Origin: Terriglobus sp. RCC_193
Lineage (GTDB): Bacteria; Acidobacteriota; Terriglobia; Terriglobales; Acidobacteriaceae
DNA length: 64,000 bases
NCBI RefSeq assembly: GCF_041355105.1
Contig: NZ_JBFUPK010000001.1
Span: 1,674,001 to 1,738,000, forward strand
Direction of reading: 5' to 3'
Below the pieces are notes generated by a model. That model searched no databases. It was not told where the DNA came from and saw only the letters and a list, made by a program, of their open reading frames with translations. Position 1 is the stretch's first letter, and each line of letters opens with the position of its first letter. The translations under genes and the position numbers were made by a program. Of this stretch, positions 1 to 64,000 are shown one piece after another.

Positions 1-1063
1 CTACGACCGCTTCGGCCGCTATCTGAAGGCACAGTACATCCCCAGGGCGCGCACCACACTGGGCGCATCCGCACTGCCTGACGGCAAGGCCTATTACGAA
101 TTCCAGATCCGCACCCTCACCACCACCAGCCGCACCGCCGACCAGATTCACCAGCTCGGACTCGACGAGGTCAAGCGCGATGAAACCGAAATGCTCACCA
201 TTGCGAAGAAGTTCGGCTTCAACGATCTAAAGAGCTTCAACGACCACCTGAAGAACGATCCCAAGCAGCATCCCACTTCCGCACAGCAGTTGCTCGATGC
301 CTACAAGAAGCCACTTGCCGCCATGCAGGCGAAGCTGCCCGAACTCTTCGGCCGTCTTCCCAAAGCGCCGCTCGAAGTAAAGCCCACTCCCGACTTCCGC
401 GCTGCCAACTCCGCCCCAGCCGACTACGAACAGGGAACCCCCGACGGCAAACGTCCCGGCGTCTTCAACGCCAACACCTACAACTTCGCCAACCGGACCT
501 TCTTCACCACGGAAGCCATCGCGTATCACGAAGGCATCCCCGGCCATCACCTGCAGATTTCCATCGCACAGGAACTGACCGGCATCCCCGAATTCCGTAA
601 AGAAGGTGGCTACACCGCATACGTGGAAGGATGGGGCCTTTACGCCGAACATCTCGGCAAGGACGCAGGCTTCTACCAGGACCCGCTCAGCGACTACGGA
701 CGCCTGCAAGCCGATATATGGCGCGCCATCCGTCTCGTCGTGGACACCGGTGTACACAGCAAAGGCTGGACGCGCCAGCAGATGGTCGATTACTTCCACG
801 AGCACTCCGCTGTAGATGAACCCTCCGTACAGGCCGAAGTGGATCGCTACATCGCATGGCCCGCACAGGCACTCGCCTACAAGAGCGGCCAGTTGAAGAT
901 TCTCGAACTCCGCGAACGCGCCAAGCAGAAGCTGGGAGCAAAGTTCGACATCCGCAACTTCCACGACGAAGTCCTCGACTCCGGCGCGCTACCGCTCGAC
1001 ATCCTGGAAAAGCGCGTAGATGCATGGATTGCAGCAGGCGGCCCACCGCAGCCCAAGTCGTAG
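1..1063 (+). CDS. DUF885 family protein, 5' end missing
   Basis: The reading frame is open from the first bases of the window, so the gene begins upstream; about 353 C-terminal residues are present. The motif YHEGIPGHHLQ, encoded near 532-564, is the hallmark of the DUF885 family, whose HExxH-like signature resembles zinc peptidases. Further family features follow: the Gly/Tyr-rich stretch EGWGLYAEHLG and the C-terminal helical region. Members are often secreted or periplasmic, but the N-terminus that would show this is not in the window. Substrate unknown; a metallopeptidase role is an inference from the motif. Confidence 0.85.
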   Translation, partial: YDRFGRYLKAQYIPRARTTLGASALPDGKAYYEFQIRTLTTTSRTADQIHQLGLDEVKRDETEMLTIAKKFGFNDLKSFNDHLKNDPKQHPTSAQQLLDAYKKPLAAMQAKLPELFGRLPKAPLEVKPTPDFRAANSAPADYEQGTPDGKRPGVFNANTYNFANRTFFTTEAIAYHEGIPGHHLQISIAQELTGIPEFRKEGGYTAYVEGWGLYAEHLGKDAGFYQDPLSDYGRLQADIWRAIRLVVDTGVHSKGWTRQQMVDYFHEHSAVDEPSVQAEVDRYIAWPAQALAYKSGQLKILELRERAKQKLGAKFDIRNFHDEVLDSGALPLDILEKRVDAWIAAGGPPQPKS

Positions 1064-1137
1064 TGCTGTTACTGCAAATCTTCAGAGGCTGACGTTACGA
1101 TCTTGCCTGTTCGATTCAAATCTGTATCGCGTGCGTG

Positions 1138-1815
1138 TCAGTGCTTCCACAAAGTCTGAAGAAGTGTCGCGAGTCCATTCCAAAGAATCTGCACACCGAT
1201 GCAAAGCAGAATAAATGCGACCACTCGCAGAATGCCATGCGCCGTGGATGGAGAAATCGCCTTGGTAATGATAGGAGCATGGGCATAGCAGTAATAGACA
1301 GCCGCGCTCAGCACCACGATCGCGATGAAAAGCCCTAAATGTCCGAACACGATGGCGCTCCGCGCTCCATCAGAGAAACGGGCGCTCAAGGTCAGCAAAA
1401 CAACAAGCGTGCCAGGACCAGCCGTGACGGGAAATGTGAAGGGATAGAAGGCCTTGTCCTGGAGGTTGTTGAACCCGCGATCTGCACTCAACTGCGCTTC
1501 TTCCCGCTTGTCATTCGCCGCCGCTTCAGAATCCTTGGCATTCAGAACCGACCATCCAATGGCAGCAATGACAATGCCGCCTGCTACCTGAACGATTGGC
1601 AGAGAGATACCAAAGAAGTTGAGAATGGCTGAACCGAGCAGTTCGAAGATACCGAGGAACACGACGGTATTGATTGCGATCCTACGGGCGAGCGAACGGT
1701 AGACAGACGGTGGTGCATCTCCGACAAGTCCAAGAAAGACAAGGGCGGAGCTAAGCGGATTGACGAGCGGCAACAACGCGCTGAACGCAATCAGAAACGA
1801 GTCCCAAACGATCAA
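1138..1815 (-). CDS. marC: MarC family integral membrane protein
   Basis: 225 residues with about six hydrophobic segments. The paired family signatures PLVNPLSSALVFLGL near the N-terminus and FYPFTFPVTAGPGT in the middle identify the MarC/UPF0056 family. The start is a TTG supported by a strong GAGGGGG Shine-Dalgarno a few bases upstream. MarC proteins were once linked to multiple antibiotic resistance, but that role has been withdrawn and the transported solute, if any, is unknown. It lies downstream of recO on the same strand with a gap of about 115 bases, which probably holds its promoter. Confidence 0.9.
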   Translation of the reverse strand: MIVWDSFLIAFSALLPLVNPLSSALVFLGLVGDAPPSVYRSLARRIAINTVVFLGIFELLGSAILNFFGISLPIVQVAGGIVIAAIGWSVLNAKDSEAAANDKREEAQLSADRGFNNLQDKAFYPFTFPVTAGPGTLVVLLTLSARFSDGARSAIVFGHLGLFIAIVVLSAAVYYCYAHAPIITKAISPSTAHGILRVVAFILLCIGVQILWNGLATLLQTLWKH

Positions 1816-1929
1816 GCAGCCCCCTCAAAAGTCTTCCGTTTTCGAATCGTACCGATACCGCTCTGGCCGGTTGTCCATCCATTGCGTGTCACGCCACGAT
1901 CCGCAATCACTTCGCGGAATGAGTGTACT

Positions 1930-2673
1930 TCACAGCGTCGCCAGCACCCGGGCGCTCTTCAACCGCTCTTCCAAATGCCGCTCCAGGGTGCTCACAGCGA
2001 ACCGGCGCAACTGCTGTAACGCAGCGCGTGACAACCCGCCTTCCTCTATCAACTGCGGCAAGGGTTCGCGAAAAATACGCGCCGCCGCCGCAATCGCCTC
2101 AGCAGGCAACACCATAGAACCCTGCGGTCGCTTGCCTTCGCTGAACACACCATCCCGCAGCGGCGAATAATACACCACACGATTTCGCAGCACTTCCTCA
2201 CTGACAGAGCAGCGTCCCAGGTCCGGCATCCACCCCAGCAGCCGTGTGATCCAAAGCGCAAAATACGTCGCGGATACTGCCGTCGTCCCTCGCCGCAACA
2301 TCGGCGCGACCGATGTCGCCAGGCGAAACACATCATCCTCCGGCGCATGGTCCGGCAACGCGCCCTCCAGAATCTCTGCCAGAAATGCCAGCCCCGCCGC
2401 ACGCGTGTAATCCACCGGCTCCCTCAGGGGCGACCACACAATCTCCAGCCGTTCCAGCCGCACCACGTCCTGCTTTGGCCGGTCCACCCACGCGGCCTGC
2501 ACCTGCGTCATAGGCTCCAGCGCTCCGCCAAACCGACGCCGTGACTTCATCGCATGACGCGCCACGCCACGCACCACACCCTGCTCGCGCGTAAAGAACG
2601 CAACCATCAGGTCCGCCTCTGCAAACGGCCATGTGCGAAGAACAATCGCCTCGGATTGATGTGCGGTAGGCAC
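1930..2673 (-). CDS. recO: DNA repair protein RecO
   Basis: 247 residues. The N-terminal OB-fold begins with the typical SEAIVLRTWPFAEADLMVAFFTRE and continues with GVVRGVARHAMKSRRRFGGALEP, both diagnostic for RecO. RecO loads RecA with RecR and anneals SSB-coated strands. Most RecO proteins carry a four-cysteine zinc site in the C-terminal half; here only one cysteine (LGRCSVSEE) is present, so the zinc site is lost. The start is GTG. A strong terminator of the ferredoxin gene lies just upstream, so recO is transcribed separately. Confidence 0.9.
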   Translation of the reverse strand: MPTAHQSEAIVLRTWPFAEADLMVAFFTREQGVVRGVARHAMKSRRRFGGALEPMTQVQAAWVDRPKQDVVRLERLEIVWSPLREPVDYTRAAGLAFLAEILEGALPDHAPEDDVFRLATSVAPMLRRGTTAVSATYFALWITRLLGWMPDLGRCSVSEEVLRNRVVYYSPLRDGVFSEGKRPQGSMVLPAEAIAAAARIFREPLPQLIEEGGLSRAALQQLRRFAVSTLERHLEERLKSARVLATL

Positions 2674-2697
2674 CTATCTCATTGTGCCGCAAATGCA

Positions 2698-2725
2698 AAG
2701 ACGCGCAGCCGAAGCTGCGCGTCTT
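2698..2725 (-). terminator. Rho-independent terminator after ferredoxin gene
   Basis: Perfect 12-bp stem (AAGACGCGCAGC and its complement) with a four-base loop, followed on the minus strand by a T-rich stretch. It lies 18 bases past the ferredoxin stop codon and before the recO start. Confidence 0.85.
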
Positions 2726-2743
2726 GAAACCATTCCGAAAAGT

Positions 2744-3004
2744 TTAGCGACCGAAGTGGTCAGAGGCCTTCTGCGCGAAGTCCACCCACTTGTCCGGCAG
2801 ATCGTCCGCTGCATAAATCGCGCTCACCGGGCAAACCGGAACGCACGCGCCGCAATCGATGCACTCAACCGGATCGATGAAAAGCTGCTCATTGCTGTCG
2901 TAGCCATCCTCGCCCTTCTTGGGGTGAATGCAATCAACCGGGCAGGCATCGGCGCAGGCCGTGTCCTTCGTGCCGATACAGGGTTCTGCGATGACATATG
3001 CCAT
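2744..3004 (-). CDS. fdxA: Ferredoxin, two-cluster 4Fe-4S/3Fe-4S type
   Basis: 86 residues from MAYVIAEPC. The spacing PC(x)7C(x)3CPVDC and ECIDCGACVPVCP gives two iron-sulfur cluster sites of the bacterial seven- or eight-iron ferredoxin type; the first site resembles the FdxA pattern in which one cluster may be 3Fe-4S. It is a soluble cytoplasmic electron carrier. The start was chosen at the ATG preceded by AAAGGA; a longer in-frame ATG eight codons upstream is possible but adds a non-conserved tail. A 6-bp inverted repeat (3048-3053 with 3060-3065) lies about 45 bases upstream and could be a regulatory site. Confidence 0.9.
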   Translation of the reverse strand: MAYVIAEPCIGTKDTACADACPVDCIHPKKGEDGYDSNEQLFIDPVECIDCGACVPVCPVSAIYAADDLPDKWVDFAQKASDHFGR

Positions 3005-3132
3005 GGTGGGTGAATCCTTTCCAAACAACTAAAAATGTGGCCCTGCAACTGTTCCCTCAAACAGTATTTTTAGGCTTCGAAACGATAATATCAGTTGTGG
3101 AAATCGGACTTTTGCGGACGGATATCCGACCA

Positions 3133-4032
3133 CTACCGCTCCGCTGCCTCAGCCGCTTCCCTGCGTTCCTTGAATTCTCCCGGTGTAGGAATTGGCGACA
3201 CATTCCGCCCCGCGAACATGTCCGCAAATAACGTACGTATCTCCCCGGCAATGCGGCCATTCGTCGCCAGCACCTCGTGCGAATCCAGCAGAAAGGGCGA
3301 TCCATCAAACCGCGTAATCTCGCCGCCCGCCTCTGTCACCAGCAACGACCCCGCCGCCGTATCCCAGGGATTCAGGTTGAACTCCCAGAAGCCTTCCAGC
3401 CGTCCGCACGCCACATAGGCCAGGTCCACCGCCGCGGCGCCAGCACGCCGCACACCATGCGACCGTAGCGTGAACTCCTGATAGAAATGAACATTCGGAC
3501 TCTCGTGCCGCTTGACTGAGGGAAAGCCGGTCGCAATCAGCGATTCCTGCAACAGCGCCGTCCGCGCCACATGAATCCTGCGGCCATTCAGATACGCGCC
3601 CTTGCCCTTCTCGGCAACAAACAACTCATCGCGCAGCGGCTCGTAGATCACGCCTGCCACCATCACGCCATCTGCATCCGCGGGCGTTCCCGCAGGCCGA
3701 TGCTCCAACCCCATCGACACACAGAAGTACGGGAAGCCATGCGCGAAATTCGTGGTGCCATCCAGCGGGTCAATGTACCAGCGATACTCGCTGTCCAACT
3801 GCTGCCGCGTGCCCTCTTCGCCAAACACACCATGCTGCGGGAAGACCTCACGCAGCCGCTCGCCAATCAGCTTTTCACTGGCACGATCCGCCTCTGTGAC
3901 AATGTCCACATCGCCCTTGAACTCAGCGGTAACACCGCGTTCGTAATAGCTCTTCAGCAATGCTCCGGCTTCGCGGGCAATGGCGGCAGCGGGAACGGCA
4001 AATGGAAACTGGCTGGCATCTAGTTCTGGCAT
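3133..4032 (-). CDS. Inositol monophosphatase family protein
   Basis: 299 residues. The three metal-binding signatures of the lithium-sensitive phosphatase family are present: GEEGT, WYIDPLDGTTNFAHGFP and the C-terminal WDTAAGSLLVTEAGG. Members hydrolyse myo-inositol-1-phosphate or related sugar phosphates (SuhB, HisN, CysQ); the exact substrate cannot be told from sequence. A charged C-terminal extension of about 30 residues, rich in Glu and Arg, goes beyond the usual end. ATG start chosen; an in-frame GTG lies two codons upstream. It sits 17 bases downstream of the VWA gene, so the two may be co-transcribed. Confidence 0.9.
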   Translation of the reverse strand: MPELDASQFPFAVPAAAIAREAGALLKSYYERGVTAEFKGDVDIVTEADRASEKLIGERLREVFPQHGVFGEEGTRQQLDSEYRWYIDPLDGTTNFAHGFPYFCVSMGLEHRPAGTPADADGVMVAGVIYEPLRDELFVAEKGKGAYLNGRRIHVARTALLQESLIATGFPSVKRHESPNVHFYQEFTLRSHGVRRAGAAAVDLAYVACGRLEGFWEFNLNPWDTAAGSLLVTEAGGEITRFDGSPFLLDSHEVLATNGRIAGEIRTLFADMFAGRNVSPIPTPGEFKERREAAEAAER

Positions 4033-4049
4033 CGCCACCAGTCTACGCG

Positions 4050-4976
4050 TCAGCGAGCGTCTGCGTAGTAGCCGGTCTTGCTCCGCACGCTCAGCGTCTG
4101 CGCGGCGGTCGGGTCATTCAGCATCACACTGATCTTGCGAAGACTGGAATCATTACCGCGCTTCGGCGAGTAATAGCCAATCAGGTATTGATTTCGCAGA
4201 TCGTCCGACAGATGAGCGAAGGCCGTCTTCAGGTCTTCTTTCTCTGTCACGTAGAAGTACTTGCCGCCGGTATCTTCGGCCATCTGGATCAGCGCATGTT
4301 CCCCGGCCACATTCCGGCCTGCATCCGACAGAATGGGCATGATGATGATGGGATAAATCGCCGCACCTGCCCGCTGCGCCTCCGCAACAGCCTTCTGATA
4401 ACCGATCTCCTTGCGAATGGAGTTGTCACCGCCATCCGTAATCAGCACCAACACGCGACGGCGCGTCGCATCCGGCTTCGCCTCGGTCAGTCGCTCACTT
4501 GCAACATAGATGGCGTCGTAAAGCGCTGTATCCTCGCCCTTGTTGAGCCGCTTCAGGCCATCGTCAATGCGTCGCCAGTCGTTCGTATACGACACCACTT
4601 CCGTCGCCTCATACGCGAACGAGATCAGGTCCATCTCGTCTTCCGGGCGAAGCAGTTGCTGCGCAAACTTCTTCGCCGCATCACGCTCCGTACGAAACTG
4701 CGAGATGACAGAACCAGACGTATCCACCGCCATCACAATCGAAAGCGGCGTACTCGCCTCGCGCTCAAAGATGGCAATCTTCTGCGTGCGCCCGTCTTCC
4801 TTCACGGTGAAATCATCCTGTGTCAGCCCGGAGACAGGCGCGCCATGCGCATCCGCCACATTCACAGGCACATTCACCAGCCGCGTCTCCACACGGATCA
4901 CCGGCGCAGCATCCTGCGCAAACACAGGCAATCCCAGCAGAAACAAAGCAGGCAGGCAATAGCGAAGACACTTCAC
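4050..4976 (-). CDS. Secreted VWFA-related (acidobacterial) protein
   Basis: 308 residues from a GTG with GGAG ten bases upstream. The signal peptide is LRYCLPALFLLGLPVFAQ. It is followed by the short beta domain typical of the acidobacterial VWFA-related family (VRVPVNVxDxxGxPV..L..DDF.V.EDG) and then a von Willebrand A domain with the metal-ion-dependent adhesion motif DTSGS. The second half, FYVTEKEDLKTAF..L..DLRNQYLIGYY, is characteristic of this family (TIGR03436-like). The function is unknown; it is exported and probably binds protein ligands through the MIDAS site. Confidence 0.88.
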   Translation of the reverse strand: MKCLRYCLPALFLLGLPVFAQDAAPVIRVETRLVNVPVNVADAHGAPVSGLTQDDFTVKEDGRTQKIAIFEREASTPLSIVMAVDTSGSVISQFRTERDAAKKFAQQLLRPEDEMDLISFAYEATEVVSYTNDWRRIDDGLKRLNKGEDTALYDAIYVASERLTEAKPDATRRRVLVLITDGGDNSIRKEIGYQKAVAEAQRAGAAIYPIIIMPILSDAGRNVAGEHALIQMAEDTGGKYFYVTEKEDLKTAFAHLSDDLRNQYLIGYYSPKRGNDSSLRKISVMLNDPTAAQTLSVRSKTGYYADAR

Positions 4977-5084
4977 GACAGGCAAACTCCAAGGGCAACC
5001 ATACACCCTGCCCCTATTTGGACTGAGACGAGCTTTACACAGTGAGCGATAACACGTCCTGCAGATCATCCTTGCATCTCGGCA

Positions 5085-5400
5085 AAGCTCGTAGGCCAAA
5101 GACCGTCATCCCGAGCGAAACTGGCACGGTTGAAGACCATCATTCTGAGCGAAGCGAAGCATGCCCTAGCGGAGCGAACGGGAATCCCGACGCATCCACA
5201 CCCAACGACACAGTCAAACCCCTTCCAGCCAAAGAACCCGAACCAGCTTCGCGAAAGCGAAGCTCCTACGCGCAAAGCGCGTCCCCAGCGAAGCCTCCTA
5301 CGGTCGAAGGCCGTCATCCTGAACGAAGCGAAGCGGAGCTGAAGGACCTGCATTCTTCTCTGTCCTCTACAACGCTTCGGGAAACCACACTTATACCCGG
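5085..5400. repeat. Intergenic hairpin-repeat island 1
   Basis: No gene is supported between the VWA start and the MoaD-MoaE stop. The stretch carries several degenerate copies of the dispersed motif containing CCGTCATCCTGAGCGAA, in series (near 5103, 5140 and 5308), including a small hairpin at 5301-5314. Open frames here only reflect the repeat. Confidence 0.8.
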
Positions 5401-5405
5401 GCGAA

Positions 5406-6086
5406 CTATGTACCCAACCCCGCAGGAAACGGCTCACCATCCACCCACACCGCCCCATCCACAAAATGCTCTTTCTTCCAGATGGGCACCTGTTTCTTGA
5501 TGGTGTCAATCAGCCATCGGCAAGCCTCAAACGTAGCACCACGATGCGCAGAAGCCACAGCAATCAGGATGCTCGTCTCACCCACTTCAAGCCGCCCCAG
5601 CCGATGCACCACAGCCACATTGCGCACACCAAACTTCGCAATCGCCTCTGCTGCAAGCTGCTGCATCTGAGTCAGCGCCATCGCATCGTACGCGGAATAC
5701 TCCAGAAACAACGTCTTCCGTCCGCGCGAGTTGTTCCGCACAATGCCATCGAAGACCGTGACTGCGCCATCCTCATCGGTCTTCAGCGCATCGGTGATCT
5801 TCTTCGCATCAATCACGTCATACGTCAGTTCAATCCGCGAAGGAGAACCACCACTCACCGGTGGCAACAGCGCCACTTCATCATGTTCCGATAATTCCTG
5901 CGAAGCCGACGCATACTGCTGATTCACCGCAACCGCAATCTTCTCCCACAGCCCGCCAAACTCCGGCGACAGCACGCGATAGTAACGCACCAGGTCACCA
6001 ACATTCGCGCCGGGAAACTGCTCCAGCACTTCCTCCGGCCCGAAGTGATCGCGAAGCACGCCGAAAAACAAAACACGCAACTGCAT
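5406..6086 (-). CDS. moaDE: MoaD-MoaE fusion, molybdopterin synthase
   Basis: 226 residues joining both subunits of molybdopterin synthase. Residues 1-80 are a ubiquitin-like MoaD ending in LLPPVSGG; the rest is MoaE, with the GIVRNNSRGRKTLFLEYSAYDAMA segment, VVHRLGRLEVGE and the catalytic lysine region PIWKKE. The enzyme inserts two sulfurs into cyclic pyranopterin monophosphate. MoaD works through a C-terminal Gly-Gly thiocarboxylate, so the fusion presumably has to be cut after Gly80, as reported for mycobacterial MoaX. ATG start chosen for MQLRVLFFG; an upstream in-frame GTG is less likely. No other molybdenum cofactor gene is adjacent. Confidence 0.92.
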   Translation of the reverse strand: MQLRVLFFGVLRDHFGPEEVLEQFPGANVGDLVRYYRVLSPEFGGLWEKIAVAVNQQYASASQELSEHDEVALLPPVSGGSPSRIELTYDVIDAKKITDALKTDEDGAVTVFDGIVRNNSRGRKTLFLEYSAYDAMALTQMQQLAAEAIAKFGVRNVAVVHRLGRLEVGETSILIAVASAHRGATFEACRWLIDTIKKQVPIWKKEHFVDGAVWVDGEPFPAGLGT

Positions 6087-6154
6087 GTTTTCAGCATAGT
6101 GCTTCACGAATGGAACGTGCTGTATCACCGCTATGGAGTTTTCTGTTCACACGC

Positions 6155-6290
6155 AAAGCCCGTCATCCTGAGCGAAACGAAGTCATGCCCTCGAGCAAAG
6201 CGAAGGGGACCTGCTTTCTTCTGTGCCACTGCGATGTTTCGAGAACGCTCCTCATTCTGCGAAAGCAAAAACTCACACGCAGGATTTCCA
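6155..6290. repeat. Intergenic hairpin-repeat island 2
   Basis: One copy of the dispersed motif (CCGTCATCCTGAGCGAAACGA, then GCGAAGGGGACCTGC) between the lon terminator and the moaD-moaE start. The rest of 6087-6338 shows no gene. Confidence 0.75.
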
Positions 6291-6338
6291 TGACGCATTT
6301 GGGTTAATTCCAGGAAGAACACATTGCCACAAAAGAAA

Positions 6339-6366
6339 AACGCGCAATCCCTTGAGATCGCGCGTT
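6339..6366 (-). terminator. Rho-independent terminator of lon
   Basis: An 11-bp stem with one G-T pair (GATCGCGCGTT region, 6356-6366, with 6339-6349) and a six-base loop. On the minus strand it is followed by TTTCTTTT. It lies 25 bases beyond the lon stop codon. Confidence 0.85.
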
Positions 6367-6391
6367 ATCCATTTTGCAGTTCAATGCAGTG

Positions 6392-8992
6392 TTACGCTGC
6401 CTGGTGCACCAGCTCCTCGCGCACCTCTTTGTCCTTCTTCAGCTCGGTCATGGTGTGCGGCAGAGCGACTGCCAGCACATCTTCAATGCGCGACGCGTAG
6501 TGGATCGTGATGCCGTCAATCTGATCGTCTGACAGATCCTCTTCCACATTTGGCTTCACGTCGATGGGAAGAATCACGTCCTTCACACCCGCACGCTTCG
6601 CCGCCAGGAACTTCTCCTTGATGCCACCCACCGGCAGCACATTGCCGCTAAGCGTAATCTCGCCGGTCATGGCCAGCAGAGGACGCACCGGCATATCGGT
6701 AAGCAAGCTAACGATTGCCGTCGCCATCGTCACACCTGCGCTTGGGCCGTCCTTCGGGATCGCTCCCGCAGGCACATGCAGATGAAGATCAATGTCCTTC
6801 AACACATCCTCATCCAGCCCCAGCGTAGTTGCATTGGAACGCACCCACGTCAGCGCCGCCTGCATACTCTCCTTCATCACATCGCCAATCTGGCCCGTGA
6901 TCTGGAAGCTGCCCTTGCCCTTCATCTTGTTGGCTTCGATGAACAATACATCGCCGCCCACTGGAGTCCACGCAAGCCCCACCGCGACACCTGCACGCTT
7001 CGTCCGCTCCGCAATCTCCGTATCCACGCGCACCTTGTAACCACCAAGGAACTCGCGAATCACCTCTGGCGTCACGGTCAACGTCTCCGTCTTGCCCTCG
7101 GCAATGCGGCGCGCCTGCTTGCGGCAGACCGTGCCAATCAACTGCTCCAACCGGCGCACGCCAGCCTCACGCGTGTAGTGCCGCGCAATGATACCCAGCG
7201 ACTCACGCGGGAAGATGATCTTCGGCTCGCTCGCCTGCTTCGGTAACTGCGATTCAGGAACCTCCGGGCTGCTCTCCGCAGTGGAATGCGCAACCGCCGC
7301 ATCGCCACTCAACAGGTCGCCACGATCATCGGAAACTGCAGCTATTGGCGTGCCGTTCCCCACTTCGTGTCCCTTTGCTTCAGGCTCGCTGCCGTCGATG
7401 CCGTTTTCCTTGATCTGCCGCGGAGCCAGATACCGTTCCGCAATGCTGATCTTCTCTTCCTCGGTATAACCCGTGAGTTCAATGATCTCCATGCGATCCA
7501 GCAACGGCGCCGGAATCGGATCAAGCTGGTTCGCCGTGCAGATGAACAACACCTTGCTCAGATCGAACGGCTGATCCAGGTAGTTATCGCGGAACGTGCC
7601 ATTCTGCGCGGGGTCCAGCGTTTCCAGCAGCGCACTCGCGGGATCGCCACGGAAATCGCGGCCCAGCTTGTCAATTTCGTCCAGCATGAAGACCGGATCG
7701 TTCGTCTCCACACGCTTCAGGTTCTGGATGATCTGCCCCGGCATCGCGCCAATGTACGTACGCCGATGTCCACGGATCTCCGCCTCGTCGTGCATACCAC
7801 CCAGCGAGATGCGTGCAAACTTGCGTCCCAGCGCACGTGCAATACTCTTGCCCAGCGAAGTCTTACCCACGCCCGGAGGTCCAACAAAGCACAGGATTGG
7901 TCCCTTCATGTCCGGCTTCAAGCGCCGCACACTCAGGTAATCCAGAATGCGATCCTTCACCTTCTGCAGACCATAGTGATCTTCATCCAGGAACGCCGCA
8001 GCCTGGGAAATATCCACTCGCTTACCGCTGGACTTCGCCCACGGCAGCACCGCCAGCCACTCAATGTAGCTGCGCGTCATGCTGTAATCCGGCTGCGCGG
8101 GATTCATCCGCTGAAGACGATTCAGCTCCTTCAGAGCCTCCTTCTTCGTATCCTCCGGCATGCCTGCGCCTTCAATCTTCGCGCGCAGTTCTTCAATGGC
8201 CTTGTTGGTCTCGTCCGTCTCGCCCAGCTCTTTGCTGATGGCCTTCTGCTGCTCGCGCAGGTAATACTCGCGCTGCGACTGCTGCACGGCATCCTGAACC
8301 TCGTTCTGAATCTTTGAACGAAGCTGCTGCACCTCAAGCTCCTTCACCAGGTGCTTGTTCAGGCGCTCCATGCGCGCTTCCACATCCGTGGTTTCCAGCA
8401 ACTCCTGCTTATCCGCCGTAGTCAGAAACGGCAACGACGAACCGATGAAGTCCGCCAGCCGGCCCGGCTCCTCGATATTCAACGCAATCGTCTGCAGGTC
8501 GTCTGACAGCGTGGGCGATGCCGCCACAATCTGCTGAAACTGCGAAACCACATTGCGCTGCAGCGCCTCCAGTTCCGGCGTCTTTTCCGCATCATTGTCG
8601 GGAATCATCTCGTAGCTCGCCGTCAGGAACGGCGTACGCTGCTCAAATTCACCCAGCCGGATGCGTTCCGTGCCTTCTGTAAACACAAAAAGGCTCTGGT
8701 TCGGCATCTTCACTACCTTATGAATGGTCGCCAGGGTGCCCGTCTGGTGCAGTTCACTGGCATCTGGTGTGTCCTGCCGGGCGTCGCGCTGCGCCACCAC
8801 CAGGATGGTCTTTTCGTCACCCAGGGACTGGATGAGCTGGATGGAGCTGTCACGCCCCACGGTCAAAGGCAGCACCGCATGTGGGAACAACACGGTATCG
8901 CGAACGGGAAGGACGGGGAGAGCGCGCGCATTGCGCTTGCGGTCCGGGTCCGAGGCCGTCGGCTGGATCACGCTGACAAAATCATTTGACAT
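6392..8992 (-). CDS. lon: ATP-dependent protease Lon with linker insertion
   Basis: 866 residues. Order of domains: N-terminal LON substrate domain (about 25-215), coiled coil, AAA+ module with Walker A GPPGVGKT (371-378) and Walker B FMLDEID, and the C-terminal protease with the Ser-Lys dyad in PKDGPSAG (Ser751) and [11 protein letters not shown] (Lys792). It degrades misfolded and regulatory proteins in the cytoplasm. Between the AAA+ core and its small alpha domain, about 58 extra residues (533-590, DNA 7223-7396), low in complexity and acidic, replace the short linker of E. coli Lon. Start chosen at MSNDFV with GGAAGGA nine bases upstream; an inverted repeat lies directly upstream of that site. 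Confidence 0.96.
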
Positions 8993-9007
8993 AGTTGAGT
9001 GTCCTTC

Positions 9008-9031
9008 CATCAGATATTCACACATCTGATG
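9008..9031 (-). promoter_or_regulatory. Inverted repeat in lon 5' leader
   Basis: Perfect 8-bp arms CATCAGAT and ATCTGATG separated by eight bases, directly abutting the lon Shine-Dalgarno. It could be an operator or an mRNA hairpin that modulates ribosome access. No CIRCE-type element was found. Confidence 0.5.
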
Positions 9032-9217
9032 CATCAAGTCACGCACGGATTCATCCCGGTCTCACAAATCGAGAAAACTGCCGGAACGTCTGTAAGGGTC
9101 TCAACTGCCTATCGGCAGAATCACCATCTTCAGAATGGATGCCGCAGCACAATTCTTCGCCGCTCGATACCCCACATTTCGTCGCAAACTACGGGCCGCA
9201 TCGAGCGCAGCGGAAGT

Positions 9218-10063
9218 CTACTCCAGGGGAAGCCCCGCTGCCTCATAACGGCCCAATTCCACCACCTCCCGGCACGATTGGCGCAATCCGGCCACAAGCG
9301 CATCCGCCGCGTCCGCCGACGGAATCCTTAGGTCCACAAAAAACGTGTACTCCCACGGCCGTCCCGGGACTGGCCGCGAATCAATCCGGGTCAAGTCCGC
9401 GCCAGCCGTTACCAGCTCCTTCAGCGCCTCCAGCAGCGACCCCGGACGATGCGGCAGGTCAAACGCCAGCGAAATCTTGTTGATGACCGCCGCCTCGGGC
9501 CGAAGCCTCTCCGCATCCTCCGCCCGCGCCAGCAGGAAAAAGCGCGTAAAGTTCTTCGGATCGTCTTCAAGTCCACTACGCAGGGTCGCAGCGCCGTACA
9601 CCTTTGCCGCAAACGGGGCGGCAATCGCCGCTGCATCCGTTACGTGGTTTGCCATCAGGTGTTTCACCGCGCCCGCCGTGTCATAAAACGGCACCGCCTC
9701 CAGCGCCGGATGCTCCATGAAGAATTTCCGGCATTGCGACAGTGCCACCGGATGCGACAACACACGCTTCACCTGCCCCTCGGCTACGCCAGGTATGGCC
9801 ATCAGCGTGTGCCGGATACGCAGCGAGCACTCCGCGACAATCTGCACGCCGTAACGCAATAACAGGTCCGAATGATCCGCCACGGCGCCATGCAGGCTGT
9901 TTTCCACCGGCAGCACGGCGGCATCGGCTTCGCGGGAACGCGCCAGCTTTTCAAGCACTTCCACAGACAGCGCACACGGCACTAATTCCACTTCACCCAG
10001 CAGTTGGCGTGTGGCCAGGTGGCTGTTCGATCCCGGCTCTCCCTGAATAGCAATCTTTTTCAA
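9218..10063 (-). CDS. pheA: Prephenate dehydratase
   Basis: 281 residues, monofunctional PheA without chorismate mutase. The catalytic domain starts KIAIQGEPGSNSH and contains the NFTRFFLLAR motif; the C-terminal ACT domain (ISLAFDLPHRPGSLLEAL, then DSRPVPGRPWEYTFFVDL) is the phenylalanine sensor. It converts prephenate to phenylpyruvate in the cytoplasm. TTG start chosen because AGGAG lies eight bases upstream and the family usually begins MKIAIQG; an ATG seven codons upstream is the alternative. No leader peptide or attenuator is visible upstream, unlike at aroK. Confidence 0.93.
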   Translation of the reverse strand: MKKIAIQGEPGSNSHLATRQLLGEVELVPCALSVEVLEKLARSREADAAVLPVENSLHGAVADHSDLLLRYGVQIVAECSLRIRHTLMAIPGVAEGQVKRVLSHPVALSQCRKFFMEHPALEAVPFYDTAGAVKHLMANHVTDAAAIAAPFAAKVYGAATLRSGLEDDPKNFTRFFLLARAEDAERLRPEAAVINKISLAFDLPHRPGSLLEALKELVTAGADLTRIDSRPVPGRPWEYTFFVDLRIPSADAADALVAGLRQSCREVVELGRYEAAGLPLE

Positions 10064-10248
10064 CTCACTCTTCTCCTGACGCATGCCCCGCACGAAACTG
10101 ACATTGTTTTCGCGCAAGGGACAACTCGCCAAGTTTACCCGGCAACTATGTTGGGTGTGGCTGCAAACGTCATGCCTGGCATGGCGACGGCAGCACGCAC
10201 CAAATTCCCGCCCCGGCCCCGCAGGGCAGGGCATCTGGAGAGTCGACG

Positions 10249-10398
10249 ATGCTTTGGACAATTACCGTTATCCTGCTTGTGCTGTGGCTATTGGGCCTGG
10301 TCAGCGGCTATACCGTCGGTGGCTGGATCCACATTCTGATCGTGCTCGCGATCATCTCGCTCATCTTCAATCTTCTGGCGGGACGCCGATCACTTTAG
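10249..10398 (+). CDS. Small membrane protein, lmo0937/DUF5670-like
   Basis: 49 residues: MLWTITVILLVLWLLGLVSG, then YTVGGWIHILIVLAIISLIFN, giving two transmembrane helices and a basic tail. The pattern LLWLLGLVSGYTxGGxIHILLVIAIV matches the tiny lmo0937 family. Preceded by GGAGAG seven bases before the ATG and followed by a terminator. Divergent from pheA. Function unknown; paralogues are often stress-induced, and the neighbour is a CsbD protein, which fits. Confidence 0.85.
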   Translation: MLWTITVILLVLWLLGLVSGYTVGGWIHILIVLAIISLIFNLLAGRRSL

Positions 10399-10436
10399 AG
10401 ACTCACACAATCAACGCGATATTTTGAAAACTCATG

Positions 10437-10467
10437 AAAGGCCATCGCATCTCTGCGCTGGCCTTTT
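10437..10467 (+). terminator. Terminator after the 49-residue membrane protein
   Basis: Arms AAAGGCCA and TGGCCTTT, 14-base loop, T-run at the 3' end, 38 bases after the stop codon. Confidence 0.75.
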
Positions 10468-10536
10468 CCGTTGCACCCTGCATCCTATCTCTCGTTCGCG
10501 TAAGAACGCAGCCTGGCTGCGAAGGAGAACAAAACG

Positions 10537-10875
10537 ATGAACAGCGATCAGATCAAAGGCAAGATGCAGAATGCATTCGGCAAGACGGAAGAAGCCGTGG
10601 GCGAAGCTGTGGGCAGCAGGAACCTGTCCAACGCAGGCGCGGAAGACCGCGTGAAGGGAGCCGCAAAGGAAACATGGGGCAATGCCAAGGAAGCGGTGCA
10701 TGAAATGAACGAAACGGCACGCACCCGCGCAGACGTAACCACTGGCCAACCCATCACAGCACGCGACAAGTTTGCCGCTGGTGCCGAGCACATCAAGGAC
10801 TCATCCAATACCAGGATGGAAGAGATTAAGACCTACGAACAGGGCAAGCGTGAACAGCTTCGCCGCACGGCATAA
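10537..10875 (+). CDS. CsbD family stress protein
   Basis: 112 residues. The N-terminal MNSDQIKGKMQNAFGKTEEAVG and the repeat KDRVKGAAKETWGNAKEAV are typical of CsbD/YjbJ proteins, which are small, abundant and induced in stress or stationary phase; their molecular role is unknown. The second half is an extra charged segment (residues 55-112) beyond the usual 60-70 residue CsbD length. GGAG lies eight bases before the ATG. A 13-bp terminator follows. Confidence 0.88.
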   Translation: MNSDQIKGKMQNAFGKTEEAVGEAVGSRNLSNAGAEDRVKGAAKETWGNAKEAVHEMNETARTRADVTTGQPITARDKFAAGAEHIKDSSNTRMEEIKTYEQGKREQLRRTA

Positions 10876-10894
10876 ACCAACATGCAGACAACAG

Positions 10895-10924
10895 AAACGG
10901 CGGGAAGGTATCTTCCCGCCGTTT
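10895..10924. terminator. Bidirectional terminator between csbD-like and SGNH genes
   Basis: Perfect 13-bp stem (AAACGGCGGGAAG with its complement) and a GTAT loop between two convergent genes, with A/T-rich sequence on both sides. Confidence 0.85.
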
Positions 10925-10942
10925 CCTATTCGTTCCTGCGAA

Positions 10943-11620
10943 TTATTTCGTGTAACGACTTAGCGCATGCTCCACAACAGGAGCAAGCAACTCATACCCA
11001 TGATCGTTCGGATGCACGCCATCCACGGTCAGTTCTGCACGCATCTTCCCTTCCGCATCGGCCAGCGGCGAGTAGAAATCCAGAATCTGCCAGTGTTTCC
11101 TCTGCGCCATTGCCAACAGGAGTTCATTCAGATGATGGATGTGTTCCACCGTGCGCAGCCCCGTCAACGGACGCACACAATCGCACACAGGCGTCATCTC
11201 AGCCACATACACCTTCAATCCATTCGCCTGCGCAAGCTCGCCCATGGAGAGGATGTTGTCGCGGATCTCTTCTGGCGAAAATCCCAGCCGCATATCGTTG
11301 CTGCCACCTTCCAGCACCACGGCCTCCGGATGCAGATTCAACACATCCTGTCGTTCACGCAGTAGAAGCTGCTGCGTAGTCTGTCCGCCAATACCGCGGT
11401 TGATCCAACCTGCATAAGCGAACCACTTGCCATTATGGCTGCCCCAGTAGTCGGTGATTGAATCACCCAGAAAGACCACGCGTGCCTTCACGCTTGCATT
11501 GGCATCGTGATAGCGGCGGCTTTGAGAGAAGTCCGCTTCAGCAGAGTTGGCAGGAAGCGCCGTCTGCGCGAATCCACTGGCAGACAGCAGAAACATCATC
11601 ACCCACACGGCTGCACGCAT
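10943..11620 (-). CDS. Secreted SGNH/GDSL hydrolase
   Basis: 225 residues with signal peptide WVMMFLLSASGFAQ. All four SGNH blocks are present: GDSIT (Ser54), the glycine in NRGIGGQT, GGSND (Asn108) and DGVHPN (Asp200, His203). Such enzymes are esterases acting on acetylated sugars, lipids or similar substrates; here export to the periplasm or outside is predicted. Strong AGGAGGAG Shine-Dalgarno. It is the last gene of the minus-strand block that starts with the Omp85 protein, 67 bases after the prenyltransferase gene. Confidence 0.9.
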   Translation of the reverse strand: MRAAVWVMMFLLSASGFAQTALPANSAEADFSQSRRYHDANASVKARVVFLGDSITDYWGSHNGKWFAYAGWINRGIGGQTTQQLLLRERQDVLNLHPEAVVLEGGSNDMRLGFSPEEIRDNILSMGELAQANGLKVYVAEMTPVCDCVRPLTGLRTVEHIHHLNELLLAMAQRKHWQILDFYSPLADAEGKMRAELTVDGVHPNDHGYELLAPVVEHALSRYTK

Positions 11621-11687
11621 CGCGTCTCCTCCTGGCCTTCATTACACAGGCAGGTTAAACGATTTACCTTCCCAAAAGCGATATCTG

Positions 11688-12578
11688 TTATCGACCCTTT
11701 AGATTCCGCACGGCGATATCCGCAGCCACAGAGAGGAAGAACACCACGGAGATAATCCCGTTCAGCGTGAAAAACGCGGCATTCATGCGGCTGATGTCCC
11801 TGGGTGAAACCAGGCTGTGCTCATACAGCAGCAATCCCGCCACCAGGACGACGCCAACAATTGCAATCGCCCCCAGGTGAAACAGCACCACCAGCCACGC
11901 CAGTAATCCCAACATGAGAATGTGCATCACCCGAGCCAGCAGGAATGCGCCCTGCATGCCAAACGCCTGCGGCACGCTGTTCAACCCATGCGCACGATCA
12001 TGCTCAAAGTCCTGGCACGCATACAGCACATCAAAACCGGCAACCCACAGCAGCACCGCCGCCGTAAGCACAATGATGCGGGGATCAAGCGTGCCACGCA
12101 CCGCAATCCATGCAGCCGAAGGCGCGATACCCAGCGCCAGCCCCAGCACCAGATGCGACCAGCGCGTGAGCCGTTTCATGTAGCTGTACGAAAGCACCAC
12201 CACAATCGCAATGGGGCTTAGCAGCAGCGTCAGGTGGTTCAACATCGCCGCGGCAAACAAAAAGATTGCCAGCGAAACGAGGGTGAACATCGCCACGAAT
12301 CCCCTGGATAACAGGCCTGCCGGGATAGCGCGCATCTTGGTGCGTGGATTCAGACTGTCAATCTCTGCATCGGCCCAGCGATTGAACGCCATCGCCGCAG
12401 TACGCAGCGACACCATGCACACCACAATCCAAAGCAGTGTCACCGCATGTGGCCATCCGCCTGCGGCAAGCACCGCGCCGGTCAGGGCAAAAGGAAGCGC
12501 GAAGATCGAGTGTTCCCACTTGATCATCTCCAGCGTAATGCGCGTACTGCGCCATGTGTGTGCAAGCGAAACGGCCAT
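11688..12578 (-). CDS. UbiA family prenyltransferase (MqnP/UbiA-like)
   Basis: 296 residues with about eight membrane helices. The N-terminal IKWEHSIFALPFALTGA and the two Asp-rich sites (NRWADAEIDSLNPRT, and DVLYACQDFEHDRAHG) identify a 4-hydroxybenzoate-type polyprenyltransferase. In organisms that make menaquinone through futalosine, this subtype (MqnP) attaches the prenyl chain; mqnC is present in the same window, which supports that role over ubiquinone synthesis. The start codon lies inside a perfect 10-bp inverted repeat, with AGAGG in its loop. Confidence 0.88.
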   Translation of the reverse strand: MAVSLAHTWRSTRITLEMIKWEHSIFALPFALTGAVLAAGGWPHAVTLLWIVVCMVSLRTAAMAFNRWADAEIDSLNPRTKMRAIPAGLLSRGFVAMFTLVSLAIFLFAAAMLNHLTLLLSPIAIVVVLSYSYMKRLTRWSHLVLGLALGIAPSAAWIAVRGTLDPRIIVLTAAVLLWVAGFDVLYACQDFEHDRAHGLNSVPQAFGMQGAFLLARVMHILMLGLLAWLVVLFHLGAIAIVGVVLVAGLLLYEHSLVSPRDISRMNAAFFTLNGIISVVFFLSVAADIAVRNLKGR

Positions 12579-12598
12579 ACACCTCTTAGTGTATGGCC
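12573..12598 (-). promoter_or_regulatory. Perfect hairpin enclosing the prenyltransferase start codon
   Basis: Arms GGCCATACAC and GTGTATGGCC with a six-base loop. The ATG (12576-12578) is in the 3' arm and most of the Shine-Dalgarno is in the loop, so a folded transcript would hide the start codon. It could alternatively be a dyad operator; no T-run follows, so a terminator is unlikely. Confidence 0.6.
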
Positions 12599-12622
12599 GC
12601 ATGCCTGCTGCAATCTACTGGG

Positions 12623-13393
12623 TTACTTTTCGCCGATGGGTTCACCCGCCACCTGCAGGTTATTCGTCACCTTGAAGGCTCCCGGCACACCGTTGGCACG
12701 AATGCCCGCGGCGTCCTTATCCGACTGCCGATCCACCACGCCCGTCAGCGTGATATCACCATTCACCACCGTAATGCGGATCGGCTTGGCCGGGTCCATG
12801 GCATAGCGCTGCAACGACGGAAATCCGTAGATCGCCCTGGCCGCAGCCAGTCGGATACGATCGTCGTTCGGCGAAAGCGGCGCCACCTCAATGTCGTCCA
12901 CCACATCCTTCACACCGGGATAGTGCGACACCAGCGAAATCGCCGAATCCTTATCCGAAGGACCATACGCAACTCCGCCCAGTGTCACCACGCCACCCTG
13001 CACACCAATGGTGAAGCTATTGAACGCTGTCGTGCCATACCCTACACGGTCATATGCCAGCTTTTCTGCCAGCTTGTCTCGCAATTGCACATCAGACAAT
13101 TCGCTGTCGCCCTGCACCTGGATCAGGTTCTGTACAGCAACCACACCCTTCTTGTGATGGATCTTGTGTTCCGCATCTTCTTTGGTGGCGTACAAGTCCA
13201 CATGGCCGGTCAACGTCACCATGCCATTCTTTACGCTGCTATGCACATCGCTGAAACGCTTGTTATCCAGGGACTTCTGCACATCAGTCTGAATCTGCGC
13301 ATCCGGCACCTTCGCCTGGGCACGCAGCGACAGCGTCGGCGTCATCATCACCGCCAACGCCAATATCATTCCTGCATTCGTTCTGATCTTCAT
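12623..13393 (-). CDS. Secreted protein with three BON domains
   Basis: 256 residues from MKIRTNAGMILALAVMM, a clear signal peptide ending near LRAQA. Three BON modules follow (about 25-95, 100-170 and 180-250), recognisable by repeated GxVxLxGxV cores: NGMVTLTGHV, GGVVTLGGVA and NGDITLTGVV. BON domains bind phospholipid surfaces and help keep the outer membrane or periplasm stable. It lies 46 bases after the tamB-like gene and 44 bases before the prenyltransferase gene, suggesting one long transcript. A longer start upstream is open but would precede the signal peptide. Confidence 0.88.
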   Translation of the reverse strand: MKIRTNAGMILALAVMMTPTLSLRAQAKVPDAQIQTDVQKSLDNKRFSDVHSSVKNGMVTLTGHVDLYATKEDAEHKIHHKKGVVAVQNLIQVQGDSELSDVQLRDKLAEKLAYDRVGYGTTAFNSFTIGVQGGVVTLGGVAYGPSDKDSAISLVSHYPGVKDVVDDIEVAPLSPNDDRIRLAAARAIYGFPSLQRYAMDPAKPIRITVVNGDITLTGVVDRQSDKDAAGIRANGVPGAFKVTNNLQVAGEPIGEK

Positions 13394-13439
13394 GTTGTTC
13401 ACCAAAGACAACAAACCCGGATTCCCCTGCAAAGTTGCT

Positions 13440-16400
13440 CTAACGATACCGCTTGCGAATCTTGTAGACCATGGAGAATACGCCGTTTTCGTCACGTGTG
13501 ACCACGATGGCTTTGTTATCGCTCAGTTGGTACTGCAACTGAATCAACTGCTGTGCGGACGTGTTGATGCTGGTCGCAAAGGTCACCGTGATCTGCCGCG
13601 TTACCTGCTGCTCCACCGTAATGCGCGCGGAAGATGCACCAATCGTTCCCACATACGCCGGATCAATCTTCACCTTGCCGCTGCCGCCGAAAAGCTTGTT
13701 CACGCGATTGGAAACCGTCGCATTCAATGCACCGCCCAGCAGCGCATTCGTCGTCGGGTCCTGGCCCTGCTGCTGCAGTTGCTGTGTATTGATGGCCGCT
13801 TCTTCCTGCGTGCGTCCCAGCGCCAGCAGGTTGAAGATATCCGCCTGCGACAACGGTGGTTCCGACCGGTACGTCAGCTTGAAGTTCTTTGACGTGCCAT
13901 GTACGCCAATGGTTACGTCATAGTTCTCCACGCGTGCCGTCGCATCCAGGTCAATCAAAGGATCGATACGGATCGGATTATTGAAGTAGATCTGACCACG
14001 CTGCAACTGATACTTCGTTCCTGAGAATGTCGCCGAACCGTCGTTGATGATCACCTTACCCAGCACGGCAGGAACCGCCGCCGTACCGCGCAGCGACAGG
14101 TCCACCGTACCGGCAATACGCGCATAGCTGTTCTGGAAATCCAGCGCCGGTGACGACTGCACATGAACATTCAGAACGATCTTGTTTAGCAGCGAATCCG
14201 GATCAGGAGGCGCGGACACATCGCCCGTGCCACCTGCGACAGAAGCAAAGTCAAATGTCTCCGCAAGTCCGAAGCGCGTGATGAGAATGTTGCCCGAAAG
14301 CGAAGCCCCATCGCCCGATCCCTGCAACCGCAACGACGCATTCATCGTTGCAGACACGCCGTAGTAACGCACACGGACAGCCGTTGCCGTGGCGGTCATG
14401 TCTGCGAACAAACCACCACGGAATTGCAGGAAGCCTGTCAGCTTGATACGACCGCCACCGCTCGTCGCAGTCACGTTGTCCATCACCAGCCGATCATCCG
14501 TAAACGTCGCGGTTCCAGTGATGTTCGACAACCCATTCGGAATCGTGTCGTACGCAATGTTCGTATTGCTGAACGTCATCTTGCCGCCAAGATTCGGTTT
14601 CGATGTGGTTCCGCTGGCCGTCACATTAAAGCTGATCATGCCAGAGGCAATCACCTGCGGCTTCAAACGATGCGCCAGTGCAACATTCAGGCTGCCATTC
14701 GCCTGCGCATTGATCGCACCTCCCTGAGCAGGCAACGGCTTACCATCCGCAGAAAACAGCTGCACACTGCCGGAAGCATGCACATCCGTCTCAGGACCGG
14801 TGACGTGAAGCTCGTCGAGCCGCACAGTTCCATTCGTCAACGAAGCGTGCATCGGAGCCGCTGAAGCAAACGTAAGTCCCTGCGTAGTGACCTGCAGTGG
14901 ATTCACGGTCAGCGTTCCGCTCAACAACTCTGGCTTCTTTGCCGGACCACTCACATTCAGCTCGCCGTTAATCAAAGAACTCGCTTCAAACGACGTCCCT
15001 GTCAGCTTCAGCACCGGCGCCACATCCAGGTTGCTGAAGGTGGCATGTGCCTGCATGGGATAGTCACCCACCAACTGCAACTGACCATTCGCATCCAGCT
15101 TCGCGGTCAACACATCGCTGTGTGCCTTCAGATAGATCATGTTGCCGCTGCTGTTGACATCCGCGGTCAACTGCCCCAGCGCCTGTTTCTGATACGTCGC
15201 ATTTGCCAGTTGCAGATGCGCGTTTAATCCAGGCGCTTCCAGCGTCCCATCCGCATCAGCGCGAAAGGTCAACACACCATCCACCGGCGTTCCCGCTTTG
15301 CGTACACCCAGCAGATTCGACAACCGGACATCGTTCGCCTGCAGATGCGCACGAACATGCTTCGACGTCAGGTTATAGCTGCCGTTGCCGGTCGCCTCAG
15401 CTCCCTGCGCCTTCACATCCAGCGTCGAAGCGGATATCTCCTGCCCACGCACCGCAACCTTTGTAGTCACCGAATCGTAAGGCTGGTCATACGCCACGCC
15501 ATTGCGCAGCGACAACGTTCCATCGCCTACGAGATTGCCAAACGTACCGTCCACATTGGCATTCACAGCAACAACACCAGTAATCGGAAGCGCGCCCTGC
15601 CCTGCAATCTCCAGCACGTCATGAATCTGAGCATCAGCAAGCTGCACCTTCGCCTGCACCTGCGTATCATCGTCAAACTCATACGACACCACGCGACGCT
15701 TCACCACACGATGCGGCTTCACCACTCCCGAAGCATTCAATACCGCCGTGCCGCGATGAATCGTCGAACTCACTACGGTCAGACCAGACGGCGCATATTC
15801 CGCGTCCGCAATCAGCGAATCAATCGCAACATCACCCGCACTGCCCAGATGTGCCGTGAGTTCATTGGCCTGCAGGTGTCCCTTGATATCCAATCCGGTA
15901 ATGGGACCGGACGCGACACCCTGGAAATGCGCGTCACCATGCAATGCCACAGGGAGCGCAGCGCTTCCCTTCTTGCCATTGCTCTCAAAGCCAACGGTGT
16001 TCAGCACAGAATCAAACTCGGAAAGATCGCGGAAATCGGCGATGAGATTCAGGCTCGTGAGTGGATCGCCGTTCGCCACACCCAGCGTTCCCGTCGCCTG
16101 GATGGTAGATGCGGGGGTGTGCGCATCCACTTGCTGAATCGCAACGGTTTCATTGGAACCACGGTAGGTGGCCTTCACAATGCCACTCAAGGGAATGTTC
16201 TGCGTTGCACCGCGACGGTGAAGATTCTGCGGCGCCAGTTTCAAATCAGCGCTCACAATCACAGAGCTCGGCAGATCCTTCGTCGTGCCTCCCCATTCCA
16301 CATGCACAGGACCATTCACCGCAGTATCAATGCCCAGGTCGGAATAGTGACGGGGTTCGGTAATTTCATTGATCGTTCGCAGAGAAATTCCCGCCAGCTT

Positions 16401-17813
16401 CACATCAATGTAAGCATGTGCATGTTCCACCGGCGTAATCGCAAGGGGACCAGTCGCAGGTGGTTTGGCGTTCGCTACCTTCGCGGTTGCATTCGCCGTC
16501 TTCTGCCCTGCCACAACCGTAGGGGATTGCGCCGGCGTCTCCGGCGGCACCTCTCCCAGCCAGTTATGAATGCGCATATCACCAGCAATCGTTCCGCCGC
16601 CGGGAAGATTCAGCACAATTGCGTTAAACAAAAGCTCCGCAGGCGTTACCTTCAGCGACGCGCTGCCATTCACGCCGGTCACAATCACATGCTCATCGCG
16701 ATACCCAACAGAGTGCAGCTTCGCATCACCCACCAGCAGGTATCCCTTTTCGCATTCGGGTGCGGGTGGCAATGTTTTTGTATTCGAGGGGTTCGTATTC
16801 GGGTTGCGACGCTGCCAGAAGCGTGCCCTCTTCTGCGCCTCCTGCGGTGCAACAGCGCAGGAATGTCCCGCGAGATTCAGGTCAACCGTACCCGCCACAA
16901 GTCCCGGGAAACCGCTCAACACGGAGACCTGCGAAACCTCCACATTGCCCTTCACCGTGACATTCCACACAGGATTGTCAAAGTTCTCGACGCGCGCCGT
17001 CGCATCCAGATGCGATGTTTTACCCGTGTCAAAACTCAGCTGCTGAATGCTGATGAGCTTGCGCCCGATCTCCGCCTTTACTTTCAGCCGTGATTGCGCC
17101 TCCGGCATCTGATCCATCCGCGTGCGAATGTCGCTCACATTGATATCAATGCCATAGCGATCGGTGCGCCTGATGTAACGCACGTTCACACCAAGATCGC
17201 GCGCTGCCAGATCAAACGGAATCGCACGATCATTCAGCAACGCAACACCGTTCGCCAGTTCCACCTTCGAGGCCTGCAGGTCCAGCAGCGTATCCATCAC
17301 CGGCTCATTGCTGGTGCTCTTCGTCTTGGGAACGGGCTGGTTTGTGGTGCCGTCCTTATTCACGATCAGGTGAATCTGCGGCTTATCCACATGCAACAGT
17401 GAAAGCGTGATGTATTTCATCGCGCCCTTGGAGTCCGTCGCATGGGAAAACAGACTCTTCAATGTAATGCGAACAAGGATGCGATCTGCAGAAAGATACG
17501 GAGCCTCACCCGGCCCCTCAAGCCCATGAATCACCAGCCCATCGGCTTCCACCGCCAGATGCATCAGGCTGAACTGCACCTTTGCCAGGTCCACCTTGCC
17601 GCCCGTGGCATCTTCCAGTGTGGCGATCAGTTGCGCGCGAACACGATTCTGAAAGTCATCCGTCGTAGTGTAGATACTGAGTCCTGCAACCAGCAGGATC
17701 AGGAACAGCATCAACGAACCCACAATCCATGCGGTGATACGCCAGCCGCGCGATTTCTTCGGCGTGGCTGCGTTCTCGTCGGGCGGAGGAGTGTTTGCGT
17801 CCAGCAATGTCAT
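13440..17813 (-). CDS. tamB: TamB-like translocation/assembly module protein
   Basis: 1457 residues. One transmembrane helix (about 25-47, ITAWIVGSLMLFLILLVAGL) anchors a very long repetitive beta-rich AsmA/TamB region, and the C-terminal DUF490 block contains DIFNLLALGRTQEE and the terminal strands. TamB-like proteins bridge the inner and outer membranes and move phospholipids or assist beta-barrel insertion with an Omp85 partner. The start overlaps the stop of the SurA-like gene (TGATG) with GGAGG upstream, and the Omp85 gene is two genes upstream, which matches a TamA/TamB partnership. Confidence 0.92.
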   Translation of the reverse strand: MTLLDANTPPPDENAATPKKSRGWRITAWIVGSLMLFLILLVAGLSIYTTTDDFQNRVRAQLIATLEDATGGKVDLAKVQFSLMHLAVEADGLVIHGLEGPGEAPYLSADRILVRITLKSLFSHATDSKGAMKYITLSLLHVDKPQIHLIVNKDGTTNQPVPKTKSTSNEPVMDTLLDLQASKVELANGVALLNDRAIPFDLAARDLGVNVRYIRRTDRYGIDINVSDIRTRMDQMPEAQSRLKVKAEIGRKLISIQQLSFDTGKTSHLDATARVENFDNPVWNVTVKGNVEVSQVSVLSGFPGLVAGTVDLNLAGHSCAVAPQEAQKRARFWQRRNPNTNPSNTKTLPPAPECEKGYLLVGDAKLHSVGYRDEHVIVTGVNGSASLKVTPAELLFNAIVLNLPGGGTIAGDMRIHNWLGEVPPETPAQSPTVVAGQKTANATAKVANAKPPATGPLAITPVEHAHAYIDVKLAGISLRTINEITEPRHYSDLGIDTAVNGPVHVEWGGTTKDLPSSVIVSADLKLAPQNLHRRGATQNIPLSGIVKATYRGSNETVAIQQVDAHTPASTIQATGTLGVANGDPLTSLNLIADFRDLSEFDSVLNTVGFESNGKKGSAALPVALHGDAHFQGVASGPITGLDIKGHLQANELTAHLGSAGDVAIDSLIADAEYAPSGLTVVSSTIHRGTAVLNASGVVKPHRVVKRRVVSYEFDDDTQVQAKVQLADAQIHDVLEIAGQGALPITGVVAVNANVDGTFGNLVGDGTLSLRNGVAYDQPYDSVTTKVAVRGQEISASTLDVKAQGAEATGNGSYNLTSKHVRAHLQANDVRLSNLLGVRKAGTPVDGVLTFRADADGTLEAPGLNAHLQLANATYQKQALGQLTADVNSSGNMIYLKAHSDVLTAKLDANGQLQLVGDYPMQAHATFSNLDVAPVLKLTGTSFEASSLINGELNVSGPAKKPELLSGTLTVNPLQVTTQGLTFASAAPMHASLTNGTVRLDELHVTGPETDVHASGSVQLFSADGKPLPAQGGAINAQANGSLNVALAHRLKPQVIASGMISFNVTASGTTSKPNLGGKMTFSNTNIAYDTIPNGLSNITGTATFTDDRLVMDNVTATSGGGRIKLTGFLQFRGGLFADMTATATAVRVRYYGVSATMNASLRLQGSGDGASLSGNILITRFGLAETFDFASVAGGTGDVSAPPDPDSLLNKIVLNVHVQSSPALDFQNSYARIAGTVDLSLRGTAAVPAVLGKVIINDGSATFSGTKYQLQRGQIYFNNPIRIDPLIDLDATARVENYDVTIGVHGTSKNFKLTYRSEPPLSQADIFNLLALGRTQEEAAINTQQLQQQGQDPTTNALLGGALNATVSNRVNKLFGGSGKVKIDPAYVGTIGASSARITVEQQVTRQITVTFATSINTSAQQLIQLQYQLSDNKAIVVTRDENGVFSMVYKIRKRYR

Positions 17814-18607
17814 CAGGGCGCCTCCTCGTTTGGTTGCATCATGCGAACGTGTCCGGAGTCGCGCAATGTCTTCAACCACGCATCCAGCAGCGCACTTACC
17901 TGCTCCTGCAAAAGAATCTCTTTAATCCGATCACGAATGGAATCCAGCGGAGGCGCTGTTGCCTTCTGCTTCGCATACTGTGGCAACAGTGTGTTGTTGT
18001 AGTAGTCCTCAATCTGCTGATCTCCAATGCGGATACCGCTACGGAAGCGTTGTTCAATAAAGTGCACCACCTGCGCCCGCAGTTTCAGGCGATCATGCAG
18101 CTCCTCTTCCGTGAATCCGGACTTCTCCAGAAACTTCTTCCATCCCGCATCGCTCGTGCAATCCGCATGAGCACATGCGGGAAGATCCTTACGCAGATCC
18201 GCCTCTTCCTTGTCCACTTCGTCATCGGAAATGGCAACCGGAGGAAACCCTCCCAACTGCTGCAGGACAAGTGTGCGATCAATCAAACGTGTAATGGCTT
18301 GCTCACGCGCCGGCTTCGTTTCATCTTCCTCGTACGGATACAGTTTCGAAAAGCGCTCTTCTTCCTCTACATCGCTTTCCAGCACAAGATCGCCATTCAC
18401 GATGGCAACAATGCGGTCAATCACATTGCCACGTTCAGCTGGCAGCTTATGCTCATCCGCGCGTGCCTGTTCTTTTGTCTGCGGCTTGCCTTCCTCCACT
18501 GATTTCGGCGCAGGCTTTTGAGCTGTCAGCAAAGCAGAAGAAGACGCGATTCCGACGGCCAGCAGGCAGGTCGCGATTTCGAAACGGAATGGAGAAACGC
18601 GCATCAT
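17813..18607 (-). CDS. SurA-like periplasmic chaperone without PPIase domain
   Basis: 264 residues with a signal peptide (FEIATCLLAVGIASSSALLTAQ). The core VIDRIVAIVNGDLVLESDVEEE and the following helices match the SurA N-terminal chaperone domain. No parvulin-type peptidyl-prolyl isomerase domain is present: the roughly 95-residue module expected between the N- and C-terminal helices is missing. The likely role is to chaperone outer-membrane proteins in the periplasm. It overlaps both neighbours by a TGATG junction, so the three genes are translationally coupled with the Omp85 and TamB-like proteins. Confidence 0.85.
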   Translation of the reverse strand: MMRVSPFRFEIATCLLAVGIASSSALLTAQKPAPKSVEEGKPQTKEQARADEHKLPAERGNVIDRIVAIVNGDLVLESDVEEEERFSKLYPYEEDETKPAREQAITRLIDRTLVLQQLGGFPPVAISDDEVDKEEADLRKDLPACAHADCTSDAGWKKFLEKSGFTEEELHDRLKLRAQVVHFIEQRFRSGIRIGDQQIEDYYNNTLLPQYAKQKATAPPLDSIRDRIKEILLQEQVSALLDAWLKTLRDSGHVRMMQPNEEAP

Positions 18608-21600
18608 CAGAAGCTTTGGCCGATCGAGAAGAAGAACTGGAAGTGGCTTGACTGCCCCACATGATGCGTGGGCACAGACTGCGTGTAGTCATCAATCACG
18701 GGATAAATCGGTGGATTCAGGTTATAAGCCGCATCCAGACGAATAGGTCCTATGGGCGTGTTGTAACGCGCCCCCAGCCCCACCGCATGAGAGAAATAAG
18801 CAAAGTCGCAGGTACCCACCGTCACAAAGCCCGATACCTGGCGGCAGGTATCGCGATTCGGCTGGTGGAAGCGCGCAATGGACGGAAACACATCGCCCAC
18901 ATGCAGAAACGCATTGCCCATGTCATGGAAGAGCACAAACGAAACACTCTCCCCCACCAGCGGCAACACCGGCGGTGGAAGCCGCAACTCCAACGTATTA
19001 ATGAGCACGGCCGATCCACCAACCGGATAGCCCGTCGTCAAATCGCGCGGTCCGGCCTGATTAATACCAAAGCCACGATGCGATGTCGCGCCACCTGCAT
19101 AGAGCCGTTCCGGCAGCGGCACGGAATTGCACGACGCATTCGTATTCAGCAAATTACCTTCGCAACCTTCAATGCCTGCATTGGGATTCGCGCCCGATGT
19201 GGTCTCCACGCCAAAGCGTGTATTCCGCGCAAACGTATATTTCCGCTTTTTACCCCACGTGTAATACGTGGAGTAAGTCACATCTACCTTGTTAAAGTCC
19301 GTCTGCGAGCCGAAGATACCGCTTGCCAGGAAGTCCGTAAAGGAAAGATACATGCCCTTCTGCGCATCCAGTTGCAGAGGCGCACGTGTGTCGTGGTACC
19401 ACGTAAATGCAGGGCCGCCAACGCGCACAGGCTGCGACAACAACGGGATCAGGTTTGCCGTGACCTGCAGGCTGTTCTGATCCACAGACACACGACGATA
19501 GGTGAAGTCATAGATGAATGTGTCTGCCTTGGGGACCTTTTGCGTCAGGCGGAACAGCCCCTGCAGCGTGCTGGCTTTAAACGTGGAGATATTCTGCACG
19601 TTGGAGTAACCACCGCTCACCTGCGTGGAGAAATTCGGACGACCAAGAAACTTCGGCGTGTTCCATGTGGCAGTAGCAACGCGTTCCAGCAAACCATACG
19701 TCACGTGGAATGCCAGCGACTGATCCGTACCAAATAGATTGATCCGTGTCACATCCGCGGAAACACGGAATGATGCGCCAGCCTTGCCTTCCGGTGAGCA
19801 TGTCGTATTGCCAATTGACTGCTGCGCGCGGCAGTTCGGTTGCGGCGTGGAAAGCTGCGCTTCAAAGCCCGCGCCATATGTCACATCCCAACGCTTTGCT
19901 TCGGTCAACTGCACCAGCACATTCTTGCGGTCGGCGAGACCTTCCGGATTCTGTACCGCAACATTCGCCTCGTTAAACACTGCAAGATCGTAATAACGAC
20001 GCTGCATCTCCACGATGGCGCTTTCGTTCAATGGATCGCCGGGCTTCAACCGCAACTGATCACTCACCAGCTTCTGCCGCACATGGTGCACGCCGGAGAT
20101 CAGCACGCGATCCACATTCACCTGCTCGCCTTCTGTAACCAGATAGGTGACGTCTGTGCGTGTTGGATCATCTTTACGTACTGCCTGCCGCACCTCCACC
20201 CTCGCCTGGTCAAAGCCCTTCGAGAGATACGCCTGCAGGATGTTGTCGCGGTCATTGGAAACGTTGGCAAGTGCTAATGGCTGATTTGTCTCCGCGGTAA
20301 TGAGAGCCTTCATCTGTTCCGCACGTTCACCATCCACGCCGGTTAGCGTGACATTGCCGAATTTCTGCTGCAAACCTTCGTCGATATGAAGATTCACAGT
20401 GATCGTGCCGATCTTCTTATCTTCGTCACCCTTCTTTTCATCCGTCGTGATCTTCACCTGCGTGAAGCCGTTCGCCATGTACAACGATGTAATGGAATCA
20501 ATGTCGTTGGAAAGCAACACAGGCGAAAAGCGTCCGGAGCGCACATAGGCATCCGCCTTAATCACCTGCATACGTTCCTTGATGTTGTCCGTCTCGAAAT
20601 ACTTGTTGCCACTCACATTCACGGCAACTACCTTGTATTTCTTTCCAGGAACAGCATGGAACATAACGGTTTCCGTCAAGTTGCTGGGCGGCGGCAGCGG
20701 CGTGCCGTCGTCCGCATAGGTCGGCATGTCCGGCACACCGCGTACATCCGGCGTCACCTCCGCGTCGAAATAGCCCTGCCGTTGCAGGAACTCGCGAATG
20801 TTGTGCGCGCCTTCGTTCAGCAGATCATTATCGACTGCGCTCTCTTCATAAATCGGCAACAGCTTCTTCTGTCGCGACTTCGACACCTTCGCCCCGTCAA
20901 CGGTCACCTTGACCTGTGGCCCCTGGTAGGCGCGGAAACTGTAATCCACCTGCTGACGATCGGATGCATACTGACTTTTTTCCAGGGCAATCGCAGCCTC
21001 TAACCGATCGTTCTTCTGGTAGTACTTGCGCAAACGCGACAATCCATTGCCCACCGTATCGCGCCCCACTTTGTTCTTCGTTTTGAAGACGAATAGGGTT
21101 TTGTTCTTTTCTCGCAACTTGCTACGTTTGCGGAACTCGTCAACAGTCAGCCCGGGATCGCCATTCACGATCACGTTCCCAACCAACGCCTGCTTACCCA
21201 GATCAATCAGATAAAAGACATCCACCTGCTTGCCATCTGGCAGATGTTCTGTTGCAGAGTGGACCACCGGAGCGTAATAGCCGTTCTGCGCCAATGTCCT
21301 TCGAATCGCTTCTTCGCCTGCGCGCACCTGTGAATTTGTAAATGGCAGCCCGGGCTGCAATTCTGAGGCCGATTCCAGCATCGAAGTTACTCGTTCGGAA
21401 CGCACGCCCTGGATATGAACGCGCCCCACAAAGTAGCGCGGCGTGCCCACATACAGCAGCGTCACGCTGCCGTCGCTGTTCACCACGCTGCGCACTTCAA
21501 TGTTGCGATACAAGCCGGTAAGAAATAATCTGCGAGTCGCCGTACGAATCTTATCGGGAACAATGATGTCCCCCGGCTTCAGCCCCAGGTCTTTCTGCGG

Positions 21601-22020
21601 CAGTGGATCATTCTCGCCAAACTCAACGCCTTCAAACGCAATGGAACGCAGCGTCCTGCCACGCAGCGCCCACACACCCGCAACGGCATTATCAGCTACC
21701 CTGCCTGCCTGTGCACTTTGATCCTGGGCCGCATCCTGCGCCGCAGCGCCTGCGGTAGTAGCAGCCGTACTGGCGCCGCTGGTTACATCTCCCCCAGCAT
21801 TCTTTCCGGGAATTACCTGCACCGTCTTGCCACCGCCGGGAACAGGCTGCGGCGCTGCCGGCGCTGGCTGCTGTTGTGCATTACCCGGTGTGGCGGCGCT
21901 GGATGGCTGGCCGCTTGGCGCCTGCGCGTACATTGTCAGGGCAGTGCCCGACAGGATCATCAAGCCCGCCGTACACAATGCCTTCCGTCGCAACGCAATC
22001 CCACCTGTCCACAGCTTCAC
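18607..22020 (-). CDS. Omp85 family outer-membrane assembly protein (BamA/TamA-like)
   Basis: About 1137 residues. A signal peptide (ALCTAGLMILSGTALTMYAQA) is followed by an Ala/Pro/Gln-rich linker of about 80 residues, several POTRA repeats (for example VNVSGNKYFETDNIKERM and RVLISGVHHVRQKLVSDQL) and a C-terminal 16-strand barrel ending in FFFSIGQSF with the usual terminal Phe. It inserts barrels or partners TamB in the outer membrane. Start uncertain: GTG at 22020 is used here; TTG at 21993, with AGGTGGG upstream and directly before the signal peptide, is equally credible. First gene of the envelope block. Confidence 0.92.
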   Translation of the reverse strand: MKLWTGGIALRRKALCTAGLMILSGTALTMYAQAPSGQPSSAATPGNAQQQPAPAAPQPVPGGGKTVQVIPGKNAGGDVTSGASTAATTAGAAAQDAAQDQSAQAGRVADNAVAGVWALRGRTLRSIAFEGVEFGENDPLPQKDLGLKPGDIIVPDKIRTATRRLFLTGLYRNIEVRSVVNSDGSVTLLYVGTPRYFVGRVHIQGVRSERVTSMLESASELQPGLPFTNSQVRAGEEAIRRTLAQNGYYAPVVHSATEHLPDGKQVDVFYLIDLGKQALVGNVIVNGDPGLTVDEFRKRSKLREKNKTLFVFKTKNKVGRDTVGNGLSRLRKYYQKNDRLEAAIALEKSQYASDRQQVDYSFRAYQGPQVKVTVDGAKVSKSRQKKLLPIYEESAVDNDLLNEGAHNIREFLQRQGYFDAEVTPDVRGVPDMPTYADDGTPLPPPSNLTETVMFHAVPGKKYKVVAVNVSGNKYFETDNIKERMQVIKADAYVRSGRFSPVLLSNDIDSITSLYMANGFTQVKITTDEKKGDEDKKIGTITVNLHIDEGLQQKFGNVTLTGVDGERAEQMKALITAETNQPLALANVSNDRDNILQAYLSKGFDQARVEVRQAVRKDDPTRTDVTYLVTEGEQVNVDRVLISGVHHVRQKLVSDQLRLKPGDPLNESAIVEMQRRYYDLAVFNEANVAVQNPEGLADRKNVLVQLTEAKRWDVTYGAGFEAQLSTPQPNCRAQQSIGNTTCSPEGKAGASFRVSADVTRINLFGTDQSLAFHVTYGLLERVATATWNTPKFLGRPNFSTQVSGGYSNVQNISTFKASTLQGLFRLTQKVPKADTFIYDFTYRRVSVDQNSLQVTANLIPLLSQPVRVGGPAFTWYHDTRAPLQLDAQKGMYLSFTDFLASGIFGSQTDFNKVDVTYSTYYTWGKKRKYTFARNTRFGVETTSGANPNAGIEGCEGNLLNTNASCNSVPLPERLYAGGATSHRGFGINQAGPRDLTTGYPVGGSAVLINTLELRLPPPVLPLVGESVSFVLFHDMGNAFLHVGDVFPSIARFHQPNRDTCRQVSGFVTVGTCDFAYFSHAVGLGARYNTPIGPIRLDAAYNLNPPIYPVIDDYTQSVPTHHVGQSSHFQFFFSIGQSF

Positions 22021-22152
22021 CAGCACCAGCGTTCCTGCTCCCCCAAGAAGACTCTTAGCCCTATTCCCATGATGCCTGTTTTCAGGCGGCAGCGCTTGGC
22101 ATGAAGGCGTAAACAAATGCTTTACACCCAAAAGCCCGGATATGGAGCGGTT

Positions 22153-22187
22153 GGATGCAGGTTCACGGTACCGGGTTCGCTGCATCC
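22153..22187. promoter_or_regulatory. Nested palindrome between omp85 and thiF-like genes
   Basis: Outer arms GGATGCAG and CTGCATCC, separated by 19 bases, surround a nearly centred CGGTACCG palindrome. It sits in the divergent intergenic region and may be an operator shared by both promoters. Confidence 0.45.
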
Positions 22188-22232
22188 TCACCTCATACCT
22201 CGTACACTGAAACAGCAAGGAGTTACGTTAGC

Positions 22233-23282
22233 GTGACCGTGGTTTCCAGCGAGATATTCTCGGCAGATGATCGCTATTCGCGCCAGCGCCTCTTCCCTGC
22301 GATTGGCGCCGACGGCCAGAGAAAACTCGCCGCATCGCATGTCGTCCTGGTCGGTTGCGGAGCCACCGGCGCAGCCTCTGCCGGATTGCTGGCTCGTGCC
22401 GGTGTCGGCACACTCACCATCATCGACCGCGACTTCGTGGAACCCTCCAACCTGCAACGGCAGATGCTCTTCACAGAAGCCGACGCAGCCGACGCCCTTC
22501 CCAAAGCCGAAGCCGCGCGCCGCCGCATCGCCGACATCAACGCAGACGTAACGGTCCGCGCCCACATCGCCGACCTGACCCCCGCCAACGCTGCCACCTT
22601 GCTGGCAGATGCGCATGTCATCCTCGATGCCACGGACAACTTCGAAACGCGTTACCTGATCAACGACTTCGCCATCCAGACCGGCACACCGTGGATTTAC
22701 GCTGCCGCCATCGGCTCATACGCTGCAACGATGAACATCGTCCCCACAGGCGATTTCCGCACCGCCTGCCTCGCCTGCATCTTCCCGGAGCCTCCCGGAG
22801 GCACCGTGGAAACCTGCGATACCGCAGGCATCCTCAACACAGCGGTCAACTTCACCGCATCGTTGCAGGTAACAGAAACGCTCAAGCTCCTCACCCGCCA
22901 GCCTGCCGCATTGCGCCGCACACTGCTCTCATTCGATCTTTGGACCGGCGAGCGGTCTGAGGTACAGGCAGGCAAGCCGCGCCCCACATGCGATGTCTGC
23001 GGCCAGCACAACTTCCGCCACCTCGCAGGGGAGGGTCGCCCCCACATCACCCTCTGCGGCCGTAATTCCGTGCAGATTCACGAACATCACCGCCCCGTGG
23101 ACTTCGCCTTGCTCGCGCAGCGCCTTGGCCCGCTCGGCAGCGTACGGTTCAACAGCATGATGCTGCGTTTTCAACACGGCGAATACACCCTGAGTGTCTT
23201 TGCAGACGGACGCACCGTGATCCAGGGCACCAGCGAAGTACCAAGGGCACGCGCGCTCTACGCACGCTTCATCGGCAGTTAA
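22233..23282 (+). CDS. ThiF/MoeB/HesA family adenylyltransferase
   Basis: 349 residues from a GTG with AAGGAG ten bases upstream. An E1-like Rossmann fold with VVLVGCGATGAASAGLLARAG (nucleotide loop), DRDFVEPSNLQRQ (catalytic Arg), two CxxC zinc pairs (CLAC and CDVC) and the candidate acceptor Cys in ETCDTAGILNTAV. Such enzymes adenylate the C-terminal Gly of MoaD or ThiS-like carriers. With a MoaD-MoaE fusion elsewhere in the window, a MoeB role is plausible, although ThiF cannot be excluded. The C-terminus is a short beta domain (about 290-349), not a rhodanese. Confidence 0.88.
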   Translation: MTVVSSEIFSADDRYSRQRLFPAIGADGQRKLAASHVVLVGCGATGAASAGLLARAGVGTLTIIDRDFVEPSNLQRQMLFTEADAADALPKAEAARRRIADINADVTVRAHIADLTPANAATLLADAHVILDATDNFETRYLINDFAIQTGTPWIYAAAIGSYAATMNIVPTGDFRTACLACIFPEPPGGTVETCDTAGILNTAVNFTASLQVTETLKLLTRQPAALRRTLLSFDLWTGERSEVQAGKPRPTCDVCGQHNFRHLAGEGRPHITLCGRNSVQIHEHHRPVDFALLAQRLGPLGSVRFNSMMLRFQHGEYTLSVFADGRTVIQGTSEVPRARALYARFIGS

Positions 23283-23498
23283 TTTTTGTTTGCAACCCGA
23301 CAATACTTTGCCTGGTCGCGCATACAACCTTCCTCCCCTGAAACACAGTCCTTACAGGGTGCGCATCGGAATCAATGCATATTTTGGCAGTGGTCCCTCC
23401 TGTATGGTGGAGTACAAACCTGCGGGTCTCTCAAGGATCGACGGCTCACCATATCGGTGGGCCAGACCGGGGTTGCAATGGAAGTTCAAGGCTACGGA

Positions 23499-24134
23499 AT
23501 GACACAAAACAATACGACCCCGGTCACCGGGCACTTCAAGCGGAATCCCCCCATCGCTGGTGAGGCAGACGCTCTGGAGCGCGCAAAAAACGGTGACCCG
23601 GATGCTTTCTCGAAGTTGTATGCCATGCACAAGCGGCGTGTGTACACCCTGTGCCTGCGCATGTTGGGCAATGTTTCTGAAGCAGAGGATATGACGCAGG
23701 AGGCTTTCCTGCACCTCTACCGCAAACTCGGCTCTTTCCGCGGCGAAAGCGCATTCTCCACCTGGCTGCACCGTCTCACGGTGAACCTGGTGCTGATGCA
23801 CCTCCGCAAGAAAGGTCTTCAACTCGTCTCTCTGGAAGAGACCATCAACCCCTCAGAAGAGGACGCGCCCAAGCGCGACTTCGGATCGCGCGACCCGCGT
23901 CTTTCCGGGTCCGTCGACCGGGTTGCTCTGGAGCGCGCCGTAGCCACACTGCCGCCGGGATATCGCCTGGTCTTTGTGCTGCACGACGTCGAGGGATATG
24001 AACATAACGAGATTGCCGGGATGCTCGAATGCTCCACCGGCAACAGCAAGTCGCAGCTTCACAAAGCGCGGCTGAAACTGCGGGAAATTCTGCGGCAGAA
24101 CGAACAAGCCGCCTTGGTGCAGGAGTCAAAATAA
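23499..24134 (+). CDS. ECF-type RNA polymerase sigma factor
   Basis: 211 residues. Region 2 (FSKLYAMHKRRVYTLCLRML, then SEAEDMTQEAFLHLYRKLGSF and FSTWLHRLTVNLVLMHLRKK) and region 4 (LPPGYRLVFVLHDVEGYEHNEIAGML, then GNSKSQLHKARLKLRE) are intact. A linker of about 45 charged residues separates them. The ATG at 23499, with AAGG upstream, is used; the ATG at 23478 is possible. It directs RNA polymerase to a small regulon, usually envelope or oxidative stress. It overlaps the next small gene by a TAATG junction, as sigma/anti-sigma pairs do. Confidence 0.93.
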   Translation: MTQNNTTPVTGHFKRNPPIAGEADALERAKNGDPDAFSKLYAMHKRRVYTLCLRMLGNVSEAEDMTQEAFLHLYRKLGSFRGESAFSTWLHRLTVNLVLMHLRKKGLQLVSLEETINPSEEDAPKRDFGSRDPRLSGSVDRVALERAVATLPPGYRLVFVLHDVEGYEHNEIAGMLECSTGNSKSQLHKARLKLREILRQNEQAALVQESK

Positions 24135-24406
24135 TGCCGGAGAATGATGAAAAGCGCTGGACCTGCGAAGAGTTTGAAAAGGCTCTTCCCGATCTGTTCG
24201 AGCGCGCAGAAGGCGGAAAGCTGAGCGCAGATCCGCGTTTCGCGGCAATCCTGCGGGACTGTCCCCAGGCTGCCGAACTGGTCCGCGATTTGGAGTACAT
24301 CGCAGAAACCGCACGAATGCTGTTGGAACCGGAAGGCGAAGGTCCATCATCCGACCTCTGGGGCAAGATTGAGCGGGAGATCACATCCAAAGACAGCATT
24401 CAGTAA
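24134..24406 (+). CDS. Small probable anti-sigma partner, degenerate zinc motif
   Basis: 90 residues, soluble, acidic, no transmembrane helix. The pattern CEEFEKALPDLFE followed by ILRDCPQAAELVRDLEYI resembles the zf-HC2 anti-sigma domain, but the usual HxxxCxxC is reduced to one cysteine, so zinc binding is doubtful. The start overlaps the sigma-factor stop codon, with AGGAG eight bases upstream, so it is translated together with the sigma factor. A role as anti-sigma or sigma modulator is inferred from position and weak similarity. Confidence 0.7.
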   Translation: MPENDEKRWTCEEFEKALPDLFERAEGGKLSADPRFAAILRDCPQAAELVRDLEYIAETARMLLEPEGEGPSSDLWGKIEREITSKDSIQ

Positions 24407-24430
24407 ATCCATCTCACAAACGAACAAGAG

Positions 24431-24457
24431 CGGCGGCCCAACCGGGACGCCGTTTTT
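24431..24457 (+). terminator. Terminator of the sigma-factor operon
   Basis: CGGCG paired with CGCCG plus CCC with GGG across one mismatch, AACC loop, then TTTTT; 25 bases after the stop codon. Confidence 0.75.
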
Positions 24458-24489
24458 CTTTCAGCCAACGAATCGGGTATGTCAGCGAA

Positions 24490-24605
24490 GCTCATACGAC
24501 CGGAAGGTCGTCATCCTGAGCGAAACGAAGTGAAGCCGAAGCATGCCCTCGAGCGAAGCGAAGGGGACCTGCATTCCTATCCCGCACTAAAATGCTTCGG
24601 GTAAG
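24490..24605. repeat. Intergenic hairpin-repeat island 3
   Basis: One full unit: hairpin ACGACC-GGAA-GGTCGT (24496-24511), then CATCCTGAGCGAAACGAAGTG, and the GCGAAGCGAAGGGGACCTGC tail. In most other copies the stem reads ACGGTC/GACCGT instead, so both arms have changed together. Confidence 0.8.
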
Positions 24606-24686
24606 CCACAAATCGTAAAGCTCCCGCTTGTTACATTCCACTGTCGCTCTATAACTCGAAACTGATCTTTCAACTTTCATTTCCGC

Positions 24687-24715
24687 TTGCCCATCCTCCG
24701 CCCCGGGTGTATGCT
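24687..24715 (+). promoter_or_regulatory. Promoter of the aroK leader
   Basis: TTGCCC (24687-24692), a 17-base spacer and TATGCT (24710-24715). Transcription would begin near 24722-24723, only about four bases before the leader ATG. Confidence 0.65.
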
Positions 24716-24726
24716 CCTCACCAGAG

Positions 24727-24816
24727 ATGACGCAGTTTACCCAGCCCGTTTCCTTTTGGTACCGCTACTGCTTTACAGGCGCGGCCCCGGCGGATTCTGC
24801 GGTCTTGAAACACTAG
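24727..24816 (+). CDS. aroK leader peptide rich in aromatic residues
   Basis: A 29-codon ORF with consecutive codons for FWYRYCF at positions 10-16 (24754-24774) and an earlier Phe at codon 4, so all three aromatic amino acids are represented: six aromatic codons among the first 16. It ends with TAG at 24814-24816, 31 bases before a terminator hairpin, and aroK follows. It has no Shine-Dalgarno, and the predicted transcript would be nearly leaderless. This is the classical layout of a ribosome-stalling leader: shortage of Phe, Trp or Tyr would pause the ribosome on this cluster. The peptide itself probably has no other function. Confidence 0.75.
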   Translation: MTQFTQPVSFWYRYCFTGAAPADSAVLKH

Positions 24817-24847
24817 GAACACCCAAAGACCAATCTCGATCCTCCTG

Positions 24848-24881
24848 AGCCGCGACCCAAAAGGTCGCGGCTTTCGCTTTT
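24848..24881 (+). terminator. Attenuator hairpin upstream of aroK
   Basis: Perfect 10-bp stem (AGCCGCGACC 24848-24857, GGTCGCGGCT 24863-24872), CAAAA loop, then TTCGCTTTT. It ends 34 bases before the aroK ATG, so it would stop transcription before the gene. An upstream segment inside the leader ORF (24778-24785, GGCGCGGC) can pair with the 5' arm (24849-24857) with one bulged A, giving a possible antiterminator. Confidence 0.8.
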
Positions 24882-24915
24882 CCGGAACACAACCAGACAC
24901 AAACCTGAGACCATC

Positions 24916-25479
24916 ATGACAACGCTCGTCGTCGAATCCGCCGTGACCCCACCGCCCGCCACCCTGCTCACCGAACGCATCGTCCTCACCGGCTTCATGG
25001 GAGCGGGCAAAAGCACCGTTGGCCGCCTCCTCGCCGCAGATCTCCGCTGGGATTTCCTTGATGTCGACACCGAGATCGAGCGCCTCGGGGGCACCACCAT
25101 CGAGGAAATCTTCGCAGCGCATGGCGAAGCGGAGTTCCGACGCCGCGAATCCGCCGCCATCGCCCGCAGCCTTGGAACCCGCAACACCGTCATCGCCCTC
25201 GGTGGAGGAGCCCCGGAAGAGATCACCAACCGCCTGCTGCTGGAACAGACACCGAACACCACCGTCGTATTTCTCGATGCGCCCTTCGCCATCCTCTTTG
25301 ACCGCTGTGTATTGCAGGAAGGCGCAGCAGTCCGCCCGAATCTGCAGGACCCGGATGCAGCCGCGGCCCGCTTTCAGCGGCGCATCCCTCACTACATCCG
25401 TTGCTCATCGCACCGCATCATCACTGAGAATTTGTCCATCGAGCAGACAGTAGCCGCCATCCGCGCACAGCTACTGTAA
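24916..25479 (+). CDS. aroK: Shikimate kinase
   Basis: 187 residues. P-loop GFMGAGKST (26-34), the DVD metal/shikimate site (Asp49, Asp51), the Arg-containing FRRRES, the GGG substrate loop (ALGGGAP) and the lid arginine in VRPNL are all present. It phosphorylates shikimate at O3 in the chorismate pathway in the cytoplasm. About 20 residues precede the P-loop strand, slightly longer than E. coli AroK. The gene is preceded by an aromatic-residue leader ORF and attenuator hairpin, suggesting control by charged tRNA-Phe, -Trp and -Tyr levels. Confidence 0.95.
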   Translation: MTTLVVESAVTPPPATLLTERIVLTGFMGAGKSTVGRLLAADLRWDFLDVDTEIERLGGTTIEEIFAAHGEAEFRRRESAAIARSLGTRNTVIALGGGAPEEITNRLLLEQTPNTTVVFLDAPFAILFDRCVLQEGAAVRPNLQDPDAAAARFQRRIPHYIRCSSHRIITENLSIEQTVAAIRAQLL

Positions 25480-25557
25480 AACTTCCACCAACGCCAGAGG
25501 GATACCCTGCATCTCACTGCAAGCAGTACATTTGTTGTTCACCCGGGAGATTCCCCT

Positions 25558-26670
25558 CTGAGCGCTCAGTTTCAGCCCTCGCAACAACCCGCCGACGTCC
25601 AAAGGGCCAATGCAGACACCGGCTTCCCCTCCCGCGATTTCCGCGAAACGCGTCGCCACATCGTCTTCACCGTCGGTCTGCTGGTGCTGTTGGGCCTGTT
25701 CTGGAAGATCCGCCACGTCCTGGGCATTGTGTATGTTTCAGGCCTGCTGGCCGTCGTCCTGAATCCGGTTGTGATGAGGATCGGTCGCGTTCGGATCCGG
25801 GGGCGCAGTATGCCCAAACCCTTCGCCGTGGTGACTCTGGTGGTGGGGATCGTGCTCGGCCTGTTTCTTCTCTGCTGGTTTGGTCTGCCGCCGATTCTCA
25901 ATGACTTCCGCAATTTCCTGACCGACGCACCCGGACGCCTGCCCGCTCTGCTGGCGCGCCTGCAGAGCATCCCCATGGCCGACAAGATCGGCCTCACCCA
26001 CGTAAATGATCGCCTTGCCTCCACCATGGAGACCTTTGCGGGTTACATCTTCAATTCCTTGCCGCAATGGGCCGAACATCTGCTCGACATCCTCACCACA
26101 ACCATCCTGTGCGTGTACTTCATCCTCGAAGGGCAGGAGGTCTACGACTATTTCCTCTCGCTCGTCGTCCCCAAATCGCGTGCGCGGCTGGCCAACACAC
26201 TGCTCGTCGCAGAGGAGCGCGTCTCCCGCTGGCTGATCGGCCAGCTCATGCTCATGCTTCTGGTGGCGATCTACAGCATCATCGCCTTCCGTATTCTTAA
26301 CGTCCGCTACTTTCTCCTGCTGGGCGTCCTCATGGGATTGACCAACATCATTCCCGTCGCGGGCAATCTCGTCACCATCATCCTGATAGCCCTTATTGCC
26401 GCGGCCGACTCCTTCACCAAGGCCGGACTCGTCATCCTTGCCTACCTCATCTATATCCAGCTTGAAAATGCCTTCCTGATACCGCGCATTATGCGGTCCA
26501 GCGTTGACCTCATGGGGGTCACGGTCCTCATTGCCCTGCTCATGGGCACCGCGATCAGCGGCATCCCCGGCGCTCTGGTCGCCGTACCAACCGCCGCCAT
26601 CATCGTGGTCTTCTCCAACGAATACCTCGTCCAGCACCAGGACCCCAATCGCCTCTCCGTGCTCGATTAA
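25558..26670 (+). CDS. AI-2E family transporter (PerM-like), probable CTG start
   Basis: About 370 residues. Multiple transmembrane helices and the family signatures GLTNIIPVAGNLVTII and ENAFLIPRIMRSSVDLMG place it in the AI-2E/PerM permease family, some members of which export autoinducer-2 or act as ion antiporters; the substrate here is unknown. No ATG, GTG or TTG occurs in frame before 25684, which would delete the first helix. The frame is open back to the aroK stop, and a CTG at 25558 has GGGAG eight bases upstream and yields a normal hydrophilic N-terminus (SAQFQPSQQPADVQ). It follows aroK by 78 bases. Confidence 0.85.
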   Translation: MSAQFQPSQQPADVQRANADTGFPSRDFRETRRHIVFTVGLLVLLGLFWKIRHVLGIVYVSGLLAVVLNPVVMRIGRVRIRGRSMPKPFAVVTLVVGIVLGLFLLCWFGLPPILNDFRNFLTDAPGRLPALLARLQSIPMADKIGLTHVNDRLASTMETFAGYIFNSLPQWAEHLLDILTTTILCVYFILEGQEVYDYFLSLVVPKSRARLANTLLVAEERVSRWLIGQLMLMLLVAIYSIIAFRILNVRYFLLLGVLMGLTNIIPVAGNLVTIILIALIAAADSFTKAGLVILAYLIYIQLENAFLIPRIMRSSVDLMGVTVLIALLMGTAISGIPGALVAVPTAAIIVVFSNEYLVQHQDPNRLSVLD

Positions 26671-26689
26671 GGAATCCAACCCAGCAAAG

Positions 26690-27060
26690 CTTCATACGAA
26701 CGAAGTTCCTCCAGTGAAGCTCAAACGGTCGAAGACCGTCATTCTGACCCTGAGCTTGTCGAAGGGGAAGAATCCCAACACATCCTCAGCGCCACAACCG
26801 CTCCAACTTTCCAGCTCCAAAATCCGGGTGCCCCAGGTTCGCGAAGCTAACCTGGGCCGAGCGGCCAAGCCGCTCCATTCGCGCTGAAGGCGCGAAGCAG
26901 CGAAACTCAAACGGTCGAAGTTCATCTCCAGCGAAGCTCATACGGTCAAAGACCGTCATCCTGAGCGAAACGAAGTGAAGCCGAAGCATGCCCTCGAGCG
27001 AAGCGAAGGGGACCTGCATTCTCCTCGCGCCACTACGATGTGGCACGAAAGCGCCGCAAA
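26690..27060. repeat. Intergenic hairpin-repeat island 4
   Basis: A composite array without genes: hairpin GAAC-GAA-GTTC (about 26698), a CCGTCATTCTGA unit at 26736, the paired-arm element CCCAGGTT/AACCTGGG (26830-26854), the hairpin GAGCGGC/GCCGCTC (about 26859-26876), ACGGTC-AAA-GACCGT (26942-26956) and the ACCTGCATTCTCC end unit. Each stem differs from its equivalents elsewhere but stays complementary. Confidence 0.8.
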
Positions 27061-27125
27061 CGCATCCTGCCCGATTAGCGACGATCCGCGGCCACCACTG
27101 CGATATCCTTAACAGTGGAACCCAG

Positions 27126-28070
27126 ATGGTCACCGCAGCATCCATATCGGCCACGCAGAGTGCTCGTCGCAGCACCCTCTTCGCCGACTACGCGGAACTG
27201 GTAAAACCGCGCGTCACCCTGATGGTGATGATCACAGCGGCGGCAGGCTTCTACCTCGGCTCCCTGCGTTCCGGCATCAGCCCTTTCAACCTGCAATTCC
27301 TCGAAGCCATGATCGGTATGGCCGTCGTCACCGCAGGTTCCGGTACGCTGAACCAGGTCATCGAACGCCGCACCGACGCCCTGATGCCGCGCACCGCCAG
27401 CCGCCCCCTCGCTGCACAGCGTATCTCGTACATGCACGGCCTCATCCTGGGGATGCTGTGCATCGTGGTCGGCTCGGCATTTCTGGCCGTCACCACCAAC
27501 CTCATCACCAGCATGCTCACGCTGCTCACGGCCATCGGCTACGTTGCCATCTATACGCCGTTGAAGCGCATCAGCATGATCGCCACCTTCGTCGGCGCAT
27601 TTCCCGGTGCATTGCCGCCACTCATCGGCTGGACCGCCGCGCGCGGATTCATTGAGTGGCCCGCCGTCGCGCTCTTCGCCATCCTCTTCGTCTGGCAGTT
27701 CCCCCACTTTGAAGCCATCGGCTGGCTCTACCGCGTCGACTACGCCAAGGCAGGCATCCGCGTCACCGCCGTCGCCAAGCCCGGTGGTGTAGCCACTGCC
27801 GCGCAGGCACTGTTCTATGCGGTCGTAATGATCCCGGTAAGCCTGTGGCCCGTCTATCTCGGCACTGCTGGCTGGATCTACGGCATCGTGGCCATCGTGC
27901 TCGGCCTTGCCTATCTCTGGTACACGCTGAAGTTCGTTCGCATCACGCGCGATCTGCCACCAGCGGAATCCCGCAAGATCGCCCGCGACCTGCTCAAGAT
28001 CAGCGTCATCTACCTGCCGCTCCTGCTGGCCGCCATGATGCTCAATGCGCACGGTCGCATCTTCTTTTAA
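27126..28070 (+). CDS. ctaB: Protoheme IX farnesyltransferase
   Basis: 314 residues with about nine membrane helices. VKPRVTLMVMITAAAGFYLG, the prenyl-diphosphate site LNQVIERRTDALMPRTASRPLA, and the second motif FLWQFPHFEAIGWLYRVDYAKAG (preceded by TPLKRIS) identify CtaB/CyoE. It makes heme O from protoheme for haem-copper oxidases, in the inner membrane. The ATG at 27126 follows GGA and gives the expected length. DUF420, a cytochrome oxidase assembly family, follows after nine bases. Confidence 0.94.
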   Translation: MVTAASISATQSARRSTLFADYAELVKPRVTLMVMITAAAGFYLGSLRSGISPFNLQFLEAMIGMAVVTAGSGTLNQVIERRTDALMPRTASRPLAAQRISYMHGLILGMLCIVVGSAFLAVTTNLITSMLTLLTAIGYVAIYTPLKRISMIATFVGAFPGALPPLIGWTAARGFIEWPAVALFAILFVWQFPHFEAIGWLYRVDYAKAGIRVTAVAKPGGVATAAQALFYAVVMIPVSLWPVYLGTAGWIYGIVAIVLGLAYLWYTLKFVRITRDLPPAESRKIARDLLKISVIYLPLLLAAMMLNAHGRIFF

Positions 28071-28079
28071 CGAGGCTCC

Positions 28080-28652
28080 ATGACCGCAAACTCCCAGACC
28101 ATCCCCGAGCCCGAACGCCTCAAGACGCCGCCCTCCATCATCGCGGCCATCCTTGGCGTCTCCGCCGCGGCAAGCCTCTTCCTCTTCTGGCTGGTCTACT
28201 ATCACGCCCCCGCCGACACCGACCACACGAAGCTGCTCTTCCTGCCATCACTGAACGCCGTCTTCAACGGCCTGAGCGCCATCGCCCTGGTCATCGGCTT
28301 TGTGTACGTCAAGCAGCGCAAGATCAGGCAGCACCGCGCAGCCATGTTCACGGCGTTCATTTTCTCCACGCTGTTCCTGGTCAGCTACATCCTGAACCAC
28401 GCGCTGCACGGCGAATACCGCCTGCCCATCGCACACACCGGCCTGCTCTGGAACACCTACTGGCCCATGCTGCTGTCGCATATCGTGCTCAGCGTCGTAG
28501 CACTGCCCATGATCCTGATCACGTTTTTCCTGTCGCTCACGCAGCGCTTTCCGCAGCACCGTAAACTGGCGCGCTGGACCTTCCCGATCTGGCTCTATGT
28601 TTCGGTCACCGGAGTTCTGGTCGCTGTCATTCAGGCGGTCGTTCACGGATGA
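28080..28652 (+). CDS. DUF420 membrane protein, probable oxidase assembly factor
   Basis: 190 residues, about five transmembrane helices. The blocks LPSLNAVFNGLSAIALVIGF, IRQHRAAMFTAFIFSTLFLVSYI and FPQHRKLARWTFPIWLYVSVTG carry the conserved His residues of DUF420. The family includes staphylococcal CtaM, needed for active haem oxidases, and the gene directly follows ctaB, so a role in cytochrome oxidase maturation is likely. GAGG precedes the ATG. The stop overlaps the next start (ATGA). Confidence 0.88.
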   Translation: MTANSQTIPEPERLKTPPSIIAAILGVSAAASLFLFWLVYYHAPADTDHTKLLFLPSLNAVFNGLSAIALVIGFVYVKQRKIRQHRAAMFTAFIFSTLFLVSYILNHALHGEYRLPIAHTGLLWNTYWPMLLSHIVLSVVALPMILITFFLSLTQRFPQHRKLARWTFPIWLYVSVTGVLVAVIQAVVHG

Positions 28653-28903
28653 GTACCCCTGCAACCAAAGGCCGCACACGTCCCGACACCCGCGCCATCC
28701 TCCGCGTCTCCACCATCATTGAAAGCGTCGGCATCCTTTGCGCACTCGGCGTATGGCTCAGTGGCGGCATGTCAGCCCACGGCCCAAGGAACAACTTCGG
28801 CTGGCTGATGCTGATCATCGCCCTCGGCTGCATCCCCACCGGCACCTTCTTCCTGCTGCTGGGCATCGCCAAATGGTTCGGCGACCGCAACCGCACCGAC
28901 TGA
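28649..28903 (+). CDS. Small two-helix membrane protein after DUF420
   Basis: 84 residues with two predicted transmembrane helices (about 22-42 and 52-74) and short charged ends. It overlaps the DUF420 stop by ATGA, so it is translationally coupled and probably belongs to the haem/oxidase assembly operon. No family recognised. Confidence 0.7.
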   Translation: MSTPATKGRTRPDTRAILRVSTIIESVGILCALGVWLSGGMSAHGPRNNFGWLMLIIALGCIPTGTFFLLLGIAKWFGDRNRTD

Positions 28904-28904
28904 T

Positions 28905-29000
28905 GCACGTCATAAGCGCCAAAGGCGCGACGAGATATTAGCCTAGGCCGAAGGCTTGGGTAGGCTAACCTTCAAAGCCGAGGGCCAAAGGCCCGCCCTA
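28905..29000. repeat. Intergenic hairpin-repeat island 5 (type C)
   Basis: A second repeat type: GCGCC-AAA-GGCGC (28916-28928), then a conserved link GACGAGATATTAGCCT, a GGCC-GAA-GGC stem, and GGGCC-AAA-GGCCC followed by GCCCTATC. The same order of elements recurs near 43.98-44.07 kb with different but still paired stems. Confidence 0.8.
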
Positions 29001-29103
29001 TCGTCCGGCCAGTCACAAACCAGTCTCCGAAACGAACTCTATCTCGAGACCTTTCGAGAACCGTCTAATTACCCGATTCGTCCGGAATCACACGTTAGCC
29101 CGG

Positions 29104-29109
29104 TAAAAT
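29104..29109 (+). promoter_or_regulatory. -10 box for leaderless laccase-domain gene
   Basis: TAAAAT exactly six bases before the GTG start, with no Shine-Dalgarno between. Transcription would start at or next to the GTG. Confidence 0.5.
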
Positions 29110-29115
29110 CAAACC

Positions 29116-30219
29116 GTGACCGCAGCACGCAAGAAACCCGCAGCAACGAAGAAGCCCACCGCCGAGTACCTCGAATCTCCCGAAGCCATCGCCGCAGTCG
29201 ATGACATCCTCGGCGCCATCGGCCTCACACACGGCACCCGCGCCACGCGCCGCAACACCTGGGCCGAAGGCGCACGCCGCCCTGTGGGCAAAAAGGCAGA
29301 CGCTGCGAAGAAAGCCGCCGTCACCTCGAAGGAAAATCCCAAGCCCCTCTTCGCCGACAACCTGAAGAGTGCCGAAGCTCTCGTGCACGGCTTCTCCACG
29401 CGCACCGGCGGCGTGACCCGTGTCTACCGTCCACACCTCCCCAAGAACCTCGGTGACCTCAACCTCGGCTTCACCAAGCACGATGAGCCCGAAGACGTCC
29501 GCACCAATCGCACGCGCTTCCTCAAGAGCATCAAGGCCGACCGCTTCCACAGCTTCGGCATGCTGCACCAGATTCATTCGCCCATCGTGCGCACCATTGC
29601 AACATCGACGGAAGCAACGAACGACTTCCTCGCCCCCGCGCACCACAAGGCCGACGCTCTGCTCACCGACGTCCCCGGCGTCCTGCTCACCGTGCAGATC
29701 GCCGACTGCGTCCCCGTCCTCATCTTCGACCCGAAGCGCCGCGCCATCGGCGCCTTCCACGCAGGCTGGCGAGGCACCCTCGCACGCATCGTCGAACGCG
29801 GCATCGGCACCATGCGTCGCCAGTACGGCAGCGACCCCGCCGACCTCATCGCGGCCATCGGCCCATCCATCGGCCCTGCAAGCTATTCCGTCAGCGAAGA
29901 CATCCGTTACGAATTCTCATCGCAGTTCGCCTACTCCGACACGCTCTTCAAAGACGTTTACGACCTCGGCCCCATCCGCGAGAAGTACCCCAACCTCTTC
30001 CTCACGGCACGCGCCCCCGGCCACTCGCCGCTGGGCCCCCTGCTTCACCTGAACCTGTGGGAAGCCAACCGCCGTCAACTCATGGACGCAGGCCTGCAGG
30101 AAAAGAACATCAGCGTACTGGAAGAAGACACTGCAGCAGACACCAGCCGCTTCTTCTCCCATCGCGCAGAAGACGGCTTCACCGGTCGCATGATGGCCTC
30201 CATCGGCATGACGAAGTAG
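29116..30219 (+). CDS. Laccase-domain (YfiH/PgeF-like) protein
   Basis: 367 residues from GTG. The family blocks are clear: SFGMLHQIHSPIV, LLTDVPGVLLTVQIADCVPVLIFD with the catalytic Cys, GAFHAGWRGTLARIVERGIGTM with the catalytic His, and IGPSIGPASYSV. Members are metal-dependent purine nucleoside or polyphenol enzymes; some edit mis-made peptidoglycan. An extra N-terminal segment of about 85 Lys/Ala-rich residues precedes the usual domain start (ALVHGFSTRTGGV). No signal peptide, so cytoplasmic. Repeat islands lie on both sides. Confidence 0.9.
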   Translation: MTAARKKPAATKKPTAEYLESPEAIAAVDDILGAIGLTHGTRATRRNTWAEGARRPVGKKADAAKKAAVTSKENPKPLFADNLKSAEALVHGFSTRTGGVTRVYRPHLPKNLGDLNLGFTKHDEPEDVRTNRTRFLKSIKADRFHSFGMLHQIHSPIVRTIATSTEATNDFLAPAHHKADALLTDVPGVLLTVQIADCVPVLIFDPKRRAIGAFHAGWRGTLARIVERGIGTMRRQYGSDPADLIAAIGPSIGPASYSVSEDIRYEFSSQFAYSDTLFKDVYDLGPIREKYPNLFLTARAPGHSPLGPLLHLNLWEANRRQLMDAGLQEKNISVLEEDTAADTSRFFSHRAEDGFTGRMMASIGMTK

Positions 30220-30234
30220 GAAAGACCCAAGTGG

Positions 30235-30384
30235 TAGGAACCGGGTGCCCCAGGTGCGCGAAGCTCACCTGGGCATCACGCTCCAGCGTGATCAAACGAC
30301 CATAGGTCGTCTTCTTTCGGAAGGGCAGGGCTTCAGCCCTGCCGTAAAACCGATAGGAAGAAGGGGCTTTAGCCCCTGAGGGAA
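30235..30384. repeat. Intergenic hairpin-repeat island 6
   Basis: A complete type-B array: CCCAGGTG/CACCTGGG (30249-30273), ATCACGCT/AGCGTGAT (30275-30292), ACGACC-ATA-GGTCGT (30296-30310), then type D: GGGCAGGGCTTCAGCCCTGCC and GGGGCTTTAGCCCCTGAGG. No coding capacity. Confidence 0.85.
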
Positions 30385-30711
30385 TTACAGTTCAAACGTA
30401 TCGTCGTCCGTATGCTCGCGGATCAACCGTTCCGTCAGCACATCCAGGTCCTCGCCTGTCTTGGGCAACACAAACTTCCCATCCACCCAATCCAGCTTGA
30501 AACTGGTCGACAACGCGGAAATCCAGATCTGCCGCACCGGTGTGTTCGGCGTAAAGACAAACTTCGCCTTCGGTGCATCGAACACCACGTTCAGCACGCC
30601 GTTGTTTTCTTCCGTCTCATAGCCGCCCAGGTCTTCGCCATCAATCAGGCGCTGCTTGAGCTGTTCGAGAGCTGCATCGGAATCACGTCGAAAAGTCTGT
30701 TCATCCACCAT
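30385..30711 (-). CDS. cyaY: Frataxin-like (CyaY family) protein
   Basis: 108 residues. The order of elements matches frataxin: an acidic N-terminal helix (DAALEQLKQRLIDGEDL), strands ending in VLNVVFDAPKAKFVFTPN, the signature VRQIWISALSTSFKLDW and the C-terminal helix. Frataxin/CyaY binds iron and tunes the cysteine desulfurase in iron-sulfur cluster assembly. CyaY is best known from Proteobacteria and mitochondria, so its presence here is notable. The assignment rests on pattern, not on alignment. Confidence 0.75.
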   Translation of the reverse strand: MVDEQTFRRDSDAALEQLKQRLIDGEDLGGYETEENNGVLNVVFDAPKAKFVFTPNTPVRQIWISALSTSFKLDWVDGKFVLPKTGEDLDVLTERLIREHTDDDTFEL

Positions 30712-30750
30712 GGTGCAATCAGTCTACGACGAACACTTTCCACAAACAGT

Positions 30751-30774
30751 AAACGGAGCCCGAAGGCCCCGTTT
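30751..30774 (-). terminator. Terminator of ssb
   Basis: 10-bp stem with one A-C mismatch around a four-base loop, T-rich on the minus-strand 3' side, 22 bases past the ssb stop codon. Confidence 0.7.
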
Positions 30775-30796
30775 CTGACAAACTGACTCACTGCGT

Positions 30797-31270
30797 TTAG
30801 AACGGAATATCGTCGTCCGTGATGCCTTCATTGGCATAGTCATTCTGTGGCGTGCGCTGATCGAAGCTGGCCGTATTGCTGCCACTGCTCTGGCTGTAAC
30901 CGCCACCGCTGCTGCGACCGCCGCCACCACCTTCGCCGCCGCCCAGCAGCGACAGGTCGTTCACAATGATCTCCGTGCGGTACTTCTTCTGATTCGTTTC
31001 CTTGTCATCCCACGAACGTGTCTGCAGCTTGCCTTCAATGTAGAGCTGCTTGCCCTTCTTCACGTAGTCGCGGACAATCTCCGCCGTACGGCCAAACGCC
31101 ACCAGGTTGTGCCACTCTGTCTTGTCCACCCAGTTGCCGGCCTGGTCCTTCTGGCGATCGGCAGTGGCCAACGTAAGTTGCGCAATCACCATGCCGCTGG
31201 GAGTCGCCCGGATTTCGGGGTCCTTACCCACATTGCCCAGCAGAATTACTTTATTTACGCCCTTAGCCAT
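30797..31270 (-). CDS. ssb: Single-stranded DNA-binding protein
   Basis: 157 residues. The OB-fold begins AKGVNKVILLGNVGKDPEIR and contains TEWHNLVAFGRTAEIVRDYVKKGKQLYIEGKL. A Gly/Ser-rich linker (about 110-135) leads to the acidic tip DDDIPF, which recruits repair and replication partners including RecO. GGAG precedes the ATG. The upstream open frame is not part of the gene. It is divergent from aroDE with 81 bases between the starts. Confidence 0.96.
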   Translation of the reverse strand: MAKGVNKVILLGNVGKDPEIRATPSGMVIAQLTLATADRQKDQAGNWVDKTEWHNLVAFGRTAEIVRDYVKKGKQLYIEGKLQTRSWDDKETNQKKYRTEIIVNDLSLLGGGEGGGGGRSSGGGYSQSSGSNTASFDQRTPQNDYANEGITDDDIPF

Positions 31271-31351
31271 TGCACCGCTCCGTTCCCTTTTGCTATCGAC
31301 CGAGTATAAAGGAAACTCGCGCCCCGCCGCTGCCGGTACCATGTCAGAGGA

Positions 31352-32869
31352 ATGCCTGCGCCTCTCATCACACCGGAATCCCTGCATCAGCGCGCCGGAC
31401 GCATCTGCGTCGCCGTCTCCGGCCCGGAAATGTTTTCGCTCGCCGCGGCAACCCTCCCAGACTGCCGTTTCATTGAATTCCGTCTCGATTCCGTACCTGA
31501 TCCCGCCTCGCAACTCCCGCATCTGCGCCAGTTTCTTGCAGAACATCCGGAAGCGACCGCCGTGGCCACCTGCCGCCGCCAGCCTTACGGCGGAGGCTTC
31601 CACGGCACTGCGCAGCAAGAGATCGAAATCCTCGCAGAAGCCGCCAGCGCAGGCTGCCAGCTCGTCGACATCGAGACAGAAACCGCCGAAGAACTAGGCA
31701 CCGCCGCGCTTGAGCAGCTCCGAGCCAACGGCGCCGCCGTCATCCTCTCATGGCACGACTTCCAGGGCACGCCCGCGCTCGAACCCGAACTTGATCGCAT
31801 GACCCCGTTCGCGCCAGACTTCCGCAAGATCGTCCCCACGGCCACCACGCTCACTGAAGCGTTGCAACTCATCGACATGCTCAAAACCCACGGCGGCAAC
31901 GGTCGACTCATCGCCATGAGCATGGGCTTCCGCGGCACCCTCACCCGCGTCCTCGGCCCGCGCTTCGGCTCGCTCTTCACCTTCGCCTCACCCGAGGGCA
32001 ACGCAGGCACCGCGCCCGGCCAGGTCAGCCTCTCCACGCTGCAACATCTCTACCGCGCCGAAGCCATCACAGCAGAAACCTCCATCTACGCCGTAGCAGG
32101 CCTGCCCATCACCGGCTCGCTCTCGCCGCGTATGCACAACACCGCCTTCCGTGCGGCAAAACTCGACGCCGTCTATCTACCGCTCGAGACCGACGCACTC
32201 GCGGAACTCCTCGCAGTAGTCGCTCGCCTCAACGTGCGCGGCCTGAGCATCACCATGCCGCTCAAGGAAACCATCCTGCCGCACCTCGCCGTCAGCGACG
32301 CCGCAGTGCAACAGATGCAGACCTGCAACACCCTCGTAAAGACTGCCGAAGGCTTCGCCGGATACAACACCGACGTCCCCGGCATCGTCGGCCCATTGCA
32401 ACGCGCACTGCCCCTCGCCAACACAAAGATCCTCATCCTCGGCGCAGGTGGAGCAGCACGTGCCGCCGTCTTCGGCCTGCGCGATGCAGGCGCACACATC
32501 TACCTGCTCAACCGCACATACGCACGCGCAGAAGCACTCGCAGCCGAGGCCGGTGTGCACGCCATTCGCCGCGAAGACCTCAGCGCACACACCTTCGACG
32601 CCATCATCAACAGCACCCCCTACGGCATGCGCAATCAAACGATGGAAGCCCCCATCGCCGCAGAAGAGATGCGCGCCAAAGTCTTCTTCGACCTCGTCTA
32701 CAACCCCGTCGAAACGCCGCTGCTCCAACTCGCGCGACAGAACGGCCTGCACGTCATCCCAGGCGTGGAGATGTTCGTAGAACAGGGCGTCCGCCAGTTC
32801 ATACACTGGACCGGCCAATCCGCCCCACGCGAAGCCATGCAACAATCCGTCCTCGAAGCCCTCGCATAA
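31352..32869 (+). CDS. aroDE: Bifunctional 3-dehydroquinate dehydratase / shikimate dehydrogenase
   Basis: 505 residues. Residues 1-235 are a type I dehydroquinase (SWHDF with His135, FRKIV with Schiff-base Lys159). Residues 245-505 are shikimate dehydrogenase: GSLSPRMHN (Ser256, Ser258), MPLKE with Lys305, NTD (Asp341), the NADP loop GAGGAAR (364-370) and NRT. Together they convert 3-dehydroquinate to shikimate, the substrate of AroK. The fused AroD-AroE order is common in plants and some bacteria. AGAGG directly abuts the ATG, an unusually short spacing, so the true start may differ slightly. Confidence 0.95.
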   Translation: MPAPLITPESLHQRAGRICVAVSGPEMFSLAAATLPDCRFIEFRLDSVPDPASQLPHLRQFLAEHPEATAVATCRRQPYGGGFHGTAQQEIEILAEAASAGCQLVDIETETAEELGTAALEQLRANGAAVILSWHDFQGTPALEPELDRMTPFAPDFRKIVPTATTLTEALQLIDMLKTHGGNGRLIAMSMGFRGTLTRVLGPRFGSLFTFASPEGNAGTAPGQVSLSTLQHLYRAEAITAETSIYAVAGLPITGSLSPRMHNTAFRAAKLDAVYLPLETDALAELLAVVARLNVRGLSITMPLKETILPHLAVSDAAVQQMQTCNTLVKTAEGFAGYNTDVPGIVGPLQRALPLANTKILILGAGGAARAAVFGLRDAGAHIYLLNRTYARAEALAAEAGVHAIRREDLSAHTFDAIINSTPYGMRNQTMEAPIAAEEMRAKVFFDLVYNPVETPLLQLARQNGLHVIPGVEMFVEQGVRQFIHWTGQSAPREAMQQSVLEALA

Positions 32870-32899
32870 GTACGGCCGGCCACCATCTCTAGCATCCAG

Positions 32900-33200
32900 T
32901 AAATCGGGTGCCCCAGGTGCGCGAAGCTCACCTGGGCATCGCGCTTCAGCGCGATCTTACGGTCGAAAGACCGTCATTCTGAGCGAGTGAAGAATCCCGA
33001 CGAACTCGCATCCTGCCAAGACCTCTGGGAGCTTCCTGCCAAGACCCGGGTGCCCCACATCTCGATTCTGAGATGTGGGCCAGCGGCAAAGCCGCTCAAA
33101 CCCACAAAGTGCGTCTTCTTTTCGGAAGGGAAGGGCTTCAGCCTGCCGTAAAGCTCACGCCGGGCAAAGGAGCTTTAGGCCCTGAAGGAATCCCACCTCT
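32900..33200. repeat. Intergenic hairpin-repeat island 7
   Basis: Units in order: CCCAGGTG/CACCTGGG, ATCGCGCT/AGCGCGAT, ACGGTC-GAAA-GACCGT (32959-32974), a CATTCTGAGCGA unit, then a variant arm pair CCCACATCTC/GAGATGTGGG (33055-33080) in place of CCCAGGTG, AGCGGC/GCCGCT, and type-D stems (33123-33195). No gene is visible in this gap. Confidence 0.85.
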
Positions 33201-33228
33201 TGCCCCACCGCTCTCCAACAACTAGAGT
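33200..33228 (+). promoter_or_regulatory. Promoter of VKOR gene
   Basis: TTGCCC (33200-33205), 17-base spacer, TAGAGT (33223-33228), nine bases before the ATG. The same -35 hexamer and spacing occur at the aroK leader. Confidence 0.55.
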
Positions 33229-33237
33229 CAAACGCGT

Positions 33238-33717
33238 ATGCGTCTTCTTCGCGTGTTGATTGCCCTGCTCGCCGTTGCCGGAACGGTCGTCTCCATCCTC
33301 GCCCTGCGCGTCCACAACATGGACCCCAACGCCGCACCACCATGCGCCATCACAGAGCAGTGGGACTGCGGCACCGTCAACCACTCCCGTTTCGCCGTCT
33401 TCCCCGCGCGCGGCTTTGATGAAGACCCCAACAGCAAAGGCCACATCCCCGTCGCCACCATCGGTATCATCGGCTATCTTCTGATCGCCGTCCTCGCGCT
33501 CCTCGGTCGCGACTTCCTCACCTTTGAAGCCGCACAGCTCGGCTGCTTCTGCGCGCTGATCCTCACCTATCTTGAAAAATTCGTCATTGAGAAGTGGTGC
33601 ATCTACTGCGTCTGGTCGCAGAGCATCATCGCCGCCATCGTCGTCCTCTCGGCCATCAACTGGTGGATTGCCAATCGTGACAAGGCCCGCCAGGGCCTCC
33701 ACATCCGCGCCGTCTAA
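33238..33717 (+). CDS. Vitamin K epoxide reductase (VKOR) family protein
   Basis: 159 residues with four to five transmembrane helices. The active-site KWCIYC pair lies late in the protein and a second Cys pair (PPCAITEQWDC) lies in the first periplasmic loop, as in bacterial VKOR. Bacterial VKOR reoxidises a DsbA-like thiol oxidase using quinone; no DsbA-like domain is fused or adjacent. The following genes lead to mqnC, a menaquinone synthesis gene, so quinone supply is close by. Confidence 0.88.
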   Translation: MRLLRVLIALLAVAGTVVSILALRVHNMDPNAAPPCAITEQWDCGTVNHSRFAVFPARGFDEDPNSKGHIPVATIGIIGYLLIAVLALLGRDFLTFEAAQLGCFCALILTYLEKFVIEKWCIYCVWSQSIIAAIVVLSAINWWIANRDKARQGLHIRAV

Positions 33718-33736
33718 ACGCGCATCGAAAGAGAAC

Positions 33737-34135
33737 ATGGGCTGGTTCGACATCATTCCGCTGCTGCAAAAAGTCGTGCCATTGCTGGCACGCGGCGTGC
33801 CCATGCTTGAGGTCTTCGTCAGCTCCCGCGGCAACGCACGCGAAGAGATGCGCGCCACCTTCGACCAGTTCAGCACGCAGGTACAAGGCGAACTCACATC
33901 GCATCACGCCGCGCTATCCGATGCTCTCGCTGCCAACACCGAACGCCTCGGCCATCTCTCATCGGACGTGGCACGCCTGCGCTCCGTCACAGAAGAGCAA
34001 TCCGCACGCATCGCCGCTTCAGAACAGAAGATCGCCGCGATGGCAGGCTCGCTACGCACACTGCTCATCCTCACCGGCGTGCTTCTTCTCATCTGCATCG
34101 TGCTTCTGGTGCTGCTCGTCACACATCGCGCATGA
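33737..34135 (+). CDS. Coiled-coil protein with C-terminal membrane anchor
   Basis: 132 residues. An amphipathic N-terminus (MGWFDIIPLLQKVVPLLARG) precedes a heptad-rich coiled coil (about 35-105) and one C-terminal transmembrane helix (LRTLLILTGVLLLICIVLLVLLV). No family recognised. AGAG precedes the ATG, and its stop overlaps the DUF3565 start (ATGA), so it is co-translated with that gene. Probably a membrane-anchored oligomeric scaffold; the function is not inferable. Confidence 0.75.
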   Translation: MGWFDIIPLLQKVVPLLARGVPMLEVFVSSRGNAREEMRATFDQFSTQVQGELTSHHAALSDALAANTERLGHLSSDVARLRSVTEEQSARIAASEQKIAAMAGSLRTLLILTGVLLLICIVLLVLLVTHRA

Positions 34136-34326
34136 TCCAGCAACCCATCACGGGCTTTCATCAGGACGAAGCAGGTCACTGGATCGCCGAACTCGCCTGC
34201 GGCCATACGCAACATGTCCGCCACGATCCGCCGTGGCAATCCCGCCCCTGGACACAGACCGAAGAAGGCCGCGCCACCATGCTGGGTCATACCCTCCGCT
34301 GTTCCCTCTGTGAACAGTCAGCGTAA
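34132..34326 (+). CDS. DUF3565 family small protein
   Basis: 64 residues: ITGFHQDEAGHWIAELACGH, then TQHVRHDPPWQSRPWTQTEEGRATMLG and a terminal CSLC. The His/Cys-rich composition (CGHTQHVRH and CxxC) suggests metal binding. This matches DUF3565, of unknown function. It overlaps the upstream coiled-coil gene; its stop codon TAA is the first part of the TAAAAT -10 box for mqnC. Confidence 0.85.
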   Translation: MIQQPITGFHQDEAGHWIAELACGHTQHVRHDPPWQSRPWTQTEEGRATMLGHTLRCSLCEQSA

Positions 34327-34335
34327 AATCGTTGT

Positions 34336-35382
34336 ATGGGAATTACGCGGCAACAGGCCCTCGACTGCTTCGCTTCAGACGACCTCATCGGCATCGGCAT
34401 GGAAGCCGACGCGGTGCGCCGCCGCCTGCATCCCGAAGGTGTGGTCAGCTACATCATCGACCGCAACATCAACTACACCAACTTCTGCACCGAATACTGC
34501 ACCTTCTGCGCCTTCTATCGCCCCCTGAAGGGCAAGCTGGCCAGCGAAGGCTACATCCTCGATTTCGAAACGATCTACGACAAGATTCGCGAAACCGAAG
34601 AGATGGGCGGCACCGGCGTGCTGATGCAGGGTGGCATTCACCCGGACCTGAAGATCGACTGGTTTGAGAAACTCTTCACCGGCATCAAGCAGCGCTTCCC
34701 CAACATCTGGCTGCACTGCCTCTCCGCCAGCGAGATCCTCGCGATTGCGGAGTACAGCGAACTCAGCCTGCGCGATACCATCATGCGTCTGCGCGATGCC
34801 GGGCTGCAGTCCATCCCCGGCGGCGGCGCTGAGATTCTTGACGACGACGTCCGCAAGCGCATCGCTCGCCTCAAGTGCCGCACGGAAGACTGGGTCAGCG
34901 TCCATCGCACTGCGCATTCGCTCGGCATGCGCACCACCGCAACCATGATGTTCGGCGTAGGCGAAACCATGGAGCAGCGCGTGAACCACTTTGAAGTGGT
35001 GCGCCAGCTTCAGGAAGAAACCGGCGGCTTCACCGCATTCATCCCCTGGAGCTTCCAACCGCACAACACCGCACTCGGTGGTCGCGGATGGGACGAAGCC
35101 ACCAGTGTCGAATACCTGAAGACCCTCGCCATTTCGCGCATGTACCTGGACAACATCCATAACGTGCAAAGCTCGTGGGTCACACAGGGCCTGAAGGTGC
35201 TGCAGATGGGCCTCCGTTTCGGCGGCAACGATGTGGGTTCCGTCATGCTGGAAGAGAACGTGGTCAAGGCAGCAGGCACGGCCAACTGCACCACGGAAGA
35301 AGAGCTGCGCCGCATCATCCGCGGAGCAGGCTTCAAGCCCGTGCAGCGCGACACCCTCTACACCACCTGCTTCCTCAACTAA
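34336..35382 (+). CDS. mqnC: Cyclic dehypoxanthinyl futalosine synthase (radical SAM)
   Basis: 348 residues. The radical SAM cluster motif is CTEYCTFC (Cys51, 55, 58). Downstream blocks GGIHPDLKIDWFEKLF, GLQSIPGGGAEIL, RTTATMMFG, GGFTAFIPWSFQP, NVQSSWVTQGLK and NDVGSVMLEENVV are typical of MqnC rather than MqnE or CofH. It closes the ring in the futalosine route to menaquinone. TAAAAT lies six bases before the ATG and there is no Shine-Dalgarno, so the message is probably leaderless. Confidence 0.94.
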   Translation: MGITRQQALDCFASDDLIGIGMEADAVRRRLHPEGVVSYIIDRNINYTNFCTEYCTFCAFYRPLKGKLASEGYILDFETIYDKIRETEEMGGTGVLMQGGIHPDLKIDWFEKLFTGIKQRFPNIWLHCLSASEILAIAEYSELSLRDTIMRLRDAGLQSIPGGGAEILDDDVRKRIARLKCRTEDWVSVHRTAHSLGMRTTATMMFGVGETMEQRVNHFEVVRQLQEETGGFTAFIPWSFQPHNTALGGRGWDEATSVEYLKTLAISRMYLDNIHNVQSSWVTQGLKVLQMGLRFGGNDVGSVMLEENVVKAAGTANCTTEEELRRIIRGAGFKPVQRDTLYTTCFLN

Positions 35383-35389
35383 GCGCAAA

Positions 35390-35540
35390 TGGGTGCCCCA
35401 GATGCGCAAAGCTCACCTGGGCATCGCGCGTTAGCGTGATCACACGACCGGAAGGTCGTCATCCTGAACAGAACGAAGCAGAAGAAACCTGCATTTCTTT
35501 CTTACGAAACATGTATCGGGAAAGCAGCCACTTCCACGAT
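35390..35540. repeat. Intergenic hairpin-repeat island 8
   Basis: Type-B array: GGGTGCCCCAGATGCGCAAAG start, hairpin with CACCTGGG, a second stem ATCGCGCG/GCGTGAT (one mismatch), ACGACC-GGAA-GGTCGT (35444-35459), and the CATCCTGAACAGAACGAAGC unit. Confidence 0.8.
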
Positions 35541-35664
35541 CCCCCTCAAACGCATCCAAGTTTCCAGTAAGCCAAAATGACGCACGAAGCGTCCCACAAC
35601 TAAAACAGATGAAGCGTGTCTCTGACATACGCACGGCTTTACTTACAGGAGTTCAGTGATCCCT

Positions 35665-36645
35665 ATGAAACGGTCTTTCCATCTTCATGGCCTCTGTGCT
35701 GCAGCAGTGGTTCTGTCAGCAATTTCGCTTGCTCCAACCGCCTTGGCTGCGGGCTCATCCACGACGGACACCCCCAGGCCCATCGCAACGGCACCGCTCT
35801 TCAATCCCAGCGCGGTCAGCGTCTCCTCCAACGACTTCCGTTATCAGCCCTCAGGTATCAGCAGCAGCGCGGATGACGCGATTGCCGCAGCCGATCCCGC
35901 AGCGTCGTTGCATTACGACACCGGCACGCAGCCGCCTCCGGGGCGCCGTTCCTATGGCCGTTCGCGCTACCAGGACCACCTGCACAACGCCGACGGCTCC
36001 ACCAAGATCGCCTTCATGGCGGGTGCCGGCATGACCATCCCCACCGGCAACACGGCCAAGTTCTACACGCCAAGCTGGACAGTCGCATTCGGCGGCGGTT
36101 GGAACTTCAACCGCATGTTCGGCATCCTCGGCGAGTTCCACTACGACCGTATGGGCGTCACCGGCGGAGCCATCAATTACGAGTACAACAACGTACTCAA
36201 CTACCTTCAGCAGTACGGCTACACCGCGGCTGACCTTGCCGGTTTCGATGCCAATGCACACGTTCTCTCGCTGACGGTGAACCCGATCATCAACTTCTCT
36301 GACCCGCGCAGCAAGATGGGCGCATACGTCACCGGCGGCGGCGGCTGGTATCGCAAGAGCACCAACTTCACCCTGCCCGCAGCACAGACAGGCTGCAATT
36401 ACTACTACTGCCAGACCTTCTACACCACCTACAACCTGGACTCGTACAGTGCCAATGCCTTCGGGTGGAACGTAGGCTTCGGTCTCACCTATAAGCTCAG
36501 TGAGTTCTCCAGCGAACGCCTCTTCGTAGACGCCCGCTACCACTGGGTGCCCATCAAGGATGACGGTTTCAGCCAGGACCCGTTCTTCCCTTTCAACCGT
36601 CGCCACACGGGCTACATCCCGGTCACCTTCGGCATCCGCTTCTAA
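35665..36645 (+). CDS. Outer-membrane beta-barrel protein
   Basis: 326 residues. The signal peptide runs MKRSFHLHGLCAAAVVLSAIS to ALAA. A disordered Ser/Pro stretch (about 30-105) precedes an eight-strand barrel of the OmpA-like type, rich in alternating aromatic strands (FAFGGGWNFN-like, GWYRKS, GWNVGFGLTY) and ending VTFGIRF with the C-terminal Phe. ATG chosen; a GTG three codons upstream has AGGAG four bases away and may be the real start. Probably a small porin or adhesin; no specific function is visible. A 13-bp terminator follows. Confidence 0.85.
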   Translation: MKRSFHLHGLCAAAVVLSAISLAPTALAAGSSTTDTPRPIATAPLFNPSAVSVSSNDFRYQPSGISSSADDAIAAADPAASLHYDTGTQPPPGRRSYGRSRYQDHLHNADGSTKIAFMAGAGMTIPTGNTAKFYTPSWTVAFGGGWNFNRMFGILGEFHYDRMGVTGGAINYEYNNVLNYLQQYGYTAADLAGFDANAHVLSLTVNPIINFSDPRSKMGAYVTGGGGWYRKSTNFTLPAAQTGCNYYYCQTFYTTYNLDSYSANAFGWNVGFGLTYKLSEFSSERLFVDARYHWVPIKDDGFSQDPFFPFNRRHTGYIPVTFGIRF

Positions 36646-36675
36646 ACCACTACATTTCTAAACCGCTACATGAGA

Positions 36676-36707
36676 AAACCCTGCCCGGAATCCACCGGGC
36701 AGGGTTT
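36676..36707 (+). terminator. Terminator of the beta-barrel gene
   Basis: 13-bp perfect stem (AAACCCTGCCCGG and complement), six-base loop, T-containing tail; 31 bases after the stop. It also faces the antitoxin gene on the other strand. Confidence 0.85.
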
Positions 36708-36733
36708 CTTATGTCTGCAATTCATATCTTGGC

Positions 36734-37063
36734 CTATGCGGAAGCCAGCTTACCGCTCAAAGCAAGTGAAGCTCGCAAAGCATCGTTGATGCGCGTCTGC
36801 CAACCATCACCACTGGCACGCAGTGCGGCCAGCACATCAGCATCCAGTCGAATCTTAATGGCCTCTTTCGTATCCTCTTGTACGCTTCCCACCGGTCTAC
36901 CTGGACGACGCCGAGCAACAATACGCTCCGGTGTATGGACCTGGGCGAATCTGACTGCCTTGGCTTCGGCTAAGGATTCACGCAATCCGGGCAAAGACTG
37001 GCCGGCGTCCTTTTCGATCGCGCGGGCAACCTTGCTCACATTCATCTTCTTCAGTGTCTTCAT
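36734..37063 (-). CDS. Antitoxin with BrnA-like ribbon-helix-helix
   Basis: 109 residues. The C-terminal 45 residues (AIKIRLDADVLAALRASGDGWQTRINDALRASL) match BrnA-type RHH antitoxins. The N-terminal half (VSKVARAIEKDAGQSLPGLRESLAEAK, then FAQVHTPERIVARRRPGRPVGS) resembles the leading part of HTH antitoxins that accompany RelE-type toxins, so the protein looks chimeric. ATG chosen because GGAG, located in the last codons of the toxin gene, lies six bases upstream; the toxin stop is two bases before the ATG. It is expected to bind the toxin and repress the operon. Confidence 0.8.
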   Translation of the reverse strand: MKTLKKMNVSKVARAIEKDAGQSLPGLRESLAEAKAVRFAQVHTPERIVARRRPGRPVGSVQEDTKEAIKIRLDADVLAALRASGDGWQTRINDALRASLALSGKLASA

Positions 37064-37065
37064 AT

Positions 37066-37359
37066 TCAACTCCGCTTGATCTCTTGGGCTTTTACGCTCG
37101 AGCGAACCGTCTTGGAATACACCATCACCAGGAGCACAATTTCATTGTCTGCAAGATGGAAGTAAATCACCCGCACACCGCCCCGCTTACCGGTCCCCCT
37201 GCGAGCCCAGCGGACCTTGCGAGCACCATCCGCACCAGAGATTACATCACCGGCGTCCGGGTTTTCGGCAATCCAATCGATGAATGCCTCCCGCTCGGAA
37301 TCGTTCCACACAGCCTTGGCCTGCTTTTGAAACTCCGCAGTTTCCACGACCGTGTGCAT
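37066..37359 (-). CDS. RelE/HigB-like toxin
   Basis: 97 residues. The pattern FQKQAKAVWNDSEREAFIDWIAENPDAGDVISGADGARKVRW, followed by GKRGGVRVIYFHLADNEIVLLVMVYSK, is the PF06296-type RelE family, a ribosome-dependent mRNA interferase. Toxin precedes antitoxin, as in HigBA. A TACATT hexamer lies six bases before the ATG and no Shine-Dalgarno is visible, so translation is probably weak and leaderless, while the antitoxin has a good ribosome-binding site. Confidence 0.85.
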   Translation of the reverse strand: MHTVVETAEFQKQAKAVWNDSEREAFIDWIAENPDAGDVISGADGARKVRWARRGTGKRGGVRVIYFHLADNEIVLLVMVYSKTVRSSVKAQEIKRS

Positions 37360-37546
37360 AGATTAAATGTACACCCAATAAATGCAGCTAGAAAAGAGAC
37401 GGCGATGACTTAGCGATTTTCGTGAAAGGAATATTCAAACATTCGTCCCAGGATGTTCCCCGCCAGATTCCTCATCGCATCCAACATCCGCTTTCCACCG
37501 CATCCATCCGTTAGCCTGAAATCAGTTCAACTTTTCTGGAGCTCTG

Positions 37547-39013
37547 TTGTCGCTGCGCCGTTCTGCATCCCTTTGCCTTGCCCTTGCCGCCGTCACCGTC
37601 AGCCTTCAGGGCTGCAAGCATTTTCGCCGCCAGGAAGAAGCGCAGAAAAAAGCGCAGACCGCTGCCGTAGCCAAAGCACAGAAAAAGCCAGCCCCCGAAC
37701 CGCTCGGCCCTCCCATCGACACGGCAAACGACTACGCCTACCGCATCTTTCAGCGCACCGCCTCCACCGGCATGATCGCCGTCGTCGTCCGTGGCAATGA
37801 AACATGGATGGCCGGTTACGGCCACGTCTCCCCCGCAAACCACGACACGCCGCAGGCTGACACTCTCTTCCGTCTCTGCTCCATCTCCAAAATTCTCGCC
37901 ACCGACCTGCTCTCGAAGCTCGTCGCCATGAAGAAGGTTTCACTCGACGACCCGCTGCAGAAATACGCGCCGCAAAACATGACAGTCCCCACCATGACGG
38001 TGCGCGGCCCTGCGGATCGCCCGGTCGAATTGATTGACCTGGCCACACACACCGCAGGGATGCCGCGTGAAATCGCCTACCCGCCGCAAGGCGCAGCGCA
38101 CTTTACCTTCCCGGACTCCGACTACCGCTGGCAGTGGCTGCCAGCCTTCCGGCTCCGCTCACAACCCGGCACGGCAGCGCATTATTCCAACATCGGCTTT
38201 GACCTCCTCGGCGACGCCATCGCCTCCGCCAGCGGCATGAGCTACCACCAGTTCTTCCAGCAGCAGACGGCGCAGCCGCTCGGCCTGAAAGACACCACCC
38301 TCACGCCCACACCGGACGAGTGCAGCCGCCTGATGGGTGGCATGCATGAACCCATCGAATGCACCGACACCCAGGCCGCCGCTGGCTCCGGAGGCATGTA
38401 CTCCACCGCCAACGACATGGCAAAGGTGCTGCGCTACTTCCTCAACCTTCCCGGCGTCCCCGTCCACGCGAACGAACTCGCCACCCAGACCGTCATCGAC
38501 CCTACCAGCCTCCGCAGCATCCAGGGCCTGGGCCACGCCGGCCTGCCCGACGGCCTCGGCCTCGGCTGGATCGAAATCAACAAGGACTACGGCCCTTCGC
38601 GCATCGTGCAGAAAACCGGCGGCGGCGCTGGCTTCCAGACCTACATCGCCCTCAATCCCGCCCGCCACACTGGCATCTTCTTCGCCCGCACCGACGGTCG
38701 ACGCCCCGGCGGCAACATGTTCCGCGAAGCCAACGACATGCTCCTCGCCCTGGTCGGCCTGCCGCCTGTCCCCGAGGACATGAACGACCCCGAGCGCGAA
38801 CTCACCGCCGAGGAACTCCGCGCCGCCAACGCCAAACTCCGCGGCATCCGTCATGGCAAGGCCGCAGCAAAAACCAAGGCTGCGAAACCAGCCCATGCCA
38901 CAACAGCAGCGAAGCCGTCCGCAGCTCCCGCAAAACAGGCAAGGCGAACCACCACGGCCCGCCAGCGCACAGCCAAACCGAAGCCACACACCGTCCGCCG
39001 CAAACAGCGATAA
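37547..39013 (+). CDS. Serine hydrolase, beta-lactamase/DD-peptidase type lipoprotein
   Basis: 488 residues from TTG with GGAG upstream. A lipoprotein signal ends in LQGC (Cys23). The class C-like motifs are SISK (Ser112, Lys115), YSN (213-215) and KTG (in VQKTGGGAGF). Such proteins are DD-peptidases, esterases or AmpH-like enzymes. After the catalytic domain a Lys/Ala/Pro-rich basic tail of about 70 residues probably contacts nucleic acid, lipopolysaccharide or peptidoglycan. Its DNA composition matches the genome, so no transfer is suggested. Confidence 0.9.
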   Translation: MSLRRSASLCLALAAVTVSLQGCKHFRRQEEAQKKAQTAAVAKAQKKPAPEPLGPPIDTANDYAYRIFQRTASTGMIAVVVRGNETWMAGYGHVSPANHDTPQADTLFRLCSISKILATDLLSKLVAMKKVSLDDPLQKYAPQNMTVPTMTVRGPADRPVELIDLATHTAGMPREIAYPPQGAAHFTFPDSDYRWQWLPAFRLRSQPGTAAHYSNIGFDLLGDAIASASGMSYHQFFQQQTAQPLGLKDTTLTPTPDECSRLMGGMHEPIECTDTQAAAGSGGMYSTANDMAKVLRYFLNLPGVPVHANELATQTVIDPTSLRSIQGLGHAGLPDGLGLGWIEINKDYGPSRIVQKTGGGAGFQTYIALNPARHTGIFFARTDGRRPGGNMFREANDMLLALVGLPPVPEDMNDPERELTAEELRAANAKLRGIRHGKAAAKTKAAKPAHATTAAKPSAAPAKQARRTTTARQRTAKPKPHTVRRKQR

Positions 39014-39069
39014 CCAAATCCCCAGGTATGGAAAACCAAAACCGGGCAACCCCAGGTAATTGGAAGGCC

Positions 39070-39300
39070 AAACCGGGTGGCCCAGGTGCGCGAAGCTCAC
39101 CTGGGCCATCGCGCTTCAGCGCGATCTTACGGTCGAAAGACCGTCATTCTGAGCAGAGCGAAGAATCCCGACGACCCGTCCCGCAGCACAACCGCCCATT
39201 CCTTCCGCTGTACAAAACCAAACCAGCTTCGCAACGCGAAGCTCATACGAACGAAGTTCGTCCACGCGTAGCGTCGAGAACGGTACGAAGTACTGTGGAA
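39070..39300. repeat. Intergenic hairpin-repeat island 9
   Basis: CCCAGGTG/CACCTGGG, then ATCGCGCT/AGCGCGAT, ACGGTC-GAAA-GACCGT (39129-39144), a CATTCTGAGCAGAGCGAAG unit and ACGAAC-GAA-GTTCGT (39247-39261). This gap contains no gene. Confidence 0.85.
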
Positions 39301-39325
39301 ACCCCATAAGCGATACTGATACTCC

Positions 39326-40780
39326 ATGCGCACCGGCCAGCCCAACCCCGAAGTGGAACCAAGCCTGGCCGAAGCCTCCGAGCTGAAGCGCAACACGGCC
39401 CTCCGCAGCGTCCTCGCGGCCAGCGGCATCACGCTGCTCAAAATCATCACGGGGCTCTCCACCGGTTCCCTCGGCATGCTCAGCGAGGCGGCGCACTCCG
39501 GCATCGATCTCATCGCCTCCTGCCTCACGCTGTTCAGCCTTCGCCTCTCCGACCTTCCCGCCGACGAAGACCACACCTACGGCCACGGCCGCGTGGAAAG
39601 CCTCTCGGCTTTCATCGAAACCGGATTCATGCTGGCCTCGTCCATCTGGATCATTTATGAGGCGGTCCACCGCATCCTGCGCTACGCCCACGGCCAGAGC
39701 CTCGACCTGCAGACCTCCATCTGGCCCGTGTTGGTCCTCCTGCTCTCCATCGCCGTGGATTACACACGCTCTCGTGTCCTCGCCAAAGTCGCACGCGAAT
39801 CCCACTCGCAGGCGCTCGAAGCCGAAGCCCTCCACTTCGGCACGGACATCTGGTCCAGCGCAGCGGTTCTCACCGGCCTCCTCGCAGCCTTTCTCGGCAA
39901 ACGCCTCGGCATCGCCGCGCTCGAACTCGCCGATCCCATCGCCGCCCTGATCGTCTCGCTCATCATCCTGAAGGTCACCTACACACTCGCGCGCGAAACC
40001 GTCGACGCCCTGCTCGACGCCACCACCCCGGAGATGCGCAAGCAACTCGTCGACGCCATCCGCGCCGTCGAAGGTGTCGCCTCTGTCAACGACCTCCGCA
40101 TGCGCCGCGCTGGCACGCGTTACTTCGCTGATGTCGCCATCGGCATCCGCCGCAACACCACCCTCCAGCGCTCGCAGCAGATCGTCGCCGCCGCCACTGA
40201 AGCCGTGCAGCAGACCATGCCCGGCACCGACGTCGTCATCCGCACCATCCCCTACGCGGGCCGCAGTGAAAGTGTCTTCGACCGTGTCCGCGCCGTCGCC
40301 CTGCGCAACAACCTCTCCATCCACGACGTCTCCGTGCAGGACGTCGAAGGTGGCCTGGCCGTGGAACTCCACCTCGAACTCCCCGAGCACATGCAGCTCC
40401 GCGAAGCCCACGACACCGTCACCCGCATCGAGTCGGAGATGAAGCAGGAAGTCCCGGAAATCCGCTCCATCATCACGCACATCGAGTCGGAAGAAAGCAC
40501 GATCGAGGCGGCGGTCCTACTGCAGCACGACCGCGACCTGGAAGACGCCGTACGCCGCGCCGCCGCAGGCTTTCCGGAAGTATTGGACGTCCACAACATC
40601 GTCACCACACGCAGCGGCGATCACCTGCAGATGAGCTGCCACTGCACCATGCACGACGACCTGTCGATGGGCGTCGTCCACCGCGTCATCACCCAGATGG
40701 AAGCCGCCTTCCTCCGCGAACGCCCCGAGGTCGACCGCCTCCTCATCCACCCCGAACCAGCCACCGACAACGACCGCTGA
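39326..40780 (+). CDS. Cation diffusion facilitator with extended cytoplasmic region
   Basis: 484 residues, against about 300 for a typical CDF protein. Six transmembrane helices contain the metal sites SEAAHSGID (His57, Asp61) and HFGTD (His170, Asp174), with YGHGRVE in between. The C-terminal part appears to hold three consecutive ferredoxin-like modules (about 230-310, 318-390, 392-480) instead of one, with repeated H-x-x-(V/I)-ending units. It exports divalent metal ions such as zinc. GATACT lies eight bases before the ATG. It converges on a metal P-type ATPase, with 13 bases between the stops. Confidence 0.9.
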   Translation: MRTGQPNPEVEPSLAEASELKRNTALRSVLAASGITLLKIITGLSTGSLGMLSEAAHSGIDLIASCLTLFSLRLSDLPADEDHTYGHGRVESLSAFIETGFMLASSIWIIYEAVHRILRYAHGQSLDLQTSIWPVLVLLLSIAVDYTRSRVLAKVARESHSQALEAEALHFGTDIWSSAAVLTGLLAAFLGKRLGIAALELADPIAALIVSLIILKVTYTLARETVDALLDATTPEMRKQLVDAIRAVEGVASVNDLRMRRAGTRYFADVAIGIRRNTTLQRSQQIVAAATEAVQQTMPGTDVVIRTIPYAGRSESVFDRVRAVALRNNLSIHDVSVQDVEGGLAVELHLELPEHMQLREAHDTVTRIESEMKQEVPEIRSIITHIESEESTIEAAVLLQHDRDLEDAVRRAAAGFPEVLDVHNIVTTRSGDHLQMSCHCTMHDDLSMGVVHRVITQMEAAFLRERPEVDRLLIHPEPATDNDR

Positions 40781-40793
40781 AAGACGATTGCCG

Positions 40794-42707
40794 CTAAGGT
40801 GCAACCTCGCCGGCAATGTTCGCTGGCTGCACATTCTGGGGCTTGAAGTCCGCCAATGGGCCCAGCGGAAGAATCATGCGCAGCGAATTCATAATCGACA
40901 GCAGATCGATCCCCTCCTGCGCCAGCGCACCCTGCAGAGGCGGCAACAAGCCAAAGGCTGCCGCGATCATGCCGCCAAGACTGAGCGCCATGCCGCCCAC
41001 AGCGCTCTCCAGCGCAATCCGCCGCATGCGATGCCCGATATGAATCAACTCATCCACGGCTTCGAGCGAAGACTGCAGAATCACCGCCCCTGCCGCCTCC
41101 GCCGTGATATCGCTGTTCACCCCCAGCGCCACGCCCACCGTCGCTGTCATCATCGCAGGCGCATCGTTGATGCCGTCCCCCAGATACAGCGTCGGCGCCT
41201 CCGCCGTCAGTTTTCGAACAACCTCCACCTTTTGCTCCGGGCTCATGCCGCCGTACACCTCGGTAATGCCCATCGCCTCTGCAAAGGCCACGACCTCCTG
41301 CGGACGATCACCCGACAGCAGCACAATCCGCTCAATCCCATGCCGCATTCCCACGTGGCGCAGAAACGACTTCGAGTCGGGCCGCGGCTGGTCGTGAAAG
41401 CGAAACACTCCAGCCAGCAACTCATCCACAAGCACAATGCACTCCAACCCTGGCACAATCGGCGGCAGCTGCTCGCGCATCGCGGGCGGCAACTTCCCGC
41501 GCCCTGTCACCGTCAACCGATGTCCCGCGATCACGCCCGATAGCCCTCTACCCGGCAGCTCCGACACCTCGCTCACCGCGGGCAGAACAACGCCGTCGTC
41601 CGCCGCCCGTTCGCGGACGGCATCGGCCAGTGGATGCTTCGAGTAGCGCTCCACCGCCGCCGTCATTCCCAGCAGCCGTTCGCGGCTCCACCCGCCAAGC
41701 GCAACGATCTCGTGCAGCAGAGGCTTGCCATACGTCAGCGTCCCGGTCTTGTCGACGACCAGAATGCGGCAGCCATCCAGCTTCTCCAGGATCGACGGAT
41801 CTTTCACCAATATCCCACGACTCGCCGCCACCGAGATCGCCCCAATCACCGCCACCGGAATCGCCAGCAGCAGCGGGCATGGCGTTGCAATCACCAGCAC
41901 TGCAAGAAACCGCTCCACCGAATGCGACACCAACCCGCTCACCAGCGCAATCCCAACCGCCAGTGGCGTATACCAGCTCCCCAGCCGGTCACCCAGCCGA
42001 CGAATCTTCGGCCGCTGCTGCTCCGAATCACGTAGCACCGCCACAATCCGCGCATAGCGCGAGTCCGCAGCCGGCCTGTCTGACCGAATCGTCAGCACAG
42101 CATTGCCATTAATCGCGCCTGAAAGCACAGACGCACCCACTGTCTTCTCGATCTGGTACGGCTCCCCCGTCAGGTACGACTCGTCCATGCTGCCATCGCC
42201 CTCGACCACCGTGCCGTCCACCGGGCAGATCTCATGTGGAAAGATGCGCAGCCGCTGCCCAGGCACAATGGTGTCGATTTCGACATCGACCATCACGCCA
42301 TCGTCCTGCAGCTTATGAGCCACTTGCGGCATGCGTCTGGCCAACGCCGACAGTACGGACGATGCCCGCCGCGTCGCGTAGTCCTCCAGAGCCTCGCCAC
42401 CTGACAGCATCAGGATCACAATCGCCGCAACCCAGTACTGCCCCAGCGCAGCCGCTACCGTGATCGATAGCACCGCCAACACGTCCACACTGAAATTGCC
42501 CCGCAGAATCGCCAGCAGGGGGCGAAGGACAATCGGCACTCCAGTTGCCACAACGCCAGCCAAAAGCGCGGCTCGCCCTGCCGTCGCCTGGTGAAGAGGC
42601 CAGATCAGCAATGCGGCAAGTGCCATGACACTGCCGATGAGGATGGCAACCGCCACCGAAGAGATACGGGTCGCCACGTCCTCTAACCATTTCATGACGG
42701 AAATCAT
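40794..42707 (-). CDS. Metal-transporting P1B-type ATPase lacking N-terminal metal domain
   Basis: 637 residues. The actuator motif TGE, the phosphorylation site DKTGT, SKHPLA and GDGINDAP are all present. The membrane metal motif is TPCPLLLA, a PCP-type sequence rather than the CPC of copper or zinc pumps, so metal specificity is unclear. No HMA or Cys-rich N-terminal domain precedes the first helix. AAGG lies just before the ATG. It is convergent with the cation diffusion facilitator; both look like efflux systems of one metal-homeostasis region. Confidence 0.9.
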   Translation of the reverse strand: MISVMKWLEDVATRISSVAVAILIGSVMALAALLIWPLHQATAGRAALLAGVVATGVPIVLRPLLAILRGNFSVDVLAVLSITVAAALGQYWVAAIVILMLSGGEALEDYATRRASSVLSALARRMPQVAHKLQDDGVMVDVEIDTIVPGQRLRIFPHEICPVDGTVVEGDGSMDESYLTGEPYQIEKTVGASVLSGAINGNAVLTIRSDRPAADSRYARIVAVLRDSEQQRPKIRRLGDRLGSWYTPLAVGIALVSGLVSHSVERFLAVLVIATPCPLLLAIPVAVIGAISVAASRGILVKDPSILEKLDGCRILVVDKTGTLTYGKPLLHEIVALGGWSRERLLGMTAAVERYSKHPLADAVRERAADDGVVLPAVSEVSELPGRGLSGVIAGHRLTVTGRGKLPPAMREQLPPIVPGLECIVLVDELLAGVFRFHDQPRPDSKSFLRHVGMRHGIERIVLLSGDRPQEVVAFAEAMGITEVYGGMSPEQKVEVVRKLTAEAPTLYLGDGINDAPAMMTATVGVALGVNSDITAEAAGAVILQSSLEAVDELIHIGHRMRRIALESAVGGMALSLGGMIAAAFGLLPPLQGALAQEGIDLLSIMNSLRMILPLGPLADFKPQNVQPANIAGEVAP

Positions 42708-42876
42708 AACCTTGCAGCGACCTGGCCCGGCACGGATTCACACCCAGCCATCTACAACCCACGTGCAGCCTCTCAGAGTTCAGATCAAGCCCGTGAGAAA
42801 ACGGCGCTCCCGGGAAGAACAACCAGAGGACCAAGGGCCCGCTCTAACTTCCTCACGGCCCGATAAGATACCCACA

Positions 42877-43734
42877 GTGAAGATCCGCATCCGTTACCAC
42901 GACAACTCAGGCGAACTCTCCGCCGGAGCCGCTCGCGCCTTTCGCATCGGCACCACGGTCCTCGCCATGTCCACCGTGGCCCTGTTCTCTGCGCTCATCA
43001 CCATGCGCCTCGCAATCCACACGGGCGAAGTGGAAACGCCAAGCCTCACCGGCATGACGCTTGAAGAGGCCGCGAATGCCTCCAACAATCGCAAACTCAA
43101 TCTCACCGTGGAGAACCGCTTCTACTCCACCACCGTCCCCGCCGGACGTGTCCTCTCGCAATCGCCCGCCGCAGGGGCCACCGTCCGCAAGGGCTGGCAC
43201 ATGCGCATCACGGAAAGCCTCGGTCCCCAGCGCGCCACCATCCCTGACACCGTGGGCATGTATGAGCGTGACGCAGGCATGGCCATCCGCCGTGCCTCAC
43301 TGGACCCCGGAACCACGGCCCACCTGCCCTCACCCGGCCCGTCGGACATCGTGCTGGCGCAGACGCCACCCGCCAACGCCGAGGGTGTCGATAAGCCCGA
43401 AGTCAGCCTCCTGCTCACCGAACCCTACACGGCACAACCCAAGGCATGGGTCATGCCCAACCTCGTCGGCCTCAGCTACTCCGCCACCTCCGCCCGCATG
43501 CGCGACATGGACCTCCGCGTCTACGCCATCGTGCCGCAGCCCGCCACCCCCACCACAGACCCCGGCATCCCGGCACCACCGCCCGTTCCCATGGTCCCGG
43601 CAGGCTATGTCCTCTCACAAACTCCAGCCGCAGGCGCCCGCGTCACCGCCGCAGAGATAGCCAAGGTCAAGATGAGTGCCGCAGCCGCCCTCTCCGACCC
43701 GACAACCCTGATCACGCCAACTCCCGCGCATTAA
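42877..43734 (+). CDS. PASTA-domain membrane protein without kinase
   Basis: 285 residues from GTG. A short N-terminus, one transmembrane helix (about 22-45, IGTTVLAMSTVALFSALITM) and three PASTA domains (about 51-116, 117-185, 186-270) with the repeated VPxLxGxxxxxA and VLSQxPAAG cores. PASTA domains bind muropeptides or beta-lactams, usually attached to PrkC-type kinases or penicillin-binding proteins; here no catalytic domain is present. The GTG is preceded by TAAGAT seven bases away, a leaderless arrangement. rsmB lies downstream, as in many PrkC loci. Confidence 0.88.
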   Translation: MKIRIRYHDNSGELSAGAARAFRIGTTVLAMSTVALFSALITMRLAIHTGEVETPSLTGMTLEEAANASNNRKLNLTVENRFYSTTVPAGRVLSQSPAAGATVRKGWHMRITESLGPQRATIPDTVGMYERDAGMAIRRASLDPGTTAHLPSPGPSDIVLAQTPPANAEGVDKPEVSLLLTEPYTAQPKAWVMPNLVGLSYSATSARMRDMDLRVYAIVPQPATPTTDPGIPAPPPVPMVPAGYVLSQTPAAGARVTAAEIAKVKMSAAAALSDPTTLITPTPAH

Positions 43735-43764
43735 CCCGACCACCAACAAACCTGGACCAGGCAC

Positions 43765-44075
43765 GAAGTCGGGTGCCCCAGGTTCGCGAAGCTAACCTGG
43801 GTTATCGCGAAGCGATCCAGCGCACAGAGTGATCCCGCGCAGAGTGTGTACCCAGCGAAGCTCAACGGTAAAGACTGTGTTCTCGATGCTGTCAAAAGGA
43901 AGCCGGACCAATCCGAGGTACAGACTCTGTTCTCGATGCTGTCAAAAAGAAGCCGGACCATTCCACAACCACAGCAACAAGCGCCAAAGGCGCGCCGAGA
44001 TATTAGCCTGGGCCGAAGGCCCAGGTAGGCCGCCATCGAAGAGCAAAGGGCCAAAGGCCCGCCCTATCTGGTTTA
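43765..44075. repeat. Intergenic hairpin-repeat island 10
   Basis: Type-B start CCCAGGTT/AACCTGGG, short stem ATCGC-GAA-GCGAT, then a 50-bp tandem pair (see separate entry), then type C: GCGCC-AAA-GGCGC, CGAGATATTAGCCTG, CTGGGCC-GAA-GGCCCAG and GGGCC-AAA-GGCCC. The type-C block repeats the one at 28.9 kb. Confidence 0.85.
43868..43967. repeat. 50-bp tandem direct duplication
   Basis: Two copies with an exact 50-base period (43868 and 43918), each containing CTGTTCTCGATGCTGTC or a one-base variant and GAAGCCGGACCA, with only a few differences. Lies within the repeat island before rsmB. Confidence 0.8.
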
Positions 44076-44112
44076 GTGGAAATTATGCTCGTAGCCGTAT
44101 CCTGAAACCAGC

Positions 44113-45342
44113 GTGAACTCAAAGACCCAACCCGCCATCTCCCCCGCGCGCGACGCCGCGATCCAGATCCTCTACCGCGTCATGTCCAGCGCAGCACATT
44201 CCGACGATCAGTTGCACTCCCCCGCCGTCAGTCGCCTATCCCCTGAAGACCGCAACCTGACCACCGCCCTCGTCCTCGGAGTCCTCCGCTGGCAGTTGCA
44301 GCTCGACACCGTGATGCGCCCCATGCTCCAGCGCCCGGACGCGGAACTGCACGAAGCCGCGCTGCTCGCCCTCCGCCTCGGTATCTTTCAGTTGCTGCAC
44401 ATGGACCGCATCCCGCCCCACGCCGCCATCAACGAAAGCGTCGAGATGGCGCGCGCCAACGGAGCCGCTCACGCCGCCGACATGGTCAACGCCATCCTTC
44501 GCCGCGTCCAGCGAGAAAAGGATGCGCCCAAACGCACACCGCTGATCGTCACCATGACACCCGAAGAGCAGGCGCACCCCGAGTGGCTGCTGGCACGCTG
44601 GCGCAAGAACTTTGGCGCCGCCGCCACCCGCCGCATCGCCGCCTACGACCAGCAGGAGCCGCCCTCCGGCATGCTCTTCCCGCCGGAAGAAGGCCTTCCC
44701 CAGATCGACGACGGCTCACGCCTCATTGCTGAAATCACAGCCGCTGCCGTCTCCAGCCCGAAACGAATTCTCGACTGCTGCGCCGCTCCCGGCGGCAAAA
44801 CGGCGGTGCTGGCCATGCGTCACCCCCAGGCAGAGATCATCGCCTGCGACATCAACCCGAAGCGCCTGGAAGCCATGCGGAAACGGATGGACCGCTCCGA
44901 ATCTACAAAGCACGTCAAGACGCTTCTGGCCGACATGACCGACCCGCCAGCCGAACTGCAAACCGGAAACTTCGACCTCATCCTGTGCGATGCACCCTGC
45001 AGTGGAACTGGAACTCTTTCCCGCAACCCCGAGATTCGCCATAGGTTACGAGCAAGCGATCTACCCCGCCAGGCCGACCGGCAAAAAGCGATCCTGACAC
45101 AAGCCCTGCAGCTTCTCGCACCCACCGGACGTCTGGTCTACTCCACCTGCTCATTGGAGCCAGAGGAAAATCTGGCAGTCGTACAGGCCGTAACCTCTGC
45201 CGGAACCTTTCGCACAATCGACGTCGCTCCCCTGCTTCCAGAGTCCGCTTCATCCGCAGCAGTCGACGGCACGCTCCGAACGCTCCCCGGCACCCACCCC
45301 TGCGATGGCTTCTTCGCAGCCCTGCTGAAGAAAAGCACCTAA
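44113..45342 (+). CDS. rsmB: 16S rRNA m5C967 methyltransferase RsmB
   Basis: 409 residues from GTG. The NusB-like N-terminal domain (about 1-150) contains VLGVLRWQLQLD and AAINESVEMAR. The RsmB/Sun methyltransferase domain has the SAM motif CCAAPGGKT, DAPCSGTGTLSRNPEIRH with the first cysteine, and YSTCSLEPEEN with the second catalytic Cys. It methylates C967 of 16S rRNA. It follows the PASTA gene, a link that in other bacteria includes fmt and def; those genes lie near 56 kb here. Confidence 0.94.
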   Translation: MNSKTQPAISPARDAAIQILYRVMSSAAHSDDQLHSPAVSRLSPEDRNLTTALVLGVLRWQLQLDTVMRPMLQRPDAELHEAALLALRLGIFQLLHMDRIPPHAAINESVEMARANGAAHAADMVNAILRRVQREKDAPKRTPLIVTMTPEEQAHPEWLLARWRKNFGAAATRRIAAYDQQEPPSGMLFPPEEGLPQIDDGSRLIAEITAAAVSSPKRILDCCAAPGGKTAVLAMRHPQAEIIACDINPKRLEAMRKRMDRSESTKHVKTLLADMTDPPAELQTGNFDLILCDAPCSGTGTLSRNPEIRHRLRASDLPRQADRQKAILTQALQLLAPTGRLVYSTCSLEPEENLAVVQAVTSAGTFRTIDVAPLLPESASSAAVDGTLRTLPGTHPCDGFFAALLKKST

Positions 45343-45374
45343 GGCTCTCCCGGAGAAAAAGCACCTAAGGCCCG

Positions 45375-45570
45375 TGTCATTCTGAGCGAAGCGAAGAATC
45401 CCGACGAACTCTCATCCTGCCAAGGCCTCTGGAAGTTTCCAGCCACAACCCAAACCAGCTTCGCGCAAAGCGAAGCTCCTACGGTCGAAAGACCGTCATC
45501 CTGAACGAAGCGAAGCGGAGCTGAAGGACCTGCATTCCCTCACCTCTCTACGAAGCTTCGCGGCAACCCA
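45375..45570. repeat. Intergenic hairpin-repeat island 11
   Basis: Two CATTCTGAGCGAAGCGAAG units flanking a GCGCAAAGCGAAGCTCC stretch, plus ACGGTC-GAAA-GACCGT (45481-45496). No gene in 45343-45589. Confidence 0.8.
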
Positions 45571-45589
45571 CACCGTGCCGCCCCACCCG

Positions 45590-47770
45590 TTACTTCATCT
45601 TGATCCCCGCCGGAATAAAGCTCTCCCCCTTCAGATACGCCCCCAGGCGAACCGGGCTGCCGTGCTCAATCGTGATCGTCCGTTCCATCCTTTCCCCCGG
45701 CTTGAGGGAAAACGGAATCTCCGGTGGCGTCACCATCCTGCCATCCACTCCCGGCTCCATCCACACCTCAAACACTCCGGCCTGCGCGCTCCGCCCCTGG
45801 TTTTCAATGGTCAGTGTCGCCTGCGTCGGACTCACCGCCGTCAGCCGACGCGCCACCAACGGCGTATCGATGTCCAGCCCCATGCCCTTCACCCATTCCG
45901 GATTCCACACCGCCTTCTCCGGGTGAACCTGGTTACCGGATGAATCCATGTTGTCCTTCTCCGTTAACTTGTCGTAGTACGCAACCCACACTCTGCACCA
46001 GCATTCGTTATCGTGAATCGCATTGCCCGTGGGCAGTCCCGGCGTCTGGTTCAGAAATCCCACCAGTTGCGGATAACGGCTGCGCCACGGTTCTTCCTTG
46101 TACGGCATGGCCTTCAACCGGTTCAACAGTGCCGGATTGGTGCCATCAAAATAGGCCTTTTGCCACCCCATGCCACGCGCGTCAAAGTGGACGCCAATGT
46201 CGTCGTCCACAAACCTGTTCTTCTCCAGAATGTTGTCGTTGCCGCCGCCAATCTTCACACCGCGAGCAGCTCCCCGAATCACATTTCCAACCACAAACGA
46301 CCCACTGGATTCGTCGTCCAGATAAATCGCGTTGATATCCCCCAGCCCCAGGTTGTGAAAGTAATTGCCGCGCACCGTGTTGCCGCGCTCCGTCGTATCC
46401 GCACCAATGTAGTAGGCGCTCGCATCGGCCGTCTCCATCGCCACCGTATGCAGCTCGTTCCCCTCAATCAAATGTTCATTGCCATGTACCCAGATGGCGA
46501 AGTGCGGCGCATGGTCAATCGTGTTGCCGATCACGCGGTTCCCCACGCCCCACACATTGACTCCCGGCGTATACGTCCGCGACCAGCGAGCATAGTCGTG
46601 AATATGATTGCGTGCCGCAACATGCCCGGCAGCCGTAAGGGTCTTGCGATCACCGCCATCCAGAACAATGCCGCCATCGCCCGTTGTACGAATCTCCGAG
46701 TCTTCCACTGCATCTTCAACTCCACCGCGAATCACCACGCCTGTGTTGCCGACGTTGGCAATGCTGCAATGTTCCATGCGGTCATGACTGCCGTCATGTA
46801 TCACAATTCCATCCGCGCGCGTCAGCTCAAATGCAATATCGCGGAACTCCACATACGACGCGCCTTCCATACTCACCAGCGGCGTATCCAGCAGTGAAAC
46901 CTCCGCCGTTCCGGCAGCAATCGCAGACGGCGGCCAGAAGTACAACACACCCGCCGCGCGATCCAGATACCACTCACCCGGTTCGTCCAGTTCCTCCAGC
47001 ACATTCACCACCTGCCAGCGTTGCCCGGCCCGGTAGTTGTAATTCGGATTGGGTGCTGCGGTTTCGATGACATGATGTGTCGCATCAATGGAGGCGATGC
47101 GCTCGTAATGATCGGCCCAGTCGTAATACCAATAGCCGTGTACCCACGCATCAGCGGCCTTCGTCCAGCGCGCCGCACGTTCGCCCTCATACACAAACTG
47201 GTTCTGCGCTTTATCTTTCGTGGCTGCATCCGTGTAAGCCCAGCCAACGTTCGGCCAGCGCGCCAGCGTCATCGGCTGGCCATTGAAAAACAACTCCAGC
47301 GCGGCAATGTGCGGTCGCCCCATGCCACGCGAAACCATCTCTCCGTAGTTGGTGATCCCCTGCGCGCGCAGGTCGGCGCGCAAAATCTCTCCCCGCCACT
47401 TCTTGAACCTGCTTATCGGCGCGCCACCAACCATCCGCACCTTCTCTTCCGCCACAGCGCGATAGACCACCGGCGCTGCCGCAGTCCCGCTATCCGCTGC
47501 CGTAAGCGCAAACGTCGTGGTTCTGCGGTAGTCACCACCCCGCAGCCAGATCGTGATGGACACATCATGCTTCGCCGCACGCGCTGCATCCCGTGCCCGT
47601 TCCAGTGACGCAAACGGCCGAGCCTTCGTACCAGGATTTGTGTCCGCCCCTTTCGGCGAAACATAAAACTCCTCACCACAAACCTGCACCGCAGAACAAA
47701 GCGCCAAAAGAACAACAACCGCAAAACGCCGCACATACGTCAAGATCAAAGGAAGCCCCCGGATACGCAT
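45590..47770 (-). CDS. Secreted right-handed parallel beta-helix protein
   Basis: 726 residues. A signal peptide is followed by YVSPKGADTNPGTKARPFASLERARDAA, the typical entry to pectin-lyase-like beta-helix enzymes. A long repetitive N-rich region (NRVIGNTIDHAPH, NHIHDYARW, NTGVVIRGG) forms the coils, and a C-terminal beta-sandwich follows (about 630-726). It probably degrades or modifies a plant or microbial polysaccharide; glycoside hydrolase and lyase families share this fold, and no family can be assigned safely. Start uncertain: ATG at 47770 used, with a GTG (VRRFAVVV) further downstream possible. Confidence 0.82.
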   Translation of the reverse strand: MRIRGLPLILTYVRRFAVVVLLALCSAVQVCGEEFYVSPKGADTNPGTKARPFASLERARDAARAAKHDVSITIWLRGGDYRRTTTFALTAADSGTAAAPVVYRAVAEEKVRMVGGAPISRFKKWRGEILRADLRAQGITNYGEMVSRGMGRPHIAALELFFNGQPMTLARWPNVGWAYTDAATKDKAQNQFVYEGERAARWTKAADAWVHGYWYYDWADHYERIASIDATHHVIETAAPNPNYNYRAGQRWQVVNVLEELDEPGEWYLDRAAGVLYFWPPSAIAAGTAEVSLLDTPLVSMEGASYVEFRDIAFELTRADGIVIHDGSHDRMEHCSIANVGNTGVVIRGGVEDAVEDSEIRTTGDGGIVLDGGDRKTLTAAGHVAARNHIHDYARWSRTYTPGVNVWGVGNRVIGNTIDHAPHFAIWVHGNEHLIEGNELHTVAMETADASAYYIGADTTERGNTVRGNYFHNLGLGDINAIYLDDESSGSFVVGNVIRGAARGVKIGGGNDNILEKNRFVDDDIGVHFDARGMGWQKAYFDGTNPALLNRLKAMPYKEEPWRSRYPQLVGFLNQTPGLPTGNAIHDNECWCRVWVAYYDKLTEKDNMDSSGNQVHPEKAVWNPEWVKGMGLDIDTPLVARRLTAVSPTQATLTIENQGRSAQAGVFEVWMEPGVDGRMVTPPEIPFSLKPGERMERTITIEHGSPVRLGAYLKGESFIPAGIKMK

Positions 47771-47902
47771 CCCCTGCCGTCGCCACGCAACATTCCTGCC
47801 CGCGTGCAAACAGTCGCGAATGACCCAGCAATTCTGTCACGCTGTCCATATCCCAGTCAGTACCGACAAACACCACGGCAAAATCGTTCCAATTTCTGAA
47901 AC

Positions 47903-47964
47903 CCGCTTTTATGACGGACACTCAAAAGCGGTTTATGCAAGAATTTCTTCGACGATTTGTCGAA
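47903..47964. promoter_or_regulatory. Two inverted repeats between beta-helix and permease genes
   Basis: CCGCTTTT/AAAAGCGG (47903-47910, 47924-47931, spacer 13) and TTCGAC/GTCGAA (47948-47953, 47959-47964, spacer 5) lie in the divergent intergenic region. They may be operator sites or structured leaders of the permease mRNA. Confidence 0.4.
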
Positions 47965-48031
47965 TCAGAGTCCGTCCGTTCGTCGACAGAGTGAAGGCGG
48001 CCAACTCCGACCCGCCTGAACAAGGTGCCAG

Positions 48032-50491
48032 ATGTTGTTTTTCCGCGATTTGAGAATTGCCGTGCGTTCCCTGGCGCGAGTTCCCGCGCTGTGGATTACC
48101 GTCGCTCTTACGTTGGCCTTGGGTATCGGTGCCAACGCCGCCATCTTCAGCGTAGTGCGTGCCGTGCTGCTTCGTCCGTTGGCAAATGCCGACGAGAATC
48201 GGCTGCTTTATCTGCGCCAGAGCGCCCCGGGTATCGGTCAGGAGAACGCAACGTTCTCTGTCCCTGAGATTAAGGACATTGGCACCAGACTCAAATCCAT
48301 TACGAAACTCGGCACATTTTCCGAGGTCGATTTCACGGTAGTCGGCCTGGGCACGCCACGCGAAATTCCAGCGGGCGTGGTGGACGGAAACTACTTCGAG
48401 GTCATGGGCCTGCACCCCGTGCTCGGACGCCTGCTGACTCCAGCCGATGACGGTCAGAATGCCGCCGGAGCTGTCGTGCTGACCTATCACTTCTGGAGGA
48501 CATCGCTGCACTCCGATCCAGCCGTGATCGGAAAGACGGTGCGGCTTGAGGGTCCCACCGGTGCACGCTCGGCGACGGTGGTCGGTGTTCTGGAGCCATC
48601 CGTTCCTTATCCCGTGGCGACTGAGATCATCGCGAACCTCGTCACCAGCCCGCATCACCTCTCCGCCACCATGGTGACGGGGCGCGAGCATCGCATGACA
48701 GAAGTCTTCGCACGGCTGTCTCCCAACGCCACCGTGGACAATGCGCGTGCGGAACTGCGAACCGTGTACGGCGCGATGGTGGCCGCGCATCCAGAGGTCT
48801 ACAAGCCGGAGAACCACTTCCGAATCGACGTAACGCGCATGCACGAACAGATCAACTCACGAGCCAATACCATCTTGTGGATCCTGTTCGCGGCTTCGGG
48901 CCTGCTCTTCGTCATTGCCAGTTCGAACGTTGCCAATCTGGTGTTGGCGCGAACCGTGCGCCGCGAATCGGAGCTGGCCATACGCTCGGCACTGGGCGCA
49001 AGCAATGCTGTCCTGCGCCGTTCTCTGTTGGCTGAGAGTCTCGTCCTGTGCGGCAGCGGAGCAGTCGCCGCAATAGCCCTCGCCATACCGATGGTGGCCG
49101 TGCTCGGGCGTTATGCATCACGCTTTTCCGTGCGCGCCAACGACCTCACGCTCGATTTCAGCATGGTGTGGTTTGGGATTGGGCTGGCGTTGGTGGCGTC
49201 CGTCTTTCTGGCATTCATTCCGCGGCTCCCCTCGGCAGACTCACCCCAGGGTGGCCTCACCGGCCGTGGAGCGCGCGTAGCCGGCGGCAGCAGCCGGCGT
49301 CTTCGCATCTTTGCGGTCACGCAGATCGCAGCTTCGTTCGTGCTGCTCGCCGGAGCATGCGTGCTCATGAAGACTCTCTTTGTGCTGGAGCAGACGCGGC
49401 CGCCATTCGCCTCAGCCAACGTTCTGGCAGTGAATCTTCCACTCATGTCCTACGGCAAAACACCCCTGCAGGTGGATGAGTTCTATCGCGAAGTGCAACG
49501 TCGTGTCAGCGCGCTGCCCGGAGTAGAACGCGTGTCCTCAGGGTTCGGTACTCCCTGGCGCGATGATCGTGGCCTGGGTATCAGCTTTCAATTTGCCGCG
49601 GAAGGCGCCAAACGCGAAAACGGCCAGGATTTCCGCGCAAAGTTCCGGGTCGTATCGCCCGGATTCTTCGATACCTTCGGTGTCCCGCTTCAGGAGGGTC
49701 GCGACTTTAAAGACAGCGACCGCGACGGTTCCGAACGAGTCGTCATCATCAGTCAAAGTCTTGCGAAGCTTCTGTACCCAGGACAGGATGCGCTCAACCG
49801 TAAAGTGCAGTGGACAGACGGCGTCATCAAGTTTGTCGGTATCAGCCCCGAGCCAAGACGCATCATCGCCGTGGTCCCCGACTTCGACGACGAAAACATC
49901 ATCCCCGCACCCGCCATGACGATCTACGAGCCCGTCGAACAGGAACAGGGATGGACCGGCCGCCTCTTCGTCCGCTCCAATCAGGACGCCTACTCGCTCG
50001 TCCCGGCCATCACAAAAATCGTTCACGACCTATCCGCGGACCAGCCCGTCGAAAAGGCCAGCACGCTCGGCGACGTCCGCGCGGAGGTGCTCACCCCAGA
50101 CCGCCTCAACGCGATTGTCTTCGGCGGATTCGCCACCGTGGCCCTCTTAATCTCCGTGGTCGGTGTGGCGGGCGTTCTCGCTTTCTCTGTCAGCGCGCGC
50201 ACACGCGAGTTCGGCATCCGCATGGCGATGGGCGCTCTGCCGCGCAACATTCTCGCCATCGTTCTGGTAGAAGGCGTGGCGATGGCCGGCATCGGAGTGG
50301 GCGCAGGTGTAGCAATAGGTTTTGCGATCTCACGCATCGTCGCCAGCTACGTCACGGAGATCCATCAGCCGGGAACGCTTGCGTTTGTCGCCTCCGCCGT
50401 GGCCATCCTCGGTGCGGCCGTCATTGCTGCAGCCGTTCCCGCGGTGCGTGCCGCAAGAGTAGACGCGGTGGAAGCACTACGTTCCGAATAA
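48032..50491 (+). CDS. FtsX-like permease, acidobacterial orphan duplicated type (ADOP)
   Basis: 819 residues, two FtsX/MacB-type halves with eight transmembrane helices in all. The opening LRIAVRSLARVPALWITVALTLALGIGANAAIFSVV, SNVANLVLARTVRRESELAIRSALGAS and the second-half GVLAFSVSARTREFGIRMAMGA are typical of the acidobacterial duplicated orphan permease family. No ABC ATPase gene is adjacent, which is the norm for this family. AAGGTG precedes the ATG. The function is unknown; mechanotransmission as in MacB is an inference. Confidence 0.93.
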   Translation: MLFFRDLRIAVRSLARVPALWITVALTLALGIGANAAIFSVVRAVLLRPLANADENRLLYLRQSAPGIGQENATFSVPEIKDIGTRLKSITKLGTFSEVDFTVVGLGTPREIPAGVVDGNYFEVMGLHPVLGRLLTPADDGQNAAGAVVLTYHFWRTSLHSDPAVIGKTVRLEGPTGARSATVVGVLEPSVPYPVATEIIANLVTSPHHLSATMVTGREHRMTEVFARLSPNATVDNARAELRTVYGAMVAAHPEVYKPENHFRIDVTRMHEQINSRANTILWILFAASGLLFVIASSNVANLVLARTVRRESELAIRSALGASNAVLRRSLLAESLVLCGSGAVAAIALAIPMVAVLGRYASRFSVRANDLTLDFSMVWFGIGLALVASVFLAFIPRLPSADSPQGGLTGRGARVAGGSSRRLRIFAVTQIAASFVLLAGACVLMKTLFVLEQTRPPFASANVLAVNLPLMSYGKTPLQVDEFYREVQRRVSALPGVERVSSGFGTPWRDDRGLGISFQFAAEGAKRENGQDFRAKFRVVSPGFFDTFGVPLQEGRDFKDSDRDGSERVVIISQSLAKLLYPGQDALNRKVQWTDGVIKFVGISPEPRRIIAVVPDFDDENIIPAPAMTIYEPVEQEQGWTGRLFVRSNQDAYSLVPAITKIVHDLSADQPVEKASTLGDVRAEVLTPDRLNAIVFGGFATVALLISVVGVAGVLAFSVSARTREFGIRMAMGALPRNILAIVLVEGVAMAGIGVGAGVAIGFAISRIVASYVTEIHQPGTLAFVASAVAILGAAVIAAAVPAVRAARVDAVEALRSE

Positions 50492-50509
50492 CCCGTGCAC
50501 GCCAGGCGC

Positions 50510-50620
50510 GTCATCCAGCGCAGTTCCAACGGTCGAAGACCGTCATCCTGAGCGAAACGAAGTGAAGTCGAAGGACCTGCTTTCCTCGACACCTTCTACG
50601 AGTTTGAGGAAGCCGGCTTA
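50510..50620. repeat. Intergenic hairpin-repeat island 12
   Basis: ACGGTC-GAA-GACCGT (50529-50543) followed by CATCCTGAGCGAAACGAAGTG and a GGACCTGC end. The rest of the gap up to 50779 holds no gene and probably carries the promoter of the next one. Confidence 0.8.
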
Positions 50621-50779
50621 GCGTTTCGCTCCTTTGAAACGAGCTCTTCCGTGACGAACGATCTGACAGGAAACCAATGGAGTGTGATTCATTTCCTTGT
50701 GTTTACAAACCCTGACTTCGCTCGTCAGTCTTGTAGTACCGGCACTTGAGTAAATCGATCTGCAAACGGGACGAATGCT

Positions 50780-51709
50780 ATGACAGGAAAAGAAGCGGTG
50801 GGAACGCTGCTGATCGCAGCATGTGCCATAGGCAGCCTGAAGGGACAGGTGCCTCAATCCGCTCAGCCGAAACAAGACCCAACGGCTGCAACCGCAACTC
50901 CGCTGGCCTTTGAGACCGTGTCGGTGAAGCCCTCTCCTCCTGGCTCGTTCCCATTCGTGTCGGCATTCGTTCGAAACAAGACAGCACCGATTTACGGTCT
51001 GCAAACGATGGTGGTTCCGGTGCAGATGACAATTGCCTATGCCTATCACATGCAGATGAGCGAGGCCAAAGCCACATTCGACAAACAGCCCAGTTGGGTG
51101 AAGCACCGGATCTACACACAGACCTTTCGGATTGAGGGCGAGGCAACACACGACCAGGTGCGTGAAATGCTCCGGACTATGCTGGCCGATCGATTCAGCC
51201 TGCAGATTCATGAATTCACCAAGGAAGGAGTGGTGAACAGGCTTGTGATGAGCAAACCCGGCGTGCTGGGATCAAAGATTAAGCCACATCCGGCAGGGGC
51301 GAACTGCTCGACCCAAGAGGATGCGTCAGTGGGCAAAGCGCCTGACGCTTCCACACCTCCCGTGACGAACTGTGGCTTTAGTTACTACTACCTGCCCGGA
51401 GGAGTACTACATGTTGCCTTAACCGACACGACGATTGCCGACGCGGGGCGGGCTTTGACCAGCATCGGTGTCGGAGGCATAGAGACCAAGCCGCTCCTGG
51501 ACGGGACAGGGCTGACCGGGAAGTACGATCTAACGCTGGAGTTTCGCCCCGACAGCGGCAGCCCTCGCATCAATCCAGGAGCGGACGACGGTGACGCACC
51601 AACACTGATTCAGGCGCTGGCGCAGCAACTCGGGATGCGGTTGGAAAGTGGAACGGGACCAGTCAGGATCGTAATCATCGATCACATCTCTGAGCCGACT
51701 CCAGACTGA
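50780..51709 (+). CDS. TIGR03435-type acidobacterial secreted protein
   Basis: 309 residues with an N-terminal signal-like segment (LLIAACAIGSLKGQ). Blocks FETVSVKPSPPG, EATHDQVREMLRTMLADRFSLQIHEFTKE and the ending LAQQLGMRLESGTGPVRIVIIDHISEPTPD match the TIGR03435 family, expanded in Acidobacteriota and often near ADOP permeases, as here. The function is unknown. A Pro/Thr/Gln linker follows the signal region. Confidence 0.88.
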   Translation: MTGKEAVGTLLIAACAIGSLKGQVPQSAQPKQDPTAATATPLAFETVSVKPSPPGSFPFVSAFVRNKTAPIYGLQTMVVPVQMTIAYAYHMQMSEAKATFDKQPSWVKHRIYTQTFRIEGEATHDQVREMLRTMLADRFSLQIHEFTKEGVVNRLVMSKPGVLGSKIKPHPAGANCSTQEDASVGKAPDASTPPVTNCGFSYYYLPGGVLHVALTDTTIADAGRALTSIGVGGIETKPLLDGTGLTGKYDLTLEFRPDSGSPRINPGADDGDAPTLIQALAQQLGMRLESGTGPVRIVIIDHISEPTPD

Positions 51710-51970
51710 TCCTTGGCATCCGTCTCTTTCTTCCTGCGGAAACCAGGTGGTCTTTAATCACACGAGGCTGCGCTGGTTGCCGTGGCAGCGCAAGAATTAC
51801 TACCGGGAAACACTCCTGTGAGAAGGCAAAACCTGGCGACACTCATCTTCCTAAGTAGTCCTACATCCCCAACGTGGATGAGTTTTTTGAAGAGTAGAAA
51901 ACTTCCAGGAGAAGATATCTTGCGTTTCTCTTCTGCAGAGTCTTCAATGGCTCCCACATAGAGGAATGCG

Positions 51971-52762
51971 ATGAATCGACAGTTGCAGCCTGCCCTTACC
52001 GCCTTTGCCGTCGGACTGATTGGCCTTGGTGTTCTCGCCCTCATTCACGGCGACTTTGCGCTCGTCTGGCAGCCTGTACCGGTTTCGCTCCCGGGCCGGT
52101 CCGTCCTCGCTTACGCTTCCGGTTTGCTGATGTTCTTTGGCGGTATCGGCCTGCTCTTCCGCGCCTCCGCTGCGTGGTCGGCCCGCCTCCTCTTCCCCTA
52201 TCTTTTCGTTTGGCTGCTGCTCAAAGTACCCGCACTCGTCGTGGCTCCCAAAATGGAAGCCGTCTGGCTGGGCTTCGGTGAGATCGCCGTCCTCTTCGCA
52301 GCAGGATGGGTCGTCTTCGCCACGCTCGCCGAACCCAGTTCAGCCCCGATCCTCACACTCGTCTCGGGTCAATGGGGCATCCGCCTGGCGACCATGCTTT
52401 TCGGTATCGCCTTGATCCCCATCGGTCTCTCACACATCGTCTATACCAGCCAGACCGTTGCTCTCATTCCAACGTGGCTCCCCTTCAGAACCGCGTTGGC
52501 CTACCTCACCGGTGCCGGACAGATCATCTGTGGCGTGGCCGTTTTGTTGTCAATCTTTCCGCGCATTGCCGCAGCGGTCGAGGCCGCAATGGTCAGCCTG
52601 TTTGCCATCCTCGTTTGGCTTCCTGCAATCCTCGCCTCACCCAAGGCCAGGCTTCCCTGGACAGCGTTCTTCATCACTTGGTTCTTCGCTTCCAGCGCCT
52701 GGGTCGTGTCGCGCGGCATATCTTCTGACCTGCGCACACCCGATGTCGCTACGAAAAAGTGA
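51971..52762 (+). CDS. DoxX-like integral membrane protein
   Basis: 263 residues with seven or so transmembrane helices and almost no polar loops. The LTAFAVGLIGLGVLALIHGDFALVWQPVP start and the GLSHIVYTSQTVALIPTWLPFRTALAYLTGAGQI block resemble the DoxX/SURF4-like family. GAGGA precedes the ATG. It converges on tetR, and a repressor-controlled membrane protein is plausible, although no shared operator is visible here. Confidence 0.75.
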   Translation: MNRQLQPALTAFAVGLIGLGVLALIHGDFALVWQPVPVSLPGRSVLAYASGLLMFFGGIGLLFRASAAWSARLLFPYLFVWLLLKVPALVVAPKMEAVWLGFGEIAVLFAAGWVVFATLAEPSSAPILTLVSGQWGIRLATMLFGIALIPIGLSHIVYTSQTVALIPTWLPFRTALAYLTGAGQIICGVAVLLSIFPRIAAAVEAAMVSLFAILVWLPAILASPKARLPWTAFFITWFFASSAWVVSRGISSDLRTPDVATKK

Positions 52763-52813
52763 CGTTCCCCTCTTCATGACCCTGGATTGGCATCGCCAGC
52801 GGGCTTCCATGTT

Positions 52814-53437
52814 TCACTTCGAATAGCCAAAGAGCGCATCGAAAACCTTAGCCGCGATGTCTCGGATCTCGGTTGCTCCAATCGCCTTCGGAGCAAACTT
52901 GGATTCGAGCTGCAGTGCGGAAAGCGTTGCGAACATCGCATGAACGGCTGCGGAGCGACTGATCGATCCCTTACCCTTTGGCGCCGGCCCCAGCAATTCC
53001 ACATACCTCTTCTCCTCGTCCGCTGAAACAACGGAAGTGTAGGTTTGATTCAACCGCTCTTTCGCTTCGGGATGACGGACGACAAACAGCCGGTACTCTA
53101 AAAGCAACAGCCCCCAGGTGTCATTCGTAGCGAACTCCAGAACATACTTCCGCATGGCAGTGAGATTGCCTTCGATGCTTTTCGAAAAGGACAGCAACTC
53201 CTGCATCTTCGCCCTGTACCGAAGCGCCTGTGCCTCATAGAGAGCCAGAAAGACTTCTTCTTTGCTCTTGAATTGCCCATAGATCGCGCCCTTGGTACGC
53301 CCGGCTTCACTGGCAATGACACCGAGATCGGCCTTTTCATACCCGTCTCGAATGAAAATTTTCTCAGCTGCTGCTAAAAGAAGTCTTCGAGTCTCCTGGG
53401 TCTTCTGTTCGTGTTTGTTGAGTGTGGAAGCAGGCAT
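52814..53437 (-). CDS. TetR family transcriptional regulator
   Basis: 207 residues from ATG. The HTH is clear: RLLLAAAEKIFIRDGYEKADLGVIASEAGRTKGAIYGQFKSKEEVFLALYE. The C-terminal ligand domain is divergent. A longer start at 53542, with AAGGG upstream, would add about 35 poorly conserved residues. It lies downstream of a secreted-protein gene on the same strand. The promoter of that gene carries a strong palindrome, so this regulator is the natural candidate to bind it and control both genes. Confidence 0.9.
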   Translation of the reverse strand: MPASTLNKHEQKTQETRRLLLAAAEKIFIRDGYEKADLGVIASEAGRTKGAIYGQFKSKEEVFLALYEAQALRYRAKMQELLSFSKSIEGNLTAMRKYVLEFATNDTWGLLLLEYRLFVVRHPEAKERLNQTYTSVVSADEEKRYVELLGPAPKGKGSISRSAAVHAMFATLSALQLESKFAPKAIGATEIRDIAAKVFDALFGYSK

Positions 53438-53599
53438 GTCTTCTACTTTAGTGCGGATCGTCACAGTGAAGGGAACCCACGCTGCGGTAGACGTGTCTGC
53501 AATGGGAACACCCGGAGTTGGAATGATCGCTTTGTGTGACATTGTGGGCCCTTCCTGTACAGCAGTTCTTCTTAGCATCAGTTGCAGCAGACGTTGACC

Positions 53600-54613
53600 T
53601 TACCGAAATGCGTTCTGACCCACCGCCGCAACAGGGCGCACGGTAGATTCCTCACGTTTCAGAGAGGCCACATAGTGCTTTGCCAGCGCCTTCGCGAACT
53701 TGTCTGCCACTTCCGTGCTCTCGGATTGCATACGGATTGAGGCCTTGACCTGCTCCCTCTGATCCAGATGTCCGGTCGCATCGGTCAAATTCACGTCGAA
53801 GGTTACCTGTGTCGTACCAACGAACATGCCCACCGGTCCAAGCGCGGCGCGGTAGACCTGGTTTCCCTGCTTGAATGCCTGAACGCGGATCTTGATCGTG
53901 TAGGCCGGGCAGGATCCATCGGGTGGCACTTCGCCGTCACGGTAAACGTGGCTAACGGTCTTAACGCCCTGGAGACGGGAGATCACATGCTCATAAACCA
54001 AAGCCCGGTAAGCTGCTGGAACCTGTGATCCTTCCCAGTTTGGAGCCATGACCGATACGCTGCCGGGATTGGCGCTGACACCGGCACAGTTCTTTGGAAC
54101 TGCCGACCGCTGTATAGCTACAGGTACTTTCTGGAATGTCGCCAAACCTGCCTCGGCCTGGACGGGCGACATGTTGAAGACAGCCGAATGCTTCCCTCCT
54201 CGACCGTCCACAAAATCAACCGTCAGCATCCCAACACGATGGTGCATCACCGCAGCGGCTGCCAGGCCTCCACCGTCAGGGATGACCATCCGGACGATCT
54301 GTCCGGTCATTCCCCATATCTCCACCCGATCAGAACCATTGCTCACCGCAACAATGGAACTGCGCGGGATACTCGTGTTCGATGACTTGGCGGTAAAGAC
54401 CAGAGAATCGGCGCTCAGCACGAGCTTCCCTTTCTTGTTTGCCTTGGTATCGGGAAATCCGTACACGTGTTTGGCGTCTACTGTTGACCATGTAGCAACT
54501 GCACTGCTTGCATCCGTCGTTGCCTGCCCCTGCGTGACGGGCATAAAGCCCAGGTGAATCACCGCTAACAGAAGAACTTTCAAAGCTGTGCCATTTCTCA
54601 ATTCCCAAGTCAT
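53600..54613 (-). CDS. Secreted protein of unknown function, operon with tetR
   Basis: 337 residues. A signal peptide (VLLLAVIHLGFMPVTQGQ) is followed by a beta-rich N-terminal region (LVFTAKSSNTSIPRSSIVAVSNGSDRVEIWG, resembling a PH-like fold), and a second half (AYTIKIRVQAFKQGNQVYRAALGPVG) that resembles the DUF4410 lipoprotein family. GAGGG lies before the ATG. A TTGTCA/ATATAC promoter and a near-perfect 26-bp palindrome are upstream, and tetR follows downstream. Function not known. Confidence 0.75.
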   Translation of the reverse strand: MTWELRNGTALKVLLLAVIHLGFMPVTQGQATTDASSAVATWSTVDAKHVYGFPDTKANKKGKLVLSADSLVFTAKSSNTSIPRSSIVAVSNGSDRVEIWGMTGQIVRMVIPDGGGLAAAAVMHHRVGMLTVDFVDGRGGKHSAVFNMSPVQAEAGLATFQKVPVAIQRSAVPKNCAGVSANPGSVSVMAPNWEGSQVPAAYRALVYEHVISRLQGVKTVSHVYRDGEVPPDGSCPAYTIKIRVQAFKQGNQVYRAALGPVGMFVGTTQVTFDVNLTDATGHLDQREQVKASIRMQSESTEVADKFAKALAKHYVASLKREESTVRPVAAVGQNAFR

Positions 54614-54630
54614 AAGTCGCCCTCAATGCG

Positions 54631-54668
54631 TACTAATAGGTATATACCAATAAGTATCTATTTGACAA
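54631..54668 (-). promoter_or_regulatory. Promoter with palindromic operator
   Basis: A -35 TTGTCA (54668-54663), 17-base spacer and -10 ATATAC (54645-54640) on the minus strand. The -10 region is covered by a 26-bp imperfect palindrome (54631-54656, 11 of 13 pairs matching) centred on the perfect GGTATATACC (54639-54648). This is the size and layout of a TetR-family operator that blocks RNA polymerase. Confidence 0.75.
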
Positions 54669-54684
54669 GCTGACCTCCTCGAGT

Positions 54685-55140
54685 GCCCGTCATTCTGAGC
54701 ACAGCGAAGAATCCCGAGGAACTCTAGTCCTGCCAGGATCCTTGCAACCTTTCCAACCAAAACCCAAACCAGCTTCGTATCAGCGAAGCTCCAACGGTCC
54801 AAAAGACCGTCACCCAGCAAAACTCATACGGTCGTAGACCGTCATCCTGAACGAAGCGAAGCGGAGCTGAAGGACCTGCATTCCTACACACCCTCTACAA
54901 CGCACCAGGCCCCCCATACCAACCACCAGCCACAAGACCGGGTGCCCCAGGTTCGCGAAGCTAACCTGGGTATTCGTGCGAAGCACGAACCAGCGAAGCT
55001 CAAAACACACGAAGTGCCCCAACAAAGCTCCAATGTCGAAAGGCCGCGCGGGTTTTGATTCATACTCCTGTTTGTTTTTTGGGCCGCGCGGTTCTTGATT
55101 GCGGATTTTTACGGCAGGGCTGAAGCCTGCCCTTCGAAAG
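54685..55140. repeat. Intergenic hairpin-repeat island 13a
   Basis: Two ACGGTC-loop-GACCGT hairpins (54794-54810 and 54828-54842), CATTCTGAGC and CATCCTGAACGAAGC units, CCCAGGTT/AACCTGGG (54948-54970), TTCGTGC-GAA-GCACGAA (about 54971-54989), and an inverted type-D unit (55109-55135). No gene. Confidence 0.8.
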
Positions 55141-55179
55141 AAGACGCGCTTTGCGCATTGGATCGCTCCTTTACCGCTC

Positions 55180-55500
55180 TGCCGAGGTTAGTTTCGCGAA
55201 CCTGGGCACCCAGTTTTGGGCTGCTGGTTTGTTTTGGGTTTCCTAGTGCGTTGTAGTGGGTTGAGAGGAATGCAGGTCCTTCGACTCCGCTGCGCTTCGC
55301 TCAGGATGACGGTCTGCGACCGTACGAGCTTCGCCTTGCGAAGCTGGTTTGGGTTTGTGGCTGGAAGCTTCCAGGGCCTTGGCAGGATGAGGTTCGTCGG
55401 GATTCTTCGCTTTGCTCAGAATGACGGCCCAAGGGACGATCATGGCTGGCCGCTTCTTCAAGAACCGCACGAAGTACCGCCGAAGGGCATCGAGAAGTGC
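55180..55500. repeat. Intergenic hairpin-repeat island 13b, inverted copies
   Basis: The same repeat units in opposite orientation: GTTAGTTTCGCGAACCTGGG near 55187, GCAGGTCCTTCGACTCC and TCAGGATGACGGTCTGCGAC near 55270-55320, GAATGACGG near 55420. With 13a it forms a large imperfect inverted repeat. Frames open here reflect the repeat. Confidence 0.75.
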
Positions 55501-55596
55501 TGTCAAGCCCCTAAACCACCCAACCCCAACAAATCAAACCAAATAGAGTTGGCATGGTATTTCCCCCAAACCACTAAAATAGAAACAGGACAGAAA

Positions 55597-55619
55597 AGGG
55601 CCGCACAAAGCGCGGCCCT
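55597..55619 (-). terminator. Terminator of the aroC-def-fmt operon
   Basis: Stem AGGGCCGC with GCGGCCCT, seven-base loop, followed on the minus strand by TTTTCTG. About 120 bases past the fmt stop. Confidence 0.7.
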
Positions 55620-55631
55620 AACCCTTTGAGA

Positions 55632-55711
55632 AAGACGATTTTGCCCCTAACCCCAACAGGAAGACGATTTTACAGACACCAAAACCATAACCCCAATGAA
55701 AAGACGATTTT
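55632..55711. repeat. Triple AAGACGATTTT direct repeat
   Basis: AAGACGATTTT occurs at 55632, 55661 and 55701. The second and third copies are preceded by CCCCAACAGG and CCCCAATGAA. Located between the fmt stop and its terminator. Confidence 0.75.
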
Positions 55712-55741
55712 AGAAAACAGAGGGGGAGGGGGGCCCCCTGG

Positions 55742-56689
55742 TCAGGAACCGAGAAGTTCGCCGCTCTTCAACTGAAAGCCCCGCAGAAAATCCGCAGCGG
55801 GCATCCGCTTCTTACCCTCAAGCTGCACCTCATCGAAGACGATGGCCGAGCCGAACCCGCAACCCACTTCCATCGCTCTATCGCGTACGGTGAGCGTTCC
55901 AGACTGCTGGCCGTTCCCTGTTCCCTCGTTTGCAGGAGCAACATGCATCGCATGCACGATCAGCTTCTTTCCTCGCAACGAAGTGAAGGCTCCGGGCCAG
56001 GGCTGAAACCCCCGGAAACGCTGGTCAATCACGCGAGCAGGCTGCGTGAAGTCGATGCGTGCATCATCACGAGTCAGGATCGGCGCAAGGGTCGCCAGCG
56101 AATCATCCTGCTCTTCCGGCACGATGCTTCCAGCTTCAAGCCCCGCAAGCGTCTCTACCATCAACTCCGCACCAATCTGCGCGAGGGACACAAACAGCTC
56201 CGGCGAAGTGGTCGTATCTGTAATGGGAACAGACCGCTTCAACAGCATCGGCCCGGTATCGAGCCCGGCATTCAACCGCATCGTGGTCACGCCCGTTTCC
56301 GCATCGCCCGCCGCAATCGCCCACTGAATGGGTGCAGCGCCACGCCAGCGAGGCAACAGCGAACCATGCCCATTGATGCAGCCATGCTTCGGCAGGTCCA
56401 GCATCCATTGCGGAATGATGCGGCCATACGCGACCACGATGATGGCATCGGGCGCAATGGCTTCCAGCGTGGAGCGAAGCTCCTGGTTGGTCTTGAGCTT
56501 CTCCGGCTGCAGCACGGGGATACCGTGCGCCGTTGCAGCCACCTTAACGGGCGTAGGATTCACCTCGCCACTGCGGCCCACCGGCTTGTCCGGCTGCGAC
56601 ACCACCAGCGCCACCCCATGCCCGGCGGTAAGGAGTGCCTCCAGAGTAGGAACAGCGAAATTTGGTGTGCCGCAGAAGACCAGCTTCAT
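55742..56689 (-). CDS. fmt: Methionyl-tRNA formyltransferase
   Basis: 315 residues. The N-terminal formyltransferase domain has KLVFCGTPNFAVPTLEAL, the Asn-His region in INGHGSLLPRWRGAAPIQWAI, and the Asp in LNAGLDTGPMLLKR; the C-terminal Fmt domain (from about 205) recognises the initiator tRNA. In most Fmt proteins the motif reads NxHxSLLP with Ala or Pro before Ser; here it is NGHGS, with the catalytic His kept. It formylates Met-tRNAi. It starts five bases after the def stop codon, in one operon with aroC and def. Confidence 0.94.
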   Translation of the reverse strand: MKLVFCGTPNFAVPTLEALLTAGHGVALVVSQPDKPVGRSGEVNPTPVKVAATAHGIPVLQPEKLKTNQELRSTLEAIAPDAIIVVAYGRIIPQWMLDLPKHGCINGHGSLLPRWRGAAPIQWAIAAGDAETGVTTMRLNAGLDTGPMLLKRSVPITDTTTSPELFVSLAQIGAELMVETLAGLEAGSIVPEEQDDSLATLAPILTRDDARIDFTQPARVIDQRFRGFQPWPGAFTSLRGKKLIVHAMHVAPANEGTGNGQQSGTLTVRDRAMEVGCGFGSAIVFDEVQLEGKKRMPAADFLRGFQLKSGELLGS

Positions 56690-56693
56690 GCGA

Positions 56694-57203
56694 TTACCAC
56701 TCGCCGTTCTTGATGAGCTTGCGGATGCGCCGCAGAATCAGGTCCTTCTTCAGCCGTGAAAGCCGGTCGATGAACAGGATGCCGTCGAGGTGGTCCAGCT
56801 CATGCTGGAAGGCGCGCGACAGCAGTTCCTCACCATCAATCTCAAACCACTTGCCGTTCACATCCTGTGCACGCATACGCACGCGGAAGTGGCGGCTCAC
56901 CTTGTCACGGATATCCGGCAGCGAGAGACAGCCCTCTTCCTCGGTCTGCTTCCCTTCCTTCTCAATGATCTCCGGATTGATCAGGACAAGGCGATCTTCC
57001 GGGTTCTTACCCACGGAGAGATCGACGATATACATGCGCTTGCTGATACCGATCTGCGGCGCAGCCAGACCGATGCCTTCAGCGGCGTACATGCTCTCGA
57101 ACATGTCGTCCGCCAGCTTCTTCAGGTCGGCGTTGAACTCGGTAACAGGCTCTGCCTTCTTCTGCAGCACCGGCTCCGGATACTTCACGATGGGATAGAT
57201 CAT
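56694..57203 (-). CDS. def: Peptide deformylase
   Basis: 169 residues from MIYPIVKYPEPVL. The three metal-site motifs GIGLAAPQIG, EEGCLSLPD and QHELDHLDG are intact. It removes the formyl group that Fmt adds, so the two genes form a functional pair. AAGG lies before the ATG. The start is four bases after the aroC stop. The much longer upstream open frame is not conserved. Confidence 0.95.
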   Translation of the reverse strand: MIYPIVKYPEPVLQKKAEPVTEFNADLKKLADDMFESMYAAEGIGLAAPQIGISKRMYIVDLSVGKNPEDRLVLINPEIIEKEGKQTEEEGCLSLPDIRDKVSRHFRVRMRAQDVNGKWFEIDGEELLSRAFQHELDHLDGILFIDRLSRLKKDLILRRIRKLIKNGEW

Positions 57204-57207
57204 TGCC

Positions 57208-58392
57208 TTAGAACTTCCGGATCTGCTCAAGATAACCATTGAGGTTGCGCTGCGTTTCCACCAGGCTGTCGCCACCGAACTTCTCCAGCGCCAACCGTGC
57301 CAGCGTAATGGCGACCATCGCCTCAGCCGCCACACCAGCAGCAGGGACCACGCAGACATCGCTGCGTTCATACGCCGCCTTAACCGGTTCGCGGGTGTCG
57401 AAGTTCACCGACGCCAGCGGACGGCGCAGCGTGCTGATGGGCTTCAGATAGCCGCGCACGGTCACGTCCTGACCGTTGGAGATGCCACCTTCAATGCCAC
57501 CCGCATTATTGCTCTCACGGGTGAAGCGCGTGTGCGCTGCGGCAGCTTCCTCTTCCGTGGCGTAGTGAATGGCGTCGTGCACGGTCGATCCCATGGACTC
57601 CGCAGCCGTCACACCGCGGCCAATCTCAACCGCCTTGACCGCCTGCAGACTCATCACCGCCTGCGCCAGCAATCCATCCAGGCGGCCTTCCCAGGTCACG
57701 TGGCTTCCGATGCCGGCAGGCACGCCATGCGCTACCACCTCAAAGACCCCACCCACGGTATCCCCGGTACGCAGCGCCTTATCCACTTCGCCCTTCATCT
57801 GCTGCTCGACTTCAGGATCAATGCAGTTCAGCAGGACGGCCTCACGCGCGGTGCTGGCAACAATCTCGTCCCACTGGTAAGGCCGCTGCAGTTCCACAGC
57901 GCCGACACGAACCACGTGCGAAAGCACCTCAATCCCCAATGAGCGCAGGAGCATCTTGGCAATGGCGCCAGCGGCCACGCGTGCCGTGGATTCGCGTGCG
58001 GACGCGCGTTCCAGGATGTAACGGGCATCCGCGAAGTTGTACTTCAGAGCGCCTGCCAGATCTGCATGGCCCGGGCGCGGCGATGCCACAGCCTTATGCC
58101 GCGAGGGATCGCCTTCTTCCACTGGGAGAATCTCTTCCCAGTTCTTCCAGTCGCGGTTGGCAATGGTCATCGCAATGGGCGAACCAATGGTCTTACCGTG
58201 ACGAACACCGGAGAGGATATGCGCGGTATCCGTCTCGATACGCATGCGACCGCCGCGGCCGAAGCCCTGCTGGCGCCGCCACAGTTCACGTGCAAGGAAT
58301 GCGCTGTCCACCGGAACCCCGGCGGGGAGGCCGCTGAGCATGGCCACAAGAGCCTCTCCGTGGCTTTCACCGGCTGTAGAGAATTGAAGCAT
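57208..58392 (-). CDS. aroC: Chorismate synthase
   Basis: 394 residues. FSTAGESHG at the N-terminus, the HADLAGALKYNFADARYILERASARESTARVAAGAIAK block, and the FMN-binding NGQDVTVRGYLKP and NNAGGIEGGISNG motifs are diagnostic. It removes phosphate from EPSP to give chorismate and needs reduced FMN. GGTGGAAG precedes the ATG. The likely promoter (TACAAT -10) lies about 15-25 bases upstream. It closes the shikimate pathway represented elsewhere in the window by aroDE and aroK. Confidence 0.95.
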   Translation of the reverse strand: MLQFSTAGESHGEALVAMLSGLPAGVPVDSAFLARELWRRQQGFGRGGRMRIETDTAHILSGVRHGKTIGSPIAMTIANRDWKNWEEILPVEEGDPSRHKAVASPRPGHADLAGALKYNFADARYILERASARESTARVAAGAIAKMLLRSLGIEVLSHVVRVGAVELQRPYQWDEIVASTAREAVLLNCIDPEVEQQMKGEVDKALRTGDTVGGVFEVVAHGVPAGIGSHVTWEGRLDGLLAQAVMSLQAVKAVEIGRGVTAAESMGSTVHDAIHYATEEEAAAAHTRFTRESNNAGGIEGGISNGQDVTVRGYLKPISTLRRPLASVNFDTREPVKAAYERSDVCVVPAAGVAAEAMVAITLARLALEKFGGDSLVETQRNLNGYLEQIRKF

Positions 58393-58504
58393 CTTCCACC
58401 CTGATCAAAACTCGATTGTAACAAGTAGCGAGAGGGGTTTTCAGTGCGGATCATGGAGGCGTCCGCTGACAACGAGTGCAAAATCTGTACGAAAACAGGG
58501 CAAC

Positions 58505-58568
58505 GTCTCACCCGAAAGGTGGGTCGGTTTGGCTCCGCTGTGGCATAGCTGACCCGAAGGGTGAGGAC
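58505..58568 (+). ncRNA. Structured 5' leader of the GGDEF gene
   Basis: Outer stem 58505-58513 with 58559-58568 (CTCACCC or GTC plus TCACCC, one bulged G), inner stem GGGTC (58521-58525) with GACCC (58551-58555), and a small GCTGT/ATAGC hairpin inside. The order AACAGGGCAA...CGAAAGGTGGGTCG recalls the 5' half of c-di-GMP-I riboswitches, but the conserved GCAAAGCC block is not present. It lies 22 bases upstream of the GGDEF start. Confidence 0.4.
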
Positions 58569-58589
58569 TAGGCTGTCTTTTGTAAACCT

Positions 58590-59873
58590 ATGGAAATTCA
58601 GAATCAAAGTGATATCACGCCCCTGCTGAATGAGGAGATCCGTCGCTTTGAGACGGGTCGTGTGGCGTGGCTGCATTTCACACCCGAAGTGGAGAACCGA
58701 TACCTGCGCGATACCGCAGCATCGCGTGCGAACACGCTGCTGACCCACGGCCTGTTCGCGGGCATTGTGTACGACTTCTTCCTTCTCAGTGACTACTTCA
58801 TGGCGCCAGACCATATCCTCCGCGCCGCATTTGTACGCCTCTTAATCTTCACGCCCATCATGCTCCTGGCCGCAACCATTGTTCGATACCAGCAGAATGT
58901 AGCGTTACGCGAAATCAGCGTAGCGATCGCCTGCCTGACGGGAACCCTGGGCATCCTTTATCTGCATCACGGGATCAATAGCACGGTCTCCATCGAGGCG
59001 CAGCTGGGACTGATCCTGATGCTGTTAGGCATGAATTGCCTGATCCGCCTTGAGCTGGTTTATGCCACTGCGACAACGTTACTGATGGCAGTGGCAGACG
59101 TGCTGTGGCTAAAGAACGATGACTTTCTCCCTGTGACGCATAAGTTAGTGGTTGGCGGCATGATGGTGTGGTCTGTGCTGCTGACGCTTGCTGCCAACTA
59201 TGCCATCTCGCGTGATCGCCGTTTCTCCTATCTTCTGCAACTACATGGAAGACTGCAGAGAGGCATGCTGGCCGATGCAAATGCAGAACTCGTGGCGCTT
59301 TCCTCCACGGACCGCCTCACTGGATTGCCAAACCGGCTGGCCTATGACTCACGACTGACACTCATATGGAATATGACCAGGGAAAGCCGTACGCCGCTCA
59401 GCGTAGTGATGGTGGATGTCGACCATTTCAAGCTTGTGAACGACACCTATGGCCATCCCTATGGCGACCGCGTTCTGCAACGTGTCGCGTCGCTGCTGCA
59501 GCAGGCGCTGCGTGAGGAGGACGACTTTGTGGCGCGCATAGGAGGCGAGGAATTCGTGGTGCTGCTGCCCCATACCGACTCCATTTCCGCAGTCAAAGTG
59601 GCGGAACGTATCCGTACCCTGGTGCAGGTAGCCGGTTCACCCGCACTGCAGCGAGATACAACACTACATCATGAGGTCTGGACCACAGTCAGTTGTGGCG
59701 TAGCCACTCAGTTGCCCTCCCATGCAGGCAGTGATCCGGCGCAACTGATTGCGGATGCGGACGCGGCCATGTACCGGGCAAAACAGGAAGGAAGAAACCG
59801 CGTGTGCTGCGCGCCTATCCCGCCGTCGCCCGCACGACTGACCATCTTCCCGGGTGGTGCACAACGCGCTTAG
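58590..59873 (+). CDS. Membrane diguanylate cyclase (GGDEF)
   Basis: 427 residues. An N-terminal soluble part of about 45 residues, then six or seven transmembrane helices (about 50-215), a short coiled coil, and a GGDEF domain (about 250-405) with STDRLTGLPNRLAYD and the intact active-site GGEEF. The inhibitory I-site RxxD is not conserved at its usual position. It makes cyclic di-GMP in response to an unknown membrane signal. No PilZ or EAL gene is adjacent. A structured leader precedes it. Confidence 0.9.
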   Translation: MEIQNQSDITPLLNEEIRRFETGRVAWLHFTPEVENRYLRDTAASRANTLLTHGLFAGIVYDFFLLSDYFMAPDHILRAAFVRLLIFTPIMLLAATIVRYQQNVALREISVAIACLTGTLGILYLHHGINSTVSIEAQLGLILMLLGMNCLIRLELVYATATTLLMAVADVLWLKNDDFLPVTHKLVVGGMMVWSVLLTLAANYAISRDRRFSYLLQLHGRLQRGMLADANAELVALSSTDRLTGLPNRLAYDSRLTLIWNMTRESRTPLSVVMVDVDHFKLVNDTYGHPYGDRVLQRVASLLQQALREEDDFVARIGGEEFVVLLPHTDSISAVKVAERIRTLVQVAGSPALQRDTTLHHEVWTTVSCGVATQLPSHAGSDPAQLIADADAAMYRAKQEGRNRVCCAPIPPSPARLTIFPGGAQRA

Positions 59874-59909
59874 CGCCTGTGCTTTGCTGCGTATAAAACG
59901 GTTCCGCCA

Positions 59910-59926
59910 CGCGAAAATCTTTCGCG
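59910..59926. promoter_or_regulatory. Inverted repeat in fbp promoter region
   Basis: CGCGAAA/TTTCGCG with a three-base spacer, 19 bases before the fbp start and overlapping the expected -35 position. TACGCT (59932-59937) lies seven bases before the ATG. It may be an operator or the terminator of the GGDEF gene. Confidence 0.4.
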
Positions 59927-59944
59927 AGTGCTACGCTTAATGCC

Positions 59945-60913
59945 ATGGCGATGACCCTTTTTCAACACCTGCGCCAGCGCCACACGCCTGAACTGGCGGC
60001 GCTGATTACCGCGATTGCCGATGGCGCGACAACCATTGAACGCAGGATCCGTACCGCTGGTCTGGACGATATTCTGGGCGCGGCTGGCAGCGAAAACGTG
60101 CAGGGCGAAGCGCAACAGAAGCTGGACGTTCTTGCAGACAACACGCTCATCGAAGTCATGAAGGCGTTGCCATCCGTGGCTGCCGTAGTCAGTGAAGAAG
60201 ATGAAGAGCCTGTGATCTTTGAGAACCGGCCCGACGCGAAGTTCATTGCTATCTTTGATCCGCTCGATGGTTCCTCCAACATCGACGTCAATGTCAACGT
60301 GGGAACCATTGTTTCCATCCAGGCATTGAAGCCCGGCGTCTCCGTGAAGGAAGCCATTCTGCAGCCCGGTTCAGAGCAGATTGCCGCGCTGTATGTGAAT
60401 TACGGCCCATCCACGATTCTGGTCTACACAGCAGGTGATGGCGTGCATGCCTTCACACTCGCCGAGGGTGAGTTTCTGCTAAGCAGCGAAGGCATGAAGA
60501 TGCCCGAGCAGGGACCGTATTACTCGATGAACGAGGGCAACATCGGCGAATCGCAGCAGGTGTACAGCAAAGCCATTTCGCGCTTTCGTGATGGCACCCT
60601 GGTCGGTGGCAAGAAGTACAGTTCGCGCTATGTGGGATCGTTCATTGCAGACTTTCATCGCACCCTGCTGAAGGGCGGCGTGTTCCTCTATCCGGCGACC
60701 AAGAAAGCTCCCAATGGCAAACTGCGCCTGCTGTATGAGGCCAATCCATTGAGCTTTATTGCAGAGCAGGCTGGAGGCGCCGCCAGCAATGGACGCTATC
60801 GCATCCTGGAGATCGTGCCTACGGAACCGCACGTACGCACGCCCCTGATTATCGGCAGCCAGTCGGAAGTGGCTGCGATCGGCGGACTGATTTCCATCTC
60901 ACCAAGGGAGTAG
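59945..60913 (+). CDS. fbp: Class I fructose-1,6-bisphosphatase
   Basis: 322 residues. VSEEDEEP, FDPLDGSSNIDVN, SRYVGSFIADFHRTLLKGG and GKLRLLYEANPLSFIAEQAGG are the metal and substrate motifs of class I FBPase. It hydrolyses fructose-1,6-bisphosphate in gluconeogenesis. The AlaX-like gene starts one base after its stop, so the two are co-transcribed. It probably has a leaderless message. Confidence 0.95.
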   Translation: MAMTLFQHLRQRHTPELAALITAIADGATTIERRIRTAGLDDILGAAGSENVQGEAQQKLDVLADNTLIEVMKALPSVAAVVSEEDEEPVIFENRPDAKFIAIFDPLDGSSNIDVNVNVGTIVSIQALKPGVSVKEAILQPGSEQIAALYVNYGPSTILVYTAGDGVHAFTLAEGEFLLSSEGMKMPEQGPYYSMNEGNIGESQQVYSKAISRFRDGTLVGGKKYSSRYVGSFIADFHRTLLKGGVFLYPATKKAPNGKLRLLYEANPLSFIAEQAGGAASNGRYRILEIVPTEPHVRTPLIIGSQSEVAAIGGLISISPRE

Positions 60914-60914
60914 T

Positions 60915-62162
60915 GTGACGGAAGTTCAGTCAGCCAATCGCATCTATTACGACGAGCCTGCAACGCTGGAGTTTACAGCCGAAGTCACTGCTATCCGTGA
61001 ACTGGCAAGAGTGGATGGCCAGCAGGTGTGGCAGATTGCGCTGGACCGTACCGCCTTTTATCCCACCAGCGGAGGCCAGCCCTATGACACGGGTGTGCTT
61101 GTAGCAACAGCACGCTCCGGCGCTTCGCTGGAAGTACCCATTACGAACGTCGAAGAAGATGAAGCCGGTGAGGTGTGGCACACCACCGCCAAGCCGTTAC
61201 AGGAAGGCACAACCGTCTTCGGTCGTATTGAAGCGGCGCGCCGTCACGACCACATGCAGCAGCACAGCGGCCAGCATCTGCTTTCCGCAATTCTCGACCG
61301 CGACTTCGCTGCACGCACTGTCTCCTTCCACCTGGGAGACGATGTCTCCACCATTGATCTGGAAGGCCCGACACTCACCGACGCGCAACTGCAATCCGCC
61401 GCAGACGAAGCGAATCGCATCGTCGCTGCAGCGCTGCCGCTTGGTATCCGCTATGTCACCAGCGCAGAAGCCGCTGTGATGAAAGAACAGGGCCTGCTGC
61501 GCAAGCTGCCTCCTCGCTCCGGCAATATCCGCATCATCGAAATTCCAGGCATCGACACGAATGCCTGCGGCGGAACGCACGTTACCACGACGGCAGAGAT
61601 TGGTCCGCTCATGCTGCGTGGGACAGAAAAAGTACGTGGCAATCTGAGACTCTCTTTTGTCTGCGGGAATCGCGCGCTTGCCACGGTCAATGCAGACTTC
61701 TGTCGATTGCGGGAGGCGGCATCCATACTTACGACAGCGCCATCTGAAATCGTCGCCAGCATCGAACGCATCCGCACAGAAAACCGCTCACTGCAAAAGG
61801 AACGCGCCAATCTTCTGGACGAAATCGCATCGTTGGAAGCAGGCAAACTGGCCTCGGCTGCACATGGAAGTGTCATCCATTCCCTCCCACCGGATCGCGA
61901 TGCTGCGTATGCAAAATTGCTGGCGTCCAAGCTAGTCCGCGAAACCACCACGCCGGTCGCATACATCGTCGCCACTGACGGAGAACGAGCCAGCGCAGTG
62001 CTCGCCGCAAAGCCGGGCGTACTCGACTGCGGAACAGTGCTGCGAACCGCTCTGAATACGCTGGAAGCACGCGGCGGTGGCAGTGCGGAAATGGCGCAGG
62101 GAGCGGTCCCGGCAGAACAAGCCAAATCACTGCTCAATGCACTGCGCACCTCTCTTCCCTAA
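60915..62162 (+). CDS. Alanyl-tRNA editing protein (AlaX-L type, with DHHA1)
   Basis: 415 residues from GTG with AAGGGAG upstream. The editing-site zinc ligands are in MQQHSGQHLL (His117, His121) and NACGGTH (Cys218, His222), as in the AlaRS editing domain. The C-terminal DHHA1 domain (about 300-415) contains the Gly-rich EARGGGSAEMAQGA. There is no aminoacylation domain. It clears Ser- or Gly-mischarged tRNA-Ala. tRNA-Ala(CGC) lies 150 bases downstream, and the gene follows fbp by one base. Confidence 0.88.
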   Translation: MTEVQSANRIYYDEPATLEFTAEVTAIRELARVDGQQVWQIALDRTAFYPTSGGQPYDTGVLVATARSGASLEVPITNVEEDEAGEVWHTTAKPLQEGTTVFGRIEAARRHDHMQQHSGQHLLSAILDRDFAARTVSFHLGDDVSTIDLEGPTLTDAQLQSAADEANRIVAAALPLGIRYVTSAEAAVMKEQGLLRKLPPRSGNIRIIEIPGIDTNACGGTHVTTTAEIGPLMLRGTEKVRGNLRLSFVCGNRALATVNADFCRLREAASILTTAPSEIVASIERIRTENRSLQKERANLLDEIASLEAGKLASAAHGSVIHSLPPDRDAAYAKLLASKLVRETTTPVAYIVATDGERASAVLAAKPGVLDCGTVLRTALNTLEARGGGSAEMAQGAVPAEQAKSLLNALRTSLP

Positions 62163-62312
62163 GCCCCTCCGTGGTTTCAACACACCGTGGAAACGTCTCC
62201 CTAAGACTTTGAGCACAGAGAGGCTTCCTGTTACACTCAGGATGTTGTTCGCGCCGCAGGATGTGACGCTGGAGCAACAAATGGGCAGCGGAAACGCCTG
62301 CCAACCCCTCAA

Positions 62313-62388
62313 GGGCCTGTAGCTCAGCTGGGAGAGCGCCTCGTTCGCAACGAGGAGGTCAGCGGTTCGATCCCGCTCAGGTCCACCA
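62313..62388 (+). tRNA. tRNA-Ala (anticodon CGC)
   Basis: 76 bases including an encoded CCA end. Acceptor GGGCCTG pairs with CAGGTCC and contains the G3-U70 wobble (G62315 with T62382), the main alanine identity element. The anticodon loop is TTCGCAA (62344-62350), giving CGC. The T loop is GGTTCGATCCC-like. A cove-type search would be decisive but the match is clear. Confidence 0.97.
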
Positions 62389-62515
62389 ATCCTTCCCCAA
62401 AGTCTTCTATCCACAGCCATACTTGCAGACATTCTGATCGCTGTGGTGCGGTCCCCATCGCACGCAGAAAAATTCTTTCCTAACCGCTTTCCAAACTCAT
62501 TGTCTAATCGAGCGA

Positions 62516-63100
62516 ATGGAACGGGACGAGTCAGCAGCCATCCAGCGTGTGCTTCGCGGTGATCGCGATAGCTATCGCCTGCTCATGGAGCGGCATTACC
62601 CGGTTGCGTATCGCATGGCTTTTCGTATCACCGGCAATGCCGAAGATGCGGAAGAAGCCACACAGGACGCATTCCTTCGCGCCTACCGCAAGCTGGAAAG
62701 CTTTCGGCATGACAGCAACTTCTCAACCTGGGTGAACCGCATCGCAATGAATTCTGCACTCAATCTCGTGGAACGCCGGATGCGGGACATAAGCCATGGA
62801 GCGCAGAAGCTGGACGAACCCGCATCTCCCGGAACGCTCCCACTGCAGGTGGCTGATGGCCACGCGGGACCGGAGAGGCAGCTTCTGAATGCGGAGTCGG
62901 CGCGGTTGCGCCTCAAAGCGATGGAAGCGCTCACGCCGATGGAGCGTACGGCATTCACCATGCGACACATGGAAGATCTCTCCATTGCCGAGATTGCAGA
63001 AGCTCTGCGCGTTCCAAACAATTCCGCAAAGCAAGCGGTCTTTCGCGCCGTAAGCAAATTACGAGTTTCATTAGCTTCGCTTGCAGGAGGAATGCGATGA
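62516..63100 (+). CDS. ECF sigma factor, second copy
   Basis: 194 residues. Region 2 (YRLLMERHYPVAYRMAFRIT, then DAEEATQDAFLRAYRKLESF and FSTWVNRIAMNSALNLVERRM) and region 4 (LTPMERTAFTMRHMEDLSIAEIAEALRVPNNSAKQAVFRAVSKLR) are intact, separated by a linker of about 40 residues. The TCTAAT hexamer is seven bases before the ATG. TAACC (62481) and GTCTAA (62502) may form an ECF-type autoregulated promoter. The next gene starts within its last codons. Confidence 0.93.
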   Translation: MERDESAAIQRVLRGDRDSYRLLMERHYPVAYRMAFRITGNAEDAEEATQDAFLRAYRKLESFRHDSNFSTWVNRIAMNSALNLVERRMRDISHGAQKLDEPASPGTLPLQVADGHAGPERQLLNAESARLRLKAMEALTPMERTAFTMRHMEDLSIAEIAEALRVPNNSAKQAVFRAVSKLRVSLASLAGGMR

Positions 63101-63828
63101 GCCATCAACATTGGCCCGACAACTTGCAAAACGATGAACAGGAACTGATCGCTTTCCACCTGGGCGAAACATGCGATGAAAAGGCTATCCGCGCACGCCT
63201 GCAAACGGATGAGGCATACGCTGCGCTTTCAGAATCCATACAACGCACACTTCGCATCTTTTCTGCAGAGCCCGTACCTGCACCGGATACCCAGGCTGCA
63301 TGGCTACATCTGCGAAACAGTCTTCCCGTCCTTGAACCTAAAAAGCAGACGTACTTCTGGCAACGATTCGCCCTCGTACCTGCTGGCGCCATCGCCTTAC
63401 TGTTGCTGATCGCAGCTTTTTTCGTGCCACATCTTCTGCGCAAACACGCAGAGACAAATGAAGCAGGAGTGATCCAGCTTCGGGTACCTGCCGCGAGCAT
63501 TGGACCCCGGGGCGTCTCGGATCATCTGGACCGCGCTGAACGGTGGCTCACCGTCGTGAATCATGCAACCGCACCCTTGGACGAGCAGACACAGGCAGAA
63601 GGTGAGCGATTGCTTACCAGCAATGCGGTGTATTTACGTGAGGCGCGTAACCGTGGCGATCTGCCGGATGCATTTGCACTGGAGCGACTGGGGCGTGTGC
63701 TGACGTCAGCACACAATCCGGATGAAGGTGGAATGCATCTGCGGGTGGAGATGAATACCGACGGCCTTTTGTTTGACCTGCGCATCCTGCGCCAGAACCA
63801 CAGCCATCTGACTGGAGAACCCCAATGA
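63097..63828 (+). CDS. Membrane anti-sigma factor
   Basis: 243 residues. A cytoplasmic N-terminal part (about 1-85) that should bind the sigma factor, one transmembrane helix (about 92-113, FALVPAGAIALLLLIAAFFVPHLL) and a periplasmic sensing domain. No zinc motif is visible in the N-terminal part. It overlaps the sigma gene by four bases, typical of sigma/anti-sigma pairs, and overlaps the next gene by ATGA. Confidence 0.8.
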   Translation: MSHQHWPDNLQNDEQELIAFHLGETCDEKAIRARLQTDEAYAALSESIQRTLRIFSAEPVPAPDTQAAWLHLRNSLPVLEPKKQTYFWQRFALVPAGAIALLLLIAAFFVPHLLRKHAETNEAGVIQLRVPAASIGPRGVSDHLDRAERWLTVVNHATAPLDEQTQAEGERLLTSNAVYLREARNRGDLPDAFALERLGRVLTSAHNPDEGGMHLRVEMNTDGLLFDLRILRQNHSHLTGEPQ

Positions 63829-64000
63829 AACTGACACTTCGCACAGCATGTCTTTTTGCTGCGTGCTGCACTTCCCCGCTGATGCATGCCGCCACATTCG
63901 AACTACCTGCAGCAGTCTCTGCCGAAGATGATTACGCGCGCGGCACACAGGCGCTGGATCAACAGCGGTGGCAGGACGCCATTGCCAGCTTCGATCGTGT
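63825..64000 (+). CDS. Secreted TPR-like protein, 3' end missing
   Basis: The first 58 residues are present. A signal peptide (LRTACLFAACCTSPLMHAA) is followed by ARGTQALDQQRWQDAIASFDRV, a tetratricopeptide repeat unit. Co-translated with the anti-sigma gene, so probably a regulon member acting in the periplasm. The rest lies outside the window. Confidence 0.7.
   Translation, partial: MKLTLRTACLFAACCTSPLMHAATFELPAAVSAEDDYARGTQALDQQRWQDAIASFDR

Follow-up and report, generated by a model that had tools for sequence, protein, structure and literature searches.

A putative leader-peptide attenuator with Phe, Tyr and Trp codons precedes aroK in Terriglobus and recurs before other aromatic amino acid genes of Acidobacteriota

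What governs expression of the shikimate kinase gene of Terriglobus sp. RCC_193, and which amino acids would its control respond to? Within the window analysed here (the whole stretch of DNA, 64,000 nucleotides in length), aroK is preceded by a short ORF rich in aromatic codons and by a terminator hairpin, which an earlier note had read as an aromatic leader peptide and attenuator. The features on which the argument depends are the following.

24687..24715, plus strand: sigma-70-like promoter, TTGCCC (24687-24692), 17 bases, TATGCT (24710-24715)
24727..24816, plus strand: leader peptide ORF of 29 codons, MTQFTQPVSFWYRYCFTGAAPADSAVLKH, read from the sequence and the ORF list
24754..24774, plus strand: control codons 10-16, TTT TGG TAC CGC TAC TGC TTT, encoding F-W-Y-R-Y-C-F
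24762..24770, plus strand: segment 1, the predicted protector 5' arm (CCGC, CUG), lying on codons 12-15, from folds and 1:2 covariation
24776..24785, plus strand: segment 2, with segment 1 (through 24776-24784) or segment 3 (through 24778-24785) as predicted partner
24848..24857, plus strand: segment 3, AGCCGCGACC, the terminator 5' arm and putative antiterminator partner, from folds and covariation
24863..24881, plus strand: segment 4 (24863-24872, GGTCGCGGCT) and the U-rich tail TTCGCTTTT, from reading and a terminator scan
24916..25479, plus strand: aroK, shikimate kinase, the presumed regulated gene (Pfam SKI, 128.6 bits, over the cut-off)

Direct reading confirmed the elements previously claimed for this locus: the 29-codon ORF with its run F-W-Y-R-Y-C-F at 24754-24774, the perfect 10-bp hairpin (loop CAAAA) whose tail ends at 24881, leaving 34 bases to the aroK ATG at 24916, and the pairing of 24778-24785 (GGCGCGGC) with 24849-24857 (GCCGCGACC), which makes eight pairs with one bulged A. 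The tail is T-rich and interrupted by CGC, and the terminator scanner added an outer G-U pair to the stem, giving 11 pairs over 24847-24873. A further hairpin, missing from the earlier note, is formed on the aromatic codons themselves, where 24762-24770 can pair with 24776-24784 as a protector (1:2). The aroK product matches the NCBIfam shikimate kinase models at scores below their curated cut-offs.

Inspection of sequence upstream of aroK in relatives, the check that had been proposed for this reading, showed that the aromatic cluster and the terminator recur. We searched for aroK in 150 genomes of the family (30 loci kept), 19 genomes of the genus and a wider contig set (best 80 loci), and inspected loci L002-L075 (n = 74, some genomes being represented twice). 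At 45 of these 74, aroK is preceded by an ORF with the common core F[TS][YF][RC]YW..AA; eight cores were named by hand and the others by pattern, and setting aside six with identical core sequence left the 39 distinct leaders used below. The 29 loci without a leader comprise four with fewer than 200 bases upstream (L036, L042, L050 and L074), two with a fairly close aroK and enough upstream sequence in which the leader is absent (L056 and L070), and others whose aroK is more distant. No leader was found on scanning L036, L042 and L046, the first two offering just 70 and 196 bases of upstream sequence, and none of a further 51 loci (L076-L126), screened solely by aromatic-residue count, was positive.

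Within the genus, 17 of the 19 genomes carry the leader; in the remaining two, the closest aroK copy has only 70 (G155) and 196 (G160) bases of contig ahead of it, and G155 has a covariance model match at another contig end. Granulicella and Edaphobacter aroK loci carry it as well. Compared without gaps, the window and genome G031 agree at 39 of 43 promoter positions, 87 of 90 leader positions, all 27 terminator positions and 24 of the 100 bases upstream; for genome G154 the figures are 40/43, 87/90, 18/27 and 22/100. The same ungapped comparison of the terminator gave 27/27 for locus L003 and 18/27 for L032. In alignment A2, the terminator hairpin could be placed in all 39 aligned leaders (in L007 by hand).

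Conservation centres on the control codons. Phe, Tyr and Trp all lie inside codons 10-16 in 39/39 leaders, a figure that partly follows from how the cores were found, and inside codons 10-15 in 36. An aromatic residue stands at codon 10 in all 39, at codon 12 in 32, at codon 14 in 36, at codon 15 in 35 and at codon 16 in 24, with looser Phe at codons 4-5, where the residue is aromatic in 13 and 14 of the 39, respectively. The window's clade has Cys at codon 15 instead of the usual Trp, and Trp at codon 11 instead of the usual Thr or Ser; the trio is thus retained at another place. By eye, all three residues were also present in the 29 best model matches (L135-L163, some of which share genomes), and 27 of the 29 precede aroK, L141 and L162 lying outside that recheck. 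Phe codons of the aroK leaders are TTT in 73 cases vs TTC in 43, and in the aroK and trpB coding parts 117 vs 292. At codon 10, Phe is written TTT in 39 of 39 A2 leaders, although TTC prevails in the coding parts; possibly this codon was chosen for sensitivity, or a nucleotide constraint holds it in place.

A generic promoter scan of the window region found no promoter. Since the boxes match at 8 of 12 positions and the scanner's threshold is 9, we judged the promoter by its conservation instead: TTGnnn, 16-18 bases and nAnnnT, at most 60 bases upstream of the ATG, are found in 39/39 leaders vs 8% of shuffles. From the end of the -10 box to the leader ATG there are 11 bases in the window, 7-11 in 36 of the 39 leaders and 17 in the other three, a spacing from which transcription probably starts within a few bases of the ATG. 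For the window, the predicted start at ~24722-24723 would make the ORF nearly leaderless, and the earlier suggestion to that effect is thereby supported over the 39 leaders. An SD-like motif is present in 4 of the 39.

We then considered the alternative pairings. The GCGGC of segment 2 can pair with the GCCGC of segment 3, the terminator 5' arm, and this 2:3 core is paired in 38-39 of the 39 leaders. The protector is most evident in L004, where codons 12-15 (TAC CGC TAC TGG) pair perfectly with Pro-Val-Ala codons (CCAGTAGCGG) to give a 10-bp stem. Its fold energy is -17.9 kcal/mol there vs -9.8 kcal/mol in the window, whose 1:2 hairpin is eroded by a UA/GC mismatch, and two inner 1:2 pairs do not form in 22 and 19, respectively, of the 39 aroK leaders. 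In many relatives the protector is strong and covaries; it is weak in roughly half of the aroK leaders and in the window.

In A2 (39 leaders), 1:2 and 3:4 together are paired in 87.7% of cells vs at most 56.3% when the alignment is slid, and double changes occupy 32 cells vs 8.5 in shuffles, a count that none of 500 shuffles reached; the number of doubly changed pairs, 8, was equalled by 36 of 500. The terminator contributes the bulk of this signal (96.3% paired, double changes in 6 of 11 pairs), the protector being paired in 78.3% and showing double changes at 2 of its 10 pairs. When 57 elements from all gene classes were aligned, double changes rose to 77 cells vs 22 in shuffles (0/500), and compensatory changes appeared in 7 of the 10 pairs of 1:2, in an alignment fitted to the structure. 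For 2:3, no covariation was detected over the 39 leaders: 90 of 500 shuffles reached the paired percentage and 89 of 500 the score, the five core pairs being nearly invariant and therefore consistent with the pairing without giving a covariation signal. The locus thus offers an ORF with a codon cluster, a predicted terminator before the first gene and a conserved putative antiterminator that excludes it, and on the strength of pairing and covariation we assign terminator, antiterminator and, more tentatively, protector to a classical three-state attenuator, in support of the regulatory role previously claimed for the aroK leader.

To ask where a ribosome would have its effect, we folded the transcripts of the 39 leaders, cut before segment 4, with 29 bases masked by the ribosome. 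Mean 2:3 pairing was 0.94, 0.97, 0.95, 0.93 and 0.83 with the ribosome at codons 10 to 14, then 0.41 at codon 15, 0.16 at 16, 0.15 at 17, 0.05 at 19 and 0.02 at 22; it was 0.49 with no ribosome and 0.41 with the ribosome at the stop. The effective stall sites therefore fall on the conserved aromatic positions 10, 12 and 14, and codon 15, the Trp site of the relatives, lies at the edge of the effective range. Stalling had been placed at codons 10-12, which fits these folds and is extended by them to codon 14. Switching between codon 12 (>0.5) and the stop (<0.5) was seen in 21 of the 39 leaders, and between codon 14 and free RNA in 14.

The window itself showed no such switching. Its truncated RNA gave 2:3 pairing of 1.00 when free, with the ribosome at the stop and at codons 10-14, and about 0.6 for codons 15-16. 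Of the positions tested, just codons 17, 19 and 22, at which the ribosome masks segment 2, brought it to 0.00. In the window, the switch may depend on segment 2 being covered by a ribosome in motion, or on 1:2 being the first pairing to form. When three leaders were folded at full length and at equilibrium, no switching appeared: the terminator stood at 0.71-0.91 wherever the ribosome sits, so that switching must be kinetic.

The observed ORF, codons, promoter, alternative pairings, covariation and recurrence before aromatic genes are most economically explained by classical ribosome-mediated attenuation with OR logic, and we consider it highly probable that the element before aroK is a transcription attenuator sensing Phe, Tyr and Trp. 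Transcription would start a few bases before the leader ATG, with the ribosome following the polymerase. Should charged tRNA-Phe, tRNA-Tyr or tRNA-Trp be short, the ribosome would stall at codons 10-14 and cover segment 1, leaving segment 2 to pair with segment 3; no terminator would then form and aroK would be transcribed. With all three plentiful, the ribosome would proceed over and past segment 2, and either 1:2 would re-form behind it or the ribosome would itself cover segment 2, such that 3:4 could pair and transcription would end near 24881. A shortage of any one aromatic amino acid would suffice.

We built a covariance model, R1, from the 39 aroK leaders, followed by a later model, R2. 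On the window's own genome, R1 found two good sites: the aroK leader (E 5.7e-31) and a second copy on contig C2 (130277-130445, minus strand; R1 E 1.9e-9, R2 E 4.5e-12), with the leader MVRSVYFWRFTFRYGATPAAPMEHAL. The genes after this copy are trpB (TIGR00263, 624 bits), trpA, chorismate mutase, DAHP synthase (aroF), a hydrolase-like gene and a tyrA-like ORF, which would presumably be co-transcribed; DAHP synthase was found by search, and all except it and trpB were named by eye. After these two sites, the next R2 site in the genome had E 0.019. Seven weak matches in the same genome (L248-L254) were inspected and are not leaders.

Model matches at E <=0.01 were obtained in 210 of the 397 genomes of the order, a raw tally of hits. 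Nineteen further sites were fetched, of which 13 lie before trpB, 3 before an aroF-type DAHP synthase and 3 before aroK; L255-L259 lie before aroQ, aroF or trpB. In a set of 40 genomes from 38 genera, mostly chosen for having a match, the best site was convincing in 28 and false in G387 (E 6.8e-7), and 11 had only matches of E 4.6e-4 or worse, one of which was inspected and proved false. Loci L184-L211 (28 in all) gave 25 aromatic leaders before aroK, trpB, aroF or aroQ, one leader at a contig edge (L209) and two false matches. L210 (E 6.8e-7) consists of a terminator and the tail end of a long reading frame, and the model matches L211, L245 and L247 were likewise judged on inspection not to be leaders. 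A false match at E 6.8e-7 means that false positives of the model occur around E 1e-6. From alignment A4, three terminator fragments of the reverse strand were not carried into A5 or R2.

At the level of the phylum, matches at E 0.001 were obtained in 42 of 396 genomes, eight of them outside the family; six of these eight matches (L240-L244 and L246, from three other Acidobacteriota families) are aromatic leaders before aroQ-pheA, pheA or aroF, and two are false. Chorismate mutase passed the Pfam cut-off in L188 and L193, and prephenate dehydratase in L188; NCBIfam chorismate mutase models matched L188, L240 and L243 below their cut-offs, the DAHP synthase model passed for L171, and the remaining regulated genes were named by motif or by eye. 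The window also holds a pheA (9218-10063, minus strand; prephenate dehydratase domain, 179.1 bits), upstream of which no aromatic leader was seen, unlike the aroQ-pheA genes of the other families.

Counted anywhere in the leader, from lists typed from earlier outputs, Phe, Trp and Tyr are all present in 15/15 trpB leaders and in 18 of 26 aroF/aroQ leaders; Trp occurs in 20 of these 26 and Phe with Tyr in 24, and family f23 leaders have Trp in two of four (L240 and L242 being without it). By gene class, aroK and trpB leaders thus show the three-way design firmly, and aroF/aroQ leaders partially. At L199 (1501-1653), an aroF leader, a TGA stop occupies the Trp position, so that Tyr is the last residue of the peptide; the hairpins are retained. 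The similarity of ORF and hairpins favours descent of the copies from one ancestor rather than convergence. Since like elements stand before genes common to the three branches, those genes would share one three-way sensor, which suggests a reason for a three-amino-acid sensor on trunk genes.

Does the leader really sense all three? Attenuation could be real and respond to one or two amino acids (Phe, Tyr), the Trp codons being kept mainly as stem, which we regard as possible and rather unlikely. UACUGG makes up half of the 1:2 stem and codons 14-15 lie within it, a stall at codon 15 leaves mean 2:3 pairing at just 0.41, and Trp is missing altogether from 6 of the 26 aroF/aroQ leaders and from two of the four f23 leaders. 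Phe10, however, lies outside the stem and is invariant in 39/39; the Trp11 of the window's clade is also outside it, at a codon where a stall is fully effective (0.97), and every one of the 15 trpB leaders keeps its Trp.

It is improbable that the leader peptide also acts itself, through ribosome arrest at high levels of an aromatic amino acid or as a trans regulator, although its core is conserved at residue level and, in the accessible part of PMC7298713, a trans-acting leader peptide (peTrpL) is reported. The residues flanking the core are variable, the RNA pairing can account for R/C at codon 13 and for P-V-A-A at codons 17-20, and the L199 leader has a stop in place of Trp, all of which count against an active peptide.

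An ordinary terminator of the upstream gene beside a chance ORF is already contradicted by conservation and has next to no probability. The terminator alone is not significant, since the scanner found one in 24000-26000 vs 2.1 expected in shuffles, no more than chance gives in the region; but the upstream ORF ends at 24406 with the conserved promoter between that end and the leader, and core, hairpins and promoter are conserved over the 39 leaders. The cluster (an ATG ORF with >=5 F/W/Y within 7 codons and all three present) arose in 3 of 20000 dinucleotide shuffles of 24687-24915, and when the window's own sequence was cut into 2238 tiles of 229 nt over its two strands, it was found in 2, both over the leader ORF. 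T-boxes control aromatic genes in Firmicutes, but a T-box or metabolite-binding riboswitch acting on the same terminator is hardly credible here, as the conserved part is an ORF and Rfam (amino-acid leaders, T-box and riboswitches included) gave no match to window positions 24600-25000 up to E 5 and, when six related loci were searched up to E 1, just one weak match, which lies in L171 and outside its element.

Leader-peptide attenuation as a kind is classical, and the ilvGMEDA and thr leaders are multivalent, so the earlier note went too far in saying that known leaders respond to a single amino acid. Like the enteric trp and pheA attenuators, the aroK element appears to combine control codons in a short ORF with a putative 1:2 protector, a 2:3 antiterminator and a 3:4 terminator; unlike them, it has three amino acids in one cluster and a nearly leaderless ORF, stands before trunk, Phe/Tyr and Trp genes alike, and matches no Rfam family. 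With the ilvGMEDA and thr leaders it shares the predicted sensing of several related amino acids of a common pathway by one leader, whereas aroK-type leaders would sense aromatics and serve several separate operons, in a different phylum. A comparative survey published in 2010 (Lopatovskaya and colleagues) may treat some of the ground covered here.

The Corynebacterium glutamicum aroF leader, for which an attenuator was proposed, likewise carries aromatic codons (Phe-Tyr-Phe) before a DAHP synthase gene and also speaks against one-amino-acid sensing as a rule; in the available part of that report (PMC4046766), the run has no Trp and no element shared with aroK or trpB is described. The uORFC-13-1 motif of Acholeplasma, as far as the accessible text of PMC8632094 describes it, is a uORF with Phe codon(s) adjoining a terminator before aroF; only Phe is named, the phylum differs, and it is set apart here by description, not by sequence. 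In the portions of the open-licence PMC literature available, we found no account of an acidobacterial aroK, trpB or aroF preceded by an aromatic leader; one survey states that the attenuators predicted in Acidobacteria lacked functions.

The three-amino-acid aromatic leader supplies this large soil phylum with a defined element, a predicted signal and predicted target genes. The covariance model locates it in whole genomes, with some false positives, and the element would constitute a natural OR-gate that can be tested by reporter. Whether, across the Acidobacteriota, one homologous leaderless Phe/Tyr/Trp attenuator cassette serves as the sensor of a whole regulon, having been moved between aroF, aroQ-pheA, aroK and the trpBA-aroQ-aroF-tyrA cluster and perhaps replacing TyrR/TrpR-like diffusible regulators, is to our minds an evenly balanced question.

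Two further observations concern the surroundings of aroK. An AI-2E family transporter gene (PF01594, 25684-26670) lies 3' of it, and a similar-looking ORF was seen by eye 3' of aroK in L146 and L163; with a transporter-like ORF in this position, the AI-2E gene may lie on the attenuated transcript as well. Both genes together are flanked by an exact direct repeat of 64 bases (24510-24573 and 26955-27018).
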